This document shows, in pieces, positions 1-64,000 of a stretch of DNA of 64,000 nt. Source of the DNA: Sulfurimonas sp. HSL3-7. Lineage in GTDB: Bacteria > Campylobacterota > Campylobacteria > Campylobacterales > Sulfurimonadaceae. The first letter of the stretch is position 1. Each line of letters begins with the position of its first letter. The DNA lies in contig NZ_CP147919.1 in the NCBI RefSeq assembly GCF_039645985.1, positions 1,116,001 through 1,180,000 of the forward strand, given 5' to 3'. The position numbers were made by a program, and so were the translations under genes. Below the pieces are notes generated by a model that saw only the letters and a list, made by a program, of their open reading frames with translations, was not told where the DNA came from and made no database searches.

Positions 1-507
1 ATTTTGCATAATCAATTTTGGCTGGCTTCCAGGAAAGGGGTTGGCATCATAGCCATGATCAAACACAAATATATCTTGTAGACCATCATTGTTAAAATCA
101 CTTACAATGGATTTTCTGGCATGCGTCGCGGGAGGCATATTGCCGCTAAACTCTGCTGTTGATGACGTGAAGGTCTGTGCACCGTCATTTAGTGCGAGAA
201 TACTGTTCACTTCTCCCTCAAGTAAATAGTCACCTGTCGCAAGAAATACATCGGTATCGCCGTCGCCATCGGCATCCAAATAGGCAATTGCATCTCGAAG
301 CGTGCCCGTTCCATCAGGCCTGGGTAAAGAAGAATATGCAATATAAATATCTGTCTTTGAATTTGTATATGAACTTTGTGCATCCGCATCTGGTGAAGAA
401 GATATACCTAGATTTACCACTGACGTTGCGTCACTACCGCTATCACTCGTACCACATCCAACAATAATAGTTGACAATACTATTGCACCGAAACATTGCT
501 TAATCAT
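1..507 (-). CDS. VCBS/FG-GAP repeat lipoprotein, 3' end outside window
   Basis: The open frame runs from ATG at 507 off the left edge (169 codons visible). Residues 1-18 form a lipoprotein signal peptide: MIKQ, a hydrophobic stretch, then a lipobox-like IIVGC with Cys18 as the likely acylated residue, followed by a Ser/Asp-rich linker. Two acidic motifs, YLDADGDGDTDVFLATG and SDFNNDGLQDIFVFDHG, match the Ca-binding core of VCBS/FG-GAP repeats, which build beta-propellers in surface proteins. An outer-membrane-anchored surface or adhesin-like protein is inferred; the ligand is unknown. An AGAGG ribosome site precedes the ATG. It stands alone on this strand, behind an extended -10 and a perfect palindrome, so it looks tightly regulated. 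Confidence 0.75.
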   Translation of the reverse strand, partial: MIKQCFGAIVLSTIIVGCGTSDSGSDATSVVNLGISSSPDADAQSSYTNSKTDIYIAYSSLPRPDGTGTLRDAIAYLDADGDGDTDVFLATGDYLLEGEVNSILALNDGAQTFTSSTAEFSGNMPPATHARKSIVSDFNNDGLQDIFVFDHGYDANPFPGSQPKLIMQN

Positions 508-530
508 TTTACACCTCTTTATACATTGTC

Positions 531-572
531 GAACTATTCGTTGAACGAATAGTTCATCTAGAAATCATTATA
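531..572 (-). promoter_or_regulatory. Promoter with perfect 25-bp palindromic operator
   Basis: On the minus strand an extended -10 (TGC then TATAAT, 572-567) lies upstream of the lipoprotein start at 507. Immediately downstream, 531-555 is a perfect dyad: GAACTATTCGTT, a single central G, then AACGAATAGTTC. The one-base centre is too small for an RNA hairpin loop, so a DNA operator is more likely. Its place at about +5 to +29 suits a repressor that blocks elongation. TetR-family operators often look like this, but no TetR gene is in the window. Confidence 0.6.
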
Positions 573-620
573 GCACTGATCGGTAGGTATTGCAGCTACA
601 TCGGAAATATTAGTATTAAT

Positions 621-945
621 TTAATCTTGTTCATGAGCTGATGTGGATTTTGCTTGGTCCAACCTTGTGCCTTTCATTATTTTATTTCCGTTTTTTTGAA
701 ACGCATAAGCGACTGTCTCAATCCGGCACAGATACCCATTTTGCTTCAGCTTATTCACAAGTGGTTTCAAATAGCCCGGCCTGTCTCCTTTAAGATCAAC
801 CAGGGGGAAAACTCTGGTCTCTTTTCCGATAAGGCACATTTCCAGAACCGAATCGATGTGAAAATCCAGATCAAAATGGTCGCTGTAAAAAATAGGAAGT
901 GCGAACAAAGGAGCAAGTCAAAACTGTTGTTTTCAGATGGTAGAT
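621..945 (-). pseudogene. Class I SAM methyltransferase remnant, truncated and frameshifted
   Basis: Two minus-strand frames join into one recognisable protein. Upstream (945 to about 890) reads DLPSENNSFDLLLCSHFLF. The next frame reads YSDHFDLDFHIDSVLEMC, then TRVFPLVDLKGDRPGYLKPL and a C-terminal AYAFQKNGNKIMKG. This follows the second half of a SAM-dependent methyltransferase family (LCSHFLFLYSD, RVFPLL, YEFQKGGN are its usual signatures). The break falls in a run of six T that would have to be seven to restore the frame. Stops close the frame above codon 945 and the N-terminal SAM-binding half is absent, so the gene is dead or badly truncated. If the homopolymer is a sequencing error, it is still a 5'-truncated fragment. 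Confidence 0.6.
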
Positions 946-991
946 CGTGTCATTTTTCAACCTTAGTGCGTGCAAAATTTAAAATAGCCAA

Positions 992-1615
992 TCAAAAATC
1001 CTCAAGCGGCTTTTTGATTGGCCCGCGATGAGTTGTGATGCGTTCCATAAAGTCGGCAGCCTCATGGTTGCCGATACCTCTTAATCCTTCGATGACGCTT
1101 TCTATATCTTCATCCGGTTTGTTCTGATTGAATTTGAATTTGGCTTCGATACGTTTTATTTCAAACGCAAAGAAGCGAATGAACCCGGTTAGATCTTTGA
1201 ACTTCTCTTCGTTTGGGAGTTGCCATCCCGCTTCGCCTTCGTAGCGATAGACAAGCTCATGAAACAGATTCCATATTTTGGTTTCGTTGTCGATAAAACG
1301 AATGTTTCCGTAGCAGTGGACCGCACTGTAGTTCCATGTCGGTACGTTGAAGTCCGAAGCGTACATCGACGGTGAGATATAGGCGTGCGGACCGGTAAAG
1401 ATGACAAGCGTCTCTTCGTTTTCCTGGATCCTTGATTGCGGGTTGTTCAGGGCAAAGTGCCCGTAATAGTGTCCATCCTGAAAGCGGTCAATCGGCATGT
1501 GTGTCGCCACGATCTTCCCATCGATATTCGAAACGACGGTGGCAAATGGATTTGAGCGTATGAATTGATGAATGGACTGCGCATTGTTTATATTGAATTG
1601 TTCGGGTATATACAT
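992..1615 (-). CDS. FMN-binding, PaiB-like transcriptional regulator
   Basis: 207 aa from the ATG at 1615, chosen because AGAGGA stands directly upstream; the 20 codons above it lack a ribosome site. The protein begins MYIPEQFNINN and has the PaiB-type split-barrel flavin fold: residues around 25-50 (FATVVSNIDGKIVATHMPI), YYGHFALNNPQ, and the FTGPHAYISPSMYAS plus VPTWNYSAVHCYG motifs near residues 75-105. PaiB proteins regulate sporulation and protease genes in Bacillus; in Gram-negatives the role is largely unknown and many may be flavin-dependent reductases. The gene ends 47 bp before the methyltransferase remnant and shares its strand, so they may once have been co-transcribed. Confidence 0.85.
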   Translation of the reverse strand: MYIPEQFNINNAQSIHQFIRSNPFATVVSNIDGKIVATHMPIDRFQDGHYYGHFALNNPQSRIQENEETLVIFTGPHAYISPSMYASDFNVPTWNYSAVHCYGNIRFIDNETKIWNLFHELVYRYEGEAGWQLPNEEKFKDLTGFIRFFAFEIKRIEAKFKFNQNKPDEDIESVIEGLRGIGNHEAADFMERITTHRGPIKKPLEDF

Positions 1616-1681
1616 GCTTCCTCTTTGACGTATAACAGCAAACCAAAGGGTAGCAGAATTGAGGTTAAGCGGCAAACTTTG

Positions 1682-4378
1682 TCACAACGTTTTTTTAAAT
1701 ACCCGAAGACGTAGCTGTTTCTCGAATTGGATGATGACAAACATCGTGACGCCGATACCGAGCATCAACATGCTGTCAAACAGACCCACATCTTCGGTCG
1801 CGAAAACACTTTGGAGCCATGGTACATAGGTAATGGCAATCTGACCGAGTACAACGACGATGATGGATAGCCAAACAGCAGGGGTGGCACGTATTACGCT
1901 CCATGTCCATGCACTTCCATGCATATTACGGATGAAGAGAAGGTGAAATATCTCCAGCACTACCAGCGTATTCAATGCGATCGTCTGTGCAAGGCGTTCG
2001 GAATAGCCGCTTGCAATAGCGTATTCATAGATGCCGAATATGCCGGCCAGAAACAGGCCGGCGACCAGTACAATATGCCACACGACACCACCATTAAGCA
2101 GCGACTCGTTGCGGGGTCTGGGCGGGCGTTGCATGGTGTTCTCTTCCGTAGGTTCAAAGGCCAGTGCTATGCCCAGTGTCACCGCAGTGATCATGTTCAC
2201 CCAGAGGATCTGGATCGGTGAGATGGGCAGGCTCAATCCGAGTATCAGTGCGAGGACAACGGTCATGGCCTCACCGGCATTGGTCGGCAGGGTCCAGCTG
2301 ATGACTTTTTTAATATTATCGTAGACCGTCCGCCCCTCGCGCACGGCAGCGACGATCGATGAAAAGTTGTCGTCAGCCAATACGACTTCCGAAGCCTCTT
2401 TTGCCGCTTCGCTGCCGGTTCTCCCCATAGCAATGCCGACACCTGCGCGCTTAAGTGCGGGTGCATCATTGACCCCGTCACCCGTCATGGCCACCGTCAT
2501 TCCATTGGCCTGCAGTGCCATCACCAGGCGTAGTTTATGTTCCGGGCTTGTGCGTGCAAAGATGCCCGTCTGTCGAACGGCAGATGCAAGTGCGTCGTCG
2601 TTAAGCGCGTCCAGTTCGCCGCCGGTCAAAATAGCATCGCCGTTTCGAAGCCCCAGTTGTTTACCGATCGCAGCTGCCGTGACGGCATGATCACCGGTGA
2701 TCATTTTGACGTCTATACCCGCTCGATGGCACTCGGCGATCGCTTTAATGGCTTCAGGCCGCGGTGGATCGATCAGACCGGTCAGCCCGAGAAATATCAG
2801 TGACTTGTCAATATCGGTGTGCTCGAGTATTGTCTGTTCGGGCCGGACCGGCTTGGTTGCGAAGGCCAGGAGGCGTTGCCCCTGTGCGGCTATTGCATTT
2901 GCCTGCTCCTGCCAATATGTAACATCCAGCGGTTTGGTTTCATTGTTGCCGGTGCGCTGTTCAGCACACATGGAGAGTATGGTCTCAGGTGCCCCCTTGA
3001 CGAAGATGAAGGCATTGTTATCATGGTCATGGTTAAGCGTCGCCATATACTTGTGCTTCGTATCAAAAGGGATCACATCGGTGCGCGTCCACTGATGTTT
3101 TGTGTCGGGACAGTCAATACCGGACTTTCCTGCAAACGCCAGCAGGGCAACCTCCATAGGGTCGCCCTGACCGGACCATGCATTTTCCTTTCGAACAAGT
3201 TCCGAATCATTGCAGAGTGCAGCCGTTCGTCCCAGTTCCTGTAAGAGCGTATGGTCAAACACGGCGACAGCCTGTCCATTAACGTTCACATCGCCAGAAG
3301 GCTCATACCCGTTCCCTCCGATCTCAAAGCGTTCCGAGTCTGTGACGACCGAGGCCACTTTCATTTCGTTGCGGGTCAGGGTGCCGGTCTTGTCCGAACA
3401 GATTACGGAGACCGATCCGAGTGTCTCGATCGCCGGTAAACGGCGGACAATCGCGTTTCGGCGTGCCATGGCCTGGACACCGATAGCCATCGTGATGGTC
3501 AACACGGCAGGCAACCCTTCCGGTATGGCTGCAACCGAAAGCCCCACAACGGCCATAAATATCGTGCTGAAATCGTAATGCAGGAGGAAATAACCGAACA
3601 TCAAAATAAGGGATGCGATGACAAGAATAAAGAGGGTAAGCAACTTGCCCAGGCGTGTCATCTGAACAACCAATGGTGTGTTCAGTGTCTGTACTTCCGA
3701 GAGCATACCGCTGATCCGACCGATCTCTGTGTCAGACCCTATGGCAACCACCACGCCCATACCCTGTCCATTGGTGACTGTAGTCCCGCTGAACCCTATG
3801 CAGAAACGGTCACCGAGCGGCGCTTCCGCAGCGACCTCTTCGGAACGCTTTTCGACAGCCACGGACTCGCCGGTAAGAATCGCTTCCTGGATCTGCAGAC
3901 CGTGGGTTTCCAGTAAGCGCAGGTCGGCGGGCACTTTGTCGCCGGCTTCGAGCAGGACGATATCGCCGGGAACCAGCAGTTCGCCCGCTACGGTTTGACG
4001 CTTTCCGTCGCGAATGACAGAGGCGCGCAGTGCCAGCATCTGTCGTATGGCATCCATCGCTTTTTCGGCTTTTCCCTCCTGTATGAAACCGATGACGGCA
4101 TTGATGATGACCACGGCAACGATGACAGCTGTATCAACAACATGCCCCAGCAGCAGCGTAATGGCGGCGGCTCCCAGCAGGACATAGATAAGGATGTTGT
4201 GAAAGTGGGAAAAAAAACGCAGGATTACATTTCTGCGCGGCGGTTCCGGAAGCCTGTTCGGTCCGACATCGGACAGCCTTTGCTCCGCATCGGCTGCACT
4301 CAGTCCTGCCGTCGTTGACTTCAGCGCGGATAATGTCTGTTCCGATGTTTGGTTGTGCCAGTCTTGAATCGTTGTCAT
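1682..4378 (-). CDS. P2-type cation-transporting ATPase
   Basis: 898 aa inner-membrane ion pump. In order: N-terminal cation-ATPase domain (WHNQTSEQTLSAL), TM1-2 near 60-100, actuator loop with TGES (169-172), TM3-4 with PEGLP (286-290), the phosphorylated aspartate in DKTGTLT (from 329), MITGDH and TGDGVNDAPAL in the P domain, then C-terminal TM5-10. The PEGLP and NxxE (NAGE, TM5) residues match calcium-pump-like P2 ATPases, but the TM6 segment reads NMITAVT, with Ala where SERCA has the calcium-binding Asp. It resembles bacterial CtpF-like pumps; calcium, magnesium or another cation cannot be told apart here. It lies 156 bp downstream of katG on the same strand. Confidence 0.9.
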   Translation of the reverse strand: MTTIQDWHNQTSEQTLSALKSTTAGLSAADAEQRLSDVGPNRLPEPPRRNVILRFFSHFHNILIYVLLGAAAITLLLGHVVDTAVIVAVVIINAVIGFIQEGKAEKAMDAIRQMLALRASVIRDGKRQTVAGELLVPGDIVLLEAGDKVPADLRLLETHGLQIQEAILTGESVAVEKRSEEVAAEAPLGDRFCIGFSGTTVTNGQGMGVVVAIGSDTEIGRISGMLSEVQTLNTPLVVQMTRLGKLLTLFILVIASLILMFGYFLLHYDFSTIFMAVVGLSVAAIPEGLPAVLTITMAIGVQAMARRNAIVRRLPAIETLGSVSVICSDKTGTLTRNEMKVASVVTDSERFEIGGNGYEPSGDVNVNGQAVAVFDHTLLQELGRTAALCNDSELVRKENAWSGQGDPMEVALLAFAGKSGIDCPDTKHQWTRTDVIPFDTKHKYMATLNHDHDNNAFIFVKGAPETILSMCAEQRTGNNETKPLDVTYWQEQANAIAAQGQRLLAFATKPVRPEQTILEHTDIDKSLIFLGLTGLIDPPRPEAIKAIAECHRAGIDVKMITGDHAVTAAAIGKQLGLRNGDAILTGGELDALNDDALASAVRQTGIFARTSPEHKLRLVMALQANGMTVAMTGDGVNDAPALKRAGVGIAMGRTGSEAAKEASEVVLADDNFSSIVAAVREGRTVYDNIKKVISWTLPTNAGEAMTVVLALILGLSLPISPIQILWVNMITAVTLGIALAFEPTEENTMQRPPRPRNESLLNGGVVWHIVLVAGLFLAGIFGIYEYAIASGYSERLAQTIALNTLVVLEIFHLLFIRNMHGSAWTWSVIRATPAVWLSIIVVVLGQIAITYVPWLQSVFATEDVGLFDSMLMLGIGVTMFVIIQFEKQLRLRVFKKTL

Positions 4379-4534
4379 TGCTTTCCTTATTCGACATAAT
4401 AGGGAATGGGTTTAGACTCTGTTGTGACGCCATCCCTGTTTGTATACCGGGCTTCCATCATCCGTCATAAGATCAGGGATATATTGCCTTGTATGGTCCT
4501 TCCTGTAGCTCAAAAAACGCTTTAATTACCTGTA

Positions 4535-6787
<2,253 letters not shown>

Positions 6788-6962
6788 TCAGTTTAGCTCA
6801 TTAATCATTTGACTAAATAAATAAAATTTATTTATGAAATATTTAAAGGATTTTGTGCAGACTGTCGGTTATTTTCTTGCAGAAAACCAAGCCTATGGTA
6901 CACAGAAGCCGTAGAAGAGGGCTACTCACTGTTTGTATGGAAAGGATGATGTAATTTAAGGT

Positions 6963-7280
6963 TTAAAAATCTGACCAGTTAGGCATCACGTTTACTGCGT
7001 ATCTTGGTTTTTGAATCAAATCACGCAGCATTTTAACGCTTTCGCCGATTTCAGAGATTTTAAGGCTTATCTGTCGTTTGAAATCAGTAGTCGCCTGTTC
7101 TGGGTATATAAGACACAATTTTCTCTTTTGGCATCACGATCAGTCCAAGCAGGCAGCAAAGAGTAGGGATGCAGTTATATTGTTCTTCAAATGGATAGTT
7201 TTCCAATATATCAGCATATTTGAAATCAGCTTCATTGTGCTATCAATAAATTCATATTCAGTGGTACGATGGTATCGCAT
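6963..7280 (-). pseudogene. Decayed gene, possible HEPN-family remnant
   Basis: Three minus-strand frames join smoothly. From ATG 7280: MRYHRTTEYEFIDSTMKLISN; next frame: YADILENYPFEEQYN, then CLLGLIVMPKEKIVSYIPRT; third frame: TTDFKRQISLKISEIGESVK, then MLRDLIQKPRYAVNVMPNWSDF and a stop at 6963. Each junction needs a one-base change, and together they read like a small all-helical protein. From memory, an EYEF...CLLGLIVMPKEK pattern occurs in HEPN-type (pEK499_p136-like) small proteins; this assignment is tentative. The characteristic basic RxxxxH motif is not visible, so the catalytic end may be lost. No other gene is seen in this stretch. Confidence 0.45.
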
Positions 7281-7514
7281 TGTCGCCTTTTAGATTATTT
7301 ATTTTCAACATGTCAGTTTTTTTGGTTTACAAAAATATATAAATAGTAAAGTGTCAGCCATAAAAACATTTTTGTGACTTTTATAATATTGTTAAATAAA
7401 ATATCGATTGTTCTGTAAATTATTCCCTGTGTAGATGTCACGGGAAGTTGGACATGTAAGCTTGTGTTTTTCTTAGCTGCGGACCATTGCGTAGGATATA
7501 GCGGTTAATTCTGC
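7281..7514. other. AT-rich gene-free stretch
   Basis: Between the decayed gene and the helicase promoter the DNA is very AT-rich with T and A runs and stops in all frames. I see no gene, repeat or RNA fold that I can support. Confidence 0.5.
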
Positions 7515-7828
7515 TATAATATCGAAAATCAAGCGCACTCGGTCTGCGATTTAGGTTCCTACGGAAACGTTTTCCTACCCTTCATTTTTCAAATCAAACA
7601 ACTATCAGTCTTGACCGAACCAAGCTATAAACAACTTGGTAGGCTCTTCAACTCGAATAAAAGCTAGAAGCAGTATGAACAGCATATGTGCTTTGTCTTA
7701 GAACGTGTAAAAAAAGGTGAGCTTAACCTCAATGTTAGGTGATGCTTTTCTACATGTTATGGGCAAATGATGAATACTGTGCAGATAGTCTCTATCGTTT
7801 CGTTCGGGTTTACATAAGGTACATATTA
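7515..7828 (+). promoter_or_regulatory. Promoter and long structured 5' leader of the helicase gene
   Basis: A TGC-TATAAT extended -10 occurs at 7512-7520 and predicts a start near 7527, about 300 nt ahead of the helicase ATG. The leader contains a perfect six-pair hairpin (ACCAAG 7619-7624, CTTGGT 7635-7640) and a smaller GGTTCC/GGAAAC pair near 7553-7567. No convincing ORF fills it. Long 5' leaders are known for cold-shock RNA helicase genes such as csdA/deaD, where they control mRNA stability and translation; a similar role is inferred. A separate small RNA is also possible. Confidence 0.45.
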
Positions 7829-9160
7829 ATGTCATTTACTACATTGGGGCTTTCGAAGCCGATTTTACGCGCTATTGCAGAAGAGGGCTATACAACGCCG
7901 ACACCGATCCAGGCCAAAGCGATTCCTGTCGTCCTGGCAAAAAAAGATATCCTCGCAGGTGCGCAGACGGGAACGGGCAAGACGGCCGGTTTCACCCTTC
8001 CGCTGCTGCAGCTGCTCAGTGATGCGCCGCAGACCAAGGGCAAGCCTAGAGTCCGTGCACTCATCCTGACACCGACACGCGAGCTGGCCGCACAGGTCGG
8101 CGACAGTGTCAAGACCTACGGTAAATACCTGCCGTTCAAGTCGACCGTCATCTTCGGCGGCGTCGGCATCAACCCGCAGATTGAGCGGCTCAAAAGAGGG
8201 GTGGACGTTGTTATCGCAACACCGGGGCGCCTTCTGGACCTTGCCAATCAAAGATGCATCGATCTCTCAGCCGTCGATTTTCTGGTGCTCGACGAAGCGG
8301 ACCGCATGCTCGATATGGGGTTCATCCACGACATCAAAAAAGTGCTGGCACTGCTGCCTAAAAAACGTCAAAACCTTCTCTTCTCTGCGACATTCTCGAA
8401 CGAGATCAAGGCGCTTGCCGACGGTCTGCTCGATTCGCCGACCCTTATCGAGGTGGCCCGCCGCAACACCGCTTCGGAGAGCGTTGAACAGCGCATCTAC
8501 CCGGTAGACAGAGAACGCAAACGCGAACTGCTTTCGCATCTGATCAAAGACCATGACTGGAGACAGGTCCTTGTCTTCACCCGTACCAAGCACGGGGCAA
8601 ACCGTTTGACGGAACAACTGGGTAAAGACGGCATCACGGCTTCTGCGATCCACGGCAACAAAAGCCAGACGGCGCGCACGAAAGCCCTTGCGGACTTTAA
8701 ACGGGGCGATGTGCGTGTTCTGGTTGCGACCGACATCGCCGCACGCGGCATCGACATCGACCAGCTGCCGCATGTGGTGAACTTCGAACTGCCGAACGTC
8801 TCGGAAGACTATGTTCACCGCATCGGGCGGACGGGACGTGCAGGCAACGAAGGCGAAGCGATATCCCTGGTCTGTGTCGACGAGCTGAAACTGCTCAGAG
8901 ACATTGAAAAGCTTATCAAACGTGATATCCCCCAAGTCAAGCTCAAAGGGTTTGAGGTTGATCCGTCGATCGCCCCGGAACCGATCCAGCAGCGCAGTGC
9001 GGGCCGCGGCGGAAACAGAGGCCGCGGCGGTAGCGGCGGCGGGGGCTCCCGTCCGAAGTCGACGACAAGTGCGACACGCCAGGATTCTGGACGCAGCCGG
9101 AATTCGGCAAGACCCGGCACAAAACAGCGCAGCAGAGACTCACACAGAGGTAACCGATAA
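7829..9160 (+). CDS. rhlE: DEAD-box RNA helicase, RhlE-like
   Basis: 443 aa ATP-dependent RNA helicase for RNA duplex remodelling in ribosome assembly or mRNA decay. The ATG at 7829 ([16 protein letters not shown]) gives the family's usual start and has AAGG upstream; the thirty codons before it lack family similarity. Motifs in order: Q motif (TPTPIQ), [41 protein letters not shown], then the second RecA domain with [10 protein letters not shown] and [10 protein letters not shown]. The C-terminal 75 residues are a low-complexity Arg/Gly/Ser tail ([10 protein letters not shown]), typical of RNA-binding extensions. Its stop codon overlaps the start of the next small gene. Confidence 0.95.
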
Positions 9161-9321
9161 TGGCCAGAACAAACTACTCCTACGAAAAACGCGGCAGAGA
9201 GCTGGAAAAACAGAAGAAAAAAGAGGAAAAGCGCCTCAAAAAGCTGGCTGCTAAGAACCCGGTAAGTGAAGAGGCCGAGGCGACCCCTCCGCCAAACGAA
9301 GAAAACCCTTCCGAAGCATAG
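9160..9321 (+). CDS. Small highly charged protein coupled to the helicase
   Basis: 53 aa starting [20 protein letters not shown]. The start overlaps the helicase stop in a TAATG arrangement, a hallmark of translational coupling. The first 35 residues are Lys/Arg/Glu-rich and predicted to form one charged helix (KKKEEKRLKKLAAKN); the tail is acidic with prolines (EEAEATPPPNEENPSEA). Similar short proteins that begin with [14 protein letters not shown] are widespread beside or near RNA helicase genes in Proteobacteria and are annotated as hypothetical. The composition and position suggest an RNA- or ribosome-associated partner of the helicase, which is inference. Confidence 0.8.
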   Translation: MARTNYSYEKRGRELEKQKKKEEKRLKKLAAKNPVSEEAEATPPPNEENPSEA

Positions 9322-9435
9322 TCCCCCAGGCCGTTTACCCGGCTGCACCTCAAAAAACATTCTTTCTATAAACCATCGTTGCTGTAAAATATCATCATAA
9401 AACCGATCTAAAGATCGACTTTTCAAGGATATGAT

Positions 9436-10113
9436 GTGCCGAGTCGGAGTGTAACTGAAAATCCCCCGTTGTTGCAAACTATTGAGCGGGCTGGCCTGCC
9501 GGATCTCTTTGAACACAAAAAACATATTGTCTACCCGGCAGGGGGCAGCGCCTTCAGCAGCAGTGACACCATGAAAAACGTCTATTTCATACTCAGCGGC
9601 AAGATAAAGATATCCCAGGTCAATCCCGAGACCTCCAAAGAGCAGACGCTCTACCTTTTAAGCCGGGGAGATATCTACGATGTCATCACGCTGCTTGACG
9701 GCAGAGAACATGACTATATCTCTGTCGCCCTCGAAGAGAGCGAGGTGGTCGAAGTACCGATCGGGCATATCCGCGAGCTTATTGAGAACGATCCCGCCTT
9801 CAACACCTTCTTTTTCCCCTATCTGGCCAAACAGATGCGCAATATGGAAGACCTGGCAGTGGACCTCTCCCTCTACGATGTCTACAACAGACTGCTGCGT
9901 CTTATAGCGAGAAATGTCGACACGGCAAAGGGACGATCACTTAAACTGATCCACAACCTTTCGCACGAAGAGTTGGCGGCACTTGTCGGAAGCGTCCGCA
10001 AGGTGGTCAACCGCAATATACAGCGGCTGAAAGAAGAGGGTATTCTGGAGGTCTCCCGAAAGCAGTTGAAGCTTAAAAGTCTCCAGCAGCTGTTTGAAAA
10101 ACTCAAATATTAG
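9436..10113 (+). CDS. Crp/Fnr-family transcriptional regulator
   Basis: 225 aa. It starts with GTG at 9436, seven bases after AAGGA; the nearby ATGs are out of frame. Residues about 20-135 form a cyclic-nucleotide-binding-like beta roll (NVYFILSGKIKISQ, LLSRGDIYDVITLLDG), followed by a dimerisation helix and a winged helix-turn-helix near 175-210 (LSHEELAALVGSVRKVVNRNIQRLKEEG). The arginine and glutamate that bind cAMP in Crp are not evident, and there is no N-terminal Cys cluster as in Fnr, so the signal is unknown. The gene precedes hsp20 by 80 bp, with a TGCCAC/GTGGCA hairpin (10121-10136) between them. Confidence 0.88.
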   Translation: MPSRSVTENPPLLQTIERAGLPDLFEHKKHIVYPAGGSAFSSSDTMKNVYFILSGKIKISQVNPETSKEQTLYLLSRGDIYDVITLLDGREHDYISVALEESEVVEVPIGHIRELIENDPAFNTFFFPYLAKQMRNMEDLAVDLSLYDVYNRLLRLIARNVDTAKGRSLKLIHNLSHEELAALVGSVRKVVNRNIQRLKEEGILEVSRKQLKLKSLQQLFEKLKY

Positions 10114-10193
10114 AGTCATGTGCCACTTAGGTGGCAGAACTCCCTGACAAAATCGACTAAACTTTCGGCAGATTTTTAATAAAGGAGTCAACA

Positions 10194-10619
10194 ATGTTAT
10201 TAACACCTTATAATCCATTTAGAGAGATCAGAGAGATCGAGAACAGACTTTTCGGCAGCCGTGCACTTGCAAAGGAGGATGAGAACGTTGTGACCTTTAC
10301 ACCGAAAGTGAACACACGAGAAGGCGAGTTTGCCTACCATATCGATGTCGACCTTCCGGGTGTAAAGAAAGAGGATATCAAAGTCGATATCAAAGAAAAC
10401 GTGCTTATTATCAGCGGTGAACGCAACTTCAAAGAAGAGGTTAAAGAGGAGGATTACTACCGTGTCGAGACACGTTTCGGTAAATTTTCCAGAAGTTTTA
10501 CATTGCCGGAGAATGTCGATATTGAAAACATTGACGCGGTTTCGGAGAACGGTGTCCTGGAAGTGATCATTCCCAAAGTGGAACCGAAAGAGAATGTCCG
10601 AAGCATCTCCGTTAAATAA
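10194..10619 (+). CDS. Small heat-shock protein Hsp20
   Basis: 141 aa ATP-independent chaperone that holds unfolding proteins. Residues 1-35 form the N-terminal arm (LLTPYNPFREIREIENRLFG). The alpha-crystallin domain spans about 38-130 (YHIDVDLPGVKKEDIKVDIKE, LIISGER, FSRSFTLPENVD, NGVLEVIIPK), and the C-terminal extension is short (VRSISVK, carrying an I-x-V-type motif). An AAAGGAG site stands upstream of the ATG. The length is normal. A factor-independent terminator follows, so it is probably the last gene of its transcript. Confidence 0.95.
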   Translation: MLLTPYNPFREIREIENRLFGSRALAKEDENVVTFTPKVNTREGEFAYHIDVDLPGVKKEDIKVDIKENVLIISGERNFKEEVKEEDYYRVETRFGKFSRSFTLPENVDIENIDAVSENGVLEVIIPKVEPKENVRSISVK

Positions 10620-10644
10620 ACGGAAGTGCATTTCAGTCTGGAAC

Positions 10645-10669
10645 CGGCTCTTGGATGTGGGCCGTTTTT
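10645..10669 (+). terminator. Rho-independent terminator after hsp20
   Basis: CGGCTC (10645-10650) pairs with GGGCCG (10659-10664), six pairs with one G-U, an eight-base loop, then five T. It lies 26 bp after the hsp20 stop. Confidence 0.65.
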
Positions 10670-10737
10670 AGATCATAAAAGGTGCCGAAGCTGCACTTTT
10701 GTCCGGAGAAGGTCTTTTTGACGCCGGATGGATTTTT

Positions 10738-11502
10738 CTATTTTTCACCGGTAAAAAGCGTGCCGAGCGTATGCTCGCCTTTCAGGAGAAATGATTCTGC
10801 CGCGCTGAGATCAAAACCGTTGCAAAGCAGCATCTTCTTACCCCGTTTCATCAGAAAATCTGCCGCTTTAAGCTTGGTCACGATACCGCCCGTCGCAAAG
10901 GGATTGTTCGGCGTCGAATCATCCTTTAGAACATCTTCCGGCAGTTCCGTAATCGTCTTATAGAGTTTGGCATCTTTGTGTTCGCTAGGGTTTTTGTCGT
11001 AATAGCCGTCGATATCACTCAAAATAACCAAGAGCTCCGCGTTGGTAGCGTAGGCGACATTGGCTGAAAGCTGGTCGTTGTCGCCAAAAAGCTGTTCGGG
11101 GGTAGAGGTGATGTCGTTCTCATTGATGATCGGCAAAATATCGTTGGCAAGGTGGGCATCGATGATCTCCTGAAACATTTTGGTGCGTTTCCTCGAATCG
11201 AAGTCATCTTCCGTCAGCAGGATCTGGGCCGTGTCGATGTCGTAGATATCGAATTTCTTCTTATAGCCTGACATCAGGATCGGTTGTCCCGCCGCCGCAA
11301 GCGCTTTTTTGCCGATCTGTTTGCTTTTGTCAAGCTTTAACGCCGAATAGCCTGCCGCTACGGCGCCCGATGTAACCAGTATGACATCGTAACTGTTTTT
11401 TAAGTTGGCAATGAGCGAAACCAGGTTGAGCATGCGCTCTTTCGCGATACAATTATGTTCTGTTAAGACAGCACTACCGACTTTGATTACGACTCGTTTC
11501 AT
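10738..11502 (-). CDS. proB: Glutamate 5-kinase
   Basis: 254 aa cytosolic kinase that phosphorylates glutamate in the first step of proline synthesis. The amino-acid-kinase fold is clear: VVIKVGSAVLTEHN at the start (phosphate loop), VTSGAVAAGYSAL, INENDITS (binding of glutamate and metal), FGDNDQLSA, and TGGIVTKLKAADFLMKRG. It ends after the kinase domain; the RNA-binding PUA domain of the E. coli enzyme is absent, as is usual in Campylobacterota. No other proline gene is adjacent. It converges with hsp20 across a short gap that contains the hsp20 terminator. Confidence 0.93.
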   Translation of the reverse strand: MKRVVIKVGSAVLTEHNCIAKERMLNLVSLIANLKNSYDVILVTSGAVAAGYSALKLDKSKQIGKKALAAAGQPILMSGYKKKFDIYDIDTAQILLTEDDFDSRKRTKMFQEIIDAHLANDILPIINENDITSTPEQLFGDNDQLSANVAYATNAELLVILSDIDGYYDKNPSEHKDAKLYKTITELPEDVLKDDSTPNNPFATGGIVTKLKAADFLMKRGKKMLLCNGFDLSAAESFLLKGEHTLGTLFTGEK

Positions 11503-11737
11503 GTATATATTCCTAAATTATTTTATGATTGATTTTTTTCAAGGATTTCAGCAGATTGTTAGAAATACCTTTCACTTCAAATTCTCTCTAAGATAACATA
11601 GTAGAGTTAACAAAAAATAAAAGCTCTCCTCATCCGGCGTATATCGGCAGAGAAAAAAAGGTTTGACCATACGCTGCATGCCTCTCAAGTGCATTGTGCT
11701 ATACTCTTTTTATTATGAGCATATAAGTAAAAATACA

Positions 11738-12877
11738 ATGACATTGAATAATTTTTTATATAGCGGTTTTGAATTTAAAGAGGATGAAGATCTTCTGGGT
11801 TTTAAATTCAAGATGATCAATTCGATTTTGGTCATAGTCGCTCTTTTCAGTACGCTTGTCGGCATATTGAGTGATCTTGGGATCAGTGATATCGGACCCA
11901 TCCACTCCAAGGTCAATTACGTTTACGGCATCTTTTCAGTTATGCTTATCTTCTTGCTGCGATCATCCAAGACATATTATAAAAAGGTAGCGAACGCACT
12001 GCTTATCGCTTCGCTGATCACCTTTACGTCGGCACTTATCCTTGTTCCCCAGGATGAGTTCAGAATAATATGGTTCTATCTGCTGATCTTTGTCGCCTAT
12101 ATTCTTAACGGCAGTGCCAGCGGTCTGCTCTTTACAATAGCATCGCTCGGTGTCATCCTCAGCGTGCATCTGCTCTCGGATCTGCAGCTGTCCCAGCTGG
12201 CGATCAATACAAGTGTATTAGGGCTGATCATCGGAAGCTTTCTGTCACGTTTCTATACCAACAAGATCAGTGATTATGAAAACAGTCTTCAGCAAAAAAA
12301 TGCTGCTTTGCACGTTCTGGCATCAACGGATGATCTGACAGGGATCATGAACCGACGTCTTTTCGGTGAGGTCTCCAAACGCTACTTTGAAACAGCACAA
12401 CGAGACAACCTGCCTTTGAGCCTGTTGCTCTTTGACCTGGACCACTTCAAAAAGGTGAATGATACCTACGGTCATCAGACGGGCGATCTGCTGTTGATCC
12501 GTTTTGCGGAAGCTATAAAGTCATATTTGCGAAAAAGTGACATCGTGGCCCGTGTCGGCGGGGAGGAATTTGCAGTACTTCTGTTTGAAACAGATATGGA
12601 AGGTGCTTTCATATTGGCCGAAAAGATCCGTACCTTGGTTGAAAGCATCACGATCGATCATGAGGGTGAGAAGGTTTTTGTGACAACCAGTATCGGTATT
12701 GCACAACACAGAGAAGGCGACAAAGCCTTTAATGCGATCTACGCACGTGCCGACAAGGCGCTTTACCTGGCAAAAGGGCGGGGACGTAATCGGACCTGTT
12801 GTGATCCGTTGGCAGGCGATGGCACACAGATGCCTGTCCATCGTTTTAATGTAACACTTTCAGAATCGCAAGAATAA
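11738..12877 (+). CDS. Membrane-bound diguanylate cyclase (GGDEF)
   Basis: 379 aa from the ATG at 11738 (MTLNNFLYSGFEF); an in-frame extension of 25 codons is less likely. Six predicted membrane helices occupy about residues 25-185, followed by a short coiled linker and a GGDEF domain (about 205-360) that makes cyclic di-GMP. The active site reads GGEEF and is preceded by RKSD five residues earlier, the RxxD product-inhibition (I) site. DLTGIMNRR and LFDLDHFKKVNDTYGH are intact, so activity is expected. The membrane part resembles the multi-TM input modules of GGDEF proteins with unknown ligand. The downstream ycaO gene is convergent, 8 bp away. Confidence 0.93.
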   Translation: MTLNNFLYSGFEFKEDEDLLGFKFKMINSILVIVALFSTLVGILSDLGISDIGPIHSKVNYVYGIFSVMLIFLLRSSKTYYKKVANALLIASLITFTSALILVPQDEFRIIWFYLLIFVAYILNGSASGLLFTIASLGVILSVHLLSDLQLSQLAINTSVLGLIIGSFLSRFYTNKISDYENSLQQKNAALHVLASTDDLTGIMNRRLFGEVSKRYFETAQRDNLPLSLLLFDLDHFKKVNDTYGHQTGDLLLIRFAEAIKSYLRKSDIVARVGGEEFAVLLFETDMEGAFILAEKIRTLVESITIDHEGEKVFVTTSIGIAQHREGDKAFNAIYARADKALYLAKGRGRNRTCCDPLAGDGTQMPVHRFNVTLSESQE

Positions 12878-12885
12878 CTTTCTGT

Positions 12886-14508
12886 CTAAACCGGGATCGC
12901 CGCTTTTTTGTTTTCTAGGCGGTCGAACATGGCGAGCATGTTATGATAGTCCCGGTGAAGGGTCACGTCGATCAGGTAGGCCGAGCCTTCTAATATTGCC
13001 AGCGCCTTTTCTACTCTCTCTGTTGTAAAGATATTGCAAAGTCCCTCTGCATACTCTTCCAGTACGAGACCGCCTTCGCGCATACGGATCAGTTCGGCGA
13101 CGATGTGTCCTATTTTGTCTGTCCCGTATTCAAGCAGTTCAAGAGCCTCCTCATCATCCCCCAGCAGCAGATGCATCTGGGCTTTGAACTCACGTATCGT
13201 AAAGTTATGTTCGAAGATGACACCGATATGTTTTTCGATATCGAGTGACTCTTCGAGCGATTCGACGGCATTGAGGATCTCTTCGGGATCAAACTCCCCG
13301 AAATTCAGAACCATTTCCCGGATCCACTTGGCGCTGTTTTTGTTGTTGTAGATCATGTCTTCGATGGGGTAGACCTCCGAAACACCGGGGACGATCATCT
13401 GACATGAATAAAAGCCAAGATAGGTGTACTCGCGCAGATAGATCTGTTTGTCCATGGCGCGGATGATATCGCCGAGATAGGCATACTCAGCTTCGCTTCC
13501 GTTGCCGTCATACTGCCACGAAGCGAATTCGAAACTTTTGGCACTGCTTAAAAACCCAAAGCCGAGTCTGCCGTTGGAGTCGATAAAATGCGATTCAAGG
13601 TTGAAGCTGTCGGCTACGACACTCATGTCGAAGGTCGGCACTTCAAAGGCGTCAAGGTTTTCGAGTGTGCGTCCCTGCATCAGCTCCGTCATTGTCCGCT
13701 CCAGCGACACCTCCAGTATAGGATGGGCACCGAAAGAGACGAAGAGGGTCCCGTTGTCGGGATTGATCAGCGAGATCGCCGTAACGGGGTATTTTCCGCC
13801 GAGAGAAGCGTCGAGCACTTCGACGATGTAGCCTGCCGCACGCAGGGCGGTGAGATCACGATAAAGGTTGGCAAATGAGCGCAGGGTCTCGTCGGGATAA
13901 GAGGGGAGGGCGTAGCCGTTCTTGATGATCTCGATCTTGACGTAGCGCTCGAAGATCTCGCTCAGCGCCTGGACCTGCGCTTCCAGCGGAGTGTTCCCCG
14001 TCGCCAGACCGTTACTTACATAGAGATTGCTCAAAATATTGAGCGGTATATAGACCTTTTCGCCGCTGGAGCGTTTCTGAAACGGCAGCGCGACGATCTT
14101 GTCGTCGTGATCGCTGTTAAAATCGATGAGATCCTCGTCACTGAGCTCCGCGTCCGGATCGTACACGGCGCGAAGCTCGTCATTCAAACACTCCCGGGCT
14201 GTTTCAAAGGCCACGACATCGGGGTAATAGCGTCTCTTCGGAAGATAGAAATCGACAAAAAAGTTGTTCGTCTGGAGCCGCTCGATGTACTCGCCCAGTG
14301 CGCTCGCCACCGATGCATCCGAAACACTCCCTTTGCCGTTGGAATAGATATGGTTGGGGGCCTCGACTGAGGCGAGGTTGACCGAGTAGCAGTGTTCAAG
14401 CGGGTGTTTCAGTTCGGAAAAACGCACTTCGCATCCCGCCTGTTCGAGTACGGAGCGCATTGTCTTGATGGACTCCTCGAGGGGCGCGTTCTTAGATAGT
14501 ATATTCAT
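12886..14508 (-). CDS. ycaO: YcaO-type cyclodehydratase, S12 methylthiotransferase accessory factor
   Basis: 540 aa. The YcaO domain covers about residues 45-400, with the ATP-binding acidic motifs SALGEYIERLQ and ALSEIFERYVK (ExxxR), and PVTAISLINPDNGTLFVSFGAHP. The C-terminal third is helical, TPR-like. Length and layout match stand-alone E. coli YcaO, which assists RimO in beta-methylthiolation of ribosomal protein S12, rather than the YcaO enzymes of thiazole/oxazole peptide clusters. No precursor peptide, dehydrogenase or protease gene is nearby, supporting the housekeeping reading. The start MNILSKNAPLEESI is at 14508. Confidence 0.88.
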   Translation of the reverse strand: MNILSKNAPLEESIKTMRSVLEQAGCEVRFSELKHPLEHCYSVNLASVEAPNHIYSNGKGSVSDASVASALGEYIERLQTNNFFVDFYLPKRRYYPDVVAFETARECLNDELRAVYDPDAELSDEDLIDFNSDHDDKIVALPFQKRSSGEKVYIPLNILSNLYVSNGLATGNTPLEAQVQALSEIFERYVKIEIIKNGYALPSYPDETLRSFANLYRDLTALRAAGYIVEVLDASLGGKYPVTAISLINPDNGTLFVSFGAHPILEVSLERTMTELMQGRTLENLDAFEVPTFDMSVVADSFNLESHFIDSNGRLGFGFLSSAKSFEFASWQYDGNGSEAEYAYLGDIIRAMDKQIYLREYTYLGFYSCQMIVPGVSEVYPIEDMIYNNKNSAKWIREMVLNFGEFDPEEILNAVESLEESLDIEKHIGVIFEHNFTIREFKAQMHLLLGDDEEALELLEYGTDKIGHIVAELIRMREGGLVLEEYAEGLCNIFTTERVEKALAILEGSAYLIDVTLHRDYHNMLAMFDRLENKKAAIPV

Positions 14509-14657
14509 AGTGTAAACCGTTTTTTGATGGTGATTTTAGAATTAGTGCAGGAGAGTCCGGAAGAGACGAAAACGCATACGCCGATGCTAATTAATAGAGG
14601 AATTATAGCCAAAAATATGCAGAGGACGTGTGCCTCTCTTCTGCTAAGGCCCGCCGG

Positions 14658-16754
14658 TTATACCAGACTCAACCCCACCTTGCCTTTTTCCTGGTCGACG
14701 GAGACCACGGTGATGTGCGGCAGGAACTGGTTGACGGCGAGGACTTCGAGCGGGTGGGAAATGCGTTTTTCGCTCATCTTGGAGATGTGGATCATGCCGT
14801 CGTTTTTAAGCCCGATGTCGACAAAGGCGCCGAAATCGGCGATGTTGCGCACGACTCCGGAGACAATGCTGCCCTCATTCAGCATTTTGATGTCGGTGAT
14901 GCCCTCTTTGAACGGGATAGGCGGCAGCTCCTCCCTGGGGTCAAATCCGGGTTTCTGAAGCTCTTTGACGATGTCTCTGAGCGTCTCCTTGCCGACATTA
15001 AGCTCTTGCGCTGCCGCATCGAGATCTATTTTGGCGAGATCAACCCCTTTAAGCTCTTTGGCGATCGCATAGCTCTCGGGATGGATGCCGCTGTTGTCAA
15101 AGGGGCTTTTCCCCTCTTTGATGCGGACAAAACCTGCGGCCTGCTCATAGCCCTTCTTTCCCAGCCCTTTGACCTTCAGCAGCTCCGCTTTCGTCGTAAA
15201 GTTGCCGTTCTCGGCTTTATAGTCAAGAATATTCTGTGCCACTTTAGCGCCGATGCCGGCCACGTAGGAGAGCAGGGAAACGGAGGCGGAGTTGATGTCG
15301 ACGCCGACACGGTTGACAAGGTCCTGGGTAACATCGGTGAGCTTCTTCTCCAGCAGCTTCTGGTCGACGTCATGCTGGTACTGACCGATGCCAAGCGATC
15401 GGGGGTCGATCTTGACCAGGGCGGCCATCGGGTCGCGCAGCCGCTGCGCGATAGAGATCGCTCCCCTGATGGTAACATCGAGGTCGGGGTACTCCTCCGC
15501 GGCGATCTTGGAGGCGGAGTAGACCGATGCCCCCGCTTCGGAGACAACGGTGTAGTTCAGCCCGGCATTTTCCTCTTTGTTGAGGCGGGAAAAAAACTCC
15601 TGCGTCTCTCTGGAGGCGGTACCGTTGCCGATGGCCACGGCTGTGATACGGTACTTTTTAGAGAGGGCCAAAACCTTTGCCGCGGCACTCTTGTAGTCGT
15701 TTTGCGGTGCTGTCGGGTAGATCACCGCCGACTCGAGATAGCTGCCGTTCTCGTCGATGACGGCAAGTTTGCACCCCGACCTGAAGGCGGGATCGACGCC
15801 GAGGATGATCCGTTTGGTCACGGGCGGCGTCATGAGGAGCTGGTTGAGGTTTTTGCCGAAGACGCCGATGGCGGCAGCGTCCGAGCGCTCTTTGAGTTCG
15901 GCGTGGACCTCTCTCTCGAGGGAGGGGAGCAGAAGACGTTTCAGGCCGTCACGGTAGGCCTCGAAAAGCAGCTCTTTGGAACTGGCGGCGTTTCGGGGGA
16001 TCTTGAATTTTCGGATGTTCGCTTCGATGCGCTCGAGATCGAGGGTTATCTTGACGGAGAGCTCTTTCTCCTTGACGCCCCTCATGAGTGCGAGGTAGCG
16101 GTGAGACGGCACATAGGCGACCTTTTCGGCGTGATCGGCGAAGTTCGCGTAGACCCCTTTTTCGTTAAGGTTCTTTGTCTTTTTCACCTCGAGAATGCCA
16201 AACCGCATCATCGAGGAGCGGATCGTTTCGCGCTCGCGCGGCTGTTCGGCATAGCGTTCGGCCAGAATATCCTGCGCCCCTTTTACGGCCTCGTCGACGG
16301 AGCCGATCTTCCCTTTGACAAAAGCGCTTGCTTTTGAGCGGAATTCACCGAGCGTCAGCCTGGCGGAGGCAAGGGTGTCGGCAAGCGGCGTCAAACCGTT
16401 CTCTATGGCGGTGGCGGCGCGCGAGCTCTTTTTCTCTTTGTACGGGCGGTAGATATCCTCGAGCACCCTCAGTTTTTGCGCATCGTCGATGCTCTGTTTG
16501 ATCGCGACACTCAAGACACCCCGCTCTTCAATGAGCCGTGCCACCTCGGCCTTGCGCTCAAGCAGCTTTTTGGCACCGAGGTAAATGCCCTCAAACTCGC
16601 GCAGTACCTCGTCGCTCGCGCTGCCGGTCATCTCTTTGCGGTATCGGGCGATGAAAGGGATCGTGGCCCCCTCGTCAAGGAGTTTAAGAATGTTGCGGAT
16701 ATGCTCTTTCTTGAGCCCTGTCTTTTTAACGAGTATCGTTTCTAAAGGATTCAT
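14658..16754 (-). CDS. tex: Tex RNA-binding transcription accessory protein
   Basis: 698 aa. N-terminal helical Tex domain (SASDEVLREFEGIYLGAKK), YqgF/RNase H-like domain about residues 320-450 (ILGVDPAFRSGCKLAVID, AVAIGNGTASRETQEF), helix-hairpin-helix pair (LLSYVAGIGAKVAQNIL, KVKGLGKKGYEQAAGF), and a C-terminal S1 RNA-binding domain (GSIVSGVVRNIADFGAFVDIG). Tex proteins bind nucleic acids and affect transcription and stress tolerance. The length is slightly short of the 770-residue Pseudomonas protein but all domains are present. A long open frame on the opposite strand is only a composition shadow. Confidence 0.95.
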   Translation of the reverse strand: MNPLETILVKKTGLKKEHIRNILKLLDEGATIPFIARYRKEMTGSASDEVLREFEGIYLGAKKLLERKAEVARLIEERGVLSVAIKQSIDDAQKLRVLEDIYRPYKEKKSSRAATAIENGLTPLADTLASARLTLGEFRSKASAFVKGKIGSVDEAVKGAQDILAERYAEQPRERETIRSSMMRFGILEVKKTKNLNEKGVYANFADHAEKVAYVPSHRYLALMRGVKEKELSVKITLDLERIEANIRKFKIPRNAASSKELLFEAYRDGLKRLLLPSLEREVHAELKERSDAAAIGVFGKNLNQLLMTPPVTKRIILGVDPAFRSGCKLAVIDENGSYLESAVIYPTAPQNDYKSAAAKVLALSKKYRITAVAIGNGTASRETQEFFSRLNKEENAGLNYTVVSEAGASVYSASKIAAEEYPDLDVTIRGAISIAQRLRDPMAALVKIDPRSLGIGQYQHDVDQKLLEKKLTDVTQDLVNRVGVDINSASVSLLSYVAGIGAKVAQNILDYKAENGNFTTKAELLKVKGLGKKGYEQAAGFVRIKEGKSPFDNSGIHPESYAIAKELKGVDLAKIDLDAAAQELNVGKETLRDIVKELQKPGFDPREELPPIPFKEGITDIKMLNEGSIVSGVVRNIADFGAFVDIGLKNDGMIHISKMSEKRISHPLEVLAVNQFLPHITVVSVDQEKGKVGLSLV

Positions 16755-17018
16755 GCTGTGTCTTTTTAAAATAGTCTGTTTTTGCAGTTTTGTTTACGAA
16801 TTGTACCCCATTTCCCTCGTTTCTCCGGGGACGAAGAAAGTGAGAAAGTTTCTTACACGTCTTGATACGATAGGAACGAGAAAGATCGCTGAAAAAATAC
16901 GCCGGACCGGTATGTATCTTGTCGAACTGCCTCAATTGCCAATGGTGATATACTATTCAAACATGGGCGGGAGATAGGCTATAATACCGGTAAATATTTT
17001 ATGCTGAATGGATGATTC

Positions 17019-17738
17019 ATGAGACAAAAAATCGGAAAATTAAAAAACAGTATCGCGAACCTTGAACTTGTAGAACGGATGTTGACACAAAATACGCTGA
17101 TTCTGGCCGAAGAGGGTTCAGGCAAAACGCATCTTTCCAACAAGATCCGCGAATACGTTATGGATAACGGTATACCGACGCTTTATCTTGACTTTTCAGA
17201 TCCCGATGTCGATGCGGTAGAATCCCGTTTTAAAGAGAGCAACCGTTTTTACTACATGCGCTTTGAAGAGAGCGACGCGTTTGATGCCGAACTGCAAGAG
17301 GCGATTGCAAGACGCGAAAACATCTATATGGCCGTCAACTCGAGCTATTTTTCCAACAGACGCGACATCAAAAGCCGTCTTTCGCGTACGATCCAGACAC
17401 CTGAGCTTCTTGAGAACTACTACTATTTTTTCCACGAGATCTCAATGCTGAATGCCTTTTATACGAAATTCGAGGACTTCATGTTTTATATCCTCTCTCT
17501 GGTCAACCTCAAGAAATTCGGATTGACCTTTCTGACGCAGCCGCATGAGATCTTTGAAGACTACAAGATCAAACTGCTTTTCTCTTTTCTCTACCTCGGA
17601 AAATGTTCCAATGCGAACTATTACAACACGGAGCTCAAAACGCTTCCGCCGCACACTTTCTATTACCAGTACCGCCAGGACAGACGAACCCTTCTCTTCA
17701 ACGATATCAAGGGCGATACCGTCATGATCGACCACTAG
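17019..17738 (+). CDS. P-loop ATP-binding protein of unknown role
   Basis: 239 aa starting MRQKIGKLKNSIANLELVER. A Walker A motif is clear at about residues 29-37 (AEEGSGKTH), after a short helical N-terminus, as in AAA/ORC-like ATPases. A hydrophobic strand ending in aspartate (TLYLDFSD) is the next core element; a classical Walker B DE pair is not obvious. The second half is rich in Tyr and Phe (ENYYYFFHEISML, YTKFEDFMFYILSL). It has its own TATAAT element at 16980-16985 and no operon partner. I do not recognise a named family; an ATPase that acts on DNA or a membrane partner are both possible. Confidence 0.7.
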   Translation: MRQKIGKLKNSIANLELVERMLTQNTLILAEEGSGKTHLSNKIREYVMDNGIPTLYLDFSDPDVDAVESRFKESNRFYYMRFEESDAFDAELQEAIARRENIYMAVNSSYFSNRRDIKSRLSRTIQTPELLENYYYFFHEISMLNAFYTKFEDFMFYILSLVNLKKFGLTFLTQPHEIFEDYKIKLLFSFLYLGKCSNANYYNTELKTLPPHTFYYQYRQDRRTLLFNDIKGDTVMIDH

Positions 17739-17846
17739 GAGTCGGTACCGATACGTCTGCTTTGATTTCGGCGTCTTCCCTCCTGATACATCTTCAAGGC
17801 GGTCACTTCTTTCTGCAGATCGCATAAATATGCTGTTTGACAGCTC

Positions 17847-19034
17847 TCAAAAATCTTCTTTCCCCTGCTGACTTGCAGAATGTTCAGGCACAACGAGTTT
17901 TCTTTGCCGCTGTAAATGCAAAAAAAGCAGCAGGGTCAAAAGTGTCAGGCCGCCGATAGAGAGACGCACGGCGCTTTCAAACCCGAAATGCTCCCAGATG
18001 TAACCGATAAGCAGGGCCCCCAGTGAAGCAAAGATGGCGACACCTCCGTAAAAGATACCGAATACCGCCCCTTTGCTTTGGGCTTCCTGCGAGATATAGG
18101 CCCGCATCGCGTTGAGCGATATGACGGTGAAGAGCCCCAGCATGATGAAAGAGAGCCATAAAAAGTCCAGTGCCAAAGCGACCATAGATGCGATCCCGAA
18201 GAGAAAGGAGAGCAGCAGCATCAGGCCGCTTCCCCTTCTGTCGATCAGCACACCGCTGTAGTAGCTCGTCAGGGACTGGGTCAGTGCAAACACGATGACA
18301 AAGAGGGGGATCTGTGCCAGCGTAAAGCCTTCATCTTTGGCTTTCAGGATGAGATACTGGTCACTGAAAAGAAACAAGAGAAATAAAAAGTAGATGCCCA
18401 GCAGAGTGAAGAGTTTACGGTCGGAAGGGTCGTACACCTCTTTTTTTTTCACCTTGAGCGGCATATCTTTGACGAAGAAAAGTATGATCACTGCCGCAAT
18501 GAGGCCCGGTATCAGGGTCCAGGCAAAGAGAGTTCGGATAAAGGCTTCATCTTTTTGCATCAGCATGAAGAACATCAAAATAAGCAGTGCGCCGACGAGT
18601 TCGCCCGAGATATCCATCATCTTGTGAAAACCGAAGGTCTTTCCCGAGGCGTTCTTTCGGCTGTAGGCGCTGATCAGTACGTCTTTCGGGGCGCTGCGCA
18701 CCGCTTTGCCCATCCGTTCAAGTCCCCGGAGCAGGGCGACGCTTGCGTAGGTTGACGAAAAGGCAAGCAGGGGTTTGGCGACAGCCGAGATAAGATAGCC
18801 GGCAACGAGGAAAGGTTTGATGATGCCTAAACGGTCGCTTAAATACCCGAACAGGATACGGAATGCGTAGGAGATGAAGGTAGCGACTGCGATGACGATT
18901 CCCAGCTTGTCCACCCCCTCGTGCAGGACATAGACGACAAAGATCGGCAGCAGCGTGGTGATCATAGAAGATGCCATATCGGTAAAAAAACTGACCCATC
19001 CGAGCCAGATGATGTTCTTGTCGATGGTTTTCAT
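17847..19034 (-). CDS. MFS transporter
   Basis: 395 aa inner-membrane protein with about twelve predicted helices. It begins MKTIDKNIIWLGWVSFFTDMASSM, the start typical of a bacterial MFS group in which FTDxAS lies in TM1. The loop 2-3 motif reads GYLSDRLG, a variant of the MFS signature, and RSAPKDVLISAYSRKNASGKTFGFHKMMD follows TM4. A central cytoplasmic loop (MPLKVKKKEVYDPSDRKL) separates the two six-helix halves. The C-terminus is hydrophilic. Substrate is unknown; relatives are annotated as drug or metabolite exporters. Transcribed away from the P-loop gene's 3' end. Confidence 0.85.
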   Translation of the reverse strand: MKTIDKNIIWLGWVSFFTDMASSMITTLLPIFVVYVLHEGVDKLGIVIAVATFISYAFRILFGYLSDRLGIIKPFLVAGYLISAVAKPLLAFSSTYASVALLRGLERMGKAVRSAPKDVLISAYSRKNASGKTFGFHKMMDISGELVGALLILMFFMLMQKDEAFIRTLFAWTLIPGLIAAVIILFFVKDMPLKVKKKEVYDPSDRKLFTLLGIYFLFLLFLFSDQYLILKAKDEGFTLAQIPLFVIVFALTQSLTSYYSGVLIDRRGSGLMLLLSFLFGIASMVALALDFLWLSFIMLGLFTVISLNAMRAYISQEAQSKGAVFGIFYGGVAIFASLGALLIGYIWEHFGFESAVRLSIGGLTLLTLLLFLHLQRQRKLVVPEHSASQQGKEDF

Positions 19035-19165
19035 CTTCTTCCTGCTTAAAATGAAGAGTCTGTTTCTGAATCACAGCTCTTGCAGATAACTACTATGTGT
19101 AGTATCTTAGCTCATTGGCAGAAAAAAGATGCTAAAAAATATAGGCAGTGCTACCAAACAGTTCT

Positions 19166-20119
19166 TCAGCATCGGCTCTTGAAAAAGAAGAACATTAGCA
19201 GCAGAAGCAGAAGCAGGGATGAGACGGTGACGATGATCATCGTCAGCGTTGAACTTTTTGCTTCGTCGACAGCAGCTTGTACCTGTTGCCCTGACATTCC
19301 CATTAGGTGCATCCCGACATTGTTGTCGTTCACGTCTTTGATCGTTTTGTAGGTATAGAGGTATTGATCGGTGAAGATGAAGCGTTTCTGCTGCAGCTTG
19401 TCCAGGTCCAGGGATTGTGCCGCTTTGAGAAAATCGTCATCATATTGTTTTGAGCCGAGTTTATAGTGATCGACGCTTGGTGCATCTTTCAGGTCGGTTG
19501 CGATAAAAATAAGCGAATCGTTCATCAGCAGAAGGTGATCGTTGCTCTTTTTTGCAAACTGTTTCGCGACATTGTCAAAATTCTGTATAAACTCCAGTGA
19601 CCCGAGATAGTCGTCACCCTGTATCACAGGAACAATAGAGCGCAGCGTCAGCCCCATCCGGCCTACTTCGAAATCGAAAACAGGTTGACGGGTCTCTTTG
19701 ACTTTTACGATCGTCTTTCTGAACCCGCTGAGATCATCGCCGAATTTATCGAGTTTCCAGCTTCTTACAAACGATTTCAGATCAGCCGTATGGATGTGGA
19801 CTTTCAGGTTCTTTATTTTAGTGCTCTTTTTAAAGTTGTTAAAGATCACCTGCAGCTCTTTGATAGCAATAGCCCGGTTGTTTTCAATGAGTGCTTTTGC
19901 GATCCTGGCGTTGTCGGCAATATAAATAGCATTGGTGATGCCGATGTTTTCTATCAGATGTTCTTCACTGTTTAGATCCTGGATCAACTTCTCTGCAAGT
20001 TCACCGTAGGTCTTCTCTTCTGCATGTGTCAGGGCGTTACTTAAGTAAAAACCCATAGATACAGCAAAGATCAATAACAGCGAGAGAGATACGGTGAAGA
20101 GTATAGATGTTTTTTTCAT
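19166..20119 (-). CDS. Orphan Cache-domain sensor with two TM helices
   Basis: 317 aa. TM1 is at about 7-27, followed by a large periplasmic region (30-285) that looks like a double Cache ligand-binding module: long helix with IYIADNARIAKALIENN, then FRKTIVKVKETRQPVFDFEVGRMGLTLRSIVPVIQGDDYLGSLEF. TM2 is at about 293-314 and the protein stops just six residues later (FKSRC). No HAMP, kinase, GGDEF or chemoreceptor domain follows, and I find no such domain in any frame after the stop. It is therefore either a truncated chemoreceptor or a stand-alone sensor that signals through a partner. Conserved Cache folds bind small organic molecules. Confidence 0.75.
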   Translation of the reverse strand: MKKTSILFTVSLSLLLIFAVSMGFYLSNALTHAEEKTYGELAEKLIQDLNSEEHLIENIGITNAIYIADNARIAKALIENNRAIAIKELQVIFNNFKKSTKIKNLKVHIHTADLKSFVRSWKLDKFGDDLSGFRKTIVKVKETRQPVFDFEVGRMGLTLRSIVPVIQGDDYLGSLEFIQNFDNVAKQFAKKSNDHLLLMNDSLIFIATDLKDAPSVDHYKLGSKQYDDDFLKAAQSLDLDKLQQKRFIFTDQYLYTYKTIKDVNDNNVGMHLMGMSGQQVQAAVDEAKSSTLTMIIVTVSSLLLLLLLMFFFFKSRC

Positions 20120-20262
20120 AATCTACATTTTCCTTTGGCGTTTCAGATGTGTGCCGGTAGTCTATTTAATTAGTGTAAATTTTGTGTAAAAACGTGCAAG
20201 ATAAAAAGAGGAGAGCCTAAGCTTTACGTCTATACTTCAGAGGACGTTCGCTGCGTTGAATG

Positions 20263-21603
20263 TCATCCATGTGTGCCTGTTTCATTCTGCTTTTTCAGCA
20301 AGGCGAGCTCCCTTCGTCCATACCACCATATGACAAGTGCAGAGAAGGAAACGATAAGGCCGACTACGATCCAGACGGCAAGCGGCATCCGGATATAGTA
20401 AGAAACGATTTCAAGCAGCAGCAGGGGCAGGATGATCTGGCGGGCGAGGGCAAGGTAGAAGATGAATTTCGGCCGTTTTATCGCCTGCAGCAGGGCCACA
20501 TAGATAAAGATCACGACAAAGGGGAAGACCAGTGCCGCCTCGACATAGAGATAGATCACCCCCTGCGCGATGACTTCGGCATCGGAAGAGAAGAGTCCGA
20601 TGAAGTATGAACCGCCGAAAATAAGTGCGAAGGCACTGATGATGGCAATATAGGCTCCGTTGATCAGTCCCACCTTTACGGCCTCTTCGGCACGTTCATA
20701 ACGTCTGGCGCCGCTGTTCTGCGAGACAATGGCGAGTACCGCCATGTTGATGCCGACGGCAGGCATCAGGGCCATCTGCTCGATACGCATGCCGATACCC
20801 AGTGCGGCCACGACGCTTTCGCCGTAAGGGGAGGCGTAGTAGGTGATGATATAGACACCTATCGCCATGAAGACCATGTTGGCACTCGGCGGAATACCCT
20901 GCGTCGTGATGTGCCAGAAAAGAGGAAGGTCGAGCCTGAAACGGCGAAGGCAGTGCAACAGGGTCGTACGTTGCAAGCGGTATAGCAGGTAGAGCATGCT
21001 CAGTGTTTCTGTGACAAGTGTGGCATAGGCAATGCCGACAACGCCAAATCCCGATGCGACAAAGTAATAATCCAGGCCGATATTCAAAAAGAAAGAGACG
21101 ATCAGAATGTTTCTAAACGAGACCATATCGCCAACCGAGTTGAGCAGGGCATTGGCGAAAAAGGTCCCGACAAAGAGCAGCGTCCCCATCACGATCGTGG
21201 ACGTATACCCGACAGCCTGCTCCAGGTAGCTGCCCTCCGCGCCCAGCTGCTGCATCAGAAAGGGGACGCTAAACACACCGACGGCGGTCAGCAGAAGGGA
21301 GAGCAGCAGTCCGAAAAGCAGGCCGTTCTTGGCATAATGGGCCGCTTTCTCCTTCTCGTTCTCGCCGAGGGCATTGCCGACAAGCGCCGTCAATGCTTCG
21401 CTCATCCCGCCGGCTACTGCGATGACCATGAAAAAAACCGGGAAAGAGAGCGAAAGGGCCGCGAGCGCCTGCGTCGAGACCTGCCCGGCAAAGTAGGTGT
21501 CGGTGACATTGTAAAGGGTGTGAAAGAGAAAACCGATAGTTGCCGGAATGGCCAAAGTCTTCATATGATCTTTGATATTGCCCCGTGTCAGATCGAGTTG
21601 CAT
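20263..21603 (-). CDS. MATE-family efflux transporter
   Basis: 446 aa, twelve predicted membrane helices in two similar halves. The N-terminus (MQLDLTRGNIKDHMKTLAIPATIGFLFHTLYNVTDTYFAG) is a standard NorM/DinF-like opening; GMSEALTALVGNALGEN and the matching GINMAVLAIVSQNSGARR in the second half are the MATE signatures. Such proteins export cationic drugs or metabolites using sodium or proton gradients. It is on the same strand as the NDH-2 gene upstream but 124 bp separate them. The specific substrate cannot be read from the sequence. Confidence 0.93.
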   Translation of the reverse strand: MQLDLTRGNIKDHMKTLAIPATIGFLFHTLYNVTDTYFAGQVSTQALAALSLSFPVFFMVIAVAGGMSEALTALVGNALGENEKEKAAHYAKNGLLFGLLLSLLLTAVGVFSVPFLMQQLGAEGSYLEQAVGYTSTIVMGTLLFVGTFFANALLNSVGDMVSFRNILIVSFFLNIGLDYYFVASGFGVVGIAYATLVTETLSMLYLLYRLQRTTLLHCLRRFRLDLPLFWHITTQGIPPSANMVFMAIGVYIITYYASPYGESVVAALGIGMRIEQMALMPAVGINMAVLAIVSQNSGARRYERAEEAVKVGLINGAYIAIISAFALIFGGSYFIGLFSSDAEVIAQGVIYLYVEAALVFPFVVIFIYVALLQAIKRPKFIFYLALARQIILPLLLLEIVSYYIRMPLAVWIVVGLIVSFSALVIWWYGRRELALLKKQNETGTHG

Positions 21604-21727
21604 TGATCTTCCTCTTGCCTGTCGACACTTTTTATCTTAGAGCATAACAGATTGAACCTTTGCGAAAACACACTGCCAAAAAGAAGGTTCCTCGCTTTAT
21701 TTTAGGCGGCCGTTGCTGATTTTGATA

Positions 21728-22936
21728 TCAATCTTCGAAAGGTTTTGTCCGTTTTTTAAAGCCGGTATTGAGTCGCAGTTTGAGCCCAAGATAATAGGTG
21801 TAGGTGATCAGCTTTTTAAGCAGGTAAGCGCTGTAGCCTTTGACCTTGATGATGTTGAACATCTCTCCTACGGCGTACTCGCCGCCCAATGCGACGAATA
21901 CACCGTCAATGGAGGCATGGAACGGTTTGAGTTCCCGGTGCTGCAGCTCTTCTTTGATGGCGTTAGCAACATATTCGGCGCTGCGTTCCGCCGTCTGGGC
22001 CGTCGGCGGCAGGATGTTGCCTTTTGCGTCGCGGATTTCGACGCAGTCACCGACGGCGAAGACATTTGTTTCGCCGGGAATGCGCATGAAGGCATCGACG
22101 AGGAACTGGTTGAGGCCGTTTTTTTCAACCTCTTTCGAGAGGGCGAAGGAGGGGACTTTGATACCCCCGGTGAAGATCATAAAGAAGTACTCAAGGCTCT
22201 GACCGTCTTTGAAACGGATGGTTGTTTTGTCAACGCTTTCGATGAAGGCGTTGGTCCTGATGATAATGCCGAGCTCTTCGAGACGTTCCTGTGTCCGGGT
22301 GACGATGTAGTCGCTCATCCCCGGCAAAATAGTGGCGGCGGCGTCGATGAGGTGTATCCTAATGTCCCGGGTCGATTCGCCGATGCTTTTGGTGTGTTTT
22401 TTGATGACGTCGGCCATTTCGGCAGCGATCTCGACACCGCTGAGTCCCGCTCCGCCGACGGCGATGTTGAGTTCGCCTTTGGCTTCATCCAGCGGATGTT
22501 CGACCTTGGTGTAGAGAAGCTTTTCAAACGAGCTGCGAAAATCAAAGGCACGTTGCAGTTTCTTGACCCCGTGGCTGTACTCTCTCAGCCCTTTGATAAA
22601 GGAGAAGAAGTTCGTCTCCGCACCGATGGCCATGATGACGTAGTCGTAAGACAGTTTTTTGTCCGAAAGGTGGACGGTTCTATTTTCAAAGTCGACCAAA
22701 GTCACTTCGTCATGGATAAACTCTACGCCATTTTTGAAGCCGAAACACCAGTTTTTGAGATCGATGGCGACGTCGTGCAGATCAAACCGTCCGGCGATAT
22801 AGCCGTAGGCTTCGGTCTGCAGGTAATGGTAGGGGTGTCTGTCGACCAGTGTGATATGCAGGCCGTCGATACCGGCAAGACGCTCAACTGCGCGAAGACC
22901 GCCGTAGCCGCCTCCGATGACGATGATTTTTTTCAT
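21728..22936 (-). CDS. ndh: Type II NADH:quinone dehydrogenase
   Basis: 402 aa FAD enzyme of the cytoplasmic membrane surface that passes electrons from NADH to quinone without pumping protons. The FAD-binding Rossmann motif is at the N-terminus (IIVIGGGYGGLRAVERL), the NAD-binding one near residue 160 (IAVGGAGLSGVEIAAEMAD), and the second FAD motif is NVFAVGDCVEIRDAKGN. The C-terminal portion (AYLLKKLITYTYYLGLKLRL) is the amphipathic membrane anchor. Sulfide:quinone reductases share this fold, but the paired cysteines they need are absent; the only nearby Cys residues are the CFGF and GDCVEI ones. NDH-2 is therefore preferred. Confidence 0.82.
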   Translation of the reverse strand: MKKIIVIGGGYGGLRAVERLAGIDGLHITLVDRHPYHYLQTEAYGYIAGRFDLHDVAIDLKNWCFGFKNGVEFIHDEVTLVDFENRTVHLSDKKLSYDYVIMAIGAETNFFSFIKGLREYSHGVKKLQRAFDFRSSFEKLLYTKVEHPLDEAKGELNIAVGGAGLSGVEIAAEMADVIKKHTKSIGESTRDIRIHLIDAAATILPGMSDYIVTRTQERLEELGIIIRTNAFIESVDKTTIRFKDGQSLEYFFMIFTGGIKVPSFALSKEVEKNGLNQFLVDAFMRIPGETNVFAVGDCVEIRDAKGNILPPTAQTAERSAEYVANAIKEELQHRELKPFHASIDGVFVALGGEYAVGEMFNIIKVKGYSAYLLKKLITYTYYLGLKLRLNTGFKKRTKPFED

Positions 22937-23281
22937 ATGTACTGACTTTGAAAAGAATTTGCCCGATTATGACGAAAGCAGTATTAGAACTTCTTTTAGC
23001 GCCAAGAAAATGTGCGGCAGATCTACTCAGGCCCTGTCACGGCATACTCTTTCTGTTCATCGTGATTATGAGCGAGGATCGTTTTAAGTTCGGTATATTT
23101 CTGAAACGGCTGATGAAGTCGATGAAATACTGCTGCTGGTCAAGCAACTGAGCAAGAAAAAGGGTTTTTTAGCTGTCTGATCGTCTTAATCGACGATGAG
23201 ACAACCTTTGTAAAACATAGAGAATTAAAAACGAAGAGCAGAGATTCGAAATGCTATGAATCACAGGCGTTGATGCAACGC
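22937..23281 (+). other. Intergenic stretch with gene-fragment-like frame and hairpin
   Basis: In frame from 22980 to the stop at 23178 the plus strand reads HRDYERGSF, an internal TAA at 23085, then VRYISETADEVDEILLLVKQ and LSKKKGFLAV. The last part looks protein-like and may be the 3' end of a lost gene. A strong inverted repeat overlaps its end: TGTCTGATCGTC (23174-23185) and GACGATGAGACA (23192-23203), twelve pairs with one mismatch and a six-base loop. No intact gene is seen. Confidence 0.3.
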
Positions 23282-24721
23282 TTACATTAGCCCCCGCATC
23301 ATCAGGTACCAGTACATCGGTTTGAGCATGTAGAGGTCGAATGCCCACCAGATCCAGCGCTGTTCGCCGACAGCGAGAGGGAATGAAGGTGCGGCTCCGT
23401 TATAGTCGAACTCGGCAAGGATGATCTTGCCGTACTGTGTTTTAAGCGGGCAGACCGTATAGCCGTCGAACTTCTCTTTCAGCTCTTTATGCTCCATTTC
23501 GGCAATCAGGTTGCCAACCATTACAGGGGCGTGATGGCGTGCCGAACCGCCGGTCTTGCCTTTTGGAACACCGAGAACATCGCCGATACCGAAGACGTTT
23601 TTGTAGCGACGGTGCTGAAGGGTCTCTCTGTCGACTTCAAGCCACCCTTTTCCTGAGCCTTTCTGCCAGCCCAGCGGTGAATTGACGACGGCATCAGGTG
23701 CGCTCATCGGCGGTACGATGTGGATAAAGTCATATTCGAGTTGGACTTTCTCCTCTTTATCGATCATATCGTACTCTTCGAGATCCTCGTCATATTCGCC
23801 CTGAATCTGGTATTTGTGCTCGAAAGTCGCGACTTTTTTCTCGGTGTCGATAGCGACCAGGTTATGCTTGAACTTGTTGGTGATGTTGCCGTAGCGCGGC
23901 TGCACCTCGTTGACAAGCGTCTCGTTGACCTCAGGTACACCAAAAAGGCTTCCGCTGTTGGTGGCAAAGACAAAATCGGCACTCAGACCGTCGCGTTTGA
24001 GGTAGTCATCGCTCAGGTAGAGGATCTTCTGCGGTGCACCGCCACATTTGATGGCAGTAGCCGGCTGGGTACAGATGACACGCGGGTTGCCCTCTTTGGC
24101 AGCCGCATGTACGTCCTTGAACCACTGGTGGGTGATGCTTCCGCCGTCTGCGGTCCCTTTTTCCGGGTCATTCAGGTAGACACTGGAAATGCCGTTCTTG
24201 CCGATATCGTCGATGCTCAGTCCTTCGATCCACTCATAGTGATACTGCAGCCCGGTCGCGACGACGAGGTAGTCGTAGGCGATTGCCTCTCCGCTGCGTA
24301 TGACCACCCTGTTATTGTCCGGATCAAAAGTCTCTACGGCATCTTTGATCCATGTTACGCCGTCAGGAATCAGGTCCGCATTGTTTTTGGCGATGTCGTC
24401 AAAAGTGTATTCACCGGCTGCCATAAAGACCTGCCCCGGCTGGTAGAGGTGGACCTCATTAGGTGCAATGATCGTGATGTCCGGGTCTGAAAGGGCGCGG
24501 TTAAGGCGAGCTGCAGCCATGATGGCACCGGCACCGCCGCCGACGATGACGATCTTACCTTTGGCACTGGAAGCTTTCGCTTCGGTGATGGAGCCTGAAG
24601 TTCCCTGTGCGATAACGCCGGCTGCGATCGGGGAGATCCCCATGAATTTTAATGCGTCACGGCGTGACATCTTGGGCGTCTCCTGCTCCAGGATGTTCAA
24701 CAATGTTTTCTTTTCTTTCAA
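23282..24721 (-). CDS. Tat-exported sulfide:quinone-reductase-like flavoprotein
   Basis: 479 aa from a TTG at 24721, chosen because AAGGAG lies just upstream; the longer frame overlaps the porin gene. Residues 19-26 are a twin-arginine motif (SRRDALKF) followed by a hydrophobic segment, so export of the folded FAD protein is predicted. FAD motif GGGAGAIMAAARL is near 59; ATGLQYHYEW and GIGDVLGVPKGKTGGSARH are the family's conserved regions. Redox-type cysteines occur in CTQPATAIKCGGAPQK and TVCPLKTQYGKI, resembling sulfide:quinone reductase or flavocytochrome c sulfide dehydrogenase. The subtype is uncertain. It follows the porin gene by 13 bp and is co-transcribed; the likely job is periplasmic oxidation of sulfide or polysulfide. 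Confidence 0.85.
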   Translation of the reverse strand: MKEKKTLLNILEQETPKMSRRDALKFMGISPIAAGVIAQGTSGSITEAKASSAKGKIVIVGGGAGAIMAAARLNRALSDPDITIIAPNEVHLYQPGQVFMAAGEYTFDDIAKNNADLIPDGVTWIKDAVETFDPDNNRVVIRSGEAIAYDYLVVATGLQYHYEWIEGLSIDDIGKNGISSVYLNDPEKGTADGGSITHQWFKDVHAAAKEGNPRVICTQPATAIKCGGAPQKILYLSDDYLKRDGLSADFVFATNSGSLFGVPEVNETLVNEVQPRYGNITNKFKHNLVAIDTEKKVATFEHKYQIQGEYDEDLEEYDMIDKEEKVQLEYDFIHIVPPMSAPDAVVNSPLGWQKGSGKGWLEVDRETLQHRRYKNVFGIGDVLGVPKGKTGGSARHHAPVMVGNLIAEMEHKELKEKFDGYTVCPLKTQYGKIILAEFDYNGAAPSFPLAVGEQRWIWWAFDLYMLKPMYWYLMMRGLM

Positions 24722-24734
24722 ATGTTTCTCCTTC

Positions 24735-26141
24735 TTAATACTGGTAACGAACGTACAGGCGGATATCCTGTGCAGAATCGAGGTTTTTGTCTGCAGGGTC
24801 ATCCCAGTAGCAGGTCGTGTTGGCGCGGTAGTCGTAATCGATGTAGGTGTATCGCAGCTGCGCACTCAGGTTCTTGCCTTCGATAGGGATATTCCAGTAC
24901 CCCTCATAGGCGCTTCCGCGTGTCGCGATTTTGGAACCGATCACCGTATCTTCAGCCCAGGTCATCGGTGTCCAGTACTTGCTTCCCCAGTTGTACTCTA
25001 CACCGAAACGGCCGCCGTCGGTCATCATGTCAGGGAAAAGGAAGCCGGCCCAGAAGCTGTAACCGGTTTCGCTCTCCGTCGAACCGAGCATCTCGTAGCC
25101 GCTGTCAGGGTCCGTCATCGTCGCCGCGGCACTGGCAAAGAGGGTCGATGAATCAAGAAAGTCGATATCTTCGTTGAGACCGTCAAGCTGGTAGGAGAGG
25201 GCTCCCATATGGGTCGTTCCGGCTGCAGATTTGATTTTTCCGTCAGAGATACGTGTCCCTTTCGAGTTGAAGATCATCGCGTACTGTGCCATCAAATTGC
25301 TTTGTCCGTCGTTGTAGATCGACATCGGTAAAACAAGGAAGTCGACCGGACCGTCATAACTGTCAGCTAATTCAGGATCGATGTACGGTGTTGTCGAACC
25401 GACTGCCACCGGATCATGCGCACGGCCGTAGACGACCTTGAGGTAGGAGCCCGGAAGGAGGGCCTCCGCAAAGTCGAACATCACCATCGCCGCATCGACC
25501 TCCATGTTGGTGATGTGCGCCAGCGGCGAGTTCGGTCTGGCATCGCCGTCGCGGTGGTTGGCCAGAAAGCCCATTGAAGCAGGGCGGCGGCCGACGCTTG
25601 CCGCCATCGGTACGGCCCAGTCGTTTCCGAATTTGTAGACGAAGTTACCTTCTCTGAGACGCACCGTCCAGTCATGCGGACGGGAGCTTCCGCGCCACGA
25701 TTTGTCCGAAGTTTCATTCGTGTTTTCTGCTCCCCAGTAGCCGTAGACGGCCAGCTGGCCGCGGAAGGTCAGGCCTTCAAACGGCGAAGCCGCCATACCG
25801 AGCCAGAGACGGCTGGTCAACAATGCGGGATTGGTATATGTTTCACCGGCGTTGGCCGTGTCATCAGTGCCATCGCCTTTTTTGGCATCATCCAAATATT
25901 TGTAGTTGAGATTGTCATATGCGGCGCGGTAATCGATCGTCCACTTGATGTTGTCGTTGGCACTCTGTTGATTGACTTTTGAGATCTGCTTGTTCTGGTA
26001 GCTGTTCACCTTCTCCATCTTCTCAATTTTTGCATTGAGTGCATCGATCTGTGCCTGAAGGTCACTCTCTGCCGCTGTAAGCGAAGTTGATAATACCGCC
26101 AGACTTGCCAGACTGGAAAGCAGTGTTATTTTTTTGGTCAT
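24735..26141 (-). CDS. DUF3373-family outer-membrane porin
   Basis: 468 aa. A Sec signal peptide (MTKKITLLSSLASLAVLSTSLTAAES) is followed by a coiled coil of the OprB/major porin type (LQAQIDALNAKIEKMEKVNSYQNKQI). The remaining 400 residues alternate aromatic strands that build a beta-barrel, ending QDIRLYVRYQY with the terminal aromatic expected for outer-membrane insertion. DUF3373 proteins are widespread in Campylobacterota and of unknown substrate. The tight coupling to the sqr-like gene suggests a channel for reduced sulfur compounds or elemental sulfur intermediates, which is inference. Confidence 0.88.
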   Translation of the reverse strand: MTKKITLLSSLASLAVLSTSLTAAESDLQAQIDALNAKIEKMEKVNSYQNKQISKVNQQSANDNIKWTIDYRAAYDNLNYKYLDDAKKGDGTDDTANAGETYTNPALLTSRLWLGMAASPFEGLTFRGQLAVYGYWGAENTNETSDKSWRGSSRPHDWTVRLREGNFVYKFGNDWAVPMAASVGRRPASMGFLANHRDGDARPNSPLAHITNMEVDAAMVMFDFAEALLPGSYLKVVYGRAHDPVAVGSTTPYIDPELADSYDGPVDFLVLPMSIYNDGQSNLMAQYAMIFNSKGTRISDGKIKSAAGTTHMGALSYQLDGLNEDIDFLDSSTLFASAAATMTDPDSGYEMLGSTESETGYSFWAGFLFPDMMTDGGRFGVEYNWGSKYWTPMTWAEDTVIGSKIATRGSAYEGYWNIPIEGKNLSAQLRYTYIDYDYRANTTCYWDDPADKNLDSAQDIRLYVRYQY

Positions 26142-26258
26142 TTATAATTCCTTAGATGTCGATTTCTAATACAGCTGCAGATTAATCCTGCATATACAGC
26201 TGTATTAAAAATGTATGATTAAAGTATGGGTTACGGGGTGAGAGCTCACCCCTTTAAA

Positions 26259-26594
26259 TTAGCAAGAAGGGATATTACCGCTGTCGCTTGCGAAGTCGTG
26301 AACGAAGTCATATAGATGACTTTTATATTTGGTTTCAAATTTTTTACTTTCGAAAAAGTCTTTACCCGCCGGACACTCCGCTTCCATCATCTCTACCAGT
26401 TTTCCCTCATCTTTTGCAGTTTCCCACTCCATCTGTGTATGGGAAGCAGCAAAAACAGCACCTGTTTTACCGCATACTTCTTTAAGTTTTTTCTGATAAA
26501 TTTTTTGACCTTTGGCTGCATCTGCATAAACATTTGTACTTAAAACACCTAACCCGATAAGAGCGGTCATCGCAACTTTTGTAAATGATTTCAT
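26259..26594 (-). CDS. Small periplasmic cysteine-containing protein
   Basis: 111 aa. A Sec signal peptide ends at about residue 25 (STNVYADAAKG). The mature part reads GQKIYQKKLKEVCGKTGAVF, AASHTQMEWE, ECPAGKDFFESKK and ends NIPSC. Three cysteines are present but none in a CxxCH haem motif, although relatives in Campylobacterota are often called cytochrome-like. It lies 117 bp upstream of the porin on the same strand, so it may be the first gene of the sulfide-oxidation unit. Binding of metal or a persulfide carrier role are guesses. Confidence 0.7.
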   Translation of the reverse strand: MKSFTKVAMTALIGLGVLSTNVYADAAKGQKIYQKKLKEVCGKTGAVFAASHTQMEWETAKDEGKLVEMMEAECPAGKDFFESKKFETKYKSHLYDFVHDFASDSGNIPSC

Positions 26595-26999
26595 GTATTA
26601 TCCTTTTTTATGAAATTTGCAAAGTCTAACTGAGTAAAAATTAATAATAACTTTAAATTAATAATTAGATAATTAATTGTTATATTATTATTTTTTTCGT
26701 CAAAATAATTAAATATTATTTCTCTATCTTCAGATGGTATAAATAAAAAATATATTGATAAGTTGAGAAATAAAATGCATGGAACTGCGTAACTATGGGA
26801 TGGTTTCGGCATTTTTTCACTTCTGCTTAAAGTGTTCCGGTTGAAATTTACACACTATATGGAGGGCAGTCAATAAGTAAATTCTCTTCGATAGAATTCA
26901 GATGGTTTTTAACAGGAATAGAGAATGAGACGCTTATGCGTTACTTATAGTAACACACTGGTGTTTGGAAATTAATGCGAAGATGCAGAAAACGGCTAT
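26595..26999. other. AT-rich intergenic region
   Basis: About 400 bp with extreme AT content between 26640 and 26760, likely holding the promoter of the 26259-26594 gene on the minus strand. A short open frame exists on the minus strand but its composition is that of random AT-rich DNA. No RNA gene or repeat is recognised. Confidence 0.5.
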
Positions 27000-27236
27000 T
27001 TATGAACGGATATCCTGGGCAATCAGGCCCTGCACCAGTTTTCGCACCATCGGTACGACGACAAAGATCGTCGGAAAGGCGATCATAAAGGCTTTCCAGA
27101 AGGCACCGAGCCATTTAGTGACGAAGCCGTCGATGAGTCCGAGATTGATGAAGGTGATGACGAAAGACATAAAAAAGGACATGAAAAGCGACATCAGAAA
27201 AGCGAAGAGCAGGGGTTCGAGGCGTTTAGGGATCAC
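27000..27236 (-). CDS. DUF2798 small membrane protein
   Basis: 78 aa with two predicted membrane helices (FAFLMSLFMSFFMSFVITFINLG and AFMIAFPTIFVVVPMVRKLV). The opening IPKRLEPLLFAFLMS and the second half (FVTKWLGAFWKAFMIAFPT) match the DUF2798 family, small inner-membrane proteins of unknown function often found beside transporters or regulators. A single gene here. An ATG with a weak upstream AGGT is used. Confidence 0.8.
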   Translation of the reverse strand: MIPKRLEPLLFAFLMSLFMSFFMSFVITFINLGLIDGFVTKWLGAFWKAFMIAFPTIFVVVPMVRKLVQGLIAQDIRS

Positions 27237-27298
27237 GGTCTACCTTTGATGCAATATTTTGCGCATTATACTGTCAACGGCTTATATCAATCAAAAGG

Positions 27299-27318
27299 GC
27301 AAAGAAAGCAGACTTTGC
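27299..27318 (-). terminator. Possible terminator after the 27355-28128 lipoprotein gene
   Basis: Read on the minus strand, GCAAAG and CTTTGC pair around an eight-base loop and are followed by CCTTTTGA. The U-run is short, so termination may be partial. Confidence 0.4.
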
Positions 27319-27354
27319 GCTATCGGTTCATGACTTACTCCATCTAATTACAGA

Positions 27355-28128
27355 TCAGTAAGGTGTACTGGTTGTAAAACTCCATTGATAATCATCACTC
27401 ATGTTCAGGTCGACAAGGTCCTTGATACCTGCTTTTATTGTCACTGTATACAGGGTATCAAATGCCAACTCTTGCAAAAGATCAAAACTGAGTACTTGGT
27501 TAGAACAGGACAATGTTCCGGTAGCGAACACACCGAACTCGTCTTGCACTGTCAGGGTATCGGCTTGGACCGAGTCGCAATTAAGGTTTTCGTTAAAACT
27601 TGCACTGATATATGGACTTACGGATATGCCGGTACTTTGATCATTCGGTCGTATATAGATGACATATGGCGGGGTGGTATCTGCTTCACGTATCACCGTT
27701 ATATTGGCTGTATCACTGTACTCTGGATCATACGCGGTAACGCTGATACTGTTACTCCCCATAACAAGAGGAATGTCAGCAGCCCATGAATGGCTTTTAA
27801 TATAAGGCGTTCCTAGAAATGAGCCATATTGTACATATTGCGTAGCCTGTGCGCTTGCGCCGGTTGTTGCGTTGCGCCATGTGACTGTCACACCTGTGTC
27901 CGATGGAGAACCGCTGCAACATCGGGACCAACCGTCACTGATGAAGGCTCCTCCCGTTAGATGCACAAGCTCTTTATCAAGAGTATAGGGATTTGTTGAG
28001 GGAACGGTGATCGTTACCCATGCAGGATTGTACACATATGCGCCATCGCCATCGGAAGTGTCCGAACACGAAGTAAATATGATGGATACGATAATAAACA
28101 AAAAGATTTGAAATGATTTTCCAAACAT
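27355..28128 (-). CDS. Lipoprotein with bacterial Ig-like domains
   Basis: 257 aa from ATG 28128. Signal peptide with lipobox (MFGKSFQIFLFIIVSIIFTSC, Cys at about 21). The N-terminal part has an all-beta region with a CC pair (SDGWSRCCSGSPSD) and NSISVTAYDPEYSDTANITVIR. From about residue 155 (DTTPPYVIYIRPNDQSTGISVSPYISASFNENL) it is a Big_5/SbsA-type Ig-like domain, ending LSFDLLQELAFDTLYTVTI and YQWSFTTSTPY. Such domains occur on secreted or surface proteins. The extra nine codons above the ATG start with TTG and have no ribosome site. Function unknown. Confidence 0.75.
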   Translation of the reverse strand: MFGKSFQIFLFIIVSIIFTSCSDTSDGDGAYVYNPAWVTITVPSTNPYTLDKELVHLTGGAFISDGWSRCCSGSPSDTGVTVTWRNATTGASAQATQYVQYGSFLGTPYIKSHSWAADIPLVMGSNSISVTAYDPEYSDTANITVIREADTTPPYVIYIRPNDQSTGISVSPYISASFNENLNCDSVQADTLTVQDEFGVFATGTLSCSNQVLSFDLLQELAFDTLYTVTIKAGIKDLVDLNMSDDYQWSFTTSTPY

Positions 28129-28277
28129 AGCTACTTTTTCTTCGCATAAATTCAAAGGGAGATAGCCGTTATTATTACTATCTTTCGTACTAATATAACA
28201 TTTAAAACATAGATGGACAATATAGATACTAATTATTATGTATTAGAAGCGCTGCAAGGGAGTTTTCGTGATATGAC

Positions 28278-28293
28278 GCACCCATGCGGGTGC
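28278..28293 (-). terminator. Hairpin after htpG, weak terminator candidate
   Basis: GCACCC and GGGTGC form a perfect six-pair stem with a four-base loop 15 bp past the htpG stop. No clear U-run follows on the minus strand, so it may stabilise the 3' end rather than terminate. Confidence 0.3.
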
Positions 28294-28307
28294 ATGGATG
28301 GGAGTTG

Positions 28308-30200
28308 TTATAGCGCTTTGCTCATAATACGGTTCATGCGGGCGATGAAGTCGGCAGTGTCGTCGAGCTCCATACCGTCGAAAAGCTTGGCCTGATCGAA
28401 CAGGACGTGCGCCGCATCGTTGATAAGATTCTGGTCGGCCGAATCTTTCAGCTTCGCAAGCAGCTCGTGGTTAGGGTTGATCTGCAGGATCGGTTTGATC
28501 GGCGGCATTTCACCGGCCTGGCCCATCTGCTGCATCATCTGCGCCATCATATAGCTCGGGTCCTCTTTGTCGATCTTGAGCGCGACCGGAGACTCTGTCA
28601 GCTCCGTTGTCACCTCGATCTCCTTGACGCTGTCGCCGAGGCTTGTCTTGAACTCGCCGATGAGTCCTTCATACTCTTTAGAGAGCTCCTCTTCTTTCTT
28701 CTTATCCTCTTCAGACTCTTCGAACTTGGCGTCCGTGACGTTGACGAACTTGTACTCTTTGTACTCGCTGACCATCGGGAAGACGATGGTGTCGATCTCT
28801 TCGTTCATCACAAGGACGTCAAGACCTTTGGCTTTGAAGCGCTCAAGAGACGGTGAGTTCTTGAGCATGTTGAGTGCCATCTTGCCGGTGATGTAGTAGA
28901 TCTCTTTCTTCTCTTCGTTGACGTTTTTGACGAACTCGGCGATCGTTGTCTTCTCGTCGGAGTTGAGGGTGTTGAACTGCAGTAGCTCAAGGATCTTCTC
29001 GCGATTGCCGAAGTCGGAATAGAGCCCCTCTTTCAGTACATTGCCGAACTGCGCGTAGAAATCATTGTACTTGTCGGCATCTTTTTTCATCATCTTGGCA
29101 AACTCGGAGAGCACCTTCTTGACCGAAGCGTTTTTGATCTTGCTCATGACCGGGTTGGACTGCAGGATCTCACGGCTGACGTTGAGCGGAAGGTCTTTGG
29201 AGTCGATCACCCCGCGAAGGAAGCGGAGGTAGGTCGGCATAAGCTCTTTTTCGTCATCGGTGATGAAAACGCGGTTGATGTAGAGCTTGATGCCCGCCTG
29301 GTAGTCGACGCGGTACATGTCCATCGGCGCTTTTGACGGCACATAGAAGAGGGTCGTGTACTCGAGGGCGCCTTCGGCCTTGTTGTGCATCCACATAAGC
29401 GGTTCGGCAGAGTCGTGGGCGATGCTTGAATAGAAGTCTTTGTAGTCGTCGTCATTAAGCTCGGATTTGGCAATGGTCCAGAGTGCCGACGCCTTGTTGA
29501 CCTGCTCATTCTTGATCTCGGTCGATGACGGTTTTGTCTCGTTGCCTTCGTCATCTTTTTCTGCAGGAACGAAGTGTTCTTTGTCCATGAAAATAGGGAA
29601 CGGAATATGGTTCGAATATTTCTCGATGATGCTCTCGATACGGTGCGGCTCGAGGAACTCATCTTCATCATCTTTGAGGTGCATGACGATCGACGTACCG
29701 TAGCTCTCTTTCTCCGCTGCTTCGATCTCGTACTCGCCGTCACCGGCAGAGATCCATTTGTAAGCCTTCTCTTCGCCCGCTTTTTTGGAGGTAACCTCTA
29801 CCTTGTCCGCGACCATGAACGCCGCGTAGAAACCGACACCGAACTGGCCGATAAGCTGCGAATCTTTCTTCTGGTCGCCCGAAAGGTTTTCAAGGAAGGC
29901 TTTCGTACCCGACTTGGCGATGGTACCGAGGTTGGCGACAAGGTCCTCATCATTCATACCGATACCGCTGTCATTGATGGTCAGGGTCTTGGTCTCTTTA
30001 TTGAGCTTGATGTCGATACGCGGGTTGAATGCAAGGCCTTTGTAGTTTTCGTTGGTAAGGACCAGCATGTTGAGTTTGTCCATCGCGTCCGACGCGTTGG
30101 AGACGAGTTCGCGCAAAAAGATCTCTTTGTTGGAGTAGAGGGAGTGTATCATAAGTTGTAAGAGTTGATTGACTTCCGTCTGAAATTGATGTTTTGCCAT
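28308..30200 (-). CDS. htpG: Hsp90-family chaperone HtpG
   Basis: 630 aa from ATG 30200 (MAKHQFQTEVNQLLQLMIHS) with TTGGAG just upstream; a four-codon extension would begin inside that site. GHKL ATPase domain: RELVSNASDAMDKL, NDSGIGMNDEDLV, GQFGVGFYAAFMVADKVEV, and GTSIVMHLKDDEDEFL. Middle domain: RGVIDSKDLPLNVSREILQ, with the catalytic-loop arginine. C-terminal dimerisation region ends with LFDGMELDDTADFIARMNRIM. The length is normal. It is monocistronic and probably stress-regulated, though I see no specific operator. Confidence 0.97.
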   Translation of the reverse strand: MAKHQFQTEVNQLLQLMIHSLYSNKEIFLRELVSNASDAMDKLNMLVLTNENYKGLAFNPRIDIKLNKETKTLTINDSGIGMNDEDLVANLGTIAKSGTKAFLENLSGDQKKDSQLIGQFGVGFYAAFMVADKVEVTSKKAGEEKAYKWISAGDGEYEIEAAEKESYGTSIVMHLKDDEDEFLEPHRIESIIEKYSNHIPFPIFMDKEHFVPAEKDDEGNETKPSSTEIKNEQVNKASALWTIAKSELNDDDYKDFYSSIAHDSAEPLMWMHNKAEGALEYTTLFYVPSKAPMDMYRVDYQAGIKLYINRVFITDDEKELMPTYLRFLRGVIDSKDLPLNVSREILQSNPVMSKIKNASVKKVLSEFAKMMKKDADKYNDFYAQFGNVLKEGLYSDFGNREKILELLQFNTLNSDEKTTIAEFVKNVNEEKKEIYYITGKMALNMLKNSPSLERFKAKGLDVLVMNEEIDTIVFPMVSEYKEYKFVNVTDAKFEESEEDKKKEEELSKEYEGLIGEFKTSLGDSVKEIEVTTELTESPVALKIDKEDPSYMMAQMMQQMGQAGEMPPIKPILQINPNHELLAKLKDSADQNLINDAAHVLFDQAKLFDGMELDDTADFIARMNRIMSKAL

Positions 30201-30435
30201 GTTTTTCTCCAATAGATATAGATGTGAATTATGTTAGGCCGGGATTTTAACAAATTTAAAACAATAATGCAAGAAGTATCATCTTTCTTTAGCCTGTATG
30301 ACTAAACTGTTTTTATTGTTAATATCTCTATGGTGTAAAAGAGATGTTGGATCTGTTGCTGATATAGAGAACAGAGGACATTTAGCAGATGAATTTTTAA
30401 GCAGGTAGAAAAAGCATTTGCTTCGCTTAATCTGT

Positions 30436-30675
30436 TATAATCATTCCATGGCCCAGGTATTTTGTGGAAGAAATGTCGGGCTTAACAGCTCTGACAAAAG
30501 CAATACTCCACATAACTATGTTTTTCTTTTGAAGAACAGTGATAATTTCGTTACTATATTGCAAACAGGAGAGCTCTGAAGATCCGGGGTAAAGACGGAT
30601 CCGAGTTTTTTGAGGTCTTCTCTACTATATCGCATGCGTCCGGCGTGTTCTGTCCGCCCGGACACAGAAACAGAG
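30436..30675 (+). promoter_or_regulatory. gltB promoter and structured leader with attenuator-like hairpins
   Basis: A TATAAT occurs at 30436-30441, about 235 nt before gltB. The leader carries GATCCG (30581-30586) pairing CGGATC (30596-30601), followed by six T (30606-30611). It overlaps a rival pairing of GAAGATC (30578-30584) with GGTCTTC (30614-30620), and a third stem GTCCGG/CCGGAC lies at about 30639-30664, just before the start codon. Two mutually exclusive folds, one terminator-like, suggest transcription attenuation. I do not recognise a known riboswitch class. The remaining stretch back to htpG (30201-30435) holds no gene. Confidence 0.45.
30581..30611 (+). terminator. Terminator-like hairpin inside the gltB leader
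   Basis: Perfect six-pair stem GATCCG/CGGATC, nine-base loop, CGAG spacer and six T. It stands 65 bp upstream of the gltB start, where a constitutive terminator would silence the operon, so conditional use is implied. Confidence 0.45.
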
Positions 30676-33600
30676 ATGTACATGTTACCAAAATATTTGC
30701 CTTCCAGTGAGGGTCTTTATGATCCACGGTTCGAACATGACGGTTGCGGCGTCGGTTTTGTCGCTCATTTAAAAGGCGAAAAATCGCACGACATCGTGCA
30801 AAAAGGGATGGAGCTGCTGCTCAACCTTAGACACCGCGGCGCGGTCGGAGCGGAAAGAAATTCCGGTGACGGTGCGGGGATTTTGACGCAAATGCCTGAC
30901 CGTTTTTTCCGTAAAGTTGCCAAAGAGCTCGGTATCGATCTGCCAGGTTTTGGCAGCTACGGTGTCGGCGTCGTCTTTCTTCCCAGAGATCCCGAAGCCT
31001 ACATCGAATGCGAGACGATCGTGGAGCAGTGCATCCGCGATGTCGGCCTGGAGTGTCTGGGGTGGCGGAGAGTTCCGACCGACAATACCAGTCTGGGGGA
31101 GAGCGTCAGCGCGGTCGAGCCTTATGTGCATCAGGTCTTTGTCAAAAGGGCGGAGGGGCTTGACGCCGATGCGTTTGAGCGCAAGCTTTATGTCGTGCGA
31201 AAACATGCTCAGTCGCTCATTGGCGACTCCGTCGTTGCCGGCACGCAAAACTACTATATGCCTTCGCTCTCTTATAAGACCGTTGTCTATAAAGGACAGT
31301 TGGTCACCGAACAGTTGAATGGGTACTTCGGGGATCTTGATGACCCGGATTTTGAATCGGCTCTCGCTCTGGTTCACAGCCGCTTTTCAACGAACACGTT
31401 TCCTTCCTGGGCACTGGCGCAGCCGTTCCGATATCTCGCCCATAACGGCGAGATCAACACGCTGCGCGGTAATGTCAACTGGATGCGGGCGAGGGAGTCG
31501 ATGCTCGCCTCAGAGCTCTTTACAAAAGAGGAGCTGGAAAAGATCTACCCCTTCATGATCAATGATATCAGCGGTTCTGACTCCTCCATCCTCGACAACG
31601 CCGTCGAGCTGCTCACCCTGGCGGGACGTTCACTGCCGCATGCGCTGATGATGCTGATCCCCGAAGCCTGGGAAAAAGACAGCGAGATGGATGCGCAGCG
31701 TAAAGCCTTTTATGCCTATCACGCGACCTTCATGGAGCCTTGGGACGGTCCCGCCTCGATAGCGTTCACTGACGGCAGGGTCATCGGGGCGACACTTGAC
31801 CGTAACGGTCTGAGGCCGTCGCGCTACTGCCTGAGCACGGACAACATTCTGGTGATGGCATCGGAGCAGGGGGCACTGGCATTCCCGCCCGAAGAGATTC
31901 TTCTAAAAGGGCGGTTGCAGCCGGGACGGATGTTCCTTGCCGACCTTGAAGCGGGGCGGATCGTACCTGACGTAGAGATCAAAGCGCAGATCGCCTCGGA
32001 ACATCCCTATGAAAAATGGGTCGAAGAGAAAAGGATCGAACTCGACGCGCTGGCGCTCAACCGTGAGGTGAGACAGCCTGACCACGAAACGATTTTGCAG
32101 CGACAGAAGTGCTATGGGTATACCCAGGAGGATCTCAAGATCATCCTGACGCCGATGGCGAACGAAGCCTACGAGGCAACGGGTTCGATGGGAAACGACG
32201 CTTCGCTCAGTGTCCTCTCGAACCGCTCCGTCAATCTTTTCAACTATTTTCACCAGCTCTTTGCCCAGGTGACGAACCCGCCGATCGATCCTATCCGCGA
32301 GGAGAGCGTGATGTCGCTGCGCTCGCTTATCGGTCAGCAGGGCAACCTCTTCGACCAGAGCGGTGAGAACAGAAAGTTCATCGAGTTGCCGCAGCCGATT
32401 CTGACAAACGTCCAGCTGGAGAAGCTGCGGGGCGTGGACCGTCTTGGTTTCCGGGCAAAAACGATTAGTATTCTTTTCGATGCTGGAAAGAGGGGCTCTC
32501 TTGAAACGGCACTGGACCGCATTGAAACGGAGGGGCTGGAAGCGGTCAAATCCGGCTGTAGCGTCCTTATTCTCTCCTGCCGCGGTACGGACAAAAAACA
32601 GGCCCCGGTTCCCTCCCTTCTGGCGACGAGCGCGCTGCACCATCATCTGATCCGCCAGGGGGTAAGGACCGAATGCGGGATCGTCGTGGAGACGGGGGAG
32701 GCGAGAGAGATCCACCACTTCGCGACGCTGATCGGCTACGGGGCCAACGCCATCAACCCCTACCTGGCTTTCGAGACGATCGAGGACATGCGCAGGCGCG
32801 GGATGATCGACGAGAGAATATCCGGCGAGAAGGCGGTTGAAAACTACATCCATGCCGTCGCCAAAGGGATCTACAAGGTAATGTCCAAGATGGGGATCTC
32901 AACGGTCCGCTCCTATACGGGGGCACAGATCTTCGAGGCGCTGGGGCTCAGCGAAACGGTGGTGGAACGCTATTTCAGCGGTACCCCTTCGCGGCTTGGC
33001 GGCATCGGTCTCGAGACGATCGAGGAGGAGGCACTGCTAAATCATCGCAATGCCTACCCGGAAGAGGAGACGGAGGCCAACGATCTTGAATCCGGCGGGA
33101 CATATTACTACAGGGAGGGAGGCGAGAGGCATCTGCTGCGCCCGGAGGCGATCTTCCTATTACAACAGTCGACAAGAACGAACAGCTATGAGACCTACCG
33201 GCAGTTCGCTGCACTGATCAACGACCAGAATGGAGAACTCTTCACGTTGCGGGGACTTCTTGAGTTCGTCAAAAAAGAGCCGATCCCTATCGAAGAGGTC
33301 GAGAGTGTCGAGGCGATTCGCAAGCGATTTGCGACGGGGGCGATGTCCTACGGTTCCATCTCCCAAGAGGCGCATACGACCCTGGCGATCGCGATGAACC
33401 GCATCGGCGCCAAGAGCAATACCGGCGAAGGGGGCGAGGATCCCAGACGTTTCGTGCCGCTGGCCAACGGCGACAGCATGAACTCGGCTGTCAAGCAGGT
33501 GGCCAGCGGAAGGTTCGGGGTCACTTCGGACTACCTCGTCCATGCCGGGGAGATCCAGATCAAGATGGCTCAGGGGGCAAAACCCGGCGAAGGGGGACAG

Positions 33601-35220
33601 CTTCCCGGCCACAAGGTCGACGAGGCTATCGGCAGGACACGCCACTCGACCCCGGGCGTGGGGCTCATCTCGCCGCCGCCGCACCATGACATCTACTCTA
33701 TTGAAGATCTCAAACAGTTGATCCATGACCTCAAAAATGCCAACACGGCAGCCAGGATCAGTGTCAAGCTTGTCTCCGAGGTCGGCGTCGGGACGGTCGC
33801 TGCGGGCGTCGCCAAGGCGCATGCCGATGTCGTACTGGTTTCAGGGTACGACGGGGGGACGGGTGCCTCGCCGCAGACCTCTATCAAGCATGCCGGCCTT
33901 CCCTGGGAACTGGGCGTCGCGGAGACTCATCAGACCCTCGTGAAAAACGGCCTGCGTTCAAGGATCACCGTGCAGACCGACGGGCAGATCAGGACAGGAC
34001 GCGACGCTGCAGTTGCTGCACTCCTCGGCGCCGAAGAGTGGGGAATCGGAACAAGTGCACTGGTCGTTGAAGGGTGCGTCATGATGCGTAAGTGCCATCT
34101 CAATACATGTCCGGTCGGCATCGCAACCCAGGATAAGGAGCTACGAAAGCATTTTCGGGGAAAACCGGAACATATCGTCAACTATGTCACCTTTATGGCA
34201 CAGGAGTTGCGTGAAATAATGGCCGAGCTCGGTTTCAGGAGCGTAGAGGAGATGATCGGACGTGTCGACAAACTCTCATCACGAAGCGGTGTCGACCACT
34301 GGAAGGCGAAACACCTTCAACTCGAGCGGCTGCTTTACCGGATGCATGTACGTTCGAACGATACCCCCTTCTGTTCGACTGCCCAGGAGCACGGGACGGA
34401 AGAGGCGCTCGACAATGAGCTTATCGCCCTCTCGAAGCCGGCGCTCGAAGCGGCTGTCCCGGTCAGGGCGGCGATCGAGATCAGGAATATCCACCGCAGC
34501 GTCGGCACGATGCTCTCTTCTGAGATGACGCGTCGCTACGGCGCAGCCGGGCTTGGAGAGGATACCGTCTATTTCAAGGCGGAGGGAAGCGCCGGACAGA
34601 GCTTCGGCGCCTTTCTTACGAGGGGAATCACCTTCGAGATCGAGGGAGACGCCAATGACTACTTCGGCAAGGGACTATGCGGCGGCAAGCTGATCCTCTA
34701 CCCGCCGAAGGCCTCGCTCTTCAGGGCTCAAGAGAATGTCGTCGTCGGGAACGTTGCCTTTTACGGGGCGACGGGCGGCGAAGCCTACATCTGCGGGCTT
34801 GCCGGCGAGCGCTTCTGCGTGCGCAACTCCGGTGCAAAGGTCGTCGTCGGCGCTGTCGGCGACCACGGATGCGAGTACATGACCGGCGGCAGGGTTGTCG
34901 TCCTCGGTGCCGTCGGCAAAAATTTCGCGGCGGGGATGAGCGGCGGGATCGCCTATATCTACAAGGATGAAGCATTCCGCAGGGAGCATATCAACCCTGC
35001 CATGGTGGAGCTTGAAACGCTGGAAGATCCGCTGGAGTGCGAGGAGGTCAGAGCGATGATCGAAAAGCATGTGCAGTACACCCAAAGTTCAGAAGGGGTG
35101 GCGATACTCCAGGAGTGGGAGAAGGCGAAGGCGCGGTTCGTCAAGGTAATGCCGAGCGATTACAAGCGGGCGCTGGCCGCCCTGCCAAGACGCAGGGACG
35201 AGCAGGATGTCACCGCATAA
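30676..35220 (+). CDS. gltB: Glutamate synthase large subunit
   Basis: About 1514 aa. With GltD it makes two glutamates from glutamine and 2-oxoglutarate. The start is uncertain: ATG 30676 or ATG 30682 (two codons apart); AGAG precedes both. The propeptide is followed by the catalytic cysteine of the class II amidotransferase domain (HDGCGVGFVAHLKG). Further domains: central domain, FMN-binding synthase domain (GAKPGEGGQLPGHKVD, YDGGTGASPQTSIKHAG), 3Fe-4S cysteines (CVMMRKCHLNTCPVG), and the C-terminal right-handed beta-helix (GGEAYICGLAGERFCVRNSGA, MTGGRVVVLG). Full-length, slightly longer than E. coli GltB. It lies 12 bp ahead of gltD. Confidence 0.96.
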   Translation: MYMLPKYLPSSEGLYDPRFEHDGCGVGFVAHLKGEKSHDIVQKGMELLLNLRHRGAVGAERNSGDGAGILTQMPDRFFRKVAKELGIDLPGFGSYGVGVVFLPRDPEAYIECETIVEQCIRDVGLECLGWRRVPTDNTSLGESVSAVEPYVHQVFVKRAEGLDADAFERKLYVVRKHAQSLIGDSVVAGTQNYYMPSLSYKTVVYKGQLVTEQLNGYFGDLDDPDFESALALVHSRFSTNTFPSWALAQPFRYLAHNGEINTLRGNVNWMRARESMLASELFTKEELEKIYPFMINDISGSDSSILDNAVELLTLAGRSLPHALMMLIPEAWEKDSEMDAQRKAFYAYHATFMEPWDGPASIAFTDGRVIGATLDRNGLRPSRYCLSTDNILVMASEQGALAFPPEEILLKGRLQPGRMFLADLEAGRIVPDVEIKAQIASEHPYEKWVEEKRIELDALALNREVRQPDHETILQRQKCYGYTQEDLKIILTPMANEAYEATGSMGNDASLSVLSNRSVNLFNYFHQLFAQVTNPPIDPIREESVMSLRSLIGQQGNLFDQSGENRKFIELPQPILTNVQLEKLRGVDRLGFRAKTISILFDAGKRGSLETALDRIETEGLEAVKSGCSVLILSCRGTDKKQAPVPSLLATSALHHHLIRQGVRTECGIVVETGEAREIHHFATLIGYGANAINPYLAFETIEDMRRRGMIDERISGEKAVENYIHAVAKGIYKVMSKMGISTVRSYTGAQIFEALGLSETVVERYFSGTPSRLGGIGLETIEEEALLNHRNAYPEEETEANDLESGGTYYYREGGERHLLRPEAIFLLQQSTRTNSYETYRQFAALINDQNGELFTLRGLLEFVKKEPIPIEEVESVEAIRKRFATGAMSYGSISQEAHTTLAIAMNRIGAKSNTGEGGEDPRRFVPLANGDSMNSAVKQVASGRFGVTSDYLVHAGEIQIKMAQGAKPGEGGQLPGHKVDEAIGRTRHSTPGVGLISPPPHHDIYSIEDLKQLIHDLKNANTAARISVKLVSEVGVGTVAAGVAKAHADVVLVSGYDGGTGASPQTSIKHAGLPWELGVAETHQTLVKNGLRSRITVQTDGQIRTGRDAAVAALLGAEEWGIGTSALVVEGCVMMRKCHLNTCPVGIATQDKELRKHFRGKPEHIVNYVTFMAQELREIMAELGFRSVEEMIGRVDKLSSRSGVDHWKAKHLQLERLLYRMHVRSNDTPFCSTAQEHGTEEALDNELIALSKPALEAAVPVRAAIEIRNIHRSVGTMLSSEMTRRYGAAGLGEDTVYFKAEGSAGQSFGAFLTRGITFEIEGDANDYFGKGLCGGKLILYPPKASLFRAQENVVVGNVAFYGATGGEAYICGLAGERFCVRNSGAKVVVGAVGDHGCEYMTGGRVVVLGAVGKNFAAGMSGGIAYIYKDEAFRREHINPAMVELETLEDPLECEEVRAMIEKHVQYTQSSEGVAILQEWEKAKARFVKVMPSDYKRALAALPRRRDEQDVTA

Positions 35221-35232
35221 AGGAGCTATGCT

Positions 35233-36726
35233 ATGGGAAAAGTAACCGGTTTCAGAGAGTTCAAACGTAAAGAGTTCGCCTATGCGCCTGTCGCAAAGCG
35301 CATAACGCATTTCAGGGAGTTTATCACGCCCCTTCCCGAAGCAGAGATGAAAGAGCAGGGTGCACGCTGCATGGATTGCGGTATTCCCTTCTGCCACAGC
35401 TTCAGCGGCTGCCCGCTGGGAAATGTCATCCCGCAGTTCAACGACGAGGTTTACCGGGGGGAATGGAAAGACGCCTTTGTGACGCTGATGGGGACGAACA
35501 ACTTTCCTGAATTTACCGGCCGCGTCTGCCCCGCACCCTGTGAGACGGCCTGTGTCCTGGGGATCAATGATGACCCCGTGACCATCAAGAACATCGAGTT
35601 CTCTATCATCGATCGGGCGTACCGCGAAGGGTGGATACAGCCCATCCCTCCTAAAAAACGCAGCGGAAAAAAGGTCGCCATTATCGGTTCCGGACCGTCG
35701 GGACTCGCCTGTGCCGCCCAACTCAACAAGGCAGGCCACTGGGTCAGTGTCTATGAACGCGATGAGCGGATCGGCGGGCTGCTGCGTTACGGTATCCCCA
35801 ATTTTAAACTGCAGAAGAGAGAAGTCCTTCAACGCCGCATCGATTTGATGAAAGAGGAGGGGATCGCATTTGTCACCAATGCCTATATCGGCGTCGACAT
35901 CCCGGTTAAGGAACTCGAAGAGAACCACGATGCTGTTGTTCTGGCCGTCGGTGCGACGATGCCGAGGGATCTGCCGATAGCAAACCGCGACGCGAAAGGT
36001 GTCCACTTCGCGATGGAGTTTCTCGCTCAGAACAACCGCCGCATCGAAGGTGAGGCGATCCCTAAAGAGAAGGAGGTTCTGGCGACCGGCAAGCACGTTG
36101 TCGTGATTGGCGGCGGGGACACAGGGTCGGACTGTGTCGGCACGTCGGTGCGGCAGAACGCGGCCTCCGTTATCCAGATTGAGTTGCTGCCCAAACCGCC
36201 CGGCGAGAGAACAGAGGCGATGCCATGGCCAACCTACCCTAGGCTTTTCAGTGTCTCCAGTTCACAGGCTGAGGGGTGCGTGCGGGAGTTCGGGATCCTC
36301 TCTAAATCGTTTGTCAAAGACGAAGCGGGAAACGTCTGCGGGATAAATTGTGTCAAGATAGCGTGGGAAGAGAAGTCGCCAGGGATCCTGGGCGGCTTCA
36401 AAGAGATCGAAGGGAGCGGCTTCGTGCTCAAGGCCGACCTCGTCCTGCTGGCAATGGGCTTTCTGGGTCCGGAACCCTATGGGGCCGTCGCAGGATTTGA
36501 TGTCGAACTCGACGAACGGGGCAATGTCAGGACGGATGCAAACTACGCGAGTTCAAAAAAAGGGGTTTTCGCCGCGGGCGACGCGCGACGGGGACAGTCT
36601 CTGGTCGTCTGGGCCATCCTGGAAGGGCGTGAATGCGCCCACGCGGTCGACGAATACCTTGCACAGCGGCCAAGCACACTCAACGTCAAAAACCACTCCC
36701 AGCGCGAGTACCGCTTCCGGTTGTAA
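35233..36726 (+). CDS. gltD: Glutamate synthase small subunit
   Basis: 497 aa FAD/iron-sulfur subunit that passes electrons from NADPH to GltB. N-terminal ferredoxin-like domain with cysteines in ARCMDCGIPFCHSFSGCPLGN and TGRVCPAPCETACVLG, which bind the 4Fe-4S clusters. FAD motif IIGSGPSGLACAAQLNKAG at about 153, NAD(P) motif VIGGGDTGSDCVGTS at about 290, and the closing GVFAAGDARRGQSLVVWAI. An AAAGGAG site precedes the ATG. Normal length; it forms an operon with gltB. Confidence 0.96.
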   Translation: MGKVTGFREFKRKEFAYAPVAKRITHFREFITPLPEAEMKEQGARCMDCGIPFCHSFSGCPLGNVIPQFNDEVYRGEWKDAFVTLMGTNNFPEFTGRVCPAPCETACVLGINDDPVTIKNIEFSIIDRAYREGWIQPIPPKKRSGKKVAIIGSGPSGLACAAQLNKAGHWVSVYERDERIGGLLRYGIPNFKLQKREVLQRRIDLMKEEGIAFVTNAYIGVDIPVKELEENHDAVVLAVGATMPRDLPIANRDAKGVHFAMEFLAQNNRRIEGEAIPKEKEVLATGKHVVVIGGGDTGSDCVGTSVRQNAASVIQIELLPKPPGERTEAMPWPTYPRLFSVSSSQAEGCVREFGILSKSFVKDEAGNVCGINCVKIAWEEKSPGILGGFKEIEGSGFVLKADLVLLAMGFLGPEPYGAVAGFDVELDERGNVRTDANYASSKKGVFAAGDARRGQSLVVWAILEGRECAHAVDEYLAQRPSTLNVKNHSQREYRFRL

Positions 36727-36756
36727 CGGAGAAAGACCTTCGGTAAAATCGTAGCC

Positions 36757-36773
36757 GCCTGCTCTTTTTGCAG
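36757..36773. terminator. Weak hairpin between convergent gltD and slyD
   Basis: CCTGC and GCAGG form a five-pair stem around TCTTTTT in the gap between the two convergent genes. A partial bidirectional terminator is possible but the stem is short. Confidence 0.3.
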
Positions 36774-36786
36774 GGAAGGGTTTTGA

Positions 36787-37260
36787 TCAATGATGGTGAT
36801 GGTGTTCCAGGATTTCGCGGATCGCCTCTTCACTTATCTCTTGAATATCTTCAATTGTTCCCTCGAAGGTGAGCGTCTCTCCGGCCATCGGATGGTTGCC
36901 GTCGAGCAGGGCGCGGTCATCATGGATCTCTCTGACCGTATAGATGATGACATCATCGGGAGACTCTTCCATGTACCCGTCGATCTCCATCCCGACAAAG
37001 AGCTCATCGGGAAGCTCGGTGAGGGGCTCTTCGACAACCAGCTCTTCGTCATACTCCCCGAATGCTTCGGCCGGAGAGAGCGTGATACAAATGCTATCAC
37101 CGACGCTTTTCCCTTCCAGGGCCTCTTCGACTTTCTTGAAAATATGGCCATGGCCGCCGTGAAGGTAGATCAACGGCTCCTGATCGGGGTTGAGAAGCTC
37201 CCCCTCGCTGTTCGTAAGACGATAGTTGAGGGTGACGAGCGCGTCCTTGGTTATGGTCAT
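36787..37260 (-). CDS. slyD: SlyD-like FKBP prolyl isomerase
   Basis: 157 aa cytosolic peptidyl-prolyl isomerase and chaperone. The FKBP core (VTLNYRLTNSEGELL, LIYLHGGHGHIFKKVEEALEG) is interrupted by the insert-in-flap domain (GDSICITLSPAEAFGEYDEELV onward), and the fold resumes with DDRALLDGNHPMAGETLTF. The C-terminus ends in five consecutive histidines, a natural nickel-binding tail shorter than that of E. coli SlyD. SlyD supplies nickel to hydrogenase or urease maturation in other bacteria, but no such genes are here. Ribosome site AGGAAC lies upstream of the ATG. Confidence 0.92.
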   Translation of the reverse strand: MTITKDALVTLNYRLTNSEGELLNPDQEPLIYLHGGHGHIFKKVEEALEGKSVGDSICITLSPAEAFGEYDEELVVEEPLTELPDELFVGMEIDGYMEESPDDVIIYTVREIHDDRALLDGNHPMAGETLTFEGTIEDIQEISEEAIREILEHHHHH

Positions 37261-37454
37261 TAATGTTCCTTGGATGATTTTATCGGCATGAAAAAAGATC
37301 GAATGCTTTGGCGGAATTATACCGCGTCATCCTGCTTACAGGGCTGAACCATCCGCTGCTCCCGTCACAGACAAACCTGCAAACAGGATGCCGATAACAG
37401 TTGGGGGACTGTCCTTCTATGTTCATTTTAGCTGGCGTTTTCTGTTGATCTGTT

Positions 37455-38420
37455 TTATTTGGACGACGTGTTCTTCGTGCCACCGCTTATCGCTAGGGCC
37501 CGTTTTTTCCGACGTGGATTCTTGGCATAGGACTTCTCACCCCATCTCTGGCTTAATGGCCAGATAAAGGCGTACCAGGGAACGGGTACTGCCCACATCT
37601 TTCCGTATTTCGCAGGAGACATGGCGCGGGTATGGTGACCCCCTACTGAGACATCGGCGACAATTACACCTTCTTCATCTCCAAGCTCCTGTTTCACAGT
37701 GCCGTCTGCGTCCACGATGCATGACAAGCCAGGGAAGCTGCTTTTCAAGTAGGGCAGATTGTCGGGAAGGTCTGTTTCCAAAGGGCCTGTCTGGTTAGCC
37801 ATTATTACCGGAACACCCAGTGTCCGGGACAAGATCGCACGACTGCCGGTAATCATCCTGTCAAAGCGTTTGATATCTCCGGGAATGAAGGGATTTGGCC
37901 TGCCGGCGGCGAAGGGTGAGAGGAGAAGATCGGCATTTTCACTGTGAAGAAAGCAGATATGGTCGTAGAGGAGGTTCTCGTAGCAGATGCTCACGCCGAT
38001 GCGGCCGAGTTCAGTTGCAATGACGTGACGGTCATTGCCGGCTTTGTAAAAATAGGATTCGACAGAAGCGGGCGGTTTCTTGCGTACGCGGCCGAGTAGT
38101 TTTCCCTTGGGGTCTGAAAGTATGAAACTGTTATAAAAGTCCTCGCCATCTGCTTCTAAAAAACTAAAGCCGATATAGAGACCGAAGCGTTTGGACGTGT
38201 CCAGCAGCCACCGGACAATACGTCCGTTGATGGTCTCTGCCGTCTCCCATACCTCTTCTGTCAGCATAAAACCGCCGGGCATCAGTTCGGGCAACAGGAG
38301 AAGTTCTGCCCCTTTTTCTGCTGCCTGCCGTATCAAGGCCTCGGCATGTTCCAGGTTCTGTTCCACCCTTCCCGGTACGCAGGTCATCTGTATGGCGCCG
38401 ACCTTGATCGTTTTTGTCAT
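37455..38420 (-). CDS. Nitrilase-superfamily carbon-nitrogen hydrolase
   Basis: 321 aa. The catalytic triad is visible: Glu in LLLPELMPGG (about 45), Lys in RVRKKPPASVES (about 116) and Cys in GVSICYENLLYDH (about 151). The start IKVGAIQMTCVPGRVEQNLEHA is standard for the superfamily. The C-terminal 30 residues are basic (NPRRKKRALAISGGTKN) and extend beyond the usual fold. Amidase, carbamoylputrescine hydrolase and nitrilase activities share this fold; the substrate is unknown, and no adjacent gene helps. Confidence 0.88.
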   Translation of the reverse strand: MTKTIKVGAIQMTCVPGRVEQNLEHAEALIRQAAEKGAELLLLPELMPGGFMLTEEVWETAETINGRIVRWLLDTSKRFGLYIGFSFLEADGEDFYNSFILSDPKGKLLGRVRKKPPASVESYFYKAGNDRHVIATELGRIGVSICYENLLYDHICFLHSENADLLLSPFAAGRPNPFIPGDIKRFDRMITGSRAILSRTLGVPVIMANQTGPLETDLPDNLPYLKSSFPGLSCIVDADGTVKQELGDEEGVIVADVSVGGHHTRAMSPAKYGKMWAVPVPWYAFIWPLSQRWGEKSYAKNPRRKKRALAISGGTKNTSSK

Positions 38421-38577
38421 CTTGCTGCTCCTTTACAGACTTTAATAGAATTCCCGGCTAGAACAGGACTCCTATCGTCTATGCATACACATCTCTATAT
38501 CTAGTTATATCCAATATAGTATATGAATCAACCGTAATAGGTCCCGATAACTGGCAGAAAAATGTGTACTGAATGTA

Positions 38578-39303
38578 TCAGTACTTGATGTTGCAGAGGT
38601 AGAGCCCTTCGTGCGGGGCGGGTTTGAGTTTGAACTGCTTCTCAAGTGAAAGCTGTGTTTTCAGATCTTCTTTAGTATATCTGCCGGCGCTGATCTCGAG
38701 CAGAAAACCGACCATCAGGCGGATCTGCGAGCGGAGAAAACCGTTGGCTTCGAAGTAGAGGACGGTGCAGCCTTTGTGGTTGTAAACCCTTGTCTTGTAG
38801 ACTTCGCGGACAAAGTTAGTCGTGTCACTGCCGTTCTTTTTGAAGTACTCAAAGTTGTGCACTCCCTCAAAGAGCTTGATCGCCTCTTTGATCTTTGCTT
38901 CGTCCAGTGCGTCGACATAGGTGATCAGGTCGGCCAGAAAGGGGTTGGGTGTCTGGGTGCAGAGGAGATAGCGGTAGCTGCGTTTTTTGGCGGAGTAGCG
39001 GGCATGGAAACTGTCGTCCGCTTTTTCGAGCCGGCGGATGGCGATGCTTTTGGGGAGCATCCGCCTGAGGTTTTTCTCCAGCTTCTCAAGGTCGTTCCAG
39101 AACGGGGGAAGGTCGAAGTGGAGCACCTGCCGTGTGGCGTGCACGCCTCTGTCGGTGCGTCCCGAAGCGGTGACCTTGTCTTCGATCTGGAGCTGTCGGA
39201 GGGCATTTTCAATGGTGCCGTTGACGGTCTGCTCGGTCTCTTTTTGCACCTGTGAACCGAAAAAATCGGCGCCGTTATAGGCGATGGTCATCTTGACGCG
39301 CAT
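38578..39303 (-). CDS. truA: tRNA pseudouridine(38-40) synthase
   Basis: 241 aa enzyme that isomerises uridines 38-40 in the tRNA anticodon arm. The catalytic aspartate is in TASGRTDRGVHATRQV, and FHARYSAKKRSYRYLL and NFVREVYKTRVYNHKG match the TruA core. The final residues KPAPHEGLYLCNIKY are the conserved C-terminus. The ATG follows directly on the stop of the preceding lptF gene, so the two are translationally linked. Last gene of the operon that begins with glmU. Confidence 0.96.
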   Translation of the reverse strand: MRVKMTIAYNGADFFGSQVQKETEQTVNGTIENALRQLQIEDKVTASGRTDRGVHATRQVLHFDLPPFWNDLEKLEKNLRRMLPKSIAIRRLEKADDSFHARYSAKKRSYRYLLCTQTPNPFLADLITYVDALDEAKIKEAIKLFEGVHNFEYFKKNGSDTTNFVREVYKTRVYNHKGCTVLYFEANGFLRSQIRLMVGFLLEISAGRYTKEDLKTQLSLEKQFKLKPAPHEGLYLCNIKY

Positions 39304-40329
39304 TTAGAACCGTTTGACGATCTTGCGCCGGTAGTAGGGGTAGGTTATGCCAAGCCAACCCAAAAGCACAACAGCGATGGTGTAGTATCCGAGTGTGTTG
39401 ACCAGGCCGATACTCAAACCGTAGTAGATAAGGATAGATCCGAACAGAAAGAGATAGACATAGGCTTTTTGGTGGCGTACATGGGCAACGCCGATGGCCA
39501 GAACCATAAAGAGGCTCAACACCGGGAAGAGTGACAAGAGAATATCGCTGATCAGCTTTTTGGTATGGATCTTCTGCAGCTTGGGTTCGTTATGGAACCA
39601 GTAGTCGTAGGCCGAGAGATGCTTTCTCTGATCCGTCGTCATGATGTTGTTGATAAAAAGGGTCTCGAATTTCATCTGTGTCAAGGTGTCGGTATCGTAA
39701 CTGTAGCCGATCCCCTCATCGAGTTTAAGGCGCAGTAGACCATTGTTGTTGGTGATCTCTGCCTTTTTGGCTCCGATGATGATCTCTTCCTCTTTGTCTT
39801 TGTGAAAGAGGACGACATCGCCGAAAGTCTTATCCTTGTTGTCTTCGCCGATGTAGAGCAGCCATGATCCAAAATTGTGTCCGAACTCCGAGGCACTGAG
39901 GTTGAATTTTGCTTCACTCTTTTTCTGCTTGACAAAGTTGATCGAGAGGGTCTTTGCATGCGGAAAAAGATAGAAAAAGTCAAAGAAGAGTACCGTACTT
40001 AAGATCAGTGCCGGTACCATCAGCACTTTGAGTAGATAGTTGGGTCTGATCCCGAGCGTAAAGAGGATGACCATCTCGTTGTCAGTGGAGAGGCGAAAAA
40101 GTGCCAGGACTGCCGCGACGAAAAAAGTGATGGGCAGGGTGTAGAAAAAGAGCTCCGGCAGGACAAAGAGATAGAGTTTGAACATCTCCCATGCATTGAG
40201 CTGAATATAGGCCGTGAAGGCAGCCAGCTTGATCATAAAGATGACAGAGGCGATGGCAAACAGAGGTAGAAATATCGAAAAAAACGAGAGTGAGAAGTTC
40301 GATATGATGTACCGGCGCAACTTATCCAT
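39304..40329 (-). CDS. lptF: LptF/LptG-family LPS export permease
   Basis: 341 aa inner-membrane protein with three helices at each end and a periplasmic jelly-roll region between (about 110-255). N-terminal MDKLRRYIISNFSLSFFSIF and PELFFYTLPITFFVAAVLALFRLSTDNEMVILFTLGI are typical of LptF/G. Together with LptG and LptB it pulls lipopolysaccharide out of the inner membrane. The C-terminal helices (LISDILLSLFPVLSLFMVLAIGV) complete the fold. It overlaps pilD by eight bases and abuts truA. LptF rather than LptG is the usual assignment at this locus in the group. Confidence 0.88.
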   Translation of the reverse strand: MDKLRRYIISNFSLSFFSIFLPLFAIASVIFMIKLAAFTAYIQLNAWEMFKLYLFVLPELFFYTLPITFFVAAVLALFRLSTDNEMVILFTLGIRPNYLLKVLMVPALILSTVLFFDFFYLFPHAKTLSINFVKQKKSEAKFNLSASEFGHNFGSWLLYIGEDNKDKTFGDVVLFHKDKEEEIIIGAKKAEITNNNGLLRLKLDEGIGYSYDTDTLTQMKFETLFINNIMTTDQRKHLSAYDYWFHNEPKLQKIHTKKLISDILLSLFPVLSLFMVLAIGVAHVRHQKAYVYLFLFGSILIYYGLSIGLVNTLGYYTIAVVLLGWLGITYPYYRRKIVKRF

Positions 40330-41146
40330 AAAGTCCTTTCAAGTAAGCTAATACAGGTGCGTCAAGCATGTAGACGATGTAAGCGGCCAGTGCCAGAAAC
40401 GGGACAAACGGCAGTCTGTGGCTGTCGGCATCTCTGCCCTGTGTCAGCAAGATGGCAGGCAACGCGATCAGTGCCGACAGAAAGACGGCGACCAGAGAGA
40501 GCTGAACACCCATAAGCGCGCCCATGGTTGCCGCAACCATGATGTCGCCTTCGCCCATCGCCTCGAAATAGAGCGGCATGGGGTTGTAGTTTCGTACCCA
40601 GGCGGCTTTTTTTGTCGGTTTGACAAAGGCTTTGGTCCGTGCGTAGAGGTAGTAGGAGAGATAAAAACGCAACAGGGTGAAACCGCCGGCAAGCAGCAGG
40701 GCGTTGACGAAGTTGATGCCCAGCATCTGGACGTCGTTGACGCTGAAGACCGCCAGGGTCAATGCAAGCAGGTTGAGGCTGTCGGGCACGGCCTTATAGT
40801 AAAAGTCGATCATCGAGAGTGTCAGCAGGGTTAAAAATGCCGCCGCAATGCCGAAGGTGGCAAGCGAGAGGTCGTTTTTCAAAAAGATGCTCATAAAGAG
40901 CAGGCCGCTCAATATCTCGATCAGCGGATACTGTATGGAGATCTTCTCGCCGCAGAAGGCACACTTGCCGCGTAAAAAGAGCCATGATAAGACGGGGATG
41001 TTATGCCATGGCTTGAGCGGGGTGTGACAGCTTTGACAGTGTGAAGCCGGAAAAGCGACACTCTCGCCGCGGGGCAGACGATAGATGACGACGTTTAAAA
41101 AGGAGCCGATAACGGCACCGAAAATGAATGTGACAAGTGCTAACAC
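40322..41146 (-). CDS. pilD: Prepilin peptidase / N-methyltransferase
   Basis: 274 aa membrane aspartic protease that cleaves type IV prepilins and pseudopilins and methylates the new N-terminus. N-terminal GSFLNVVIYRLPRGES, two zinc-type CxxC pairs (CQSC, CAFC) for the methyltransferase domain, then the peptidase aspartates in SMIDFYYKAVPDSLN and the GEGD motif (ALGEGDIM-like, MGEGDIMVAATMGALMG). Eight membrane helices are predicted. Its ATG overlaps the uppS stop. Embedded in a housekeeping operon, not beside pilus genes. Confidence 0.94.
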   Translation of the reverse strand: MLALVTFIFGAVIGSFLNVVIYRLPRGESVAFPASHCQSCHTPLKPWHNIPVLSWLFLRGKCAFCGEKISIQYPLIEILSGLLFMSIFLKNDLSLATFGIAAAFLTLLTLSMIDFYYKAVPDSLNLLALTLAVFSVNDVQMLGINFVNALLLAGGFTLLRFYLSYYLYARTKAFVKPTKKAAWVRNYNPMPLYFEAMGEGDIMVAATMGALMGVQLSLVAVFLSALIALPAILLTQGRDADSHRLPFVPFLALAAYIVYMLDAPVLAYLKGLYG

Positions 41147-41829
41147 TATTTTAATCCTCCAAAGCGGCGTTCAATGGTCATGAACTGCTGAATAACGGTT
41201 TCGAGCTCAGTGGTTGAGAAGTCGGGCCATAGGGTGTTTGTGAAAAAAAGTTCCGCATAAGCAGCCTGCCAAAGCAGGTAGTTTGAGAGGCGGTGATCGC
41301 CGCCGGTACGAATGAGAAGGTCGACTTGCTGCGGGCAGTCCAGGGCGTCGTTCAGTGTCGTCTCCGTTACTTTGATCTTGTTGTTGACAAGGGTATTGAC
41401 GGCACGTACAAGTTCATCTTTTGCGCCGTAATTCAACGCAAGACTTTGCACAAGTCCGTTATTGTGTTTTGTCTTCTCCTCAACCGTCTCGATCGTCGTC
41501 AGCAGCGGACGTGAAAAACCGGAAAGGTCGCCGATAGGCTGAAAACGGATATTGTTTTCCATATAGGTAGAGAGCTCTTTTTGCAGATAACGGTCAAGCA
41601 GTTTCATCAGGAATTCGACCTCAAGTTTCGGCCGTTTCCAGTTTTCGGTACTGAAGGCATAGAGGGTAAGACGCTCTATCTCTTTGTGATTGGCACAATA
41701 TTTGGTGACATTGCGAACGACCTCCGCTCCGGCTTCATGCCCTTTTACGCGCTTCATTCCCTGCATCTGCGCCCAGCGGCCGTTTCCGTCCATGATGATC
41801 GCGATGTGGCGCGGGGTGTTGAGACTCAT
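41146..41829 (-). CDS. uppS: Undecaprenyl diphosphate synthase
   Basis: 227 aa cis-prenyltransferase that makes the C55 carrier lipid for peptidoglycan and O-antigen. Active-site Asp in HIAIIMDGNGRWA, FSTENWKRP, and the closing DLLIRTGGDHRLSNYLLWQAAYAELFF are the family signatures. Note GGDHRLSN where most have GGE-R-SN; the acidic metal-binding position is kept as Asp. Overlaps coaBC by four bases upstream and pilD by one base downstream. Confidence 0.96.
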   Translation of the reverse strand: MSLNTPRHIAIIMDGNGRWAQMQGMKRVKGHEAGAEVVRNVTKYCANHKEIERLTLYAFSTENWKRPKLEVEFLMKLLDRYLQKELSTYMENNIRFQPIGDLSGFSRPLLTTIETVEEKTKHNNGLVQSLALNYGAKDELVRAVNTLVNNKIKVTETTLNDALDCPQQVDLLIRTGGDHRLSNYLLWQAAYAELFFTNTLWPDFSTTELETVIQQFMTIERRFGGLK

Positions 41830-43094
41830 AGTGCGGCAGCCTTGTCCAGGATAGCCAATGAGAGAGAAAGTTTGTCCATTTTCGGCAGGCTTTCAATGCC
41901 GTGAGCCGTGATGAAATCGATCTGGTTATCAGCTGTACCGAAACTGCTGCTGTCTTTGAGCAGGTTCAGACAGACGGCGTCGACCTCTTTGGTGCCGATC
42001 ATTTCCGAAGCGTTTTTGGTAGCGTCATCAGCATCCATCTCCGCTTTAAAGGCGACGGTCCGGACGCCGCTCCTGTCAAGTGTCGCAAGCAGATCGATGT
42101 TCTGTTTGAGCTCAAGATTCCAGCTTTCGCCGATCTGTCTCTTCTTCATCTTGCCCTCTTGCGGGAACGCAGGGATGTAGTCGCTCACCGCCGCAGCCAT
42201 GAAGAGATAGGGCTCTTTCTGGATCAGGCGCAGCGCCTCGTCATTGACGAGTGAGGGTCTGCTCATCTTCCCTTTTTTGGCGATGCGGATCGAATCTTTA
42301 AGGTAGTCGTACATCTCATCGGAAGACGTAACGTGGATGGTGTGGATATTGAGAGGAAGGTTCTCATCAAAACGGGTAGCAATGAGGTTGACATCGGCCC
42401 CTTTCAAAAAGAGGGCGGCTGCAAGCGCCGAGGCCATTTTACCGCTGGAATAGTTGGAGATGTAGCGGACATCATCGATCTTTTCGATCGTGCCGCCGCC
42501 GGTCACCATGACCATACGGTCTTTCCAGAAACTCTCCTGCAGGAGTGTGCGTGCGCTGTACCAGAAGATATCGATCGGTTCCGCCATCGCACCGTCTCCG
42601 GTTGTCTGGCAGGCGAGTTCTTTGACCTGGGTGTCGACCACCTCGTAGTTCGAGACCTTCAGCATCTTGAGCGACCCCTGGGTGATAGGGTTTTGCAACA
42701 TGTTGGTGTTGGCAGAGGGGGCAATAAGCTTGATGCCCGGGTAGGCAAGGGCGCACTGCAACAGCATATTGTCGGCGATGGCGTTGGCCAGTTTGGCAAT
42801 GGTGTTGGCGGTACAGGGAGCGATGACAAAAAGGTCCGCCCACTGCGTTGTCTTGATGTGGTTATGGTCGTCCGCCCACGATTCGCTCGCTTCATCGAGC
42901 ACCTTGTTGCGCGAAAGCGTTTCAAAACTCAGCGGTGCGACGAACTTCTTGGCCGATTCGCTCATGACCACTTTGACATCGGCACCCGCTTTGACAAAGA
43001 GACGGACCAGTTCCAGGGACTTGTAGACGGCGATCGAACCGGTCACACCCAGGAGGATCTTTTTGCCCGCTAAAAGATTTTCAGGAATGAGCAT
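41826..43094 (-). CDS. coaBC: Bifunctional phosphopantothenoylcysteine synthetase/decarboxylase
   Basis: 422 aa coenzyme A enzyme. The N-terminal decarboxylase (CoaC, to about 185) has ILLGVTGSIAVYKSLELVRL, the FMN-site APLSFETLSRN, APCTANTIAKLANAIADN and an asparagine-rich PSANTNMLQNPIT segment. The C-terminal synthetase (CoaB) has VTGGGTIEKIDDVRYISNYSSGKMASALA, FKAEMD and KEVDAVCLNLL. It catalyses condensation of phosphopantothenate with cysteine and then decarboxylation. It overlaps glmU by one base and uppS by four. Confidence 0.95.
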   Translation of the reverse strand: MLIPENLLAGKKILLGVTGSIAVYKSLELVRLFVKAGADVKVVMSESAKKFVAPLSFETLSRNKVLDEASESWADDHNHIKTTQWADLFVIAPCTANTIAKLANAIADNMLLQCALAYPGIKLIAPSANTNMLQNPITQGSLKMLKVSNYEVVDTQVKELACQTTGDGAMAEPIDIFWYSARTLLQESFWKDRMVMVTGGGTIEKIDDVRYISNYSSGKMASALAAALFLKGADVNLIATRFDENLPLNIHTIHVTSSDEMYDYLKDSIRIAKKGKMSRPSLVNDEALRLIQKEPYLFMAAAVSDYIPAFPQEGKMKKRQIGESWNLELKQNIDLLATLDRSGVRTVAFKAEMDADDATKNASEMIGTKEVDAVCLNLLKDSSSFGTADNQIDFITAHGIESLPKMDKLSLSLAILDKAAAL

Positions 43095-44398
43095 TAGTTT
43101 TCCTTGCCGAAAAATTTGTAAAAGAAGTTTTCAATCACTTTGAGTTTAGGGCGGCTGAGTACCAGGACACCGCTCTTGACACGGTCGCTTGCCAGGGTCG
43201 TACCGGCGCCGACCATTACATCGTCCTCGATGGTGCACGGTGCGATGATCTGGGTGTCGGAACCGACAAAAACATTTTTGCCGATAACGGTCTTATGTTT
43301 TCTGATGCCGTCATAGTTACAGGTGATGACGCCGGCGCCGATGTTGGTACCGCGGCCTACCTCTGCGTCGCCGATGTAGCTTAAATGGCCTGCCTTCACC
43401 CCGTCGAGCGTTGCTTTTTTGACCTCGACGAAGTTGCCGACATGCGTGTCGGTGAGATGCGAAAGCGGGCGCAGATGGCCCATCGGACCGATATCGGAGT
43501 TGACCATTGTTGAGTCTTCGACGACGGAGTGTGCCTTGATGTGAGAGCTTACGATCCTGGAGTTACCGCAGATGCGCGCGCCGTTCTCGACGATGCATTC
43601 GCCCTCAAACTCGACACCGGCTTCGATATAGATCGTATGTGGCAGTTGCATGATGATCCCCTCGTTCATCCATCTGTTGCGGATACGATCCTGCATGATC
43701 TCTTCGGCATTGGCAAGGTCGAGTTTTGAATTGACCCCTTTGAAGTGCTCTTCATCGACTTCGAGGGGTTCGATGTTGATCCCATCAGCCTTGGCCAGCG
43801 CGATGACGTCGGTAAGATAGTACTCTTTCTGCGCATTGTCGCTGGAAAGACGGGGGACATACTTCTCAAGGACACTGCGTTTGAAACTGTAGATGCCCGC
43901 ATTGACGTAAGTGATGGCAAGTTCTTCCTGGGTGGCGTCTTTTTGTTCGACGATGCGTTCGACACCGTGTCTGCCGATGACGACGCGCCCGTAGCCCGAA
44001 GGATCGACAAGGTTGAAGATGGACATCACGATGTTGCTTTTGCTCTCGACAAACCCGTGCAGGGCATCGGCGGTGATCAGCGGCATGTCACCGTTAAGCA
44101 CCAGCACCTTCTCATAACGCGGTTCGATCCCCATGACCGCACCGCCGGTTCCGGGAAAGTTCTCGGTATCCTGCTCGATGAAGGTGATATTGTCAAACTC
44201 GGAACTAATCGCTTCGGTCACGGCCTCTTTCTGATGGGCGACTACGACGATGACGTCATCGGTAAGCTCTAATGCGGCTTTAACGGAGTGATAGATCATC
44301 GGCTTGCCGCTGATGGTGTGCAATACCTTTGCCTTGGGCGATTTCATGCGGCTGCCTTTGCCGGCAGCGAGAATAACGATTGAAAGTTCTTGGTTCAT
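43094..44398 (-). CDS. glmU: Bifunctional GlcNAc-1-P uridyltransferase/acetyltransferase
   Basis: 434 aa enzyme making UDP-GlcNAc for peptidoglycan and lipopolysaccharide. Nucleotidyltransferase domain: VILAAGKGSRMKSPKAKVLH, VLNGDMPLITADAL, YVNAGIYSF. From about 230 the left-handed beta-helix acetyltransferase domain: hexapeptide repeats such as IGPMGHLRPLSHL, NFVEVKKATLDGVKAGHLSYIGDAEVG, and ITCNYDG. The C-terminus is shorter than E. coli GlmU (456 aa). First gene of a six-gene, tightly overlapping operon. A ribosome site lies upstream (AAAGAACCTTAG region is weak). Confidence 0.96.
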   Translation of the reverse strand: MNQELSIVILAAGKGSRMKSPKAKVLHTISGKPMIYHSVKAALELTDDVIVVVAHQKEAVTEAISSEFDNITFIEQDTENFPGTGGAVMGIEPRYEKVLVLNGDMPLITADALHGFVESKSNIVMSIFNLVDPSGYGRVVIGRHGVERIVEQKDATQEELAITYVNAGIYSFKRSVLEKYVPRLSSDNAQKEYYLTDVIALAKADGINIEPLEVDEEHFKGVNSKLDLANAEEIMQDRIRNRWMNEGIIMQLPHTIYIEAGVEFEGECIVENGARICGNSRIVSSHIKAHSVVEDSTMVNSDIGPMGHLRPLSHLTDTHVGNFVEVKKATLDGVKAGHLSYIGDAEVGRGTNIGAGVITCNYDGIRKHKTVIGKNVFVGSDTQIIAPCTIEDDVMVGAGTTLASDRVKSGVLVLSRPKLKVIENFFYKFFGKEN

Positions 44399-45010
44399 CT
44401 AAGGTTCTTTGATTTTTTATTGCTATTTTACCGTAAGAAGATGGATTTGAGGTTAGAGTGCGCTTTTCGTAGGTAGGTGAGACGGTTTTTGTCAAGGAAG
44501 TCGGTGAATTCAACTTCTAAACGATAGTGAATTTGTATCCATTTTGGATTGTCGCAGATTCAACCTTTCTTCTCTGTCGCGCCAGAGAAGAAATCTTGAG
44601 GGAAAGAAGAGAGGCGCTCTATTTCTTTTGTGCGCATCAGCTGGTTTTCTATTGTATTATGTTTTTCTAACAAGTCAATGCGTTAGCAGAAGTAGCTTAT
44701 CCTTTATGCGTCAGAAGATTAATTCCGGCAGCAGTGACGGAATGCCACCGGTAGACAAAACAAAGTTCGAGCAGTAATTTTTGGCCGAAGGATCTTGCAC
44801 TTTCTTCTTTACCGTTAGCTTTCTGCTTTGTGCAAGCAAAGAAGAAAACTGACATAACCTCTATCAAATCTAATTTTAAATCTTAGTTGCGAATTTATAA
44901 AGTATTACAAATATAAAAGATGAGAATTTGTCGACAGATGAAGGCAACTCTAAATCAACTCGAACCGACAATCAGGCATAATGCCGTCATCAAAAACAGG
45001 TGAAGAAGAT
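44399..45010. other. Divergent intergenic region with two palindromic segments
   Basis: A 612-bp gap between glmU and trmA. It holds a perfect 11-bp stem (TTTCTTCTCTG 44566-44576, CAGAGAAGAAA 44583-44593, loop TCGCGC), and near 44793-44845 a nested pair: CTTGCAC/GTGCAAG plus TTTCTTCTTT/AAAGAAGAAA. The two segments share the TTTCTTCT/AGAAGAAA core, which suggests related repeats. No credible ORF is present; the trmA promoter must be in the right part. Confidence 0.5.
44566..44593. repeat. Perfect 11-bp inverted repeat
   Basis: TTTCTTCTCTG and its exact reverse complement, six-base loop. Too far (about 170 bp) from any upstream stop to be an obvious terminator, and no T-run follows on either side. 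Confidence 0.6.
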
Positions 45011-46120
45011 ATGGATTGTAAACATTTTGGCGAATGCGGCAGCTGCCGCTTGTATGATGGCGGGTATGCGGCGCAGCACAAACTGAAATCAGATGGGATA
45101 CATGATCTTTTCAAGGAGCTCTACAGCGGCGAGATCACCCCTTTCTTTTCGCCTGATAGCCACTACCGTGCCCGTGCCGAGTTCAAGGTATGGCATGTCG
45201 GCGATGATATCCGCTATGCGATGAACCCGCTGGAGCGCGGTGCAAAGATGGTGCTCATCGACGAGTGCCCGATGGTGATCGAGCCGATAGAGAAGCTGAT
45301 GTGGCCGCTGCTGGAGAGCATCAAGGAGCTGGAGATGGGCTTCAAGCTCTTTGGGCTCGACTTTCTCAGCAGCTCCGAGGGGGAGATCGCCGTCTCCATG
45401 CTCTATCACCGCAAGCTCGATGAGGCGTGGCAGGAGCAGGCAAACGTACTGGCAGATAGACACAACATCAAGGTGATCGGCCGTTCGCGCAAACAGAAGG
45501 TGGTCATCGGCGAGGATTTCGTCACCGAGACACTGACCATCAACGGCAAGCCGTTCAAGTTCCGACATATCGAAAACAGCTTCACCCAGCCCAACCCGCG
45601 TGTCAACGAGAAGATGATCGGCTGGTCCCTGAAACAGTTCGAGGGCATCAGCGGCGACCTGCTGGAACTCTACTGCGGGGCGGGCAACTTCACGATCCCC
45701 TTCGCCTCGCAGTTTGAGAAGGTGCTGGCGACCGAGATCTCCAAGTCTTCCATCAACGCGGCCAAGACCAATATGGCGCTCAACGGGGAAGAGAAGATCG
45801 AATTTGTGCGCATGAGCGCCGAAGAGTTCGTTCAGGCGCTTGACGGGGTGCGCGAGTTCCGGCGCATGAAGGAGATCGACCTCTCAAGCTACGAGCTGCG
45901 TACGATCTTCGTCGATCCGCCGCGCGCCGGGATGGACGAGGCCTCGTGCGATTTCGCCTCGCGGTTTGAGCACATTCTTTACATCTCGTGCAATCCCGAG
46001 TCGCTCAAACGCGATCTGGAGTACCTCACAAAGACACACACCATCGATGCGATGGCGATGTTCGACCAGTTCCCCTACACCGGCCATATGGAGATGGGGG
46101 TCAAGCTAACCAGGCGCTAG
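45011..46120 (+). CDS. trmA: tRNA (uracil-5)-methyltransferase, iron-sulfur type N-terminus
   Basis: 369 aa from ATG 45011, preceded by GAAGAAG; ten codons above it are not supported. It methylates a uridine C5 in RNA. The SAM motif is DLLELYCGAGNFTIP, the motif IV region FVDPPRAGMDEAS, and the catalytic cysteine lies in ILYISCNPESLKRDL. The C-terminus FPYTGHMEMGVKLTRR matches TrmA (tRNA U54). Unlike E. coli TrmA, Cys3, Cys9, Cys12 (CKHFGECGSC) and Cys86 (DECPMV) reproduce the C-x5-C-x2-C...C pattern that holds the 4Fe-4S cluster in the 23S rRNA enzyme RlmD. tRNA is favoured as the substrate; rRNA is possible. Confidence 0.85.
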   Translation: MDCKHFGECGSCRLYDGGYAAQHKLKSDGIHDLFKELYSGEITPFFSPDSHYRARAEFKVWHVGDDIRYAMNPLERGAKMVLIDECPMVIEPIEKLMWPLLESIKELEMGFKLFGLDFLSSSEGEIAVSMLYHRKLDEAWQEQANVLADRHNIKVIGRSRKQKVVIGEDFVTETLTINGKPFKFRHIENSFTQPNPRVNEKMIGWSLKQFEGISGDLLELYCGAGNFTIPFASQFEKVLATEISKSSINAAKTNMALNGEEKIEFVRMSAEEFVQALDGVREFRRMKEIDLSSYELRTIFVDPPRAGMDEASCDFASRFEHILYISCNPESLKRDLEYLTKTHTIDAMAMFDQFPYTGHMEMGVKLTRR

Positions 46121-46122
46121 AG

Positions 46123-46138
46123 AAGGCACTGCAGCCTT
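46123..46138. terminator. Short hairpin between convergent trmA and CDF genes
   Basis: AAGGC and GCCTT pair around a six-base loop in the 28-bp gap between the two convergent genes. No T-run follows, so termination is doubtful. Confidence 0.25.
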
Positions 46139-46148
46139 GTCATGAGCG

Positions 46149-47048
46149 TCAATGTGCCCCGCAGACCAGCGCCTTGTCATCCTTTTTCTGAAATTCGCTC
46201 TGCAGCGTGACATGGGTGATCCCGTACAGACGCTTTAGCTTCTCTTCCAGCGCGTCGCAGATGCGCATCACCTCTTCAAGCGGGAGGTTCTCGTTGAAAT
46301 CGACGTGGGCTTCCAAAAAGATCTCACGGTCATTGAGCTGCCAGACATGGATATGGTGGATGTTTTTCAGTTCGGGGTGCCCGCACGCCACTCTCTCGAT
46401 GCCTGCGAGATCGATATGTGCGGGGGCGAACTGCATCAGGATACAGGCGGAGTCCTTCAGAATATCGTAGGCGGCGTAGATCAGATAGATCGCGATCAGG
46501 ATCGAGATCAGAGGGTCGATCCAGTAGAGTTGCAGGTAGTACATGGCAATACCGCCTGCCAGTACGGCGACGGAGGTCATCACATCGGTCAACAGATGGA
46601 GATAGGCGGCCTTGATGTTGATGTTGTGGTGGGCGTCCTGTTTGATCAGCAGCATACCGGCGGCATTGAAAACGATACCCAGCAGTGCCAGCGCGATGAC
46701 GACCACCGAACCGACCGGCTCCGGGTTGACAACTCTCCGGGCTGCCTCGATGATCAGATAAAAACCGGTCCCGACCAGGACGCTGGCGTTAAAAAGCGCG
46801 GCAATGATCTCTGCACGTTTGTAGCCGAAGGTCTTCTCCTGGGTCGGTGTACGTCCCGCCATACGGTTGGCGATGTAGGTGATCACGAGGGTCATCACAT
46901 CGCTGAAGTTGTGCAGCGCATCGCTCAGAAGGGCAAGCGAGCCGGAGTAGATACCGCCGATGATCTGTGCGGCAGTGATGATGATGTTCAAAAAGATCGT
47001 GATCAGCAGGCGCATGCCCTTGACCTCGTGATGGTGATGTCCGCTCAA
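46149..47048 (-). CDS. Cation diffusion facilitator (metal exporter)
   Basis: 299 aa inner-membrane divalent-metal/proton antiporter. His-rich start (MSGHHHHEVKG), six helices, the metal-site residues SLALLSDALHNFSD in TM2 (HxxxD) and LHLLTDVMTSV in TM5 (HxxxD), characteristic of zinc-type transporters. The C-terminal cytoplasmic domain (residues 205-299) contains HHIHVWQLNDREIFLEAHV, the usual metal-binding dimer domain. Zinc (ZitB/CzcD-like) is most likely; cobalt and cadmium are possible. It is transcribed away from the ars operon, 152 bp apart. Confidence 0.93.
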   Translation of the reverse strand: MSGHHHHEVKGMRLLITIFLNIIITAAQIIGGIYSGSLALLSDALHNFSDVMTLVITYIANRMAGRTPTQEKTFGYKRAEIIAALFNASVLVGTGFYLIIEAARRVVNPEPVGSVVVIALALLGIVFNAAGMLLIKQDAHHNINIKAAYLHLLTDVMTSVAVLAGGIAMYYLQLYWIDPLISILIAIYLIYAAYDILKDSACILMQFAPAHIDLAGIERVACGHPELKNIHHIHVWQLNDREIFLEAHVDFNENLPLEEVMRICDALEEKLKRLYGITHVTLQSEFQKKDDKALVCGAH

Positions 47049-47136
47049 CAGCGCTCCTTTTTTCCTGTAATAGCTCTTCCTATTATAGGCGCTAAAACAA
47101 CAGAGTCAGATTAAAGCAGAAGAAAATCATCATTAC

Positions 47137-47176
47137 ATCAACATATATTGATATTTAGAGAACAATCTGCTATACT
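47137..47176 (+). promoter_or_regulatory. ars promoter with ArsR-type operator over the -35
   Basis: -35 TTGATA (47148-47153), 17-bp spacer, -10 TATACT (47171-47176), then arsC at 47201 behind GGAGG. ATCAA (47137-47141), six bases, TTGAT (47148-47152) is the inverted repeat described for ArsR/SmtB-type arsenic repressors, and it covers the -35. Repressor binding would exclude RNA polymerase. No arsR gene is in the window. Confidence 0.7.
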
Positions 47177-47200
47177 ATTGAAAATTTTGGAGGTCTCATC

Positions 47201-47611
47201 ATGGAAAAGAAGAGAGTATTGATCTTATGTACGGGGAACAGCTGCCGCAGTATCATGGCCGAAGCGCTGATCAATGCGAAAATGGGCGACTGCGTCGAGG
47301 CGCAGAGCTCAGGCGTCCAGGCGAGCGGCAGGGTCAACCCCAATGCCAAGGCGCTGCTTGAAGAGAGAGGGCTCTGGCGGGAGGCCTACCACTCCAAAGT
47401 GATCGAAACGGTGCTCGATACCCCGTTTGACCTGGTCGTCACCGTCTGTGATCATGCGCACGAGAGTTGTCCAACTTTTCCAAAGGTGGTGAAGACGATC
47501 CATATGGCGTTCGAGGACCCGTCGGGTAAAGCTGTCGAAGAGTACGCAGTGACGCTTGATCGGATCGAAAAAGAGCTGCTGCCGGTTGTCGAATCGGAGC
47601 TCTGCCGGTGA
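47201..47611 (+). CDS. arsC: Thioredoxin-coupled arsenate reductase
   Basis: 136 aa, low-molecular-weight phosphatase fold. The P-loop CTGNSCRSIMAE holds the nucleophilic cysteine, and VTVCDHAHESCPTFP provides the second and third cysteines of the B. subtilis/S. aureus ArsC type, which form a disulfide relayed to thioredoxin. It reduces arsenate to arsenite. The stop overlaps the next gene's ATG (TGATG). First gene of a five-gene operon that also encodes two thioredoxin-like proteins, which fits its electron needs. Confidence 0.92.
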   Translation: MEKKRVLILCTGNSCRSIMAEALINAKMGDCVEAQSSGVQASGRVNPNAKALLEERGLWREAYHSKVIETVLDTPFDLVVTVCDHAHESCPTFPKVVKTIHMAFEDPSGKAVEEYAVTLDRIEKELLPVVESELCR

Positions 47612-48564
47612 TGTGGAAGGACTTTGTCGACACGCTTGTCTATGAGATCATGGGGATGGCAGAAGGTGACAGATTAGCCGATGCCCTGAATTTTTTCATC
47701 TATGACAGCGTCAAGATCGCCTTTCTGCTGGTCACCATCATCTTTATCATCTCGTTTTTACGTTCCTATATGAATACCGAAAAGGTACGGGCCTATCTGA
47801 GCAGAAAACACAGGGTGACCGGCCATGTCTTCGCAGCGCTCTTCGGGATCATCACCCCCTTTTGCTCCTGTTCGGCCATCCCGCTTTTCCTGGGGTTCCT
47901 GCAGGCGCGCATTCCGCTTGGGATCACCTTCTCCTACCTGATCAGCGCGCCGCTTAACAACGAGATCGCGATCGCGATGCTTTTTGGACTCTTCGGCTGG
48001 GAGATCACGGCGATCTACATCGGCTTCGGTCTGCTGGTCGCCATTATCGGGGGGCTGGTCATCGGTATGATGAAGGTGGAGCGCTACATCCTGATCCCGG
48101 TCACACCGCTCGAAGGGGAGATCACCGTGCCGGAGGAAGCGAACATATCTTTGAAGGTGCGTGCGAAAGAGGCCTGGAAGAACACCCGTGAACTGCTGAT
48201 CAAAGTGATGCCCTACGTGGTCGCCGGTGTCGGCGTGGGTGCCTTCATCCACGGCTATGTGCCTCAGGATATGATCGTGGCGTATGCCGGGCAGGAGAAC
48301 CCTTTCGCCGTCATCGTCGCGGTCGTCATGGGCATTCCGATGTACTCCAATGCCGCCGGGATCATTCCGATGATCGAAGCACTGACACTCAAGGGGATGG
48401 CGATGGGGACGGCGCTTGCCTTTATGATGGCGGTGACCGCGCTGAGCCTGCCTGAGGCGATCATCCTGAAAAAGCTGCTGCATACAAAGCTGATCGCACT
48501 CTTTTTTGCGATCGTGGGGTCGGGGATCATCGTGATCGGCTACCTCTTCAACGCCATCATCTAG
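47611..48564 (+). CDS. ArsP-like permease (DUF318)
   Basis: 317 aa with about eight to ten membrane helices in two repeats. The first half carries the ArsP/DUF318 signature ITPFCSCSAIPLFLGFLQARIPLGITFSYLISAPLNNEIA; the matching second-half motif is VMGIPMYSNAAGIIPMIEAL. ArsP proteins export trivalent methylated or aromatic arsenicals in Campylobacter; others of the family are uncharacterised. The CSC pair may bind the arsenical. ATG 47611 overlaps the arsC stop. Substrate by context is an arsenical, but this is not proven. Confidence 0.82.
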   Translation: MWKDFVDTLVYEIMGMAEGDRLADALNFFIYDSVKIAFLLVTIIFIISFLRSYMNTEKVRAYLSRKHRVTGHVFAALFGIITPFCSCSAIPLFLGFLQARIPLGITFSYLISAPLNNEIAIAMLFGLFGWEITAIYIGFGLLVAIIGGLVIGMMKVERYILIPVTPLEGEITVPEEANISLKVRAKEAWKNTRELLIKVMPYVVAGVGVGAFIHGYVPQDMIVAYAGQENPFAVIVAVVMGIPMYSNAAGIIPMIEALTLKGMAMGTALAFMMAVTALSLPEAIILKKLLHTKLIALFFAIVGSGIIVIGYLFNAII

Positions 48565-48573
48565 GGAGAAGTT

Positions 48574-48996
48574 GTGAAACGTCTATTACTGCTTATGGCA
48601 ACGCTGCTTATGCCGCTGTTCTTTGGCGGCTGCAGTCCGCAGGGGAGAGAAGCCTCAGAGGTGCGCGGCAGCGAACCGGCTACACCGTATGTCTATGCGG
48701 CGAAAGCTGTTGGCCAGGGTCAGCCTGTGATGTTCGAGTTCGGCAAAGGGAGCTGCAAAGCCTGCAAGGAGATGGGCGAGCTGATCTTCCGGCTTAAAAA
48801 GAGCCGTCCGCACTACCGTCTTTTCTATATCGATGTCAGCAGAGACCGAAAAGCGGCGGCGGAGAACGGTATCAGGATGATCCCGACCCAGCTTTTTTTC
48901 GACGGAGAGGGCAGAGAAGTCTACCGTCATGTCGGCGGTTTCACGACCGACGGGTTCATGCAGACCCTGCAAAAATACGGCTTCGATGCGAAGTAG
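48574..48996 (+). CDS. Thioredoxin-like lipoprotein
   Basis: 140 aa, GTG start at 48574 with GGGAGAA upstream. A lipoprotein signal peptide ends in FFGGC (Cys about 20), so it is anchored in the periplasm. The thioredoxin fold follows, with active site FGKGSCKACKEMGELIF (CKAC) and cis-proline in MIPTQLFFDGEGREVYRHVGGF. CKAC is unlike the CGPC of reducing thioredoxin. The next gene encodes a CcdA-type electron carrier, which could reduce it. Likely periplasmic thiol partner of the ars operon. Confidence 0.85.
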   Translation: MKRLLLLMATLLMPLFFGGCSPQGREASEVRGSEPATPYVYAAKAVGQGQPVMFEFGKGSCKACKEMGELIFRLKKSRPHYRLFYIDVSRDRKAAAENGIRMIPTQLFFDGEGREVYRHVGGFTTDGFMQTLQKYGFDAK

Positions 48997-49005
48997 GCGG
49001 TTCTG

Positions 49006-49707
49006 ATGCAGGAGACGGTACTGGCACTGCTTGAGGCCCACACCTACCTGGCATTTCTGGGTGCCTTCGGTGCCGGCGCAATCACGGCGGCCGCCCCCTG
49101 TTCGCTTGTCACGGTACCGCTTCTGGTAGGAAGCGCCGTGGCATTGAACAAAGACCTTACCGGGCGAAAAAAAGTGATCTACACCTATCTCTTCGCCTCT
49201 CTTTTCGCCCTGGGCGTCATGATCAGCTTTTCGGTTTTGGGCTTTGTGGTCGCAAAGTTCGGCGGCCTCTTTTCCGTCGCCCCGGTCTGGGCCTATCTGG
49301 CGGCAGGGGTGTTGAGCATCGTCATCGCGCTCTATGCCTTCGGTCTCTTACCGGCTGTCGACAAATCGGGGATGATGCGGCGCCTTGTTGGATTGCGTCT
49401 TTTCGGCGGCTTTCTGATCGGCATAATCTTCGGCCTGGTCAGCACCCCCTGCGCTTCGGCGCCGCTGGTGGCGATCATCTCAGCTGCGGCTTCCAGCGGC
49501 TACCTTCTGGCCTACGGCCTGATCCTCACCTTCGCCCTGGGCCACTCGCTGCTGCTGCTCGGCGCCGGCATCTCGGTCGGTTTCGCCCAGAGCATCGTTT
49601 CGAACAAGAGCCTGGCCAAAGTGTCGGAGTGGATCAACAAAGGCTTTGCCCTGATGCTGCTGGGCTTCGGCGGTTATTTTCTCTATCAGGCTGTGTTACA
49701 GTTTTAA
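49006..49707 (+). CDS. CcdA-like thiol:disulfide membrane transporter
   Basis: 233 aa, six predicted helices. Conserved cysteines in AAAPCSLVTVPLLVGSAV (TM1) and STPCASAPLVAIIS (TM4) are those that carry electrons across the membrane in CcdA/DsbD. It probably moves reducing power from cytosolic thioredoxin to the upstream lipoprotein. Related proteins sit in cytochrome-c maturation and mercury/arsenic operons. Nine bases separate it from the thioredoxin-like lipoprotein. Confidence 0.88.
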   Translation: MQETVLALLEAHTYLAFLGAFGAGAITAAAPCSLVTVPLLVGSAVALNKDLTGRKKVIYTYLFASLFALGVMISFSVLGFVVAKFGGLFSVAPVWAYLAAGVLSIVIALYAFGLLPAVDKSGMMRRLVGLRLFGGFLIGIIFGLVSTPCASAPLVAIISAAASSGYLLAYGLILTFALGHSLLLLGAGISVGFAQSIVSNKSLAKVSEWINKGFALMLLGFGGYFLYQAVLQF

Positions 49708-49751
49708 GATAGGAACGGCAGGTAAAATTAGATACAAAAAGGAGAGTACAT

Positions 49752-49985
49752 ATGAAAATAGAGATTTTAGGAACGGGGTGTGCGAAGTGCAATGAGCTTG
49801 AGGCGAAGGTCAAAGAGGCGGTTGCCAAAAGCGGCAGGTTCGTTCAGATCGAGAAGGTGGATGACCTGATGAAGATCATGGAGTACGGTGTGATGAGTAC
49901 GCCGGGTCTGGTGATCGACGGCAAAGTGGTTATGACAGGAAAAGTGCCGAGTCTGGAAGAACTCTCAAAGCTGATAGAAGGGTAG
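49752..49985 (+). CDS. Small thioredoxin-like redox protein (MTH895 type)
   Basis: 77 aa cytosolic protein. The motif GTGCAKCNELEAKV puts CAKC at the N-terminus of the first helix; GVMSTPGLVIDGKVVMTGKVPS carries the cis-proline and glycine turn. This is the small thioredoxin/glutaredoxin group often found with ArsP and CcdA genes. GGAG lies upstream of the ATG. As the last gene of the operon, it could reduce ArsC or feed CcdA. Confidence 0.9.
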   Translation: MKIEILGTGCAKCNELEAKVKEAVAKSGRFVQIEKVDDLMKIMEYGVMSTPGLVIDGKVVMTGKVPSLEELSKLIEG

Positions 49986-50002
49986 AAAAAGAGGAGGAGG
50001 GC

Positions 50003-50506
50003 TTACTGGCCGCCCCAGGGCATTCCCTCTTCTTTCCAGCCGAAGATGAAACCGTCTTCGAGGTTGTATGCAGTGATCCCCTCACTTGCCAGTTTGTCGG
50101 CTGCGGCAGCTGAGCGCGGGCCGCTGCGGCAGACCAGGATGACCTTGTCGACACCGGCAAGTTTCATCGCCTTCATGACATCTTTGACAAAGTTCTTGTT
50201 GATGACCTCTTTTGCCGCATAGAGCTTCTGGACCGATTTATGGTCTTTGACCTTGCTCTTTTCGACTTCATACTGGGCGCTCTTGACACGGGCATCGATG
50301 GATTTTTCATCATAGGTCCAGTAGTAGGCCGGGATGTTGATGAACCCTTCGCCGTGGCCGGTGTAGAGATACTCGATCGTCGTGCGGACATCGACGATGA
50401 TCGCTTCGCCGTCTTTTTGCATCTTGTACGCTACATCAGCAGTTACATCGTCTTCATAGGCATGTGCCAGACCGATAAGAAGCATCAGTGAAAGAAAAAA
50501 TTTCAT
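50003..50506 (-). CDS. Periplasmic rhodanese-like protein
   Basis: 167 aa. The ATG at 50506 is preceded by AAGGA and starts a Sec signal peptide (MKFFLSLMLLIGLAHAYE). The rhodanese domain runs IIVDVRTTIEYLYTGHGEGFINIPAYYW to the active-site loop VCRSGPRSAAAADKL with catalytic Cys, and GFIFGWKEEGMPW ends it. A long helical insert (about 85-115) separates the two halves of the fold. It handles sulfane sulfur in the periplasm, which fits the sulfide oxidation genes. It converges with the ars operon. Confidence 0.88.
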   Translation of the reverse strand: MKFFLSLMLLIGLAHAYEDDVTADVAYKMQKDGEAIIVDVRTTIEYLYTGHGEGFINIPAYYWTYDEKSIDARVKSAQYEVEKSKVKDHKSVQKLYAAKEVINKNFVKDVMKAMKLAGVDKVILVCRSGPRSAAAADKLASEGITAYNLEDGFIFGWKEEGMPWGGQ

Positions 50507-50850
50507 TCGAATTCCTTGAATATTTAGGAATATTTTGAAGACAATGCCGATGTCATTGCCTTGAAATACCCCCGAATTTTGTCGCAATTTTACCGCTTTA
50601 AATTGATATCCATCTAAAACAATGTGATTACTTTGTGATGGAATGTTCTCGTTTTTGCAGGAAGTATTATGTTCGCACTATTTATGACACTGTCACTTTT
50701 TGCACAGACGTAAAAATGCTATCATGCCTAATCACTCATGATCTTTCGGACAGTGTTGCCCGGAAAGCAGAGGTGAGAAGAATACGGGCAAGGGACAGAC
50801 GATGGTGACAACAGCGGATATCTATTCTCTACTTTTACAATGGAGTTCCA
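50507..50850. other. Divergent intergenic region without a gene
   Basis: This 344-bp stretch should hold the promoters of the rhodanese (left) and DedA (right) genes. TGACA-C-TGTCA (50685-50695) is a short perfect dyad. No ORF of protein-like composition is present. Confidence 0.5.
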
Positions 50851-51417
50851 GTGGGTGCTGAAGAGCTGATTGCGAATTACGGTTACATCGCTGTTCTGAT
50901 CGGGACCTTCTTTGAGGGGGAGACCGTTCTTCTGATAGCAGGCTTTTTTGCACATCTCGGCTATCTGAAACTACCCTATGTCATCGTGGCGGCGTTTACG
51001 GGCAGTCTGGCCGGCGATCAACTCTTTTTTTATGCAGGGCGGATCAAAGGGATCGAACTGGTCAACAAAAGACCCGTTTTACGCTCAAAAGCCGAGCGTA
51101 TCTTTAAGCTGATGCACAGACATCAGACGGTACTGATCCTCGGATTCCGTTTTCTCTATGGTCTTCGGACGATCACACCGGTGGTATTGGGGGCAAGCGG
51201 TATTTCCCCTGTACGCTTTCTCATTCTGAATATCTGCGGGGCACTGTTGTGGGCAGTCATCATCGGTGTGTCGGGGTACTATTTCGGTAAAGCGCTGGAG
51301 CTGCTTATCGGCAACATAAAACAGTACGAATTTTGGGTGATTACAGCGCTACTGCTGATCAGCCTTGCCGTATGGATTGTCGGCCGGTGGCGCGACCGGG
51401 ACTGGTCTCACCGCTGA
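50851..51417 (+). CDS. DedA-family membrane protein
   Basis: 188 aa, GTG start at 50851 after TGGAG; a nearby ATG is in another frame. The DedA/SNARE-associated domain has ETVLLIAGFFAHLG and GDQLFFYAGRIKG, then FRFLYGLRTITPVVLGASGIS, whose Glu, Asp and Arg residues are conserved in the family. Four to five helices are predicted. DedA proteins flip undecaprenyl phosphate or other lipids or support proton-driven homeostasis. The gene stands alone. Confidence 0.9.
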   Translation: MGAEELIANYGYIAVLIGTFFEGETVLLIAGFFAHLGYLKLPYVIVAAFTGSLAGDQLFFYAGRIKGIELVNKRPVLRSKAERIFKLMHRHQTVLILGFRFLYGLRTITPVVLGASGISPVRFLILNICGALLWAVIIGVSGYYFGKALELLIGNIKQYEFWVITALLLISLAVWIVGRWRDRDWSHR

Positions 51418-51528
51418 CATCTCCACAGGCGTCATGGTAAAAAGCGGTGCGCCGCACGGTTTCTCAATCTAAATCTTTCTCCCAGGCAGAAGAGGCAACG
51501 AACGCCTGCGAATCGATCGTATGTTCGG

Positions 51529-52158
51529 TCAGTCGATGAACTCAACGACCTCGTCAAACGGCAGCCGCAGCTGTTTGGATTGCGCATTGACCCTGTAGCC
51601 GAAAGGCAGAAGCATTGCGACCTGGTATCTGCCGGTGTCAAGTTCCAGGACGGTTTCGACCTTCTCTTTTTCAAAACCTTCGATCGGGCAGGAGTCGATG
51701 CCAACGAAAGCGGCTGCCGTCATCATGTTCCCTGCGGCGATATAGCTCTGTCTCGCTGTCCAGCAGTAGATGTTCTCATCAGAACTCAAGGTCTTTTCCA
51801 GGTGAGAAGCATATTTATTCAGATAGAAGTCAAGCTTCTCCTGCGGCATCTCTCTGCGCAAGAATCTTTTTTCGGGAATACCGCTTTCGACTTTGACACT
51901 TTCAATACCGGCAAGCACAACGACCAGGTGAGAGCAAGAAGTGATCTGCTCCTGGTCCCAGCAGAAAGGACGCAGTTTCACCTTCAGATCTTCATTCGTG
52001 ATGACCAGGAACTTCCACGCTTCCATGCCGAAAGAGGAGGGTGACTTGCGTCCTGCCTCCAAAATGTATCGCATCGCCTCGTCAGGGATCTTTTTCGTTG
52101 TATCAAAGGCCTTGCAGGCGTGTCTGAACTCCATTGCTTTTGTAAAATCATTTGTCAT
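51529..52158 (-). CDS. NAD(P)H-dependent nitroreductase
   Basis: 209 aa FMN enzyme of the NfsB/HypO type. ATG 52158 lies six bases after AAGGAG. RHACKAFDTTKKIPDEAMRYILEAGRKSPSSFGMEAWKFLVI is the characteristic N-terminal region; AAAFVGIDSCPIEGFEKEKV the C-terminal one. It reduces nitro groups or quinones with NAD(P)H. It is the last gene of adh-mdaB-nitroreductase, 12 bp after mdaB. HypR- and YodB-regulated nitroreductases of other bacteria share this gene order logic. Confidence 0.9.
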   Translation of the reverse strand: MTNDFTKAMEFRHACKAFDTTKKIPDEAMRYILEAGRKSPSSFGMEAWKFLVITNEDLKVKLRPFCWDQEQITSCSHLVVVLAGIESVKVESGIPEKRFLRREMPQEKLDFYLNKYASHLEKTLSSDENIYCWTARQSYIAAGNMMTAAAFVGIDSCPIEGFEKEKVETVLELDTGRYQVAMLLPFGYRVNAQSKQLRLPFDEVVEFID

Positions 52159-52170
52159 GTGCATCTCCTT

Positions 52171-52767
52171 TTAGTCGTTTATGAAATTTTTCTTCAGTAG
52201 CGTCTGGAACTTTTCCACTTCTGACGGCACATCAAGGTCTCCCTTGAAGATGTCGTGAATAGAGTAGGTCTCAAGCGGCGTTGCACCGCAGAACTGGAAG
52301 GTCTTGTGCGTGGCGATGTTGGCTTCATCCACAGAGAGGCCGTCGAAAAAACCTTCGGCATTGTCAAACTCTGTCGCCGGGCAGTTGTAGGTCAGGCTGA
52401 GCATGTATTTTTTACCCTGCATCAGACCCCCGCTGCCGTATTTTTTGGAGGGGTCCAGGCTGCTTCTTCCGTCGTTTTGGTAGGTCACTGTCTGTACGCC
52501 GGCAGAGAAGATCTCATCAATATATTTTTTGGTGATCCATGGAACGCCCATCCAGTAGACAGGGTACTGGAACAAAATATAATCCGCCCATGCGAACTTG
52601 TCGACCTCTTCCTGGATCGAATAGCCGCTGTCGATCGCCGTGTTTTTGACATTGAACCCGTTGTCAGTTAAAAAAGCATTGGCCGCATCGATAAAGATAG
52701 CGGTCAATTTTCCTTCGGCGATGTTTTCATAGTATTGGTGTCCATTGATGATCAGTACATTTTTCAT
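52171..52767 (-). CDS. mdaB: MdaB-type NAD(P)H:quinone reductase
   Basis: 198 aa flavodoxin-like FAD enzyme that reduces quinones by two electrons and thus avoids radicals. The N-terminus KNVLIINGHQYYE and the loop FQYPVYWMGVPWITKKYIDEIF (FAD/active-site region) are diagnostic, with KYMLSLTYNCPATEFD following. Normal length. It lies between alcohol dehydrogenase and nitroreductase, with 11-bp gaps, in an operon with a detoxifying theme. Confidence 0.9.
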   Translation of the reverse strand: MKNVLIINGHQYYENIAEGKLTAIFIDAANAFLTDNGFNVKNTAIDSGYSIQEEVDKFAWADYILFQYPVYWMGVPWITKKYIDEIFSAGVQTVTYQNDGRSSLDPSKKYGSGGLMQGKKYMLSLTYNCPATEFDNAEGFFDGLSVDEANIATHKTFQFCGATPLETYSIHDIFKGDLDVPSEVEKFQTLLKKNFIND

Positions 52768-52778
52768 GCGGTTTTCCT

Positions 52779-53924
52779 TTACGCCTTTTTTAGGATCTCA
52801 GCGATGGTCTCTTTTGGGTACTGTTCAGCCATTCCCCATACCTTTGCCAGTTCACCGGCATTGTCAGCCAGGGCGTCGATGCCGTCTCTTGGAATGTCGG
52901 CATCTGCCAGGCGGACCGGCGAGCCGATCTTGGCAAACCAGGTTTCAAGCGCTTCGATACCTGCATCAGCGCTGTCGAGTCCGAAGACCTCTTTTGCAAA
53001 GCGTTCGAACTGTGTGATGTTCTGCTCTTTGTACCATTTCATCCAGGCCGGGATTACAATCGAGAGACCGGCGCCGTGAGCGACATTGTAGAGTGCGGAG
53101 AGGGAGTGCTCGATCATGTGGTTTGGAAAACTTCCGCCGGCAGTTCCGGCAGGGGTCAAGCCGTTCAGAGCCTGTGTCGCCACCCAGGCAAATTCGCCTC
53201 TGGCTTCGTAGTTGTCCGGATCTGCTAAAAGAATTTCCGTTGTTTCGATGACACTTTTGACAATGGACTCGACAAGTCTGGAGTTAAAATGCGGGTGTGT
53301 TGACGCGGTAAAGTAGACCTCAATACTGTGGGCAATGATATCGACGGCAGAGTAGGCCAGGTATTCTGGTGTTACGGTTGCCATTAAGGCCGGGTTGACG
53401 ACAGAGAGAACCGGGTTGACCAGGACGGAACCGATAGAGTACTTCTGTTTTGTCGCATCGTTCATGACCACGGAGTTACCGTTCATCTCGCTGGCCGTAG
53501 CGGCAAGTGTCATGACTGTAAAGACGGGCAGGGCTTCGGTGATCTCTGCTTTATGGATGAAAAAGTCCCAGACATCGCCGTCGTATTTGGCACCGGCGGC
53601 AATCGCCTTGGCGGAGTCGGCAACCGAACCGCCGCCGACACCGAGAACAGCCTGCAGCTTATCTGCTTTAGCGATACTGATGCCGTCATTGACCCGGCTG
53701 AGCAGCGGATTGCTGACAATGCCGTCGAGTTCGCGGTAACCGACGCCGTTTTCGTTAAGTGATTTAATGATCCGTTCATAGAGACCGCTCTTTTTAATGC
53801 TGCCTGTGCCGTAGACCAATAAGACATTTTCGATGCCGTTTTCTTTAATGTATCGGCCGATATTGTTCTCTTTGTCTTTGCCAAATTCGATCTTGGTCGG
53901 GTTGTAATAGGTAAAGTCGTGCAT
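52779..53924 (-). CDS. Iron-containing alcohol/aldehyde reductase
   Basis: 381 aa, Fe-ADH family, butanol dehydrogenase or YqhD-like. The N-terminus MHDFTYYNPTKIEFGKDKENNIG and the NADP loop GVGGGSVADSAKAIAAGA are typical. Metal ligands are in YSAVDIIAHSIEVYF and SFPNHMIEHSLSALYNVAHGAGLSIV (Asp and three His). Such enzymes reduce toxic aldehydes. First gene of the operon; AGAGGACG precedes the ATG. Confidence 0.92.
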   Translation of the reverse strand: MHDFTYYNPTKIEFGKDKENNIGRYIKENGIENVLLVYGTGSIKKSGLYERIIKSLNENGVGYRELDGIVSNPLLSRVNDGISIAKADKLQAVLGVGGGSVADSAKAIAAGAKYDGDVWDFFIHKAEITEALPVFTVMTLAATASEMNGNSVVMNDATKQKYSIGSVLVNPVLSVVNPALMATVTPEYLAYSAVDIIAHSIEVYFTASTHPHFNSRLVESIVKSVIETTEILLADPDNYEARGEFAWVATQALNGLTPAGTAGGSFPNHMIEHSLSALYNVAHGAGLSIVIPAWMKWYKEQNITQFERFAKEVFGLDSADAGIEALETWFAKIGSPVRLADADIPRDGIDALADNAGELAKVWGMAEQYPKETIAEILKKA

Positions 53925-53952
53925 TTTCGTCCTCTGTCGGTAGATTTTGAAA

Positions 53953-54000
53953 ATTATAGGTCCTATGGACTTAAATATCCCTTACAGTAATTTAGGTAAG
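53953..54000 (-). promoter_or_regulatory. adh operon promoter with two dyads
   Basis: Minus-strand -10 TATAAT (53958-53953), about 22 nt leader to the start. The palindrome ATAGG-T-CCTAT (53956-53966) overlaps the -10, and CTTAC-N10-GTAAG (53981-54000) covers the -35 region. Either could be bound by the HxlR regulator encoded on the opposite side of the MITE. No TTGACA -35 is evident, so activation or weak basal activity is possible. Confidence 0.45.
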
Positions 54001-54035
54001 TAATGGGAATATGTTGACTTTATGTTACAATTACA

Positions 54036-54307
54036 TATGGACACCTCTAAAGACCCTAGCAGGCTTCAGAGGGAAGAAAGAGAGATGAAATTGTGCAGAA
54101 TTTTTCTTGAGTCATAGCCGTAGCTATGAGGATAGAAAATTGTGTGCAAGATCGCTCTCTTTATCCCTCCCTTCGGGCGATAGAGAGAAATCCACACTCC
54201 GCGTTGCCTCTTTTCGTCTTAGCTATGGCTAGGGCTTCAAAGGGTCGCCTTGATTGTGAACTTCTCTCTATCGCTGAAGTCAACTAGGGTCTTTTGAGGT
54301 GCCCATA
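54036..54307. mobile_element. MITE-like palindromic element with TA flanks
   Basis: About 33 bp imperfect terminal inverted repeats (54038-54069 and 54274-54305: TGGACACCTCTAAAGACC versus the reverse complement TGGGCACCTCAAAAGACC) are bordered by TA on both sides. Inside are two long imperfect hairpins: 54070-54171 with a CATAGC/GCTATG tip, and 54177-54275 with a TAGC/GCTA tip. No ORF is present. The TA flanks recall IS630/mariner target duplications; the whole can fold into a three-armed cruciform. It ends 13 bp before hxlR. Confidence 0.75.
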
Positions 54308-54320
54308 ACTAAGGATTGTG

Positions 54321-54695
54321 ATGCATTTTATTAATGGCAAAGAATACAAGTGTTCTGTTTCGGTCACGCTCGACATCTTCAACGACCGGTGGAAACTTGC
54401 AATTATCTGGTATCTGCTCGAAGAGAACAAGCGTTTTAAAGACCTGCACAAAGATATCAGTGAAATAACGCAAAAAACATTGACGGTCAAGCTCAAAGAG
54501 CTCGAAGAGAAGAACATCATTCACAGAGAGGTATTTCCGGAAGTACCGCCGAAAGTGGTCTACTCCCTGACGCCGATCGGCAAAAAATTGAAACCGGTTC
54601 TCGAAGAGATGTACAAGTGGGGCATGGAGTACATAGAAGAGTACGGCCAGTTAAGCAGTGACAACTTTTGCGGTGTCGATATCTGCAAAAAATAG
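54321..54695 (+). CDS. HxlR-family transcriptional regulator
   Basis: 124 aa winged-helix protein, ATG 54321 after AAGGA (a GTG three bases earlier is in frame). CSVSVTLDIFNDRWKLAIIWYLLEENKRFKDLHKDI and TQKTLTVKLKELEEKNIIHREVFPEVPPKVVYSLTPIG are the HxlR domain. Cys11 lies at the site used as a thiol switch in YodB and HypR, which respond to quinones, diamide or hypochlorite. Opposite the adh-mdaB-nitroreductase operon, which makes it the likely regulator. Its own promoter must lie inside the MITE or at its end. Confidence 0.9.
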   Translation: MHFINGKEYKCSVSVTLDIFNDRWKLAIIWYLLEENKRFKDLHKDISEITQKTLTVKLKELEEKNIIHREVFPEVPPKVVYSLTPIGKKLKPVLEEMYKWGMEYIEEYGQLSSDNFCGVDICKK

Positions 54696-54708
54696 CCCGC
54701 GAAACAGG

Positions 54709-55200
54709 CTAGGCGTCAGCAGCAAGGAAGAGCTTGCGCAGCGTTCCCCTTTTCTTGACACCATTAAGATAGAGTACATAGAGAACATGAACAGCTACCA
54801 TCGCGGCAAAGACCGGTTGTGTTGCATCTCTAAGCTCTCGCACCCATAGAATGGCCTCTCCTTTCGCTACGACAAGCAGATAAATATCACTGAACAACGT
54901 AATCAGCAGCGCCGTACACATGGCGATATACCCAAGCGCGACAAGGGCTTCCAAGACATTTTTTGCACGGACAAGATGCATCAGGGGTACGGCATTGATC
55001 TTGTTGAGCGCCATATAAACGCGTGCCATCACAGCTGCAAAAAGCATGCCGATAAAGAGCGTATGGAGATTGTGCAGGGGTTCGCTCCAGAGGTTGTCCA
55101 GGGGATTGTAGCCCGTAAAGTACGTGGTGAAAATCCCGAATACACTGACCGTGGTCAGTAGATACCAGAGACGGTAGAGTTTAGTAAAATTGATCTGCAT
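54709..55200 (-). CDS. Four-helix membrane protein next to dsrE
   Basis: 163 aa with four predicted helices. Histidines occur in EPLHNLHTLFIG, NAVPLMHLVRAKN and AVHVLYVLY, so haem b ligation (cytochrome b561-like) is imaginable but no family signature is clear. It follows the DsrE gene by eight bases and was probably co-transcribed; a membrane partner for the periplasmic DsrE protein is inferred. Function unknown. Confidence 0.65.
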   Translation of the reverse strand: MQINFTKLYRLWYLLTTVSVFGIFTTYFTGYNPLDNLWSEPLHNLHTLFIGMLFAAVMARVYMALNKINAVPLMHLVRAKNVLEALVALGYIAMCTALLITLFSDIYLLVVAKGEAILWVRELRDATQPVFAAMVAVHVLYVLYLNGVKKRGTLRKLFLAADA

Positions 55201-55208
55201 GGTGTTCC

Positions 55209-55655
55209 TTATTTAAAAGTCATAACGGCGTAACCGCGGTTTTGATAAGCGATGGTGTCGATGAAACTGTTTTTGGAGATATGCACAAAAGGCAGCACCT
55301 CTTTTTGCTCAATTGCGTTCGCGTCCAGCGACATGGCGCAGGCGACGATCTCAACACCTTTTTTCTCTGCGAGGCGGGTAATGACATTCTGGGCATTTTG
55401 GATGTAGGGCATATCTTCATCATAGATGATCTCTTCGAAGGCACGTGAGGCCATCGGCACACAACCGCCGTGAAGTGTAATGGCAACAGTGGCTTTATCA
55501 CCACGCTTTTCGATCATCTCAATCGTCTTCTCAACCAGCATCATTCGGCCGCTGATATAGCGGGCATCATCAGAACTGCAGTCAAAGACGGCTTTGTACT
55601 CTTGTGCCTGGATGGTACCAAGGAGTGCCAAGAGAAGCAAAAGTGTGTGTTTCAT
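55209..55655 (-). CDS. Secreted DsrE-family protein
   Basis: 148 aa with a Sec signal peptide (MKHTLLLLLALLGTIQAQEY). The DsrE/DsrF-like fold follows, with ITLHGGCVPMASRAF and KKGVEIVACAMSLDANAIEQKEVLPFVHISKN, in which Cys of VACAMSLDAN is the position used for persulfide transfer in DsrE/TusD. Periplasmic members are common in sulfur-oxidising Campylobacterota. A GGAAC site lies upstream of the ATG. Confidence 0.85.
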   Translation of the reverse strand: MKHTLLLLLALLGTIQAQEYKAVFDCSSDDARYISGRMMLVEKTIEMIEKRGDKATVAITLHGGCVPMASRAFEEIIYDEDMPYIQNAQNVITRLAEKKGVEIVACAMSLDANAIEQKEVLPFVHISKNSFIDTIAYQNRGYAVMTFK

Positions 55656-55685
55656 AGTAGGGTTCCTTTTTTGCTCAAGTCTAAT

Positions 55686-55708
55686 AACGTTAAGTTGAAC
55701 TTGACGTT
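55686..55708. promoter_or_regulatory. 23-bp dyad between dsrE and merR genes
   Basis: AACGTTAAGTT-G-AACTTGACGTT, matching at ten of eleven positions. On the minus strand it sits between a possible TCAAAA -35 and a TATTAG -10 about 20 bp apart, the stretched spacing at which MerR proteins act. The likely operator of the flanking MerR gene. Confidence 0.55.
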
Positions 55709-55780
55709 TTGAATTATAGGTTATAATTCTTAAAATTAGTAGGGTTCTTAAAGATGCCCTGTATTACAAAAAGGCGGGGT

Positions 55781-56470
55781 ATGGAATATAAAATATCCGA
55801 ACTTGTAGCAAAGACCAATGTACCGAAATCCACTATTCTCTATTACATCAAAGAGGGCGTGCTTCCTGAGGCGAAAAAGCTGAAATCGAACGTGCACCGA
55901 TACAATGAAGAACATCTGGAACTGATCAGGTACATCAAATACATGCAGCAGGAGATGGGCAGCTCGATCGAGCAGATCAAGAGTATACTGCAGCAGAAAA
56001 ACCAGTCATTTTCAAGTTCTTTTACCATGTTGGCACCGCTGATGCAGACGCTTAGCGGTATACCTGTCGGCGAAAAACATTACTCCAAAGCAGAATTTAC
56101 GGAACATCACGGTTTTGATGCCGGGATGTTGGATATGCTGTTGAACGATGGTATTCTGATGCCGATAGGAGAGGATGACTATACGGACAGAGAAGCATCT
56201 ATTGTCAGGCTTGTAGAAGACTTTGCAGAGGTGGGCATTGATCATGACATATTGAAAAGGTATGTTTTTCATGCAAAAGTCCTCGCAGATCTTGAAAGTC
56301 AGATACAGATAAAGTTGTGCGATAGACGCAACGATGACAATTTTTCACGGTTGTGGAAAGTGATGTTCGAGACGCTGTTTAATGCCAAACAGTATCTTTT
56401 TAGCCGCTATACCTATAAGGCCATGTATAAGGCACTTAAAGAGGAGGTGTCAGGGTGGAAACAGCTCTGA
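55781..56470 (+). CDS. MerR-family regulator
   Basis: 229 aa from ATG 55781 with AAGGCGGGG upstream. The winged helix is at the N-terminus (YKISELVAKTNVPKSTILYYIKEGVLPEAKKLKSNVHRYNEEHLELIRYIKYMQQEMG). The rest is helical with no cysteine cluster for metals; the C-terminal LWKVMFETLFNAKQYLFSRYTYKAMYKAL may be an effector or dimer region. Longer than metal-sensing MerR proteins (about 140 aa). Divergent from dsrE with a dyad between. Confidence 0.85.
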   Translation: MEYKISELVAKTNVPKSTILYYIKEGVLPEAKKLKSNVHRYNEEHLELIRYIKYMQQEMGSSIEQIKSILQQKNQSFSSSFTMLAPLMQTLSGIPVGEKHYSKAEFTEHHGFDAGMLDMLLNDGILMPIGEDDYTDREASIVRLVEDFAEVGIDHDILKRYVFHAKVLADLESQIQIKLCDRRNDDNFSRLWKVMFETLFNAKQYLFSRYTYKAMYKALKEEVSGWKQL

Positions 56471-56564
56471 ATAACAGTACTTGCGGCATCAGGGTGATAC
56501 GATAGCCACTTTTATTTGACTTTTGCTAGAATGGCCGCAAAGACTACATTATCAAGGACCATTT

Positions 56565-57773
56565 ATGAAAAAATCTTATCTTGCTTCGACGCCTGATGAG
56601 AACGGTTATTTCGGAAAATACGGGGGTGCTTTCATACCGCCGCAGCTCGAAAAGCCGTTTAAAGAGATCACTGCAGCCTACGAAAAGCTTTCAAAATCCC
56701 ATGAATTCCGCCATGAGCTCAAAAAGATACGTAAACATTACCAGGGGAGACCGACGCCGGTCTACTATGCAAAGAATCTGAGCGAGTATTGCGGCGGCGG
56801 ACAGATCTACTTGAAACGCGAGGACTTGAACCATACCGGCGCCCATAAGCTCAACCACTGTATGGCGGAAGCCCTTATTGCCAAACACCTTGGAAAGAAA
56901 AAGCTTATAGCCGAAACGGGGGCGGGGCAGCACGGTGTGGCTTTGGCGACGGCCGCCGCCTATTTCGGTCTGGAATGCGACATCTATATGGGGGAAGTGG
57001 ACATTGCCAAGGAACATCCGAATGTCGTACGTATGCAGATACTCGGTGCGCGGGTTATTCCGGCGACACATGGTCTGAAAACGCTTAAAGAGGCTGTCGA
57101 TTCGGCATTTGAGGCGTATGTCGGTGATGCGGAAAATTCACTTTACGCCATTGGTTCCGTCGTCGGTCCACACCCTTTTCCACAGATGGTACGCGATTTT
57201 CAAAGTGTCGTAGGAATGGAAGCGCGTGAGCAGTTCCTGGAGATGACGGGAATGCTGCCTGATCATGCCGTGGCATGTGTCGGCGGCGGCTCAAATGCGA
57301 TGGGGCTTTTTGCCGGATTTATCGATGATCCGGTTCAACTGCATGGGGTCGAGCCTCTGGGCGTAGGCACCAAGCTGGGACAGCATGCTGCCTCGCTAAC
57401 TTACGGGGAAGAGGGGATCATGCACGGCTTTAACTCCGTCATGCTGAAAGATGAACGAGGCGAACCGGCTCCGGTCTACTCCATCGGCTCAGGCATCGAC
57501 TACCCGTCGGTTGGACCGGAACACGCCTACCTTCGCGATATTGGGCGAACGATTGTCGGTACATGCAATGATGCTGAGGCGGTCGATGCCTTTTATAAAC
57601 TCTCACAGCTCGAAGGGATCATCCCGGCACTGGAGTCGGCCCATGCCGTGGCTTACGCGATGAAACTGGCCAAAGAGAACCCGAAAGATGCCATCCTGGT
57701 CAACCTGAGCGGCCGGGGTGACAAAGACATTGACTTTGTGGTTGAACACCATCCTATCCCTGCACGTCCATAA
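56565..57773 (+). CDS. trpB: Tryptophan synthase beta chain
   Basis: 402 aa PLP enzyme joining indole and serine. ATG 56565 follows AAGGA. The PLP lysine is in [34 protein letters not shown] is the phosphate-binding loop, and [13 protein letters not shown] the active-site Glu motif. Length and residues fit canonical TrpB (TrpB1), but no trpA is adjacent; the gene stands alone with its own promoter. Confidence 0.95.
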
Positions 57774-57875
57774 TCTCTTCGGCTAAGAGCTCTTCACCTG
57801 AGCTCGGCGGCTCAGGCATAGCAAAAGGTACTTCGTATTACTTTTTTATATTCCTGACTAAACTGGTATGGATGG

Positions 57876-57934
57876 TTGACATTGAAAAAATCTATCGTTA
57901 GAATACCCTCATAATATTAGGTATAGTTATCTAA
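57876..57934 (+). promoter_or_regulatory. Consensus promoter with downstream dyad
   Basis: -35 TTGACA (57876-57881), 17-bp spacer, -10 TAGAAT (57899-57904). Just past the expected start is TTAGGTA-TAGT-TATCTAA (57917-57934), an imperfect inverted repeat of the size bound by Rrf2 regulators. The regulated genes are DUF4395 and rrf2, suggesting autoregulation. Confidence 0.55.
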
Positions 57935-57948
57935 CATAAGGAAAAAAG

Positions 57949-58389
57949 ATGCCACAATCCTGTCCGCTAGCATTTCGGCAGATCGACGGAACGATCGCCC
58001 GCATAAACGCCATGTCAGTTTTTTTACTGTCGCTTTTGTCTGTTTTTATACCGGAACCCCTGATCTTGCTTGTTTTAGGCTTTGACTTTATGATACGTCT
58101 CTATGGAAACAGACGTTTCAGCCCGGTATTTCAAGTGTCGACACTGTTGCAAAGGGTATTGGGTCTCAAGTCTGAGATGGTTGATGCCGGTGCAAAACGT
58201 CTGGCGTCCCATTTCGGCCTCTTTTTTGTTTTTGCCGCGTTGGTTTCCCATCTGGCAGGTCTGACGGAGGTGATGTATGCCATAGTGGCTGTTTTTCTTT
58301 TCTGCCTCTCGCTGGAACTTCTGTTCGGTTACTGTATCGGCTGCAAGATCTATTTCATCTACCGCAAGTTTGTTCCGGAGAGAAGATAG
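57949..58389 (+). CDS. DUF4395 membrane protein
   Basis: 146 aa with four predicted helices. N-terminal CPLAFRQIDGTIARINAMSV and later RLYGNRRFSPVFQVSTLLQRVLGLK and ELLFGYCIGCKIYFIYRKF match DUF4395. The GYCIGCKIY motif has a CxxC pair at a membrane edge, found in the family and possibly redox active. It overlaps the downstream Rrf2 gene by one base. Function unknown; it often accompanies thiol or sulfur genes. Confidence 0.85.
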   Translation: MPQSCPLAFRQIDGTIARINAMSVFLLSLLSVFIPEPLILLVLGFDFMIRLYGNRRFSPVFQVSTLLQRVLGLKSEMVDAGAKRLASHFGLFFVFAALVSHLAGLTEVMYAIVAVFLFCLSLELLFGYCIGCKIYFIYRKFVPERR

Positions 58390-58793
58390 TGGCCGGTATA
58401 TCGACACGCGGCATCTACGGTCTTGCGGCCATGCATGTCCTGAGCCATGCACCCCGCAACCGTGCCATGCAGATCAAAGAGATCGCTGCGATGACCCAGG
58501 TGTCGCACTCTTATCTTGAGCAGCTTCTTTCTGCACTTCGTAAAGGCGGACTTGTGATAAGTATACGCGGGGCCAATGGCGGCTATAAGCTTGCCCGGCC
58601 GGCACATGAAATCACTGTTCTTGAGATCATAGAGGTCCTTGAAGGCCCCCTTTGCAAGATAGATGGCAACGTAGGTGCCAGTGTGATACTGGAGTATTTT
58701 TGGTCCGATATTCACGAGAAGGTCAGAGAGCTTTTTATGTTGAAACTTTCAGAACTTGATCAATCATTCCAGCCATATCATTACGATATATAA
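58389..58793 (+). CDS. Rrf2-family regulator
   Basis: 134 aa, GTG start at 58389 overlapping the DUF4395 stop. STRGIYGLAAMHVLSHAP, IKEIAAMTQVSHSYLEQLLSALRKGGLVISIRGANGGYKLARPAHEITVLEII is the Rrf2 winged helix. The iron-sulfur cysteines of IscR/NsrR (three in about 15 residues) are absent; only one Cys (GPLCKIDGN) is seen. It thus resembles CymR-type regulators of sulfur metabolism rather than iron-sulfur sensors. Confidence 0.88.
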   Translation: MAGISTRGIYGLAAMHVLSHAPRNRAMQIKEIAAMTQVSHSYLEQLLSALRKGGLVISIRGANGGYKLARPAHEITVLEIIEVLEGPLCKIDGNVGASVILEYFWSDIHEKVRELFMLKLSELDQSFQPYHYDI

Positions 58794-58891
58794 ACAGCTG
58801 CAGAACTTTTTCTTGAACTTTTTTTGATTTCAATTTCTATTTAGTCTTCTTATAGTAACTTAGCGTTATCCAGCATGAAAGATGCCTAATT

Positions 58892-59452
58892 ATGAACAAC
58901 ACTGAAACGCTACTGCTTGCCATTGCCATTATAATCCTGCTTGGGTTGATTATCTACTCTCTTCTTCTCTCATCCGGATCGTTAAACCCAAAGTCAGCAG
59001 AGTCGCAGGCCGAATCACTCAAGAAACTACTGGATGAATATGCGCTGCAAGTGAAAAAGGAAGAGAAGACGCTGGAAGAGCAGTTTGATTCTCTGGAGAT
59101 CACAATCCCGACAAAGATTTATCCCAAGTTTGACAATAGCAGAGCCGTCGATGAGATGGGTCTGAGCCAGGAAGATGCTGATGCCTTTGTCCTTGACCTT
59201 ATTAAAGCGATCGAAGCTGAGGTCCCAAAAATAGACATGGCTCTGACCAACGGGGATTATAAGTCTCTTGAAGAGATCGTGCATACGATCACAGGGACTT
59301 CGTCGACCCTTGGTTCCGGCGGTATATCATCGGCTCTTATCAGTTTTTATGCCGCGGTACAACATCATGACTCGCTACAAAAGCTCTTTATTCATCAGCA
59401 AAATGTGAAACATTACCTCTCTTCTCTGAAAGAAGAATATGTTGTTGTCTGA
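58892..59452 (+). CDS. Membrane-anchored Hpt-like protein
   Basis: 186 aa. One N-terminal helix (LLLAIAIIILLGLIIYSLLLSSG), a coiled segment (about 35-70), then an all-helical domain (about 88-180) with EEIVHTITGTSSTLGSGGISSAL. This follows the Hpt pattern HxxKGxxxxLG, with Thr for Lys, so the phosphorylated His is present but the neighbour is changed. No kinase or response regulator is adjacent. Whether it belongs with the four following genes (165 bp away) is uncertain. Confidence 0.6.
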   Translation: MNNTETLLLAIAIIILLGLIIYSLLLSSGSLNPKSAESQAESLKKLLDEYALQVKKEEKTLEEQFDSLEITIPTKIYPKFDNSRAVDEMGLSQEDADAFVLDLIKAIEAEVPKIDMALTNGDYKSLEEIVHTITGTSSTLGSGGISSALISFYAAVQHHDSLQKLFIHQQNVKHYLSSLKEEYVVV

Positions 59453-59618
59453 AAACTGACAAGACCCCTGCACCGTTAAAACACATTATTCGCGTTATTT
59501 ACATAAACATAAATATAAACATTGTAGAATGTATTTTTTATTAATTTGAACTATAAAGAAAGGGCCTGGCAAAATCCATAATGTGATTTTTCCGGTCTAT
59601 TCACAAACAAGGTAGAAT

Positions 59619-61016
59619 GTGGCGAAAAAGAAACAACTCGATCATGATGATACACTTTTTGAACAATTAGATTTTGATAAGGTCAAAGACGAACTCAATG
59701 TGGAGATGCTGGCAAAACAGCAGGCGATGTCCGGTAAGCCGCCATCGGAGAGTCTCAGCCTTGATGCCAACGAACAGAAGATCATCAACTACTTCACGGA
59801 AAGACTTTCCCAGGTCAAACAGGAGATCTTTAAGAAGATCGCCTCGTATGAACACATGGCGATGCGTGTGAATGATATTACGGCGACATTGACTGAAGCC
59901 AAATATGCAAGTGAAGAGTTTCTGCAAAACATCACGACCTTTCAGGAAAGTGCCAAACAGCGTATAAAGGACCTTAAACAGGAACTCAACGTCAAAAAAA
60001 ACGATCTGAAAAACTTTAAGATTGCCAACGCATTGACGAGAGAAGCTTCGTATCCCAGCTCTAAGATCCTCTACATCGGCATTATCATGCTTATTCTCTT
60101 GAGTGAGACCATGCTCAATGCCTATTTCTTTGCCAAAGGCAATGAACTCGGACTCATCGGAGGGGCGGCGCAGGCCTTGATCATCTCGGTCATCAATATG
60201 ACGCTCGCTTTTTTTCTGGGCAGTTTTTTGGTCAAGCGGCTCAACCTTGTAAACAAAAGTGCGCTTTACAAGTATGGCATCGCTCTGATCCTGGCCCTCT
60301 CTGCACTCCTTATCCTGCTGTTCAATCTCCTTGTAGGGCATCTGCGTGTGCAGCTTGGCATCGATCCTGAAAATGCCTATGTCAACTCCATCATCTCTTT
60401 TCAGCAAAACCCTTTCGGTCTGCATGAGTTTGATTCGATCGTCCTGGTCCTTGTGGGACTGCTCTCTTTTCTAATCGCTTTCACGGATTTTTACAAGATG
60501 GATGATGAATATCCGAACTATGGTGCTCTTGACCGAAAGTACCAGGAAGCACTGCTCGAGTATACCGAGTTGAAAGAGGAGCTTCTCAATGAGATAGAGA
60601 AGATGTCGGAATCGATCCTTAATAAACTTGAAACACGTCAGATGACCAGCCGCGTTATTATGCAGGAGTTGACGGAGATACCGATCTTCAGACAAAAACT
60701 GAATGACCACTACAAAGAGTATTATAACTATCTCAACAACACCTGCAACGCGATGTTGAATGTCTACAGGGAGACGAACAAAGAGCACCGAAGTGATGAA
60801 GCACCGGCTTATTTCAACCAGAGAGAAGAACTTGATGCCGATTTCGCGATAAAGATAGTTGAGCCCAAGTTCAAAAAAGATTTAGTCCGTTACCAGGAAG
60901 AAGTCCAGGAACTGCCGCATATTATCGGCGAACAGAAACTGAAGATCAATGCGACACTTAAAGAGGTGATTACGGAGCTCGGCGAAAACTCTGAAACGGG
61001 AACAGTAAATGCGTAG
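59619..61016 (+). CDS. Four-TM protein with flanking coiled coils (stator-locus gene 1)
   Basis: 465 aa, GTG start at 59619, six bases after AAGGT; an ATG two bases earlier is out of frame. Residues 50-140 form a coiled coil (NEQKIINYFTERLSQVKQEIF). TM helices at about 151-171, 178-205, 218-241 and 272-292 follow, then a second helical region (300-465) rich in Glu/Lys. No catalytic motif is visible. It overlaps the next gene by eight bases and opens a tightly packed set of four. I do not recognise the family. It could be a scaffold that senses or shapes the membrane near the stator. Confidence 0.75.
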   Translation: MAKKKQLDHDDTLFEQLDFDKVKDELNVEMLAKQQAMSGKPPSESLSLDANEQKIINYFTERLSQVKQEIFKKIASYEHMAMRVNDITATLTEAKYASEEFLQNITTFQESAKQRIKDLKQELNVKKNDLKNFKIANALTREASYPSSKILYIGIIMLILLSETMLNAYFFAKGNELGLIGGAAQALIISVINMTLAFFLGSFLVKRLNLVNKSALYKYGIALILALSALLILLFNLLVGHLRVQLGIDPENAYVNSIISFQQNPFGLHEFDSIVLVLVGLLSFLIAFTDFYKMDDEYPNYGALDRKYQEALLEYTELKEELLNEIEKMSESILNKLETRQMTSRVIMQELTEIPIFRQKLNDHYKEYYNYLNNTCNAMLNVYRETNKEHRSDEAPAYFNQREELDADFAIKIVEPKFKKDLVRYQEEVQELPHIIGEQKLKINATLKEVITELGENSETGTVNA

Positions 61017-61812
61017 GCGGGCGAAAAGAGAAAAAAAAGACAAACTCGGCTACATCATTATCGGTGTTGTCGTCGCCATTTTGTTGTCGATTACCGTCTT
61101 TATAGCCAGTAACCAGCGTGCGGACATTGATAAAGAGAGCATGTGCCGCGTTGATGGGCAATTTGACAGACAGGTCATCATTCTTGACATGACGGACAAC
61201 TATAACAGTATCCAGGTCACACAGATCAAACATATCATCATGAATATCATAGCGAATCTGAAGATTGATGAGCAGATCCAGCTTTTTTTTATCGACAGCA
61301 CCTTGCCGGCTGAGATGCAGTCACAGGTCACGCTTTGTAATCCGGGTGACGGGGCCGGAAAAAGTGAGCTCTACAGCAACCCTAAACTGTTAAAAAAACG
61401 TTGGGAAAAGAAGTTTCACAATCCATTGATGAAAGAGATGGCATCGCTTTCCGATGAGTACACGTGTACCACGTCGCCGATCATAGAGACGATTCAGGTC
61501 GTCAACAATATTGCATTTCCCTATGTGAAAGATCCTTCTATCCATTACAAGATAACGATCATCTCCGACATGATTCAAAATTCCTCCGCACTCTCTTTCT
61601 TTAAATCCTCAAACGGGAAACTGGAATCGTTCGTAGACTCAAAAGAGTTTTTCAAGGTCCGTACCGATCTTGAAGGGGTGGATGTGGACATTGTGGTGGT
61701 AAGACGTGACAAGCTGGAGCGGTTTCAAAGCCGGGACCATATCGATTTCTGGATCAATCTTTTAGAAAACATGAACGCTAACGTAGAGAGCGTTAAAATG
61801 ACAGATGGTTAA
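61009..61812 (+). CDS. Membrane-anchored vWA-like protein (stator-locus gene 2)
   Basis: 267 aa. Basic N-terminus (RRRAKREKKDK), one helix at about 13-33, then a domain outside the membrane. Strand QVIILDMTDNYNSIQVTQ, TCTTSPIIETIQVVNN and KITIISDMIQNSSALSFF lie where a von Willebrand A domain has its metal site residues (DxSxS, Thr, Asp); DMTDN is a degenerate version. Partner-binding role inferred. It overlaps the previous gene by eight bases and ends two bases before the next. Confidence 0.7.
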   Translation: MRRRAKREKKDKLGYIIIGVVVAILLSITVFIASNQRADIDKESMCRVDGQFDRQVIILDMTDNYNSIQVTQIKHIIMNIIANLKIDEQIQLFFIDSTLPAEMQSQVTLCNPGDGAGKSELYSNPKLLKKRWEKKFHNPLMKEMASLSDEYTCTTSPIIETIQVVNNIAFPYVKDPSIHYKITIISDMIQNSSALSFFKSSNGKLESFVDSKEFFKVRTDLEGVDVDIVVVRRDKLERFQSRDHIDFWINLLENMNANVESVKMTDG

Positions 61813-61814
61813 GC

Positions 61815-63464
61815 ATGATAGGCAATAAACTTAAATTCGAAGACACTTTTTTCAGCGGTATTCAGATCAAACACCTCTTTGTTGCGGCTTTTGTAAGCGG
61901 TATCTTTTTCATCCTGCTCGGCTCCGTTTTCGGTATGCTCTATCTCTCTGTGATTATGACGATCGCAGTGATGATCGGTTATTTTTTGACAGGCCGCCGA
62001 CTTGTCGACAAAGAGCTGCTGACCAATGAGCAGTTTGCCGACAGCAACTACTACCTAGGCTTTTTATTTACATTGATCTCTCTGGCGAGTTCTCTTTACC
62101 TGCTCTCTTCCGATCTGTTGGCAGGGGGGCTGCTGACACGCCTGATCGGTCAGTTCGGTATTTCGATCTCGACAACGATTGTGGGCCTTTCCATGCGTAT
62201 CTATCTTTTGAGCTTCAGTCCCAACATCAGCTCAAACATCGAGAGTTTCAACCTCATGATCATGGAGAAACTGCAGCTGCTTAATGACCATATCGGCCAC
62301 AGTATCGATCAGACAAAGACCTTTTCGCGGGTTATTGACGAAAAGCTGGAGATCTTTACGGACCAGACGCTTAAGTCGGTAGAGCGTTACAATCAGCGCC
62401 TTGTTGAAAGTCTGGAACAGACAAGCATAAACAATATTTTCACCAAGATCTATGATGACATGGACAAGATTCATCAGCAAGAAGAGAGCAGGGTGAGTGA
62501 GATCTATGAGAATATCACGGCCTTGCATAAAAGTTATGAAGAGCAGAATCTTGCCTCTGCCCAATCTTTCCAAAAGACGATGAAAGAGAGCGAGAAGTGG
62601 ATCGAAGAGTTCAACTCCACCATGGGCTCTTCGGCGGGAAGCATCGCCAACTCCAATGCGGAGATGCGTAAAGTCATCAGCTCTTTCAACGAGTTTGTAC
62701 GCGATCTTCCGATGTTGTTTCGTCAGGTCAATGACATGTTCGCCGAAAGTTCGAAGACTCTCACCGATGACCTCTCAGAGAAAAACAGAGCGTTGATAGA
62801 AGCCTATGCTCAGCAGAAAGACAGGCAGAACAAGATCCTGATCGAACGTCTTTTAGGGGAAAATCAAAAAGTGATCGACAGCTTTATCGCCAACGGCGTC
62901 AACAGTAACCAAGAGATATTGGAAAAGCTCAACAGCTTTAACAGGCAGATGATGGAAAGCTTTGTGCAAAACAGAGAAGCGGGCAACGAGAAGATCATTA
63001 ACGATATCACCGTCTTAAACAATAAAGTCATCCAGTCCATCGGTTCTAAAACAGAACGTCTTCATAACCAGGTCGTTGACGCTATTATGACCTCGAGCAC
63101 AAAAGTCCTCGGCAACTTTATCAGCTCACAGGCACAGAAGAATGAAACGATGATCGATGGAATAGTCGAGGAGAACAGACGAATGCTTGACGCATTGAGC
63201 GAAAAACTTCTGCTCCAGCAGGCGGCTATTAAAGATAATGTGCTTTCGCAAAGTCCAAAAGAGGAAACGCCGGCAGTGAATATAAAGCTGGTCGAAACGA
63301 TGCTTCAGGAGAACAGGCGGATGCTTGAAGCTTTGAACAACAAGTTTATGGTGCAAGAGGAGACGGATAAAGAGAAAGTGCTTTTTCGAAGACAAAGAGA
63401 AGAGACACCTGCTGTGAACGAGAAGATGCGTTCCCATGGGAACGTCAAGCTACCCAAACAGTAA
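61815..63464 (+). CDS. MotA/TolQ/ExbB-like channel with coiled-coil tail, ZorA-like (stator-locus gene 3)
   Basis: 549 aa. Helices at about 20-40 and 43-60, then NYYLGFLFTLISLASSLYLL (79-98) and FGISISTTIVGLSMRIYLL (114-132), the two conserved pore helices of the MotA/TolQ/ExbB family. Residues 140-549 are a predicted long cytosolic coiled coil, the architecture of ZorA in Zorya anti-phage systems and of other intracellular-tail stators. The tail holds two 46-residue repeats (from residues 452 and 498). The following gene encodes the MotB-type partner. Confidence 0.78.
   Translation: MIGNKLKFEDTFFSGIQIKHLFVAAFVSGIFFILLGSVFGMLYLSVIMTIAVMIGYFLTGRRLVDKELLTNEQFADSNYYLGFLFTLISLASSLYLLSSDLLAGGLLTRLIGQFGISISTTIVGLSMRIYLLSFSPNISSNIESFNLMIMEKLQLLNDHIGHSIDQTKTFSRVIDEKLEIFTDQTLKSVERYNQRLVESLEQTSINNIFTKIYDDMDKIHQQEESRVSEIYENITALHKSYEEQNLASAQSFQKTMKESEKWIEEFNSTMGSSAGSIANSNAEMRKVISSFNEFVRDLPMLFRQVNDMFAESSKTLTDDLSEKNRALIEAYAQQKDRQNKILIERLLGENQKVIDSFIANGVNSNQEILEKLNSFNRQMMESFVQNREAGNEKIINDITVLNNKVIQSIGSKTERLHNQVVDAIMTSSTKVLGNFISSQAQKNETMIDGIVEENRRMLDALSEKLLLQQAAIKDNVLSQSPKEETPAVNIKLVETMLQENRRMLEALNNKFMVQEETDKEKVLFRRQREETPAVNEKMRSHGNVKLPKQ
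63168..63443 (+). repeat. In-frame 138-bp tandem repeat in the ZorA-like tail
   Basis: Copy 1 begins EENRRMLDALSEKLLLQ at 63168, copy 2 QENRRMLEALNNKFMVQ at 63306. Each ends in EETPAVN. The spacing is exactly 46 codons. The DNA copies have diverged at synonymous and other sites, so the duplication is not recent. Confidence 0.8.
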
Positions 63465-63479
63465 GCGGATATCATTTCC

Positions 63480-64000
63480 ATGAAATACAGCGGCAATAAC
63501 AACGGCGATTTCTTATTCGGTATCACCCTTACCGAGCTGATATTGATGCTCTTTTTCATTCTTCTCCTCAGTTCGGCGTTTATCTCTGTTGAAAAATCGA
63601 GTGAGATCATACAGCTCCATAAAGAGAAGGAACGTATTGCCGAAGAGAACCGGCATCTTCAGATAAAGAACCGTATGAACCAAAAGCTTTCAGAAGAGAT
63701 GGTCAACAGCGCCCTGCGTTTCAAACTCAAAGATTATGAAGAGAAAGATCTGAAAAAAGAGGTTAAATCGATCTTTAAAGAGTTGAGTAACCAGACTGTT
63801 CTGATCGCTGAAAACAAAGCGCTGAAAGCCGAGATAGAGCGTTATGAAAACAGCGCAGAACTCATCGAGGTCAATGCGGATATCAATGCGGAGATAGCCA
63901 GAAAAGCGGCACTGCTGCAGGAGCTGAAAGAGCTGAACTCCACAAAAGAGCTGCACACGCTTGTCTCCGATCTGGACATTGCGCAGAAAAAGAACCTGGA
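63480..64000 (+). CDS. MotB/ZorB-like partner, cut by window end (stator-locus gene 4)
   Basis: ATG 63480; the frame is open to the last base (173 codons). One helix at about 12-34 follows Asp10: DFLFGITLTELILMLFFILL. This mimics the MotB segment where Asp at the helix edge binds the proton (D32 in E. coli MotB); Glu18 in the helix is a second candidate. Then comes a long coiled coil (from SSEIIQLHKEKERIAEENR). An OmpA-like domain is expected beyond the window. Starts 15 bp after the ZorA-like gene. Confidence 0.72.
   Translation, partial: MKYSGNNNGDFLFGITLTELILMLFFILLLSSAFISVEKSSEIIQLHKEKERIAEENRHLQIKNRMNQKLSEEMVNSALRFKLKDYEEKDLKKEVKSIFKELSNQTVLIAENKALKAEIERYENSAELIEVNADINAEIARKAALLQELKELNSTKELHTLVSDLDIAQKKNL

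Follow-up and report, generated by a model that had tools for sequence, protein, structure and literature searches.

The palindromic unit at positions 54039-54304 of the window (the whole 64,000-nucleotide stretch of Sulfurimonas sp. HSL3-7 DNA analysed here) is almost certainly a MITE of the IS5 type. The explanation that we regard as highly probable as a whole is a non-autonomous, IS5-ended MITE distributed across a bacterial order, in which selection maintains the pairing of the fold and not its exact sequence. The features of the locus are as follows, with the basis of each assignment in brackets.

52779-53924, minus strand: iron-containing alcohol dehydrogenase gene, divergent neighbour (ORF list, domain search)
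54023-54031, plus strand: TGTTACAAT, immediately left of the element and likely to be the extended -10 of the hxlR promoter (visual reading; conserved where G003 has the empty site)
54035-54038, no strand: left copy of the 4-bp target duplication, ATAT (duplication statistics; empty site in G003)
54039-54304, plus strand: element proper, 266 bp (end-pair scan; match to covariance model R1)
54039-54067, plus strand: left terminal inverted repeat, stem strand (paired ends, alignment)
54069-54169, plus strand: hairpin arm 1, with tip CATAGCCGTAGCTATG and conserved internal loop TGAAAT/AAGAT (fold, alignment)
54169-54177, plus strand: junction segment, belonging to a conserved CCTCCC-NNN-GGGC motif (alignment)
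54176-54275, plus strand: hairpin arm 2, with tip TAGCTATGGCTA and conserved internal loop GCGTT/GCCTTG (alignment)
54276-54304, plus strand: right terminal inverted repeat, stem strand (paired ends, alignment)
54305-54308, no strand: right copy of the 4-bp target duplication, ATAA (duplication statistics; empty site in G003)
54318-54695, plus strand: hxlR-family regulator gene (HxlR domain, E 1.6e-31)

The element proper lies inside the 272 bases delimited by the initial annotation and matches covariance model R1 over its full length (265.5 bits). Its transposase-type end is formed by the first 18 bases of the left repeat, GGACACCTCTAAAGACCC (family consensus GGGCACCTCTAAAAACCC). Both inverted-repeat pairs of the palindromic, three-armed unit described in the initial annotation were recovered, one at 54031-54069/54274-54312 (39 nt, 82% complementary) and the other at 54177-54199/54252-54274, and the predicted shape of the 266 bp is the same stem with two hairpin arms. 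On the plus strand the 272 bases have a fold energy of -135.5 kcal/mol, against -78 +/- 5.3 kcal/mol for shuffled sequences (z -11.0); the minus strand gives a z of -11.3 and DNA parameters a z of -9.7, and no shuffle matched any of these folds. The capability to extrude as a cruciform is consistent with this computed fold. The tip of arm 2 resembles the reverse complement of the tip of arm 1; the AGCTATGGCTA motif is the tip of one arm, with an inverted copy at the tip of the other. As had been stated, no gene-like ORF lies inside the 266-bp element in the ORF list of the window.

A search with the 272 bp gave 14 matches in the 2.87-Mb genome, five of them full length, and dozens of copies in the genus and family. 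Derivatives in the same genome, partial or rearranged, include units of 108, 164, 212 and 362 bp bounded by the ends of the element; no plasmid or phage copies of the element were found. The multicopy state, the paired ends, the empty sites described below and the absence of an ORF all support the reading as a MITE, and the initial annotation's own counter-hypothesis, a single-copy sequence conserved at this site, failed on the copy number and on the empty site in a relative, G003. In another genome (G181) six dispersed copies (L377-L382) are 98.5-100% identical, which suggests recent movement or a burst, although the NF033581 transposase was looked for in that genome and not found. According to a simple ORF caller, none of 52 copies interrupts a long ORF, 33 lying between co-directional, 17 between divergent and two between convergent genes.

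The borders were analysed statistically in 75 end pairs from the terminal-repeat scan, a set in which some pairs are nested or of deviating size. Outside the ends, 28 of the 75 have an exact 4-bp repeat, where 2000 shuffles gave a mean of 5.5 and a maximum of 13; an exact 2-bp repeat occurs in nine, which is chance (shuffled mean 8.8), and repeats of 2, 3 or 5 bp were never above chance in these pairs. The target consensus at insertions is TWWA and AT-rich. That the exact 4-bp repeat is seen in only about a third of copies counts against our explanation. In G003 the site orthologous to the window locus lacks the element and aligns without gaps over 300 bp at 82% identity, so that the element is a precise insertion and one not common to G003; for four other copies the alignments of relatives span the junction, some with small gaps. 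The target duplication is of 4 bp and not TA. The 'TA flanks' of the initial annotation are bases of this longer duplication, ATAT/ATAA at the window locus, and its assignment to an IS630-like family does not hold: an IS630/Tc1-type MITE with TA duplication is highly improbable, since 2-bp repeats are at chance and 4-bp repeats far above it, and since the matching transposase is of the IS5 family; the AT-rich target explains why TA dinucleotides are frequent at the borders.

Ends of the same type bound complete insertion sequences. In G043 they flank a 1350-bp unit encoding a protein of 347 amino acids, with DUF772 and DDE_Tnp_1 domains, which the NF033581 model (cut-off 140) identifies as an IS5-family transposase at 266.8 bits. 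Related IS with these ends and an NF033581-type transposase are present in G044 (1270 bp, flanked by TTAA at either end) and in G007, of the same genus as the window genome (1252 bp); G036 holds a 533-bp deletion derivative with TATA on both sides, and end-matching units of 1.2-1.3 kb in other phyla have the exact 4-bp repeats TTTA, TTCA and TGTA. MITEs and IS copies therefore share a duplication length of 4 bp. The IS5-family IS are like the MITE in these duplications and in their ends of 16-18 bp, but differ in encoding a transposase and in having a core unrelated to that of the MITE. An 18-base pattern scan of named genomes detected the end in Spirochaeta, Tannerellaceae, Ruminococcus, Pseudomonas and others, on units of 1.2-1.3 kb and on MITEs of other sizes; this wide occurrence with IS5-type units indicates a widespread end type of a known transposase family. 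No literature on the end sequence was found.

A copy of NF033581 above the cut-off is present in three of 60 relatives. The transposase was not found in the window's own genome, nor in nine of the 11 other element-bearing genomes searched, so that the mobiliser is deduced from the shared ends, and the element is apparently without a cognate transposase at home. A cognate transposase in the same genome is usual for an IS5-derived MITE but not essential; its lack weakens any claim of current mobility and leaves the ancestry of the ends unaffected. In the mechanism that we propose, the element would depend on an IS5-type DDE transposase from an outside source, which would recognise its 18-bp ends and act in trans, inserting it into AT-rich, TWWA-like targets with duplication of 4 bp. 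Two solo ends in the same genome (L046 and L048) were considered as autonomous IS and rejected, as only ordinary genes adjoin them. Separately, a solo end-like sequence, GGGCATCTTTAAGAACCCTAC, is present in the window at 55739-55759 (minus strand), just upstream of a MerR-like gene at 55754; it has four mismatches to the family end and is perhaps a remnant of another copy.

The family belongs to one bacterial order, in which it appears to be old, and keeps a three-way-junction core at almost constant length. Of 299 genomes sampled from the order, 94, in 30 of 82 genera, have a match to the covariance model, and most among the matches listed are about 262-270 nt long and span the whole model; in a phylum-wide sample, all among the matches listed belong to the same order. 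A shorter relative (183 bp, 95 bits) was found in the gammaproteobacterium Thiomicrorhabdus. In an alignment of 29 oriented elements from several families (277 columns), positions that never or hardly vary are found in the tips of the arms, in the junction CCTCCC-NNN-GGGC and in the internal loop GCGTT/GCCTTG, with CTTG identical in all 29. The two tips are alike in inverted orientation in many copies, but not in all. The consensus structure has 94 base pairs, 95.5% of cells pair in it, and 74 of the 94 pairs show compensatory changes on both sides, a level of covariation reached by none of 500 shuffles and far from approached by slid structures. The conserved fold is real. Rfam holds no significant family (a sub-threshold match to mir-571, E 0.13), and no description of this element was found there or in the literature searched. 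MITEs are commonly regarded as decaying leftovers; in this one, across some ten families, the length has hardly changed and an intricate fold has persisted despite turnover of the stem sequence. Retention of the same fold while the letters change suggests that the shape itself does something.

How the pairing is kept can be read from its dependence on divergence. Among close copies stem changes are mostly one-sided and among distant copies mostly two-sided, the two-sided share of changed pairs being 11% where copies diverge by 5% and 84% where they diverge by 40%, as expected if selection removes or repairs broken pairs. An ordinary MITE whose pairing is preserved, free of selection, only because template switching during replication corrects its imperfect palindromes seems to us improbable. 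Template switching can alter both sides of a palindrome at once, and the symmetry of the strands fits it, but the predominance of one-sided changes at low divergence is opposite to rapid concerted correction, the non-complementary internal loops are conserved across families, and MITEs with the same ends elsewhere often have no palindromic core. Unstructured cores (z -1 to +0.2) are found in same-end MITEs of several other lineages and in the 108-bp derivative from the window genome, whereas structure is seen in the Thiomicrorhabdus relative and in a Ruminococcus copy of 158 bp. Two IS5-type IS show no unusual folding over their first 270 bases (z -0.9 and 0.1). A general transposase requirement for the fold was therefore rejected: the transposase seemingly does not demand it, and it is not simply needed for mobility. 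The idea that older copies fold worse was likewise discarded, as the degree of pairing in 52 copies is unrelated to whether the duplication is intact or decayed, which gives no support to selection acting through transposition.

Somewhat less improbable, though still unlikely in our estimate, is a structured RNA read from one strand, either a non-coding RNA or a leader motif, that became mobile with the terminal repeats as its vehicle. The strong covariation (74 of 94 pairs), the conserved internal-loop and junction motifs with their invariant CTTG, slower change in place at orthologous loci, and some G-U pairs almost fixed on the plus strand all speak for it. Against it, G-U cells are not commoner than A-C cells (98 vs 163) when only pairs predicted from both strands are used, nor are G-U states found in at least two genomes (20 vs 27); an earlier count of 228 G-U vs 50 A-C was discarded as biased, the structure having been derived from the plus strand. 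Insertions relative to co-directional genes are also even (16 sense, 14 antisense), and the absence of a significant Rfam family tells in the same direction. With no G-U excess and even orientation, no strand is preferred, and a one-strand RNA gene is unsupported. Under selection on pairing, the selected form would probably be a folded strand, either extruded DNA or a transcript, working in either orientation.

At three loci in one genus, orthologous copies of the element change by 0-6.4% where their 200-bp flanks change by 2.8-28.5%, that is, 2-15 times more slowly. Taken singly, nine of the ten rate comparisons reach significance, but they are not independent of one another, and coding as well as intergenic bases enter the flanks. 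The ends of these slow copies are off the consensus yet largely still paired, and one set lies directly upstream of what we take to be a sufB-like gene. Gene conversion between copies could also cause the slow change. A more specific reading, in which the folded three-armed core is itself functional, as DNA or RNA and in either orientation, and has been carried through the order by the IS5-type MITE, with some copies near genes kept by the host while their ends drifted but stayed paired, is conceivable and we hold it only tentatively. The family offers a clean natural test of whether selection on the shape of a mobile element serves the spread of the element or the host.

At the window locus the element lies between the divergent iron-containing alcohol dehydrogenase gene and hxlR, as the initial annotation stated, and the hxlR start codon follows 13 bases past it. 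The proposal that it displaced or supplied the hxlR promoter is not favoured. At the empty site in G003, TATGTTACAAT and AAGGATTGTGATG remain close together, so that the insertion more probably separates the promoter of hxlR from the ribosome-binding site; the latter and the start codon are to the right of the element. No promoter that could supply hxlR was detected in the element, and a sigma-70 scan of the locus returned no two-hexamer site. Judged from sequence, the window copy thus probably has the likely promoter on one side and the ribosome-binding site on the other, and the likeliest effect would be that hxlR is transcribed with a folded leader of about 270 nt. If so, regulators such as hxlR would receive pre-formed structured 5' leaders from the element.

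The Correia/NEMIS, ERIC, RUP and QMITE1/2 elements are small, non-coding and mostly intergenic, with terminal repeats and stable long stem-loops, and some bacterial palindromic MITEs have been proposed to affect neighbouring mRNAs (PMC2229807, PMC5896051, PMC10969869). The present element shares their size, lack of coding capacity, terminal repeats and mostly intergenic position. They differ in being mostly single long stem-loops, flanked mostly by TA or by other duplications, whereas the present element has a three-way junction, near-constant length across an order and extensive compensatory change. The CIR repeats of Caulobacter and Brucella, by their description, have two long hairpin arms, a phylogenetically conserved shape and intergenic positions (PMC2229807). 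In these respects they are like the present element, but they have a GANTC motif and no end-to-end pairing, whereas here the paired terminal repeats close the junction.

Other repeats were noted in passing. In G024, an assembly of many contigs, the family end is matched more than 60 times, in many cases no further than about 100-250 bases from where a contig stops, which suggests that a high-copy element broke the assembly. L135 (G043:C31:4482-10302) is built of at least seven tandem repeats of an 800-bp unit, each carrying MITE-like inverted-repeat pairs of 161/220 bp and a variant of the IS5-type end, GGGAACCTCTAAAAACCC. The right flank of L004 (G000:C1, about 360,320-360,520) holds a second dispersed repeat of about 60-200 bp with a terminator-like hairpin, AAAAAGCCAACTGCTTGGCTTTTTT, which has dozens of matches across genomes of the genus.
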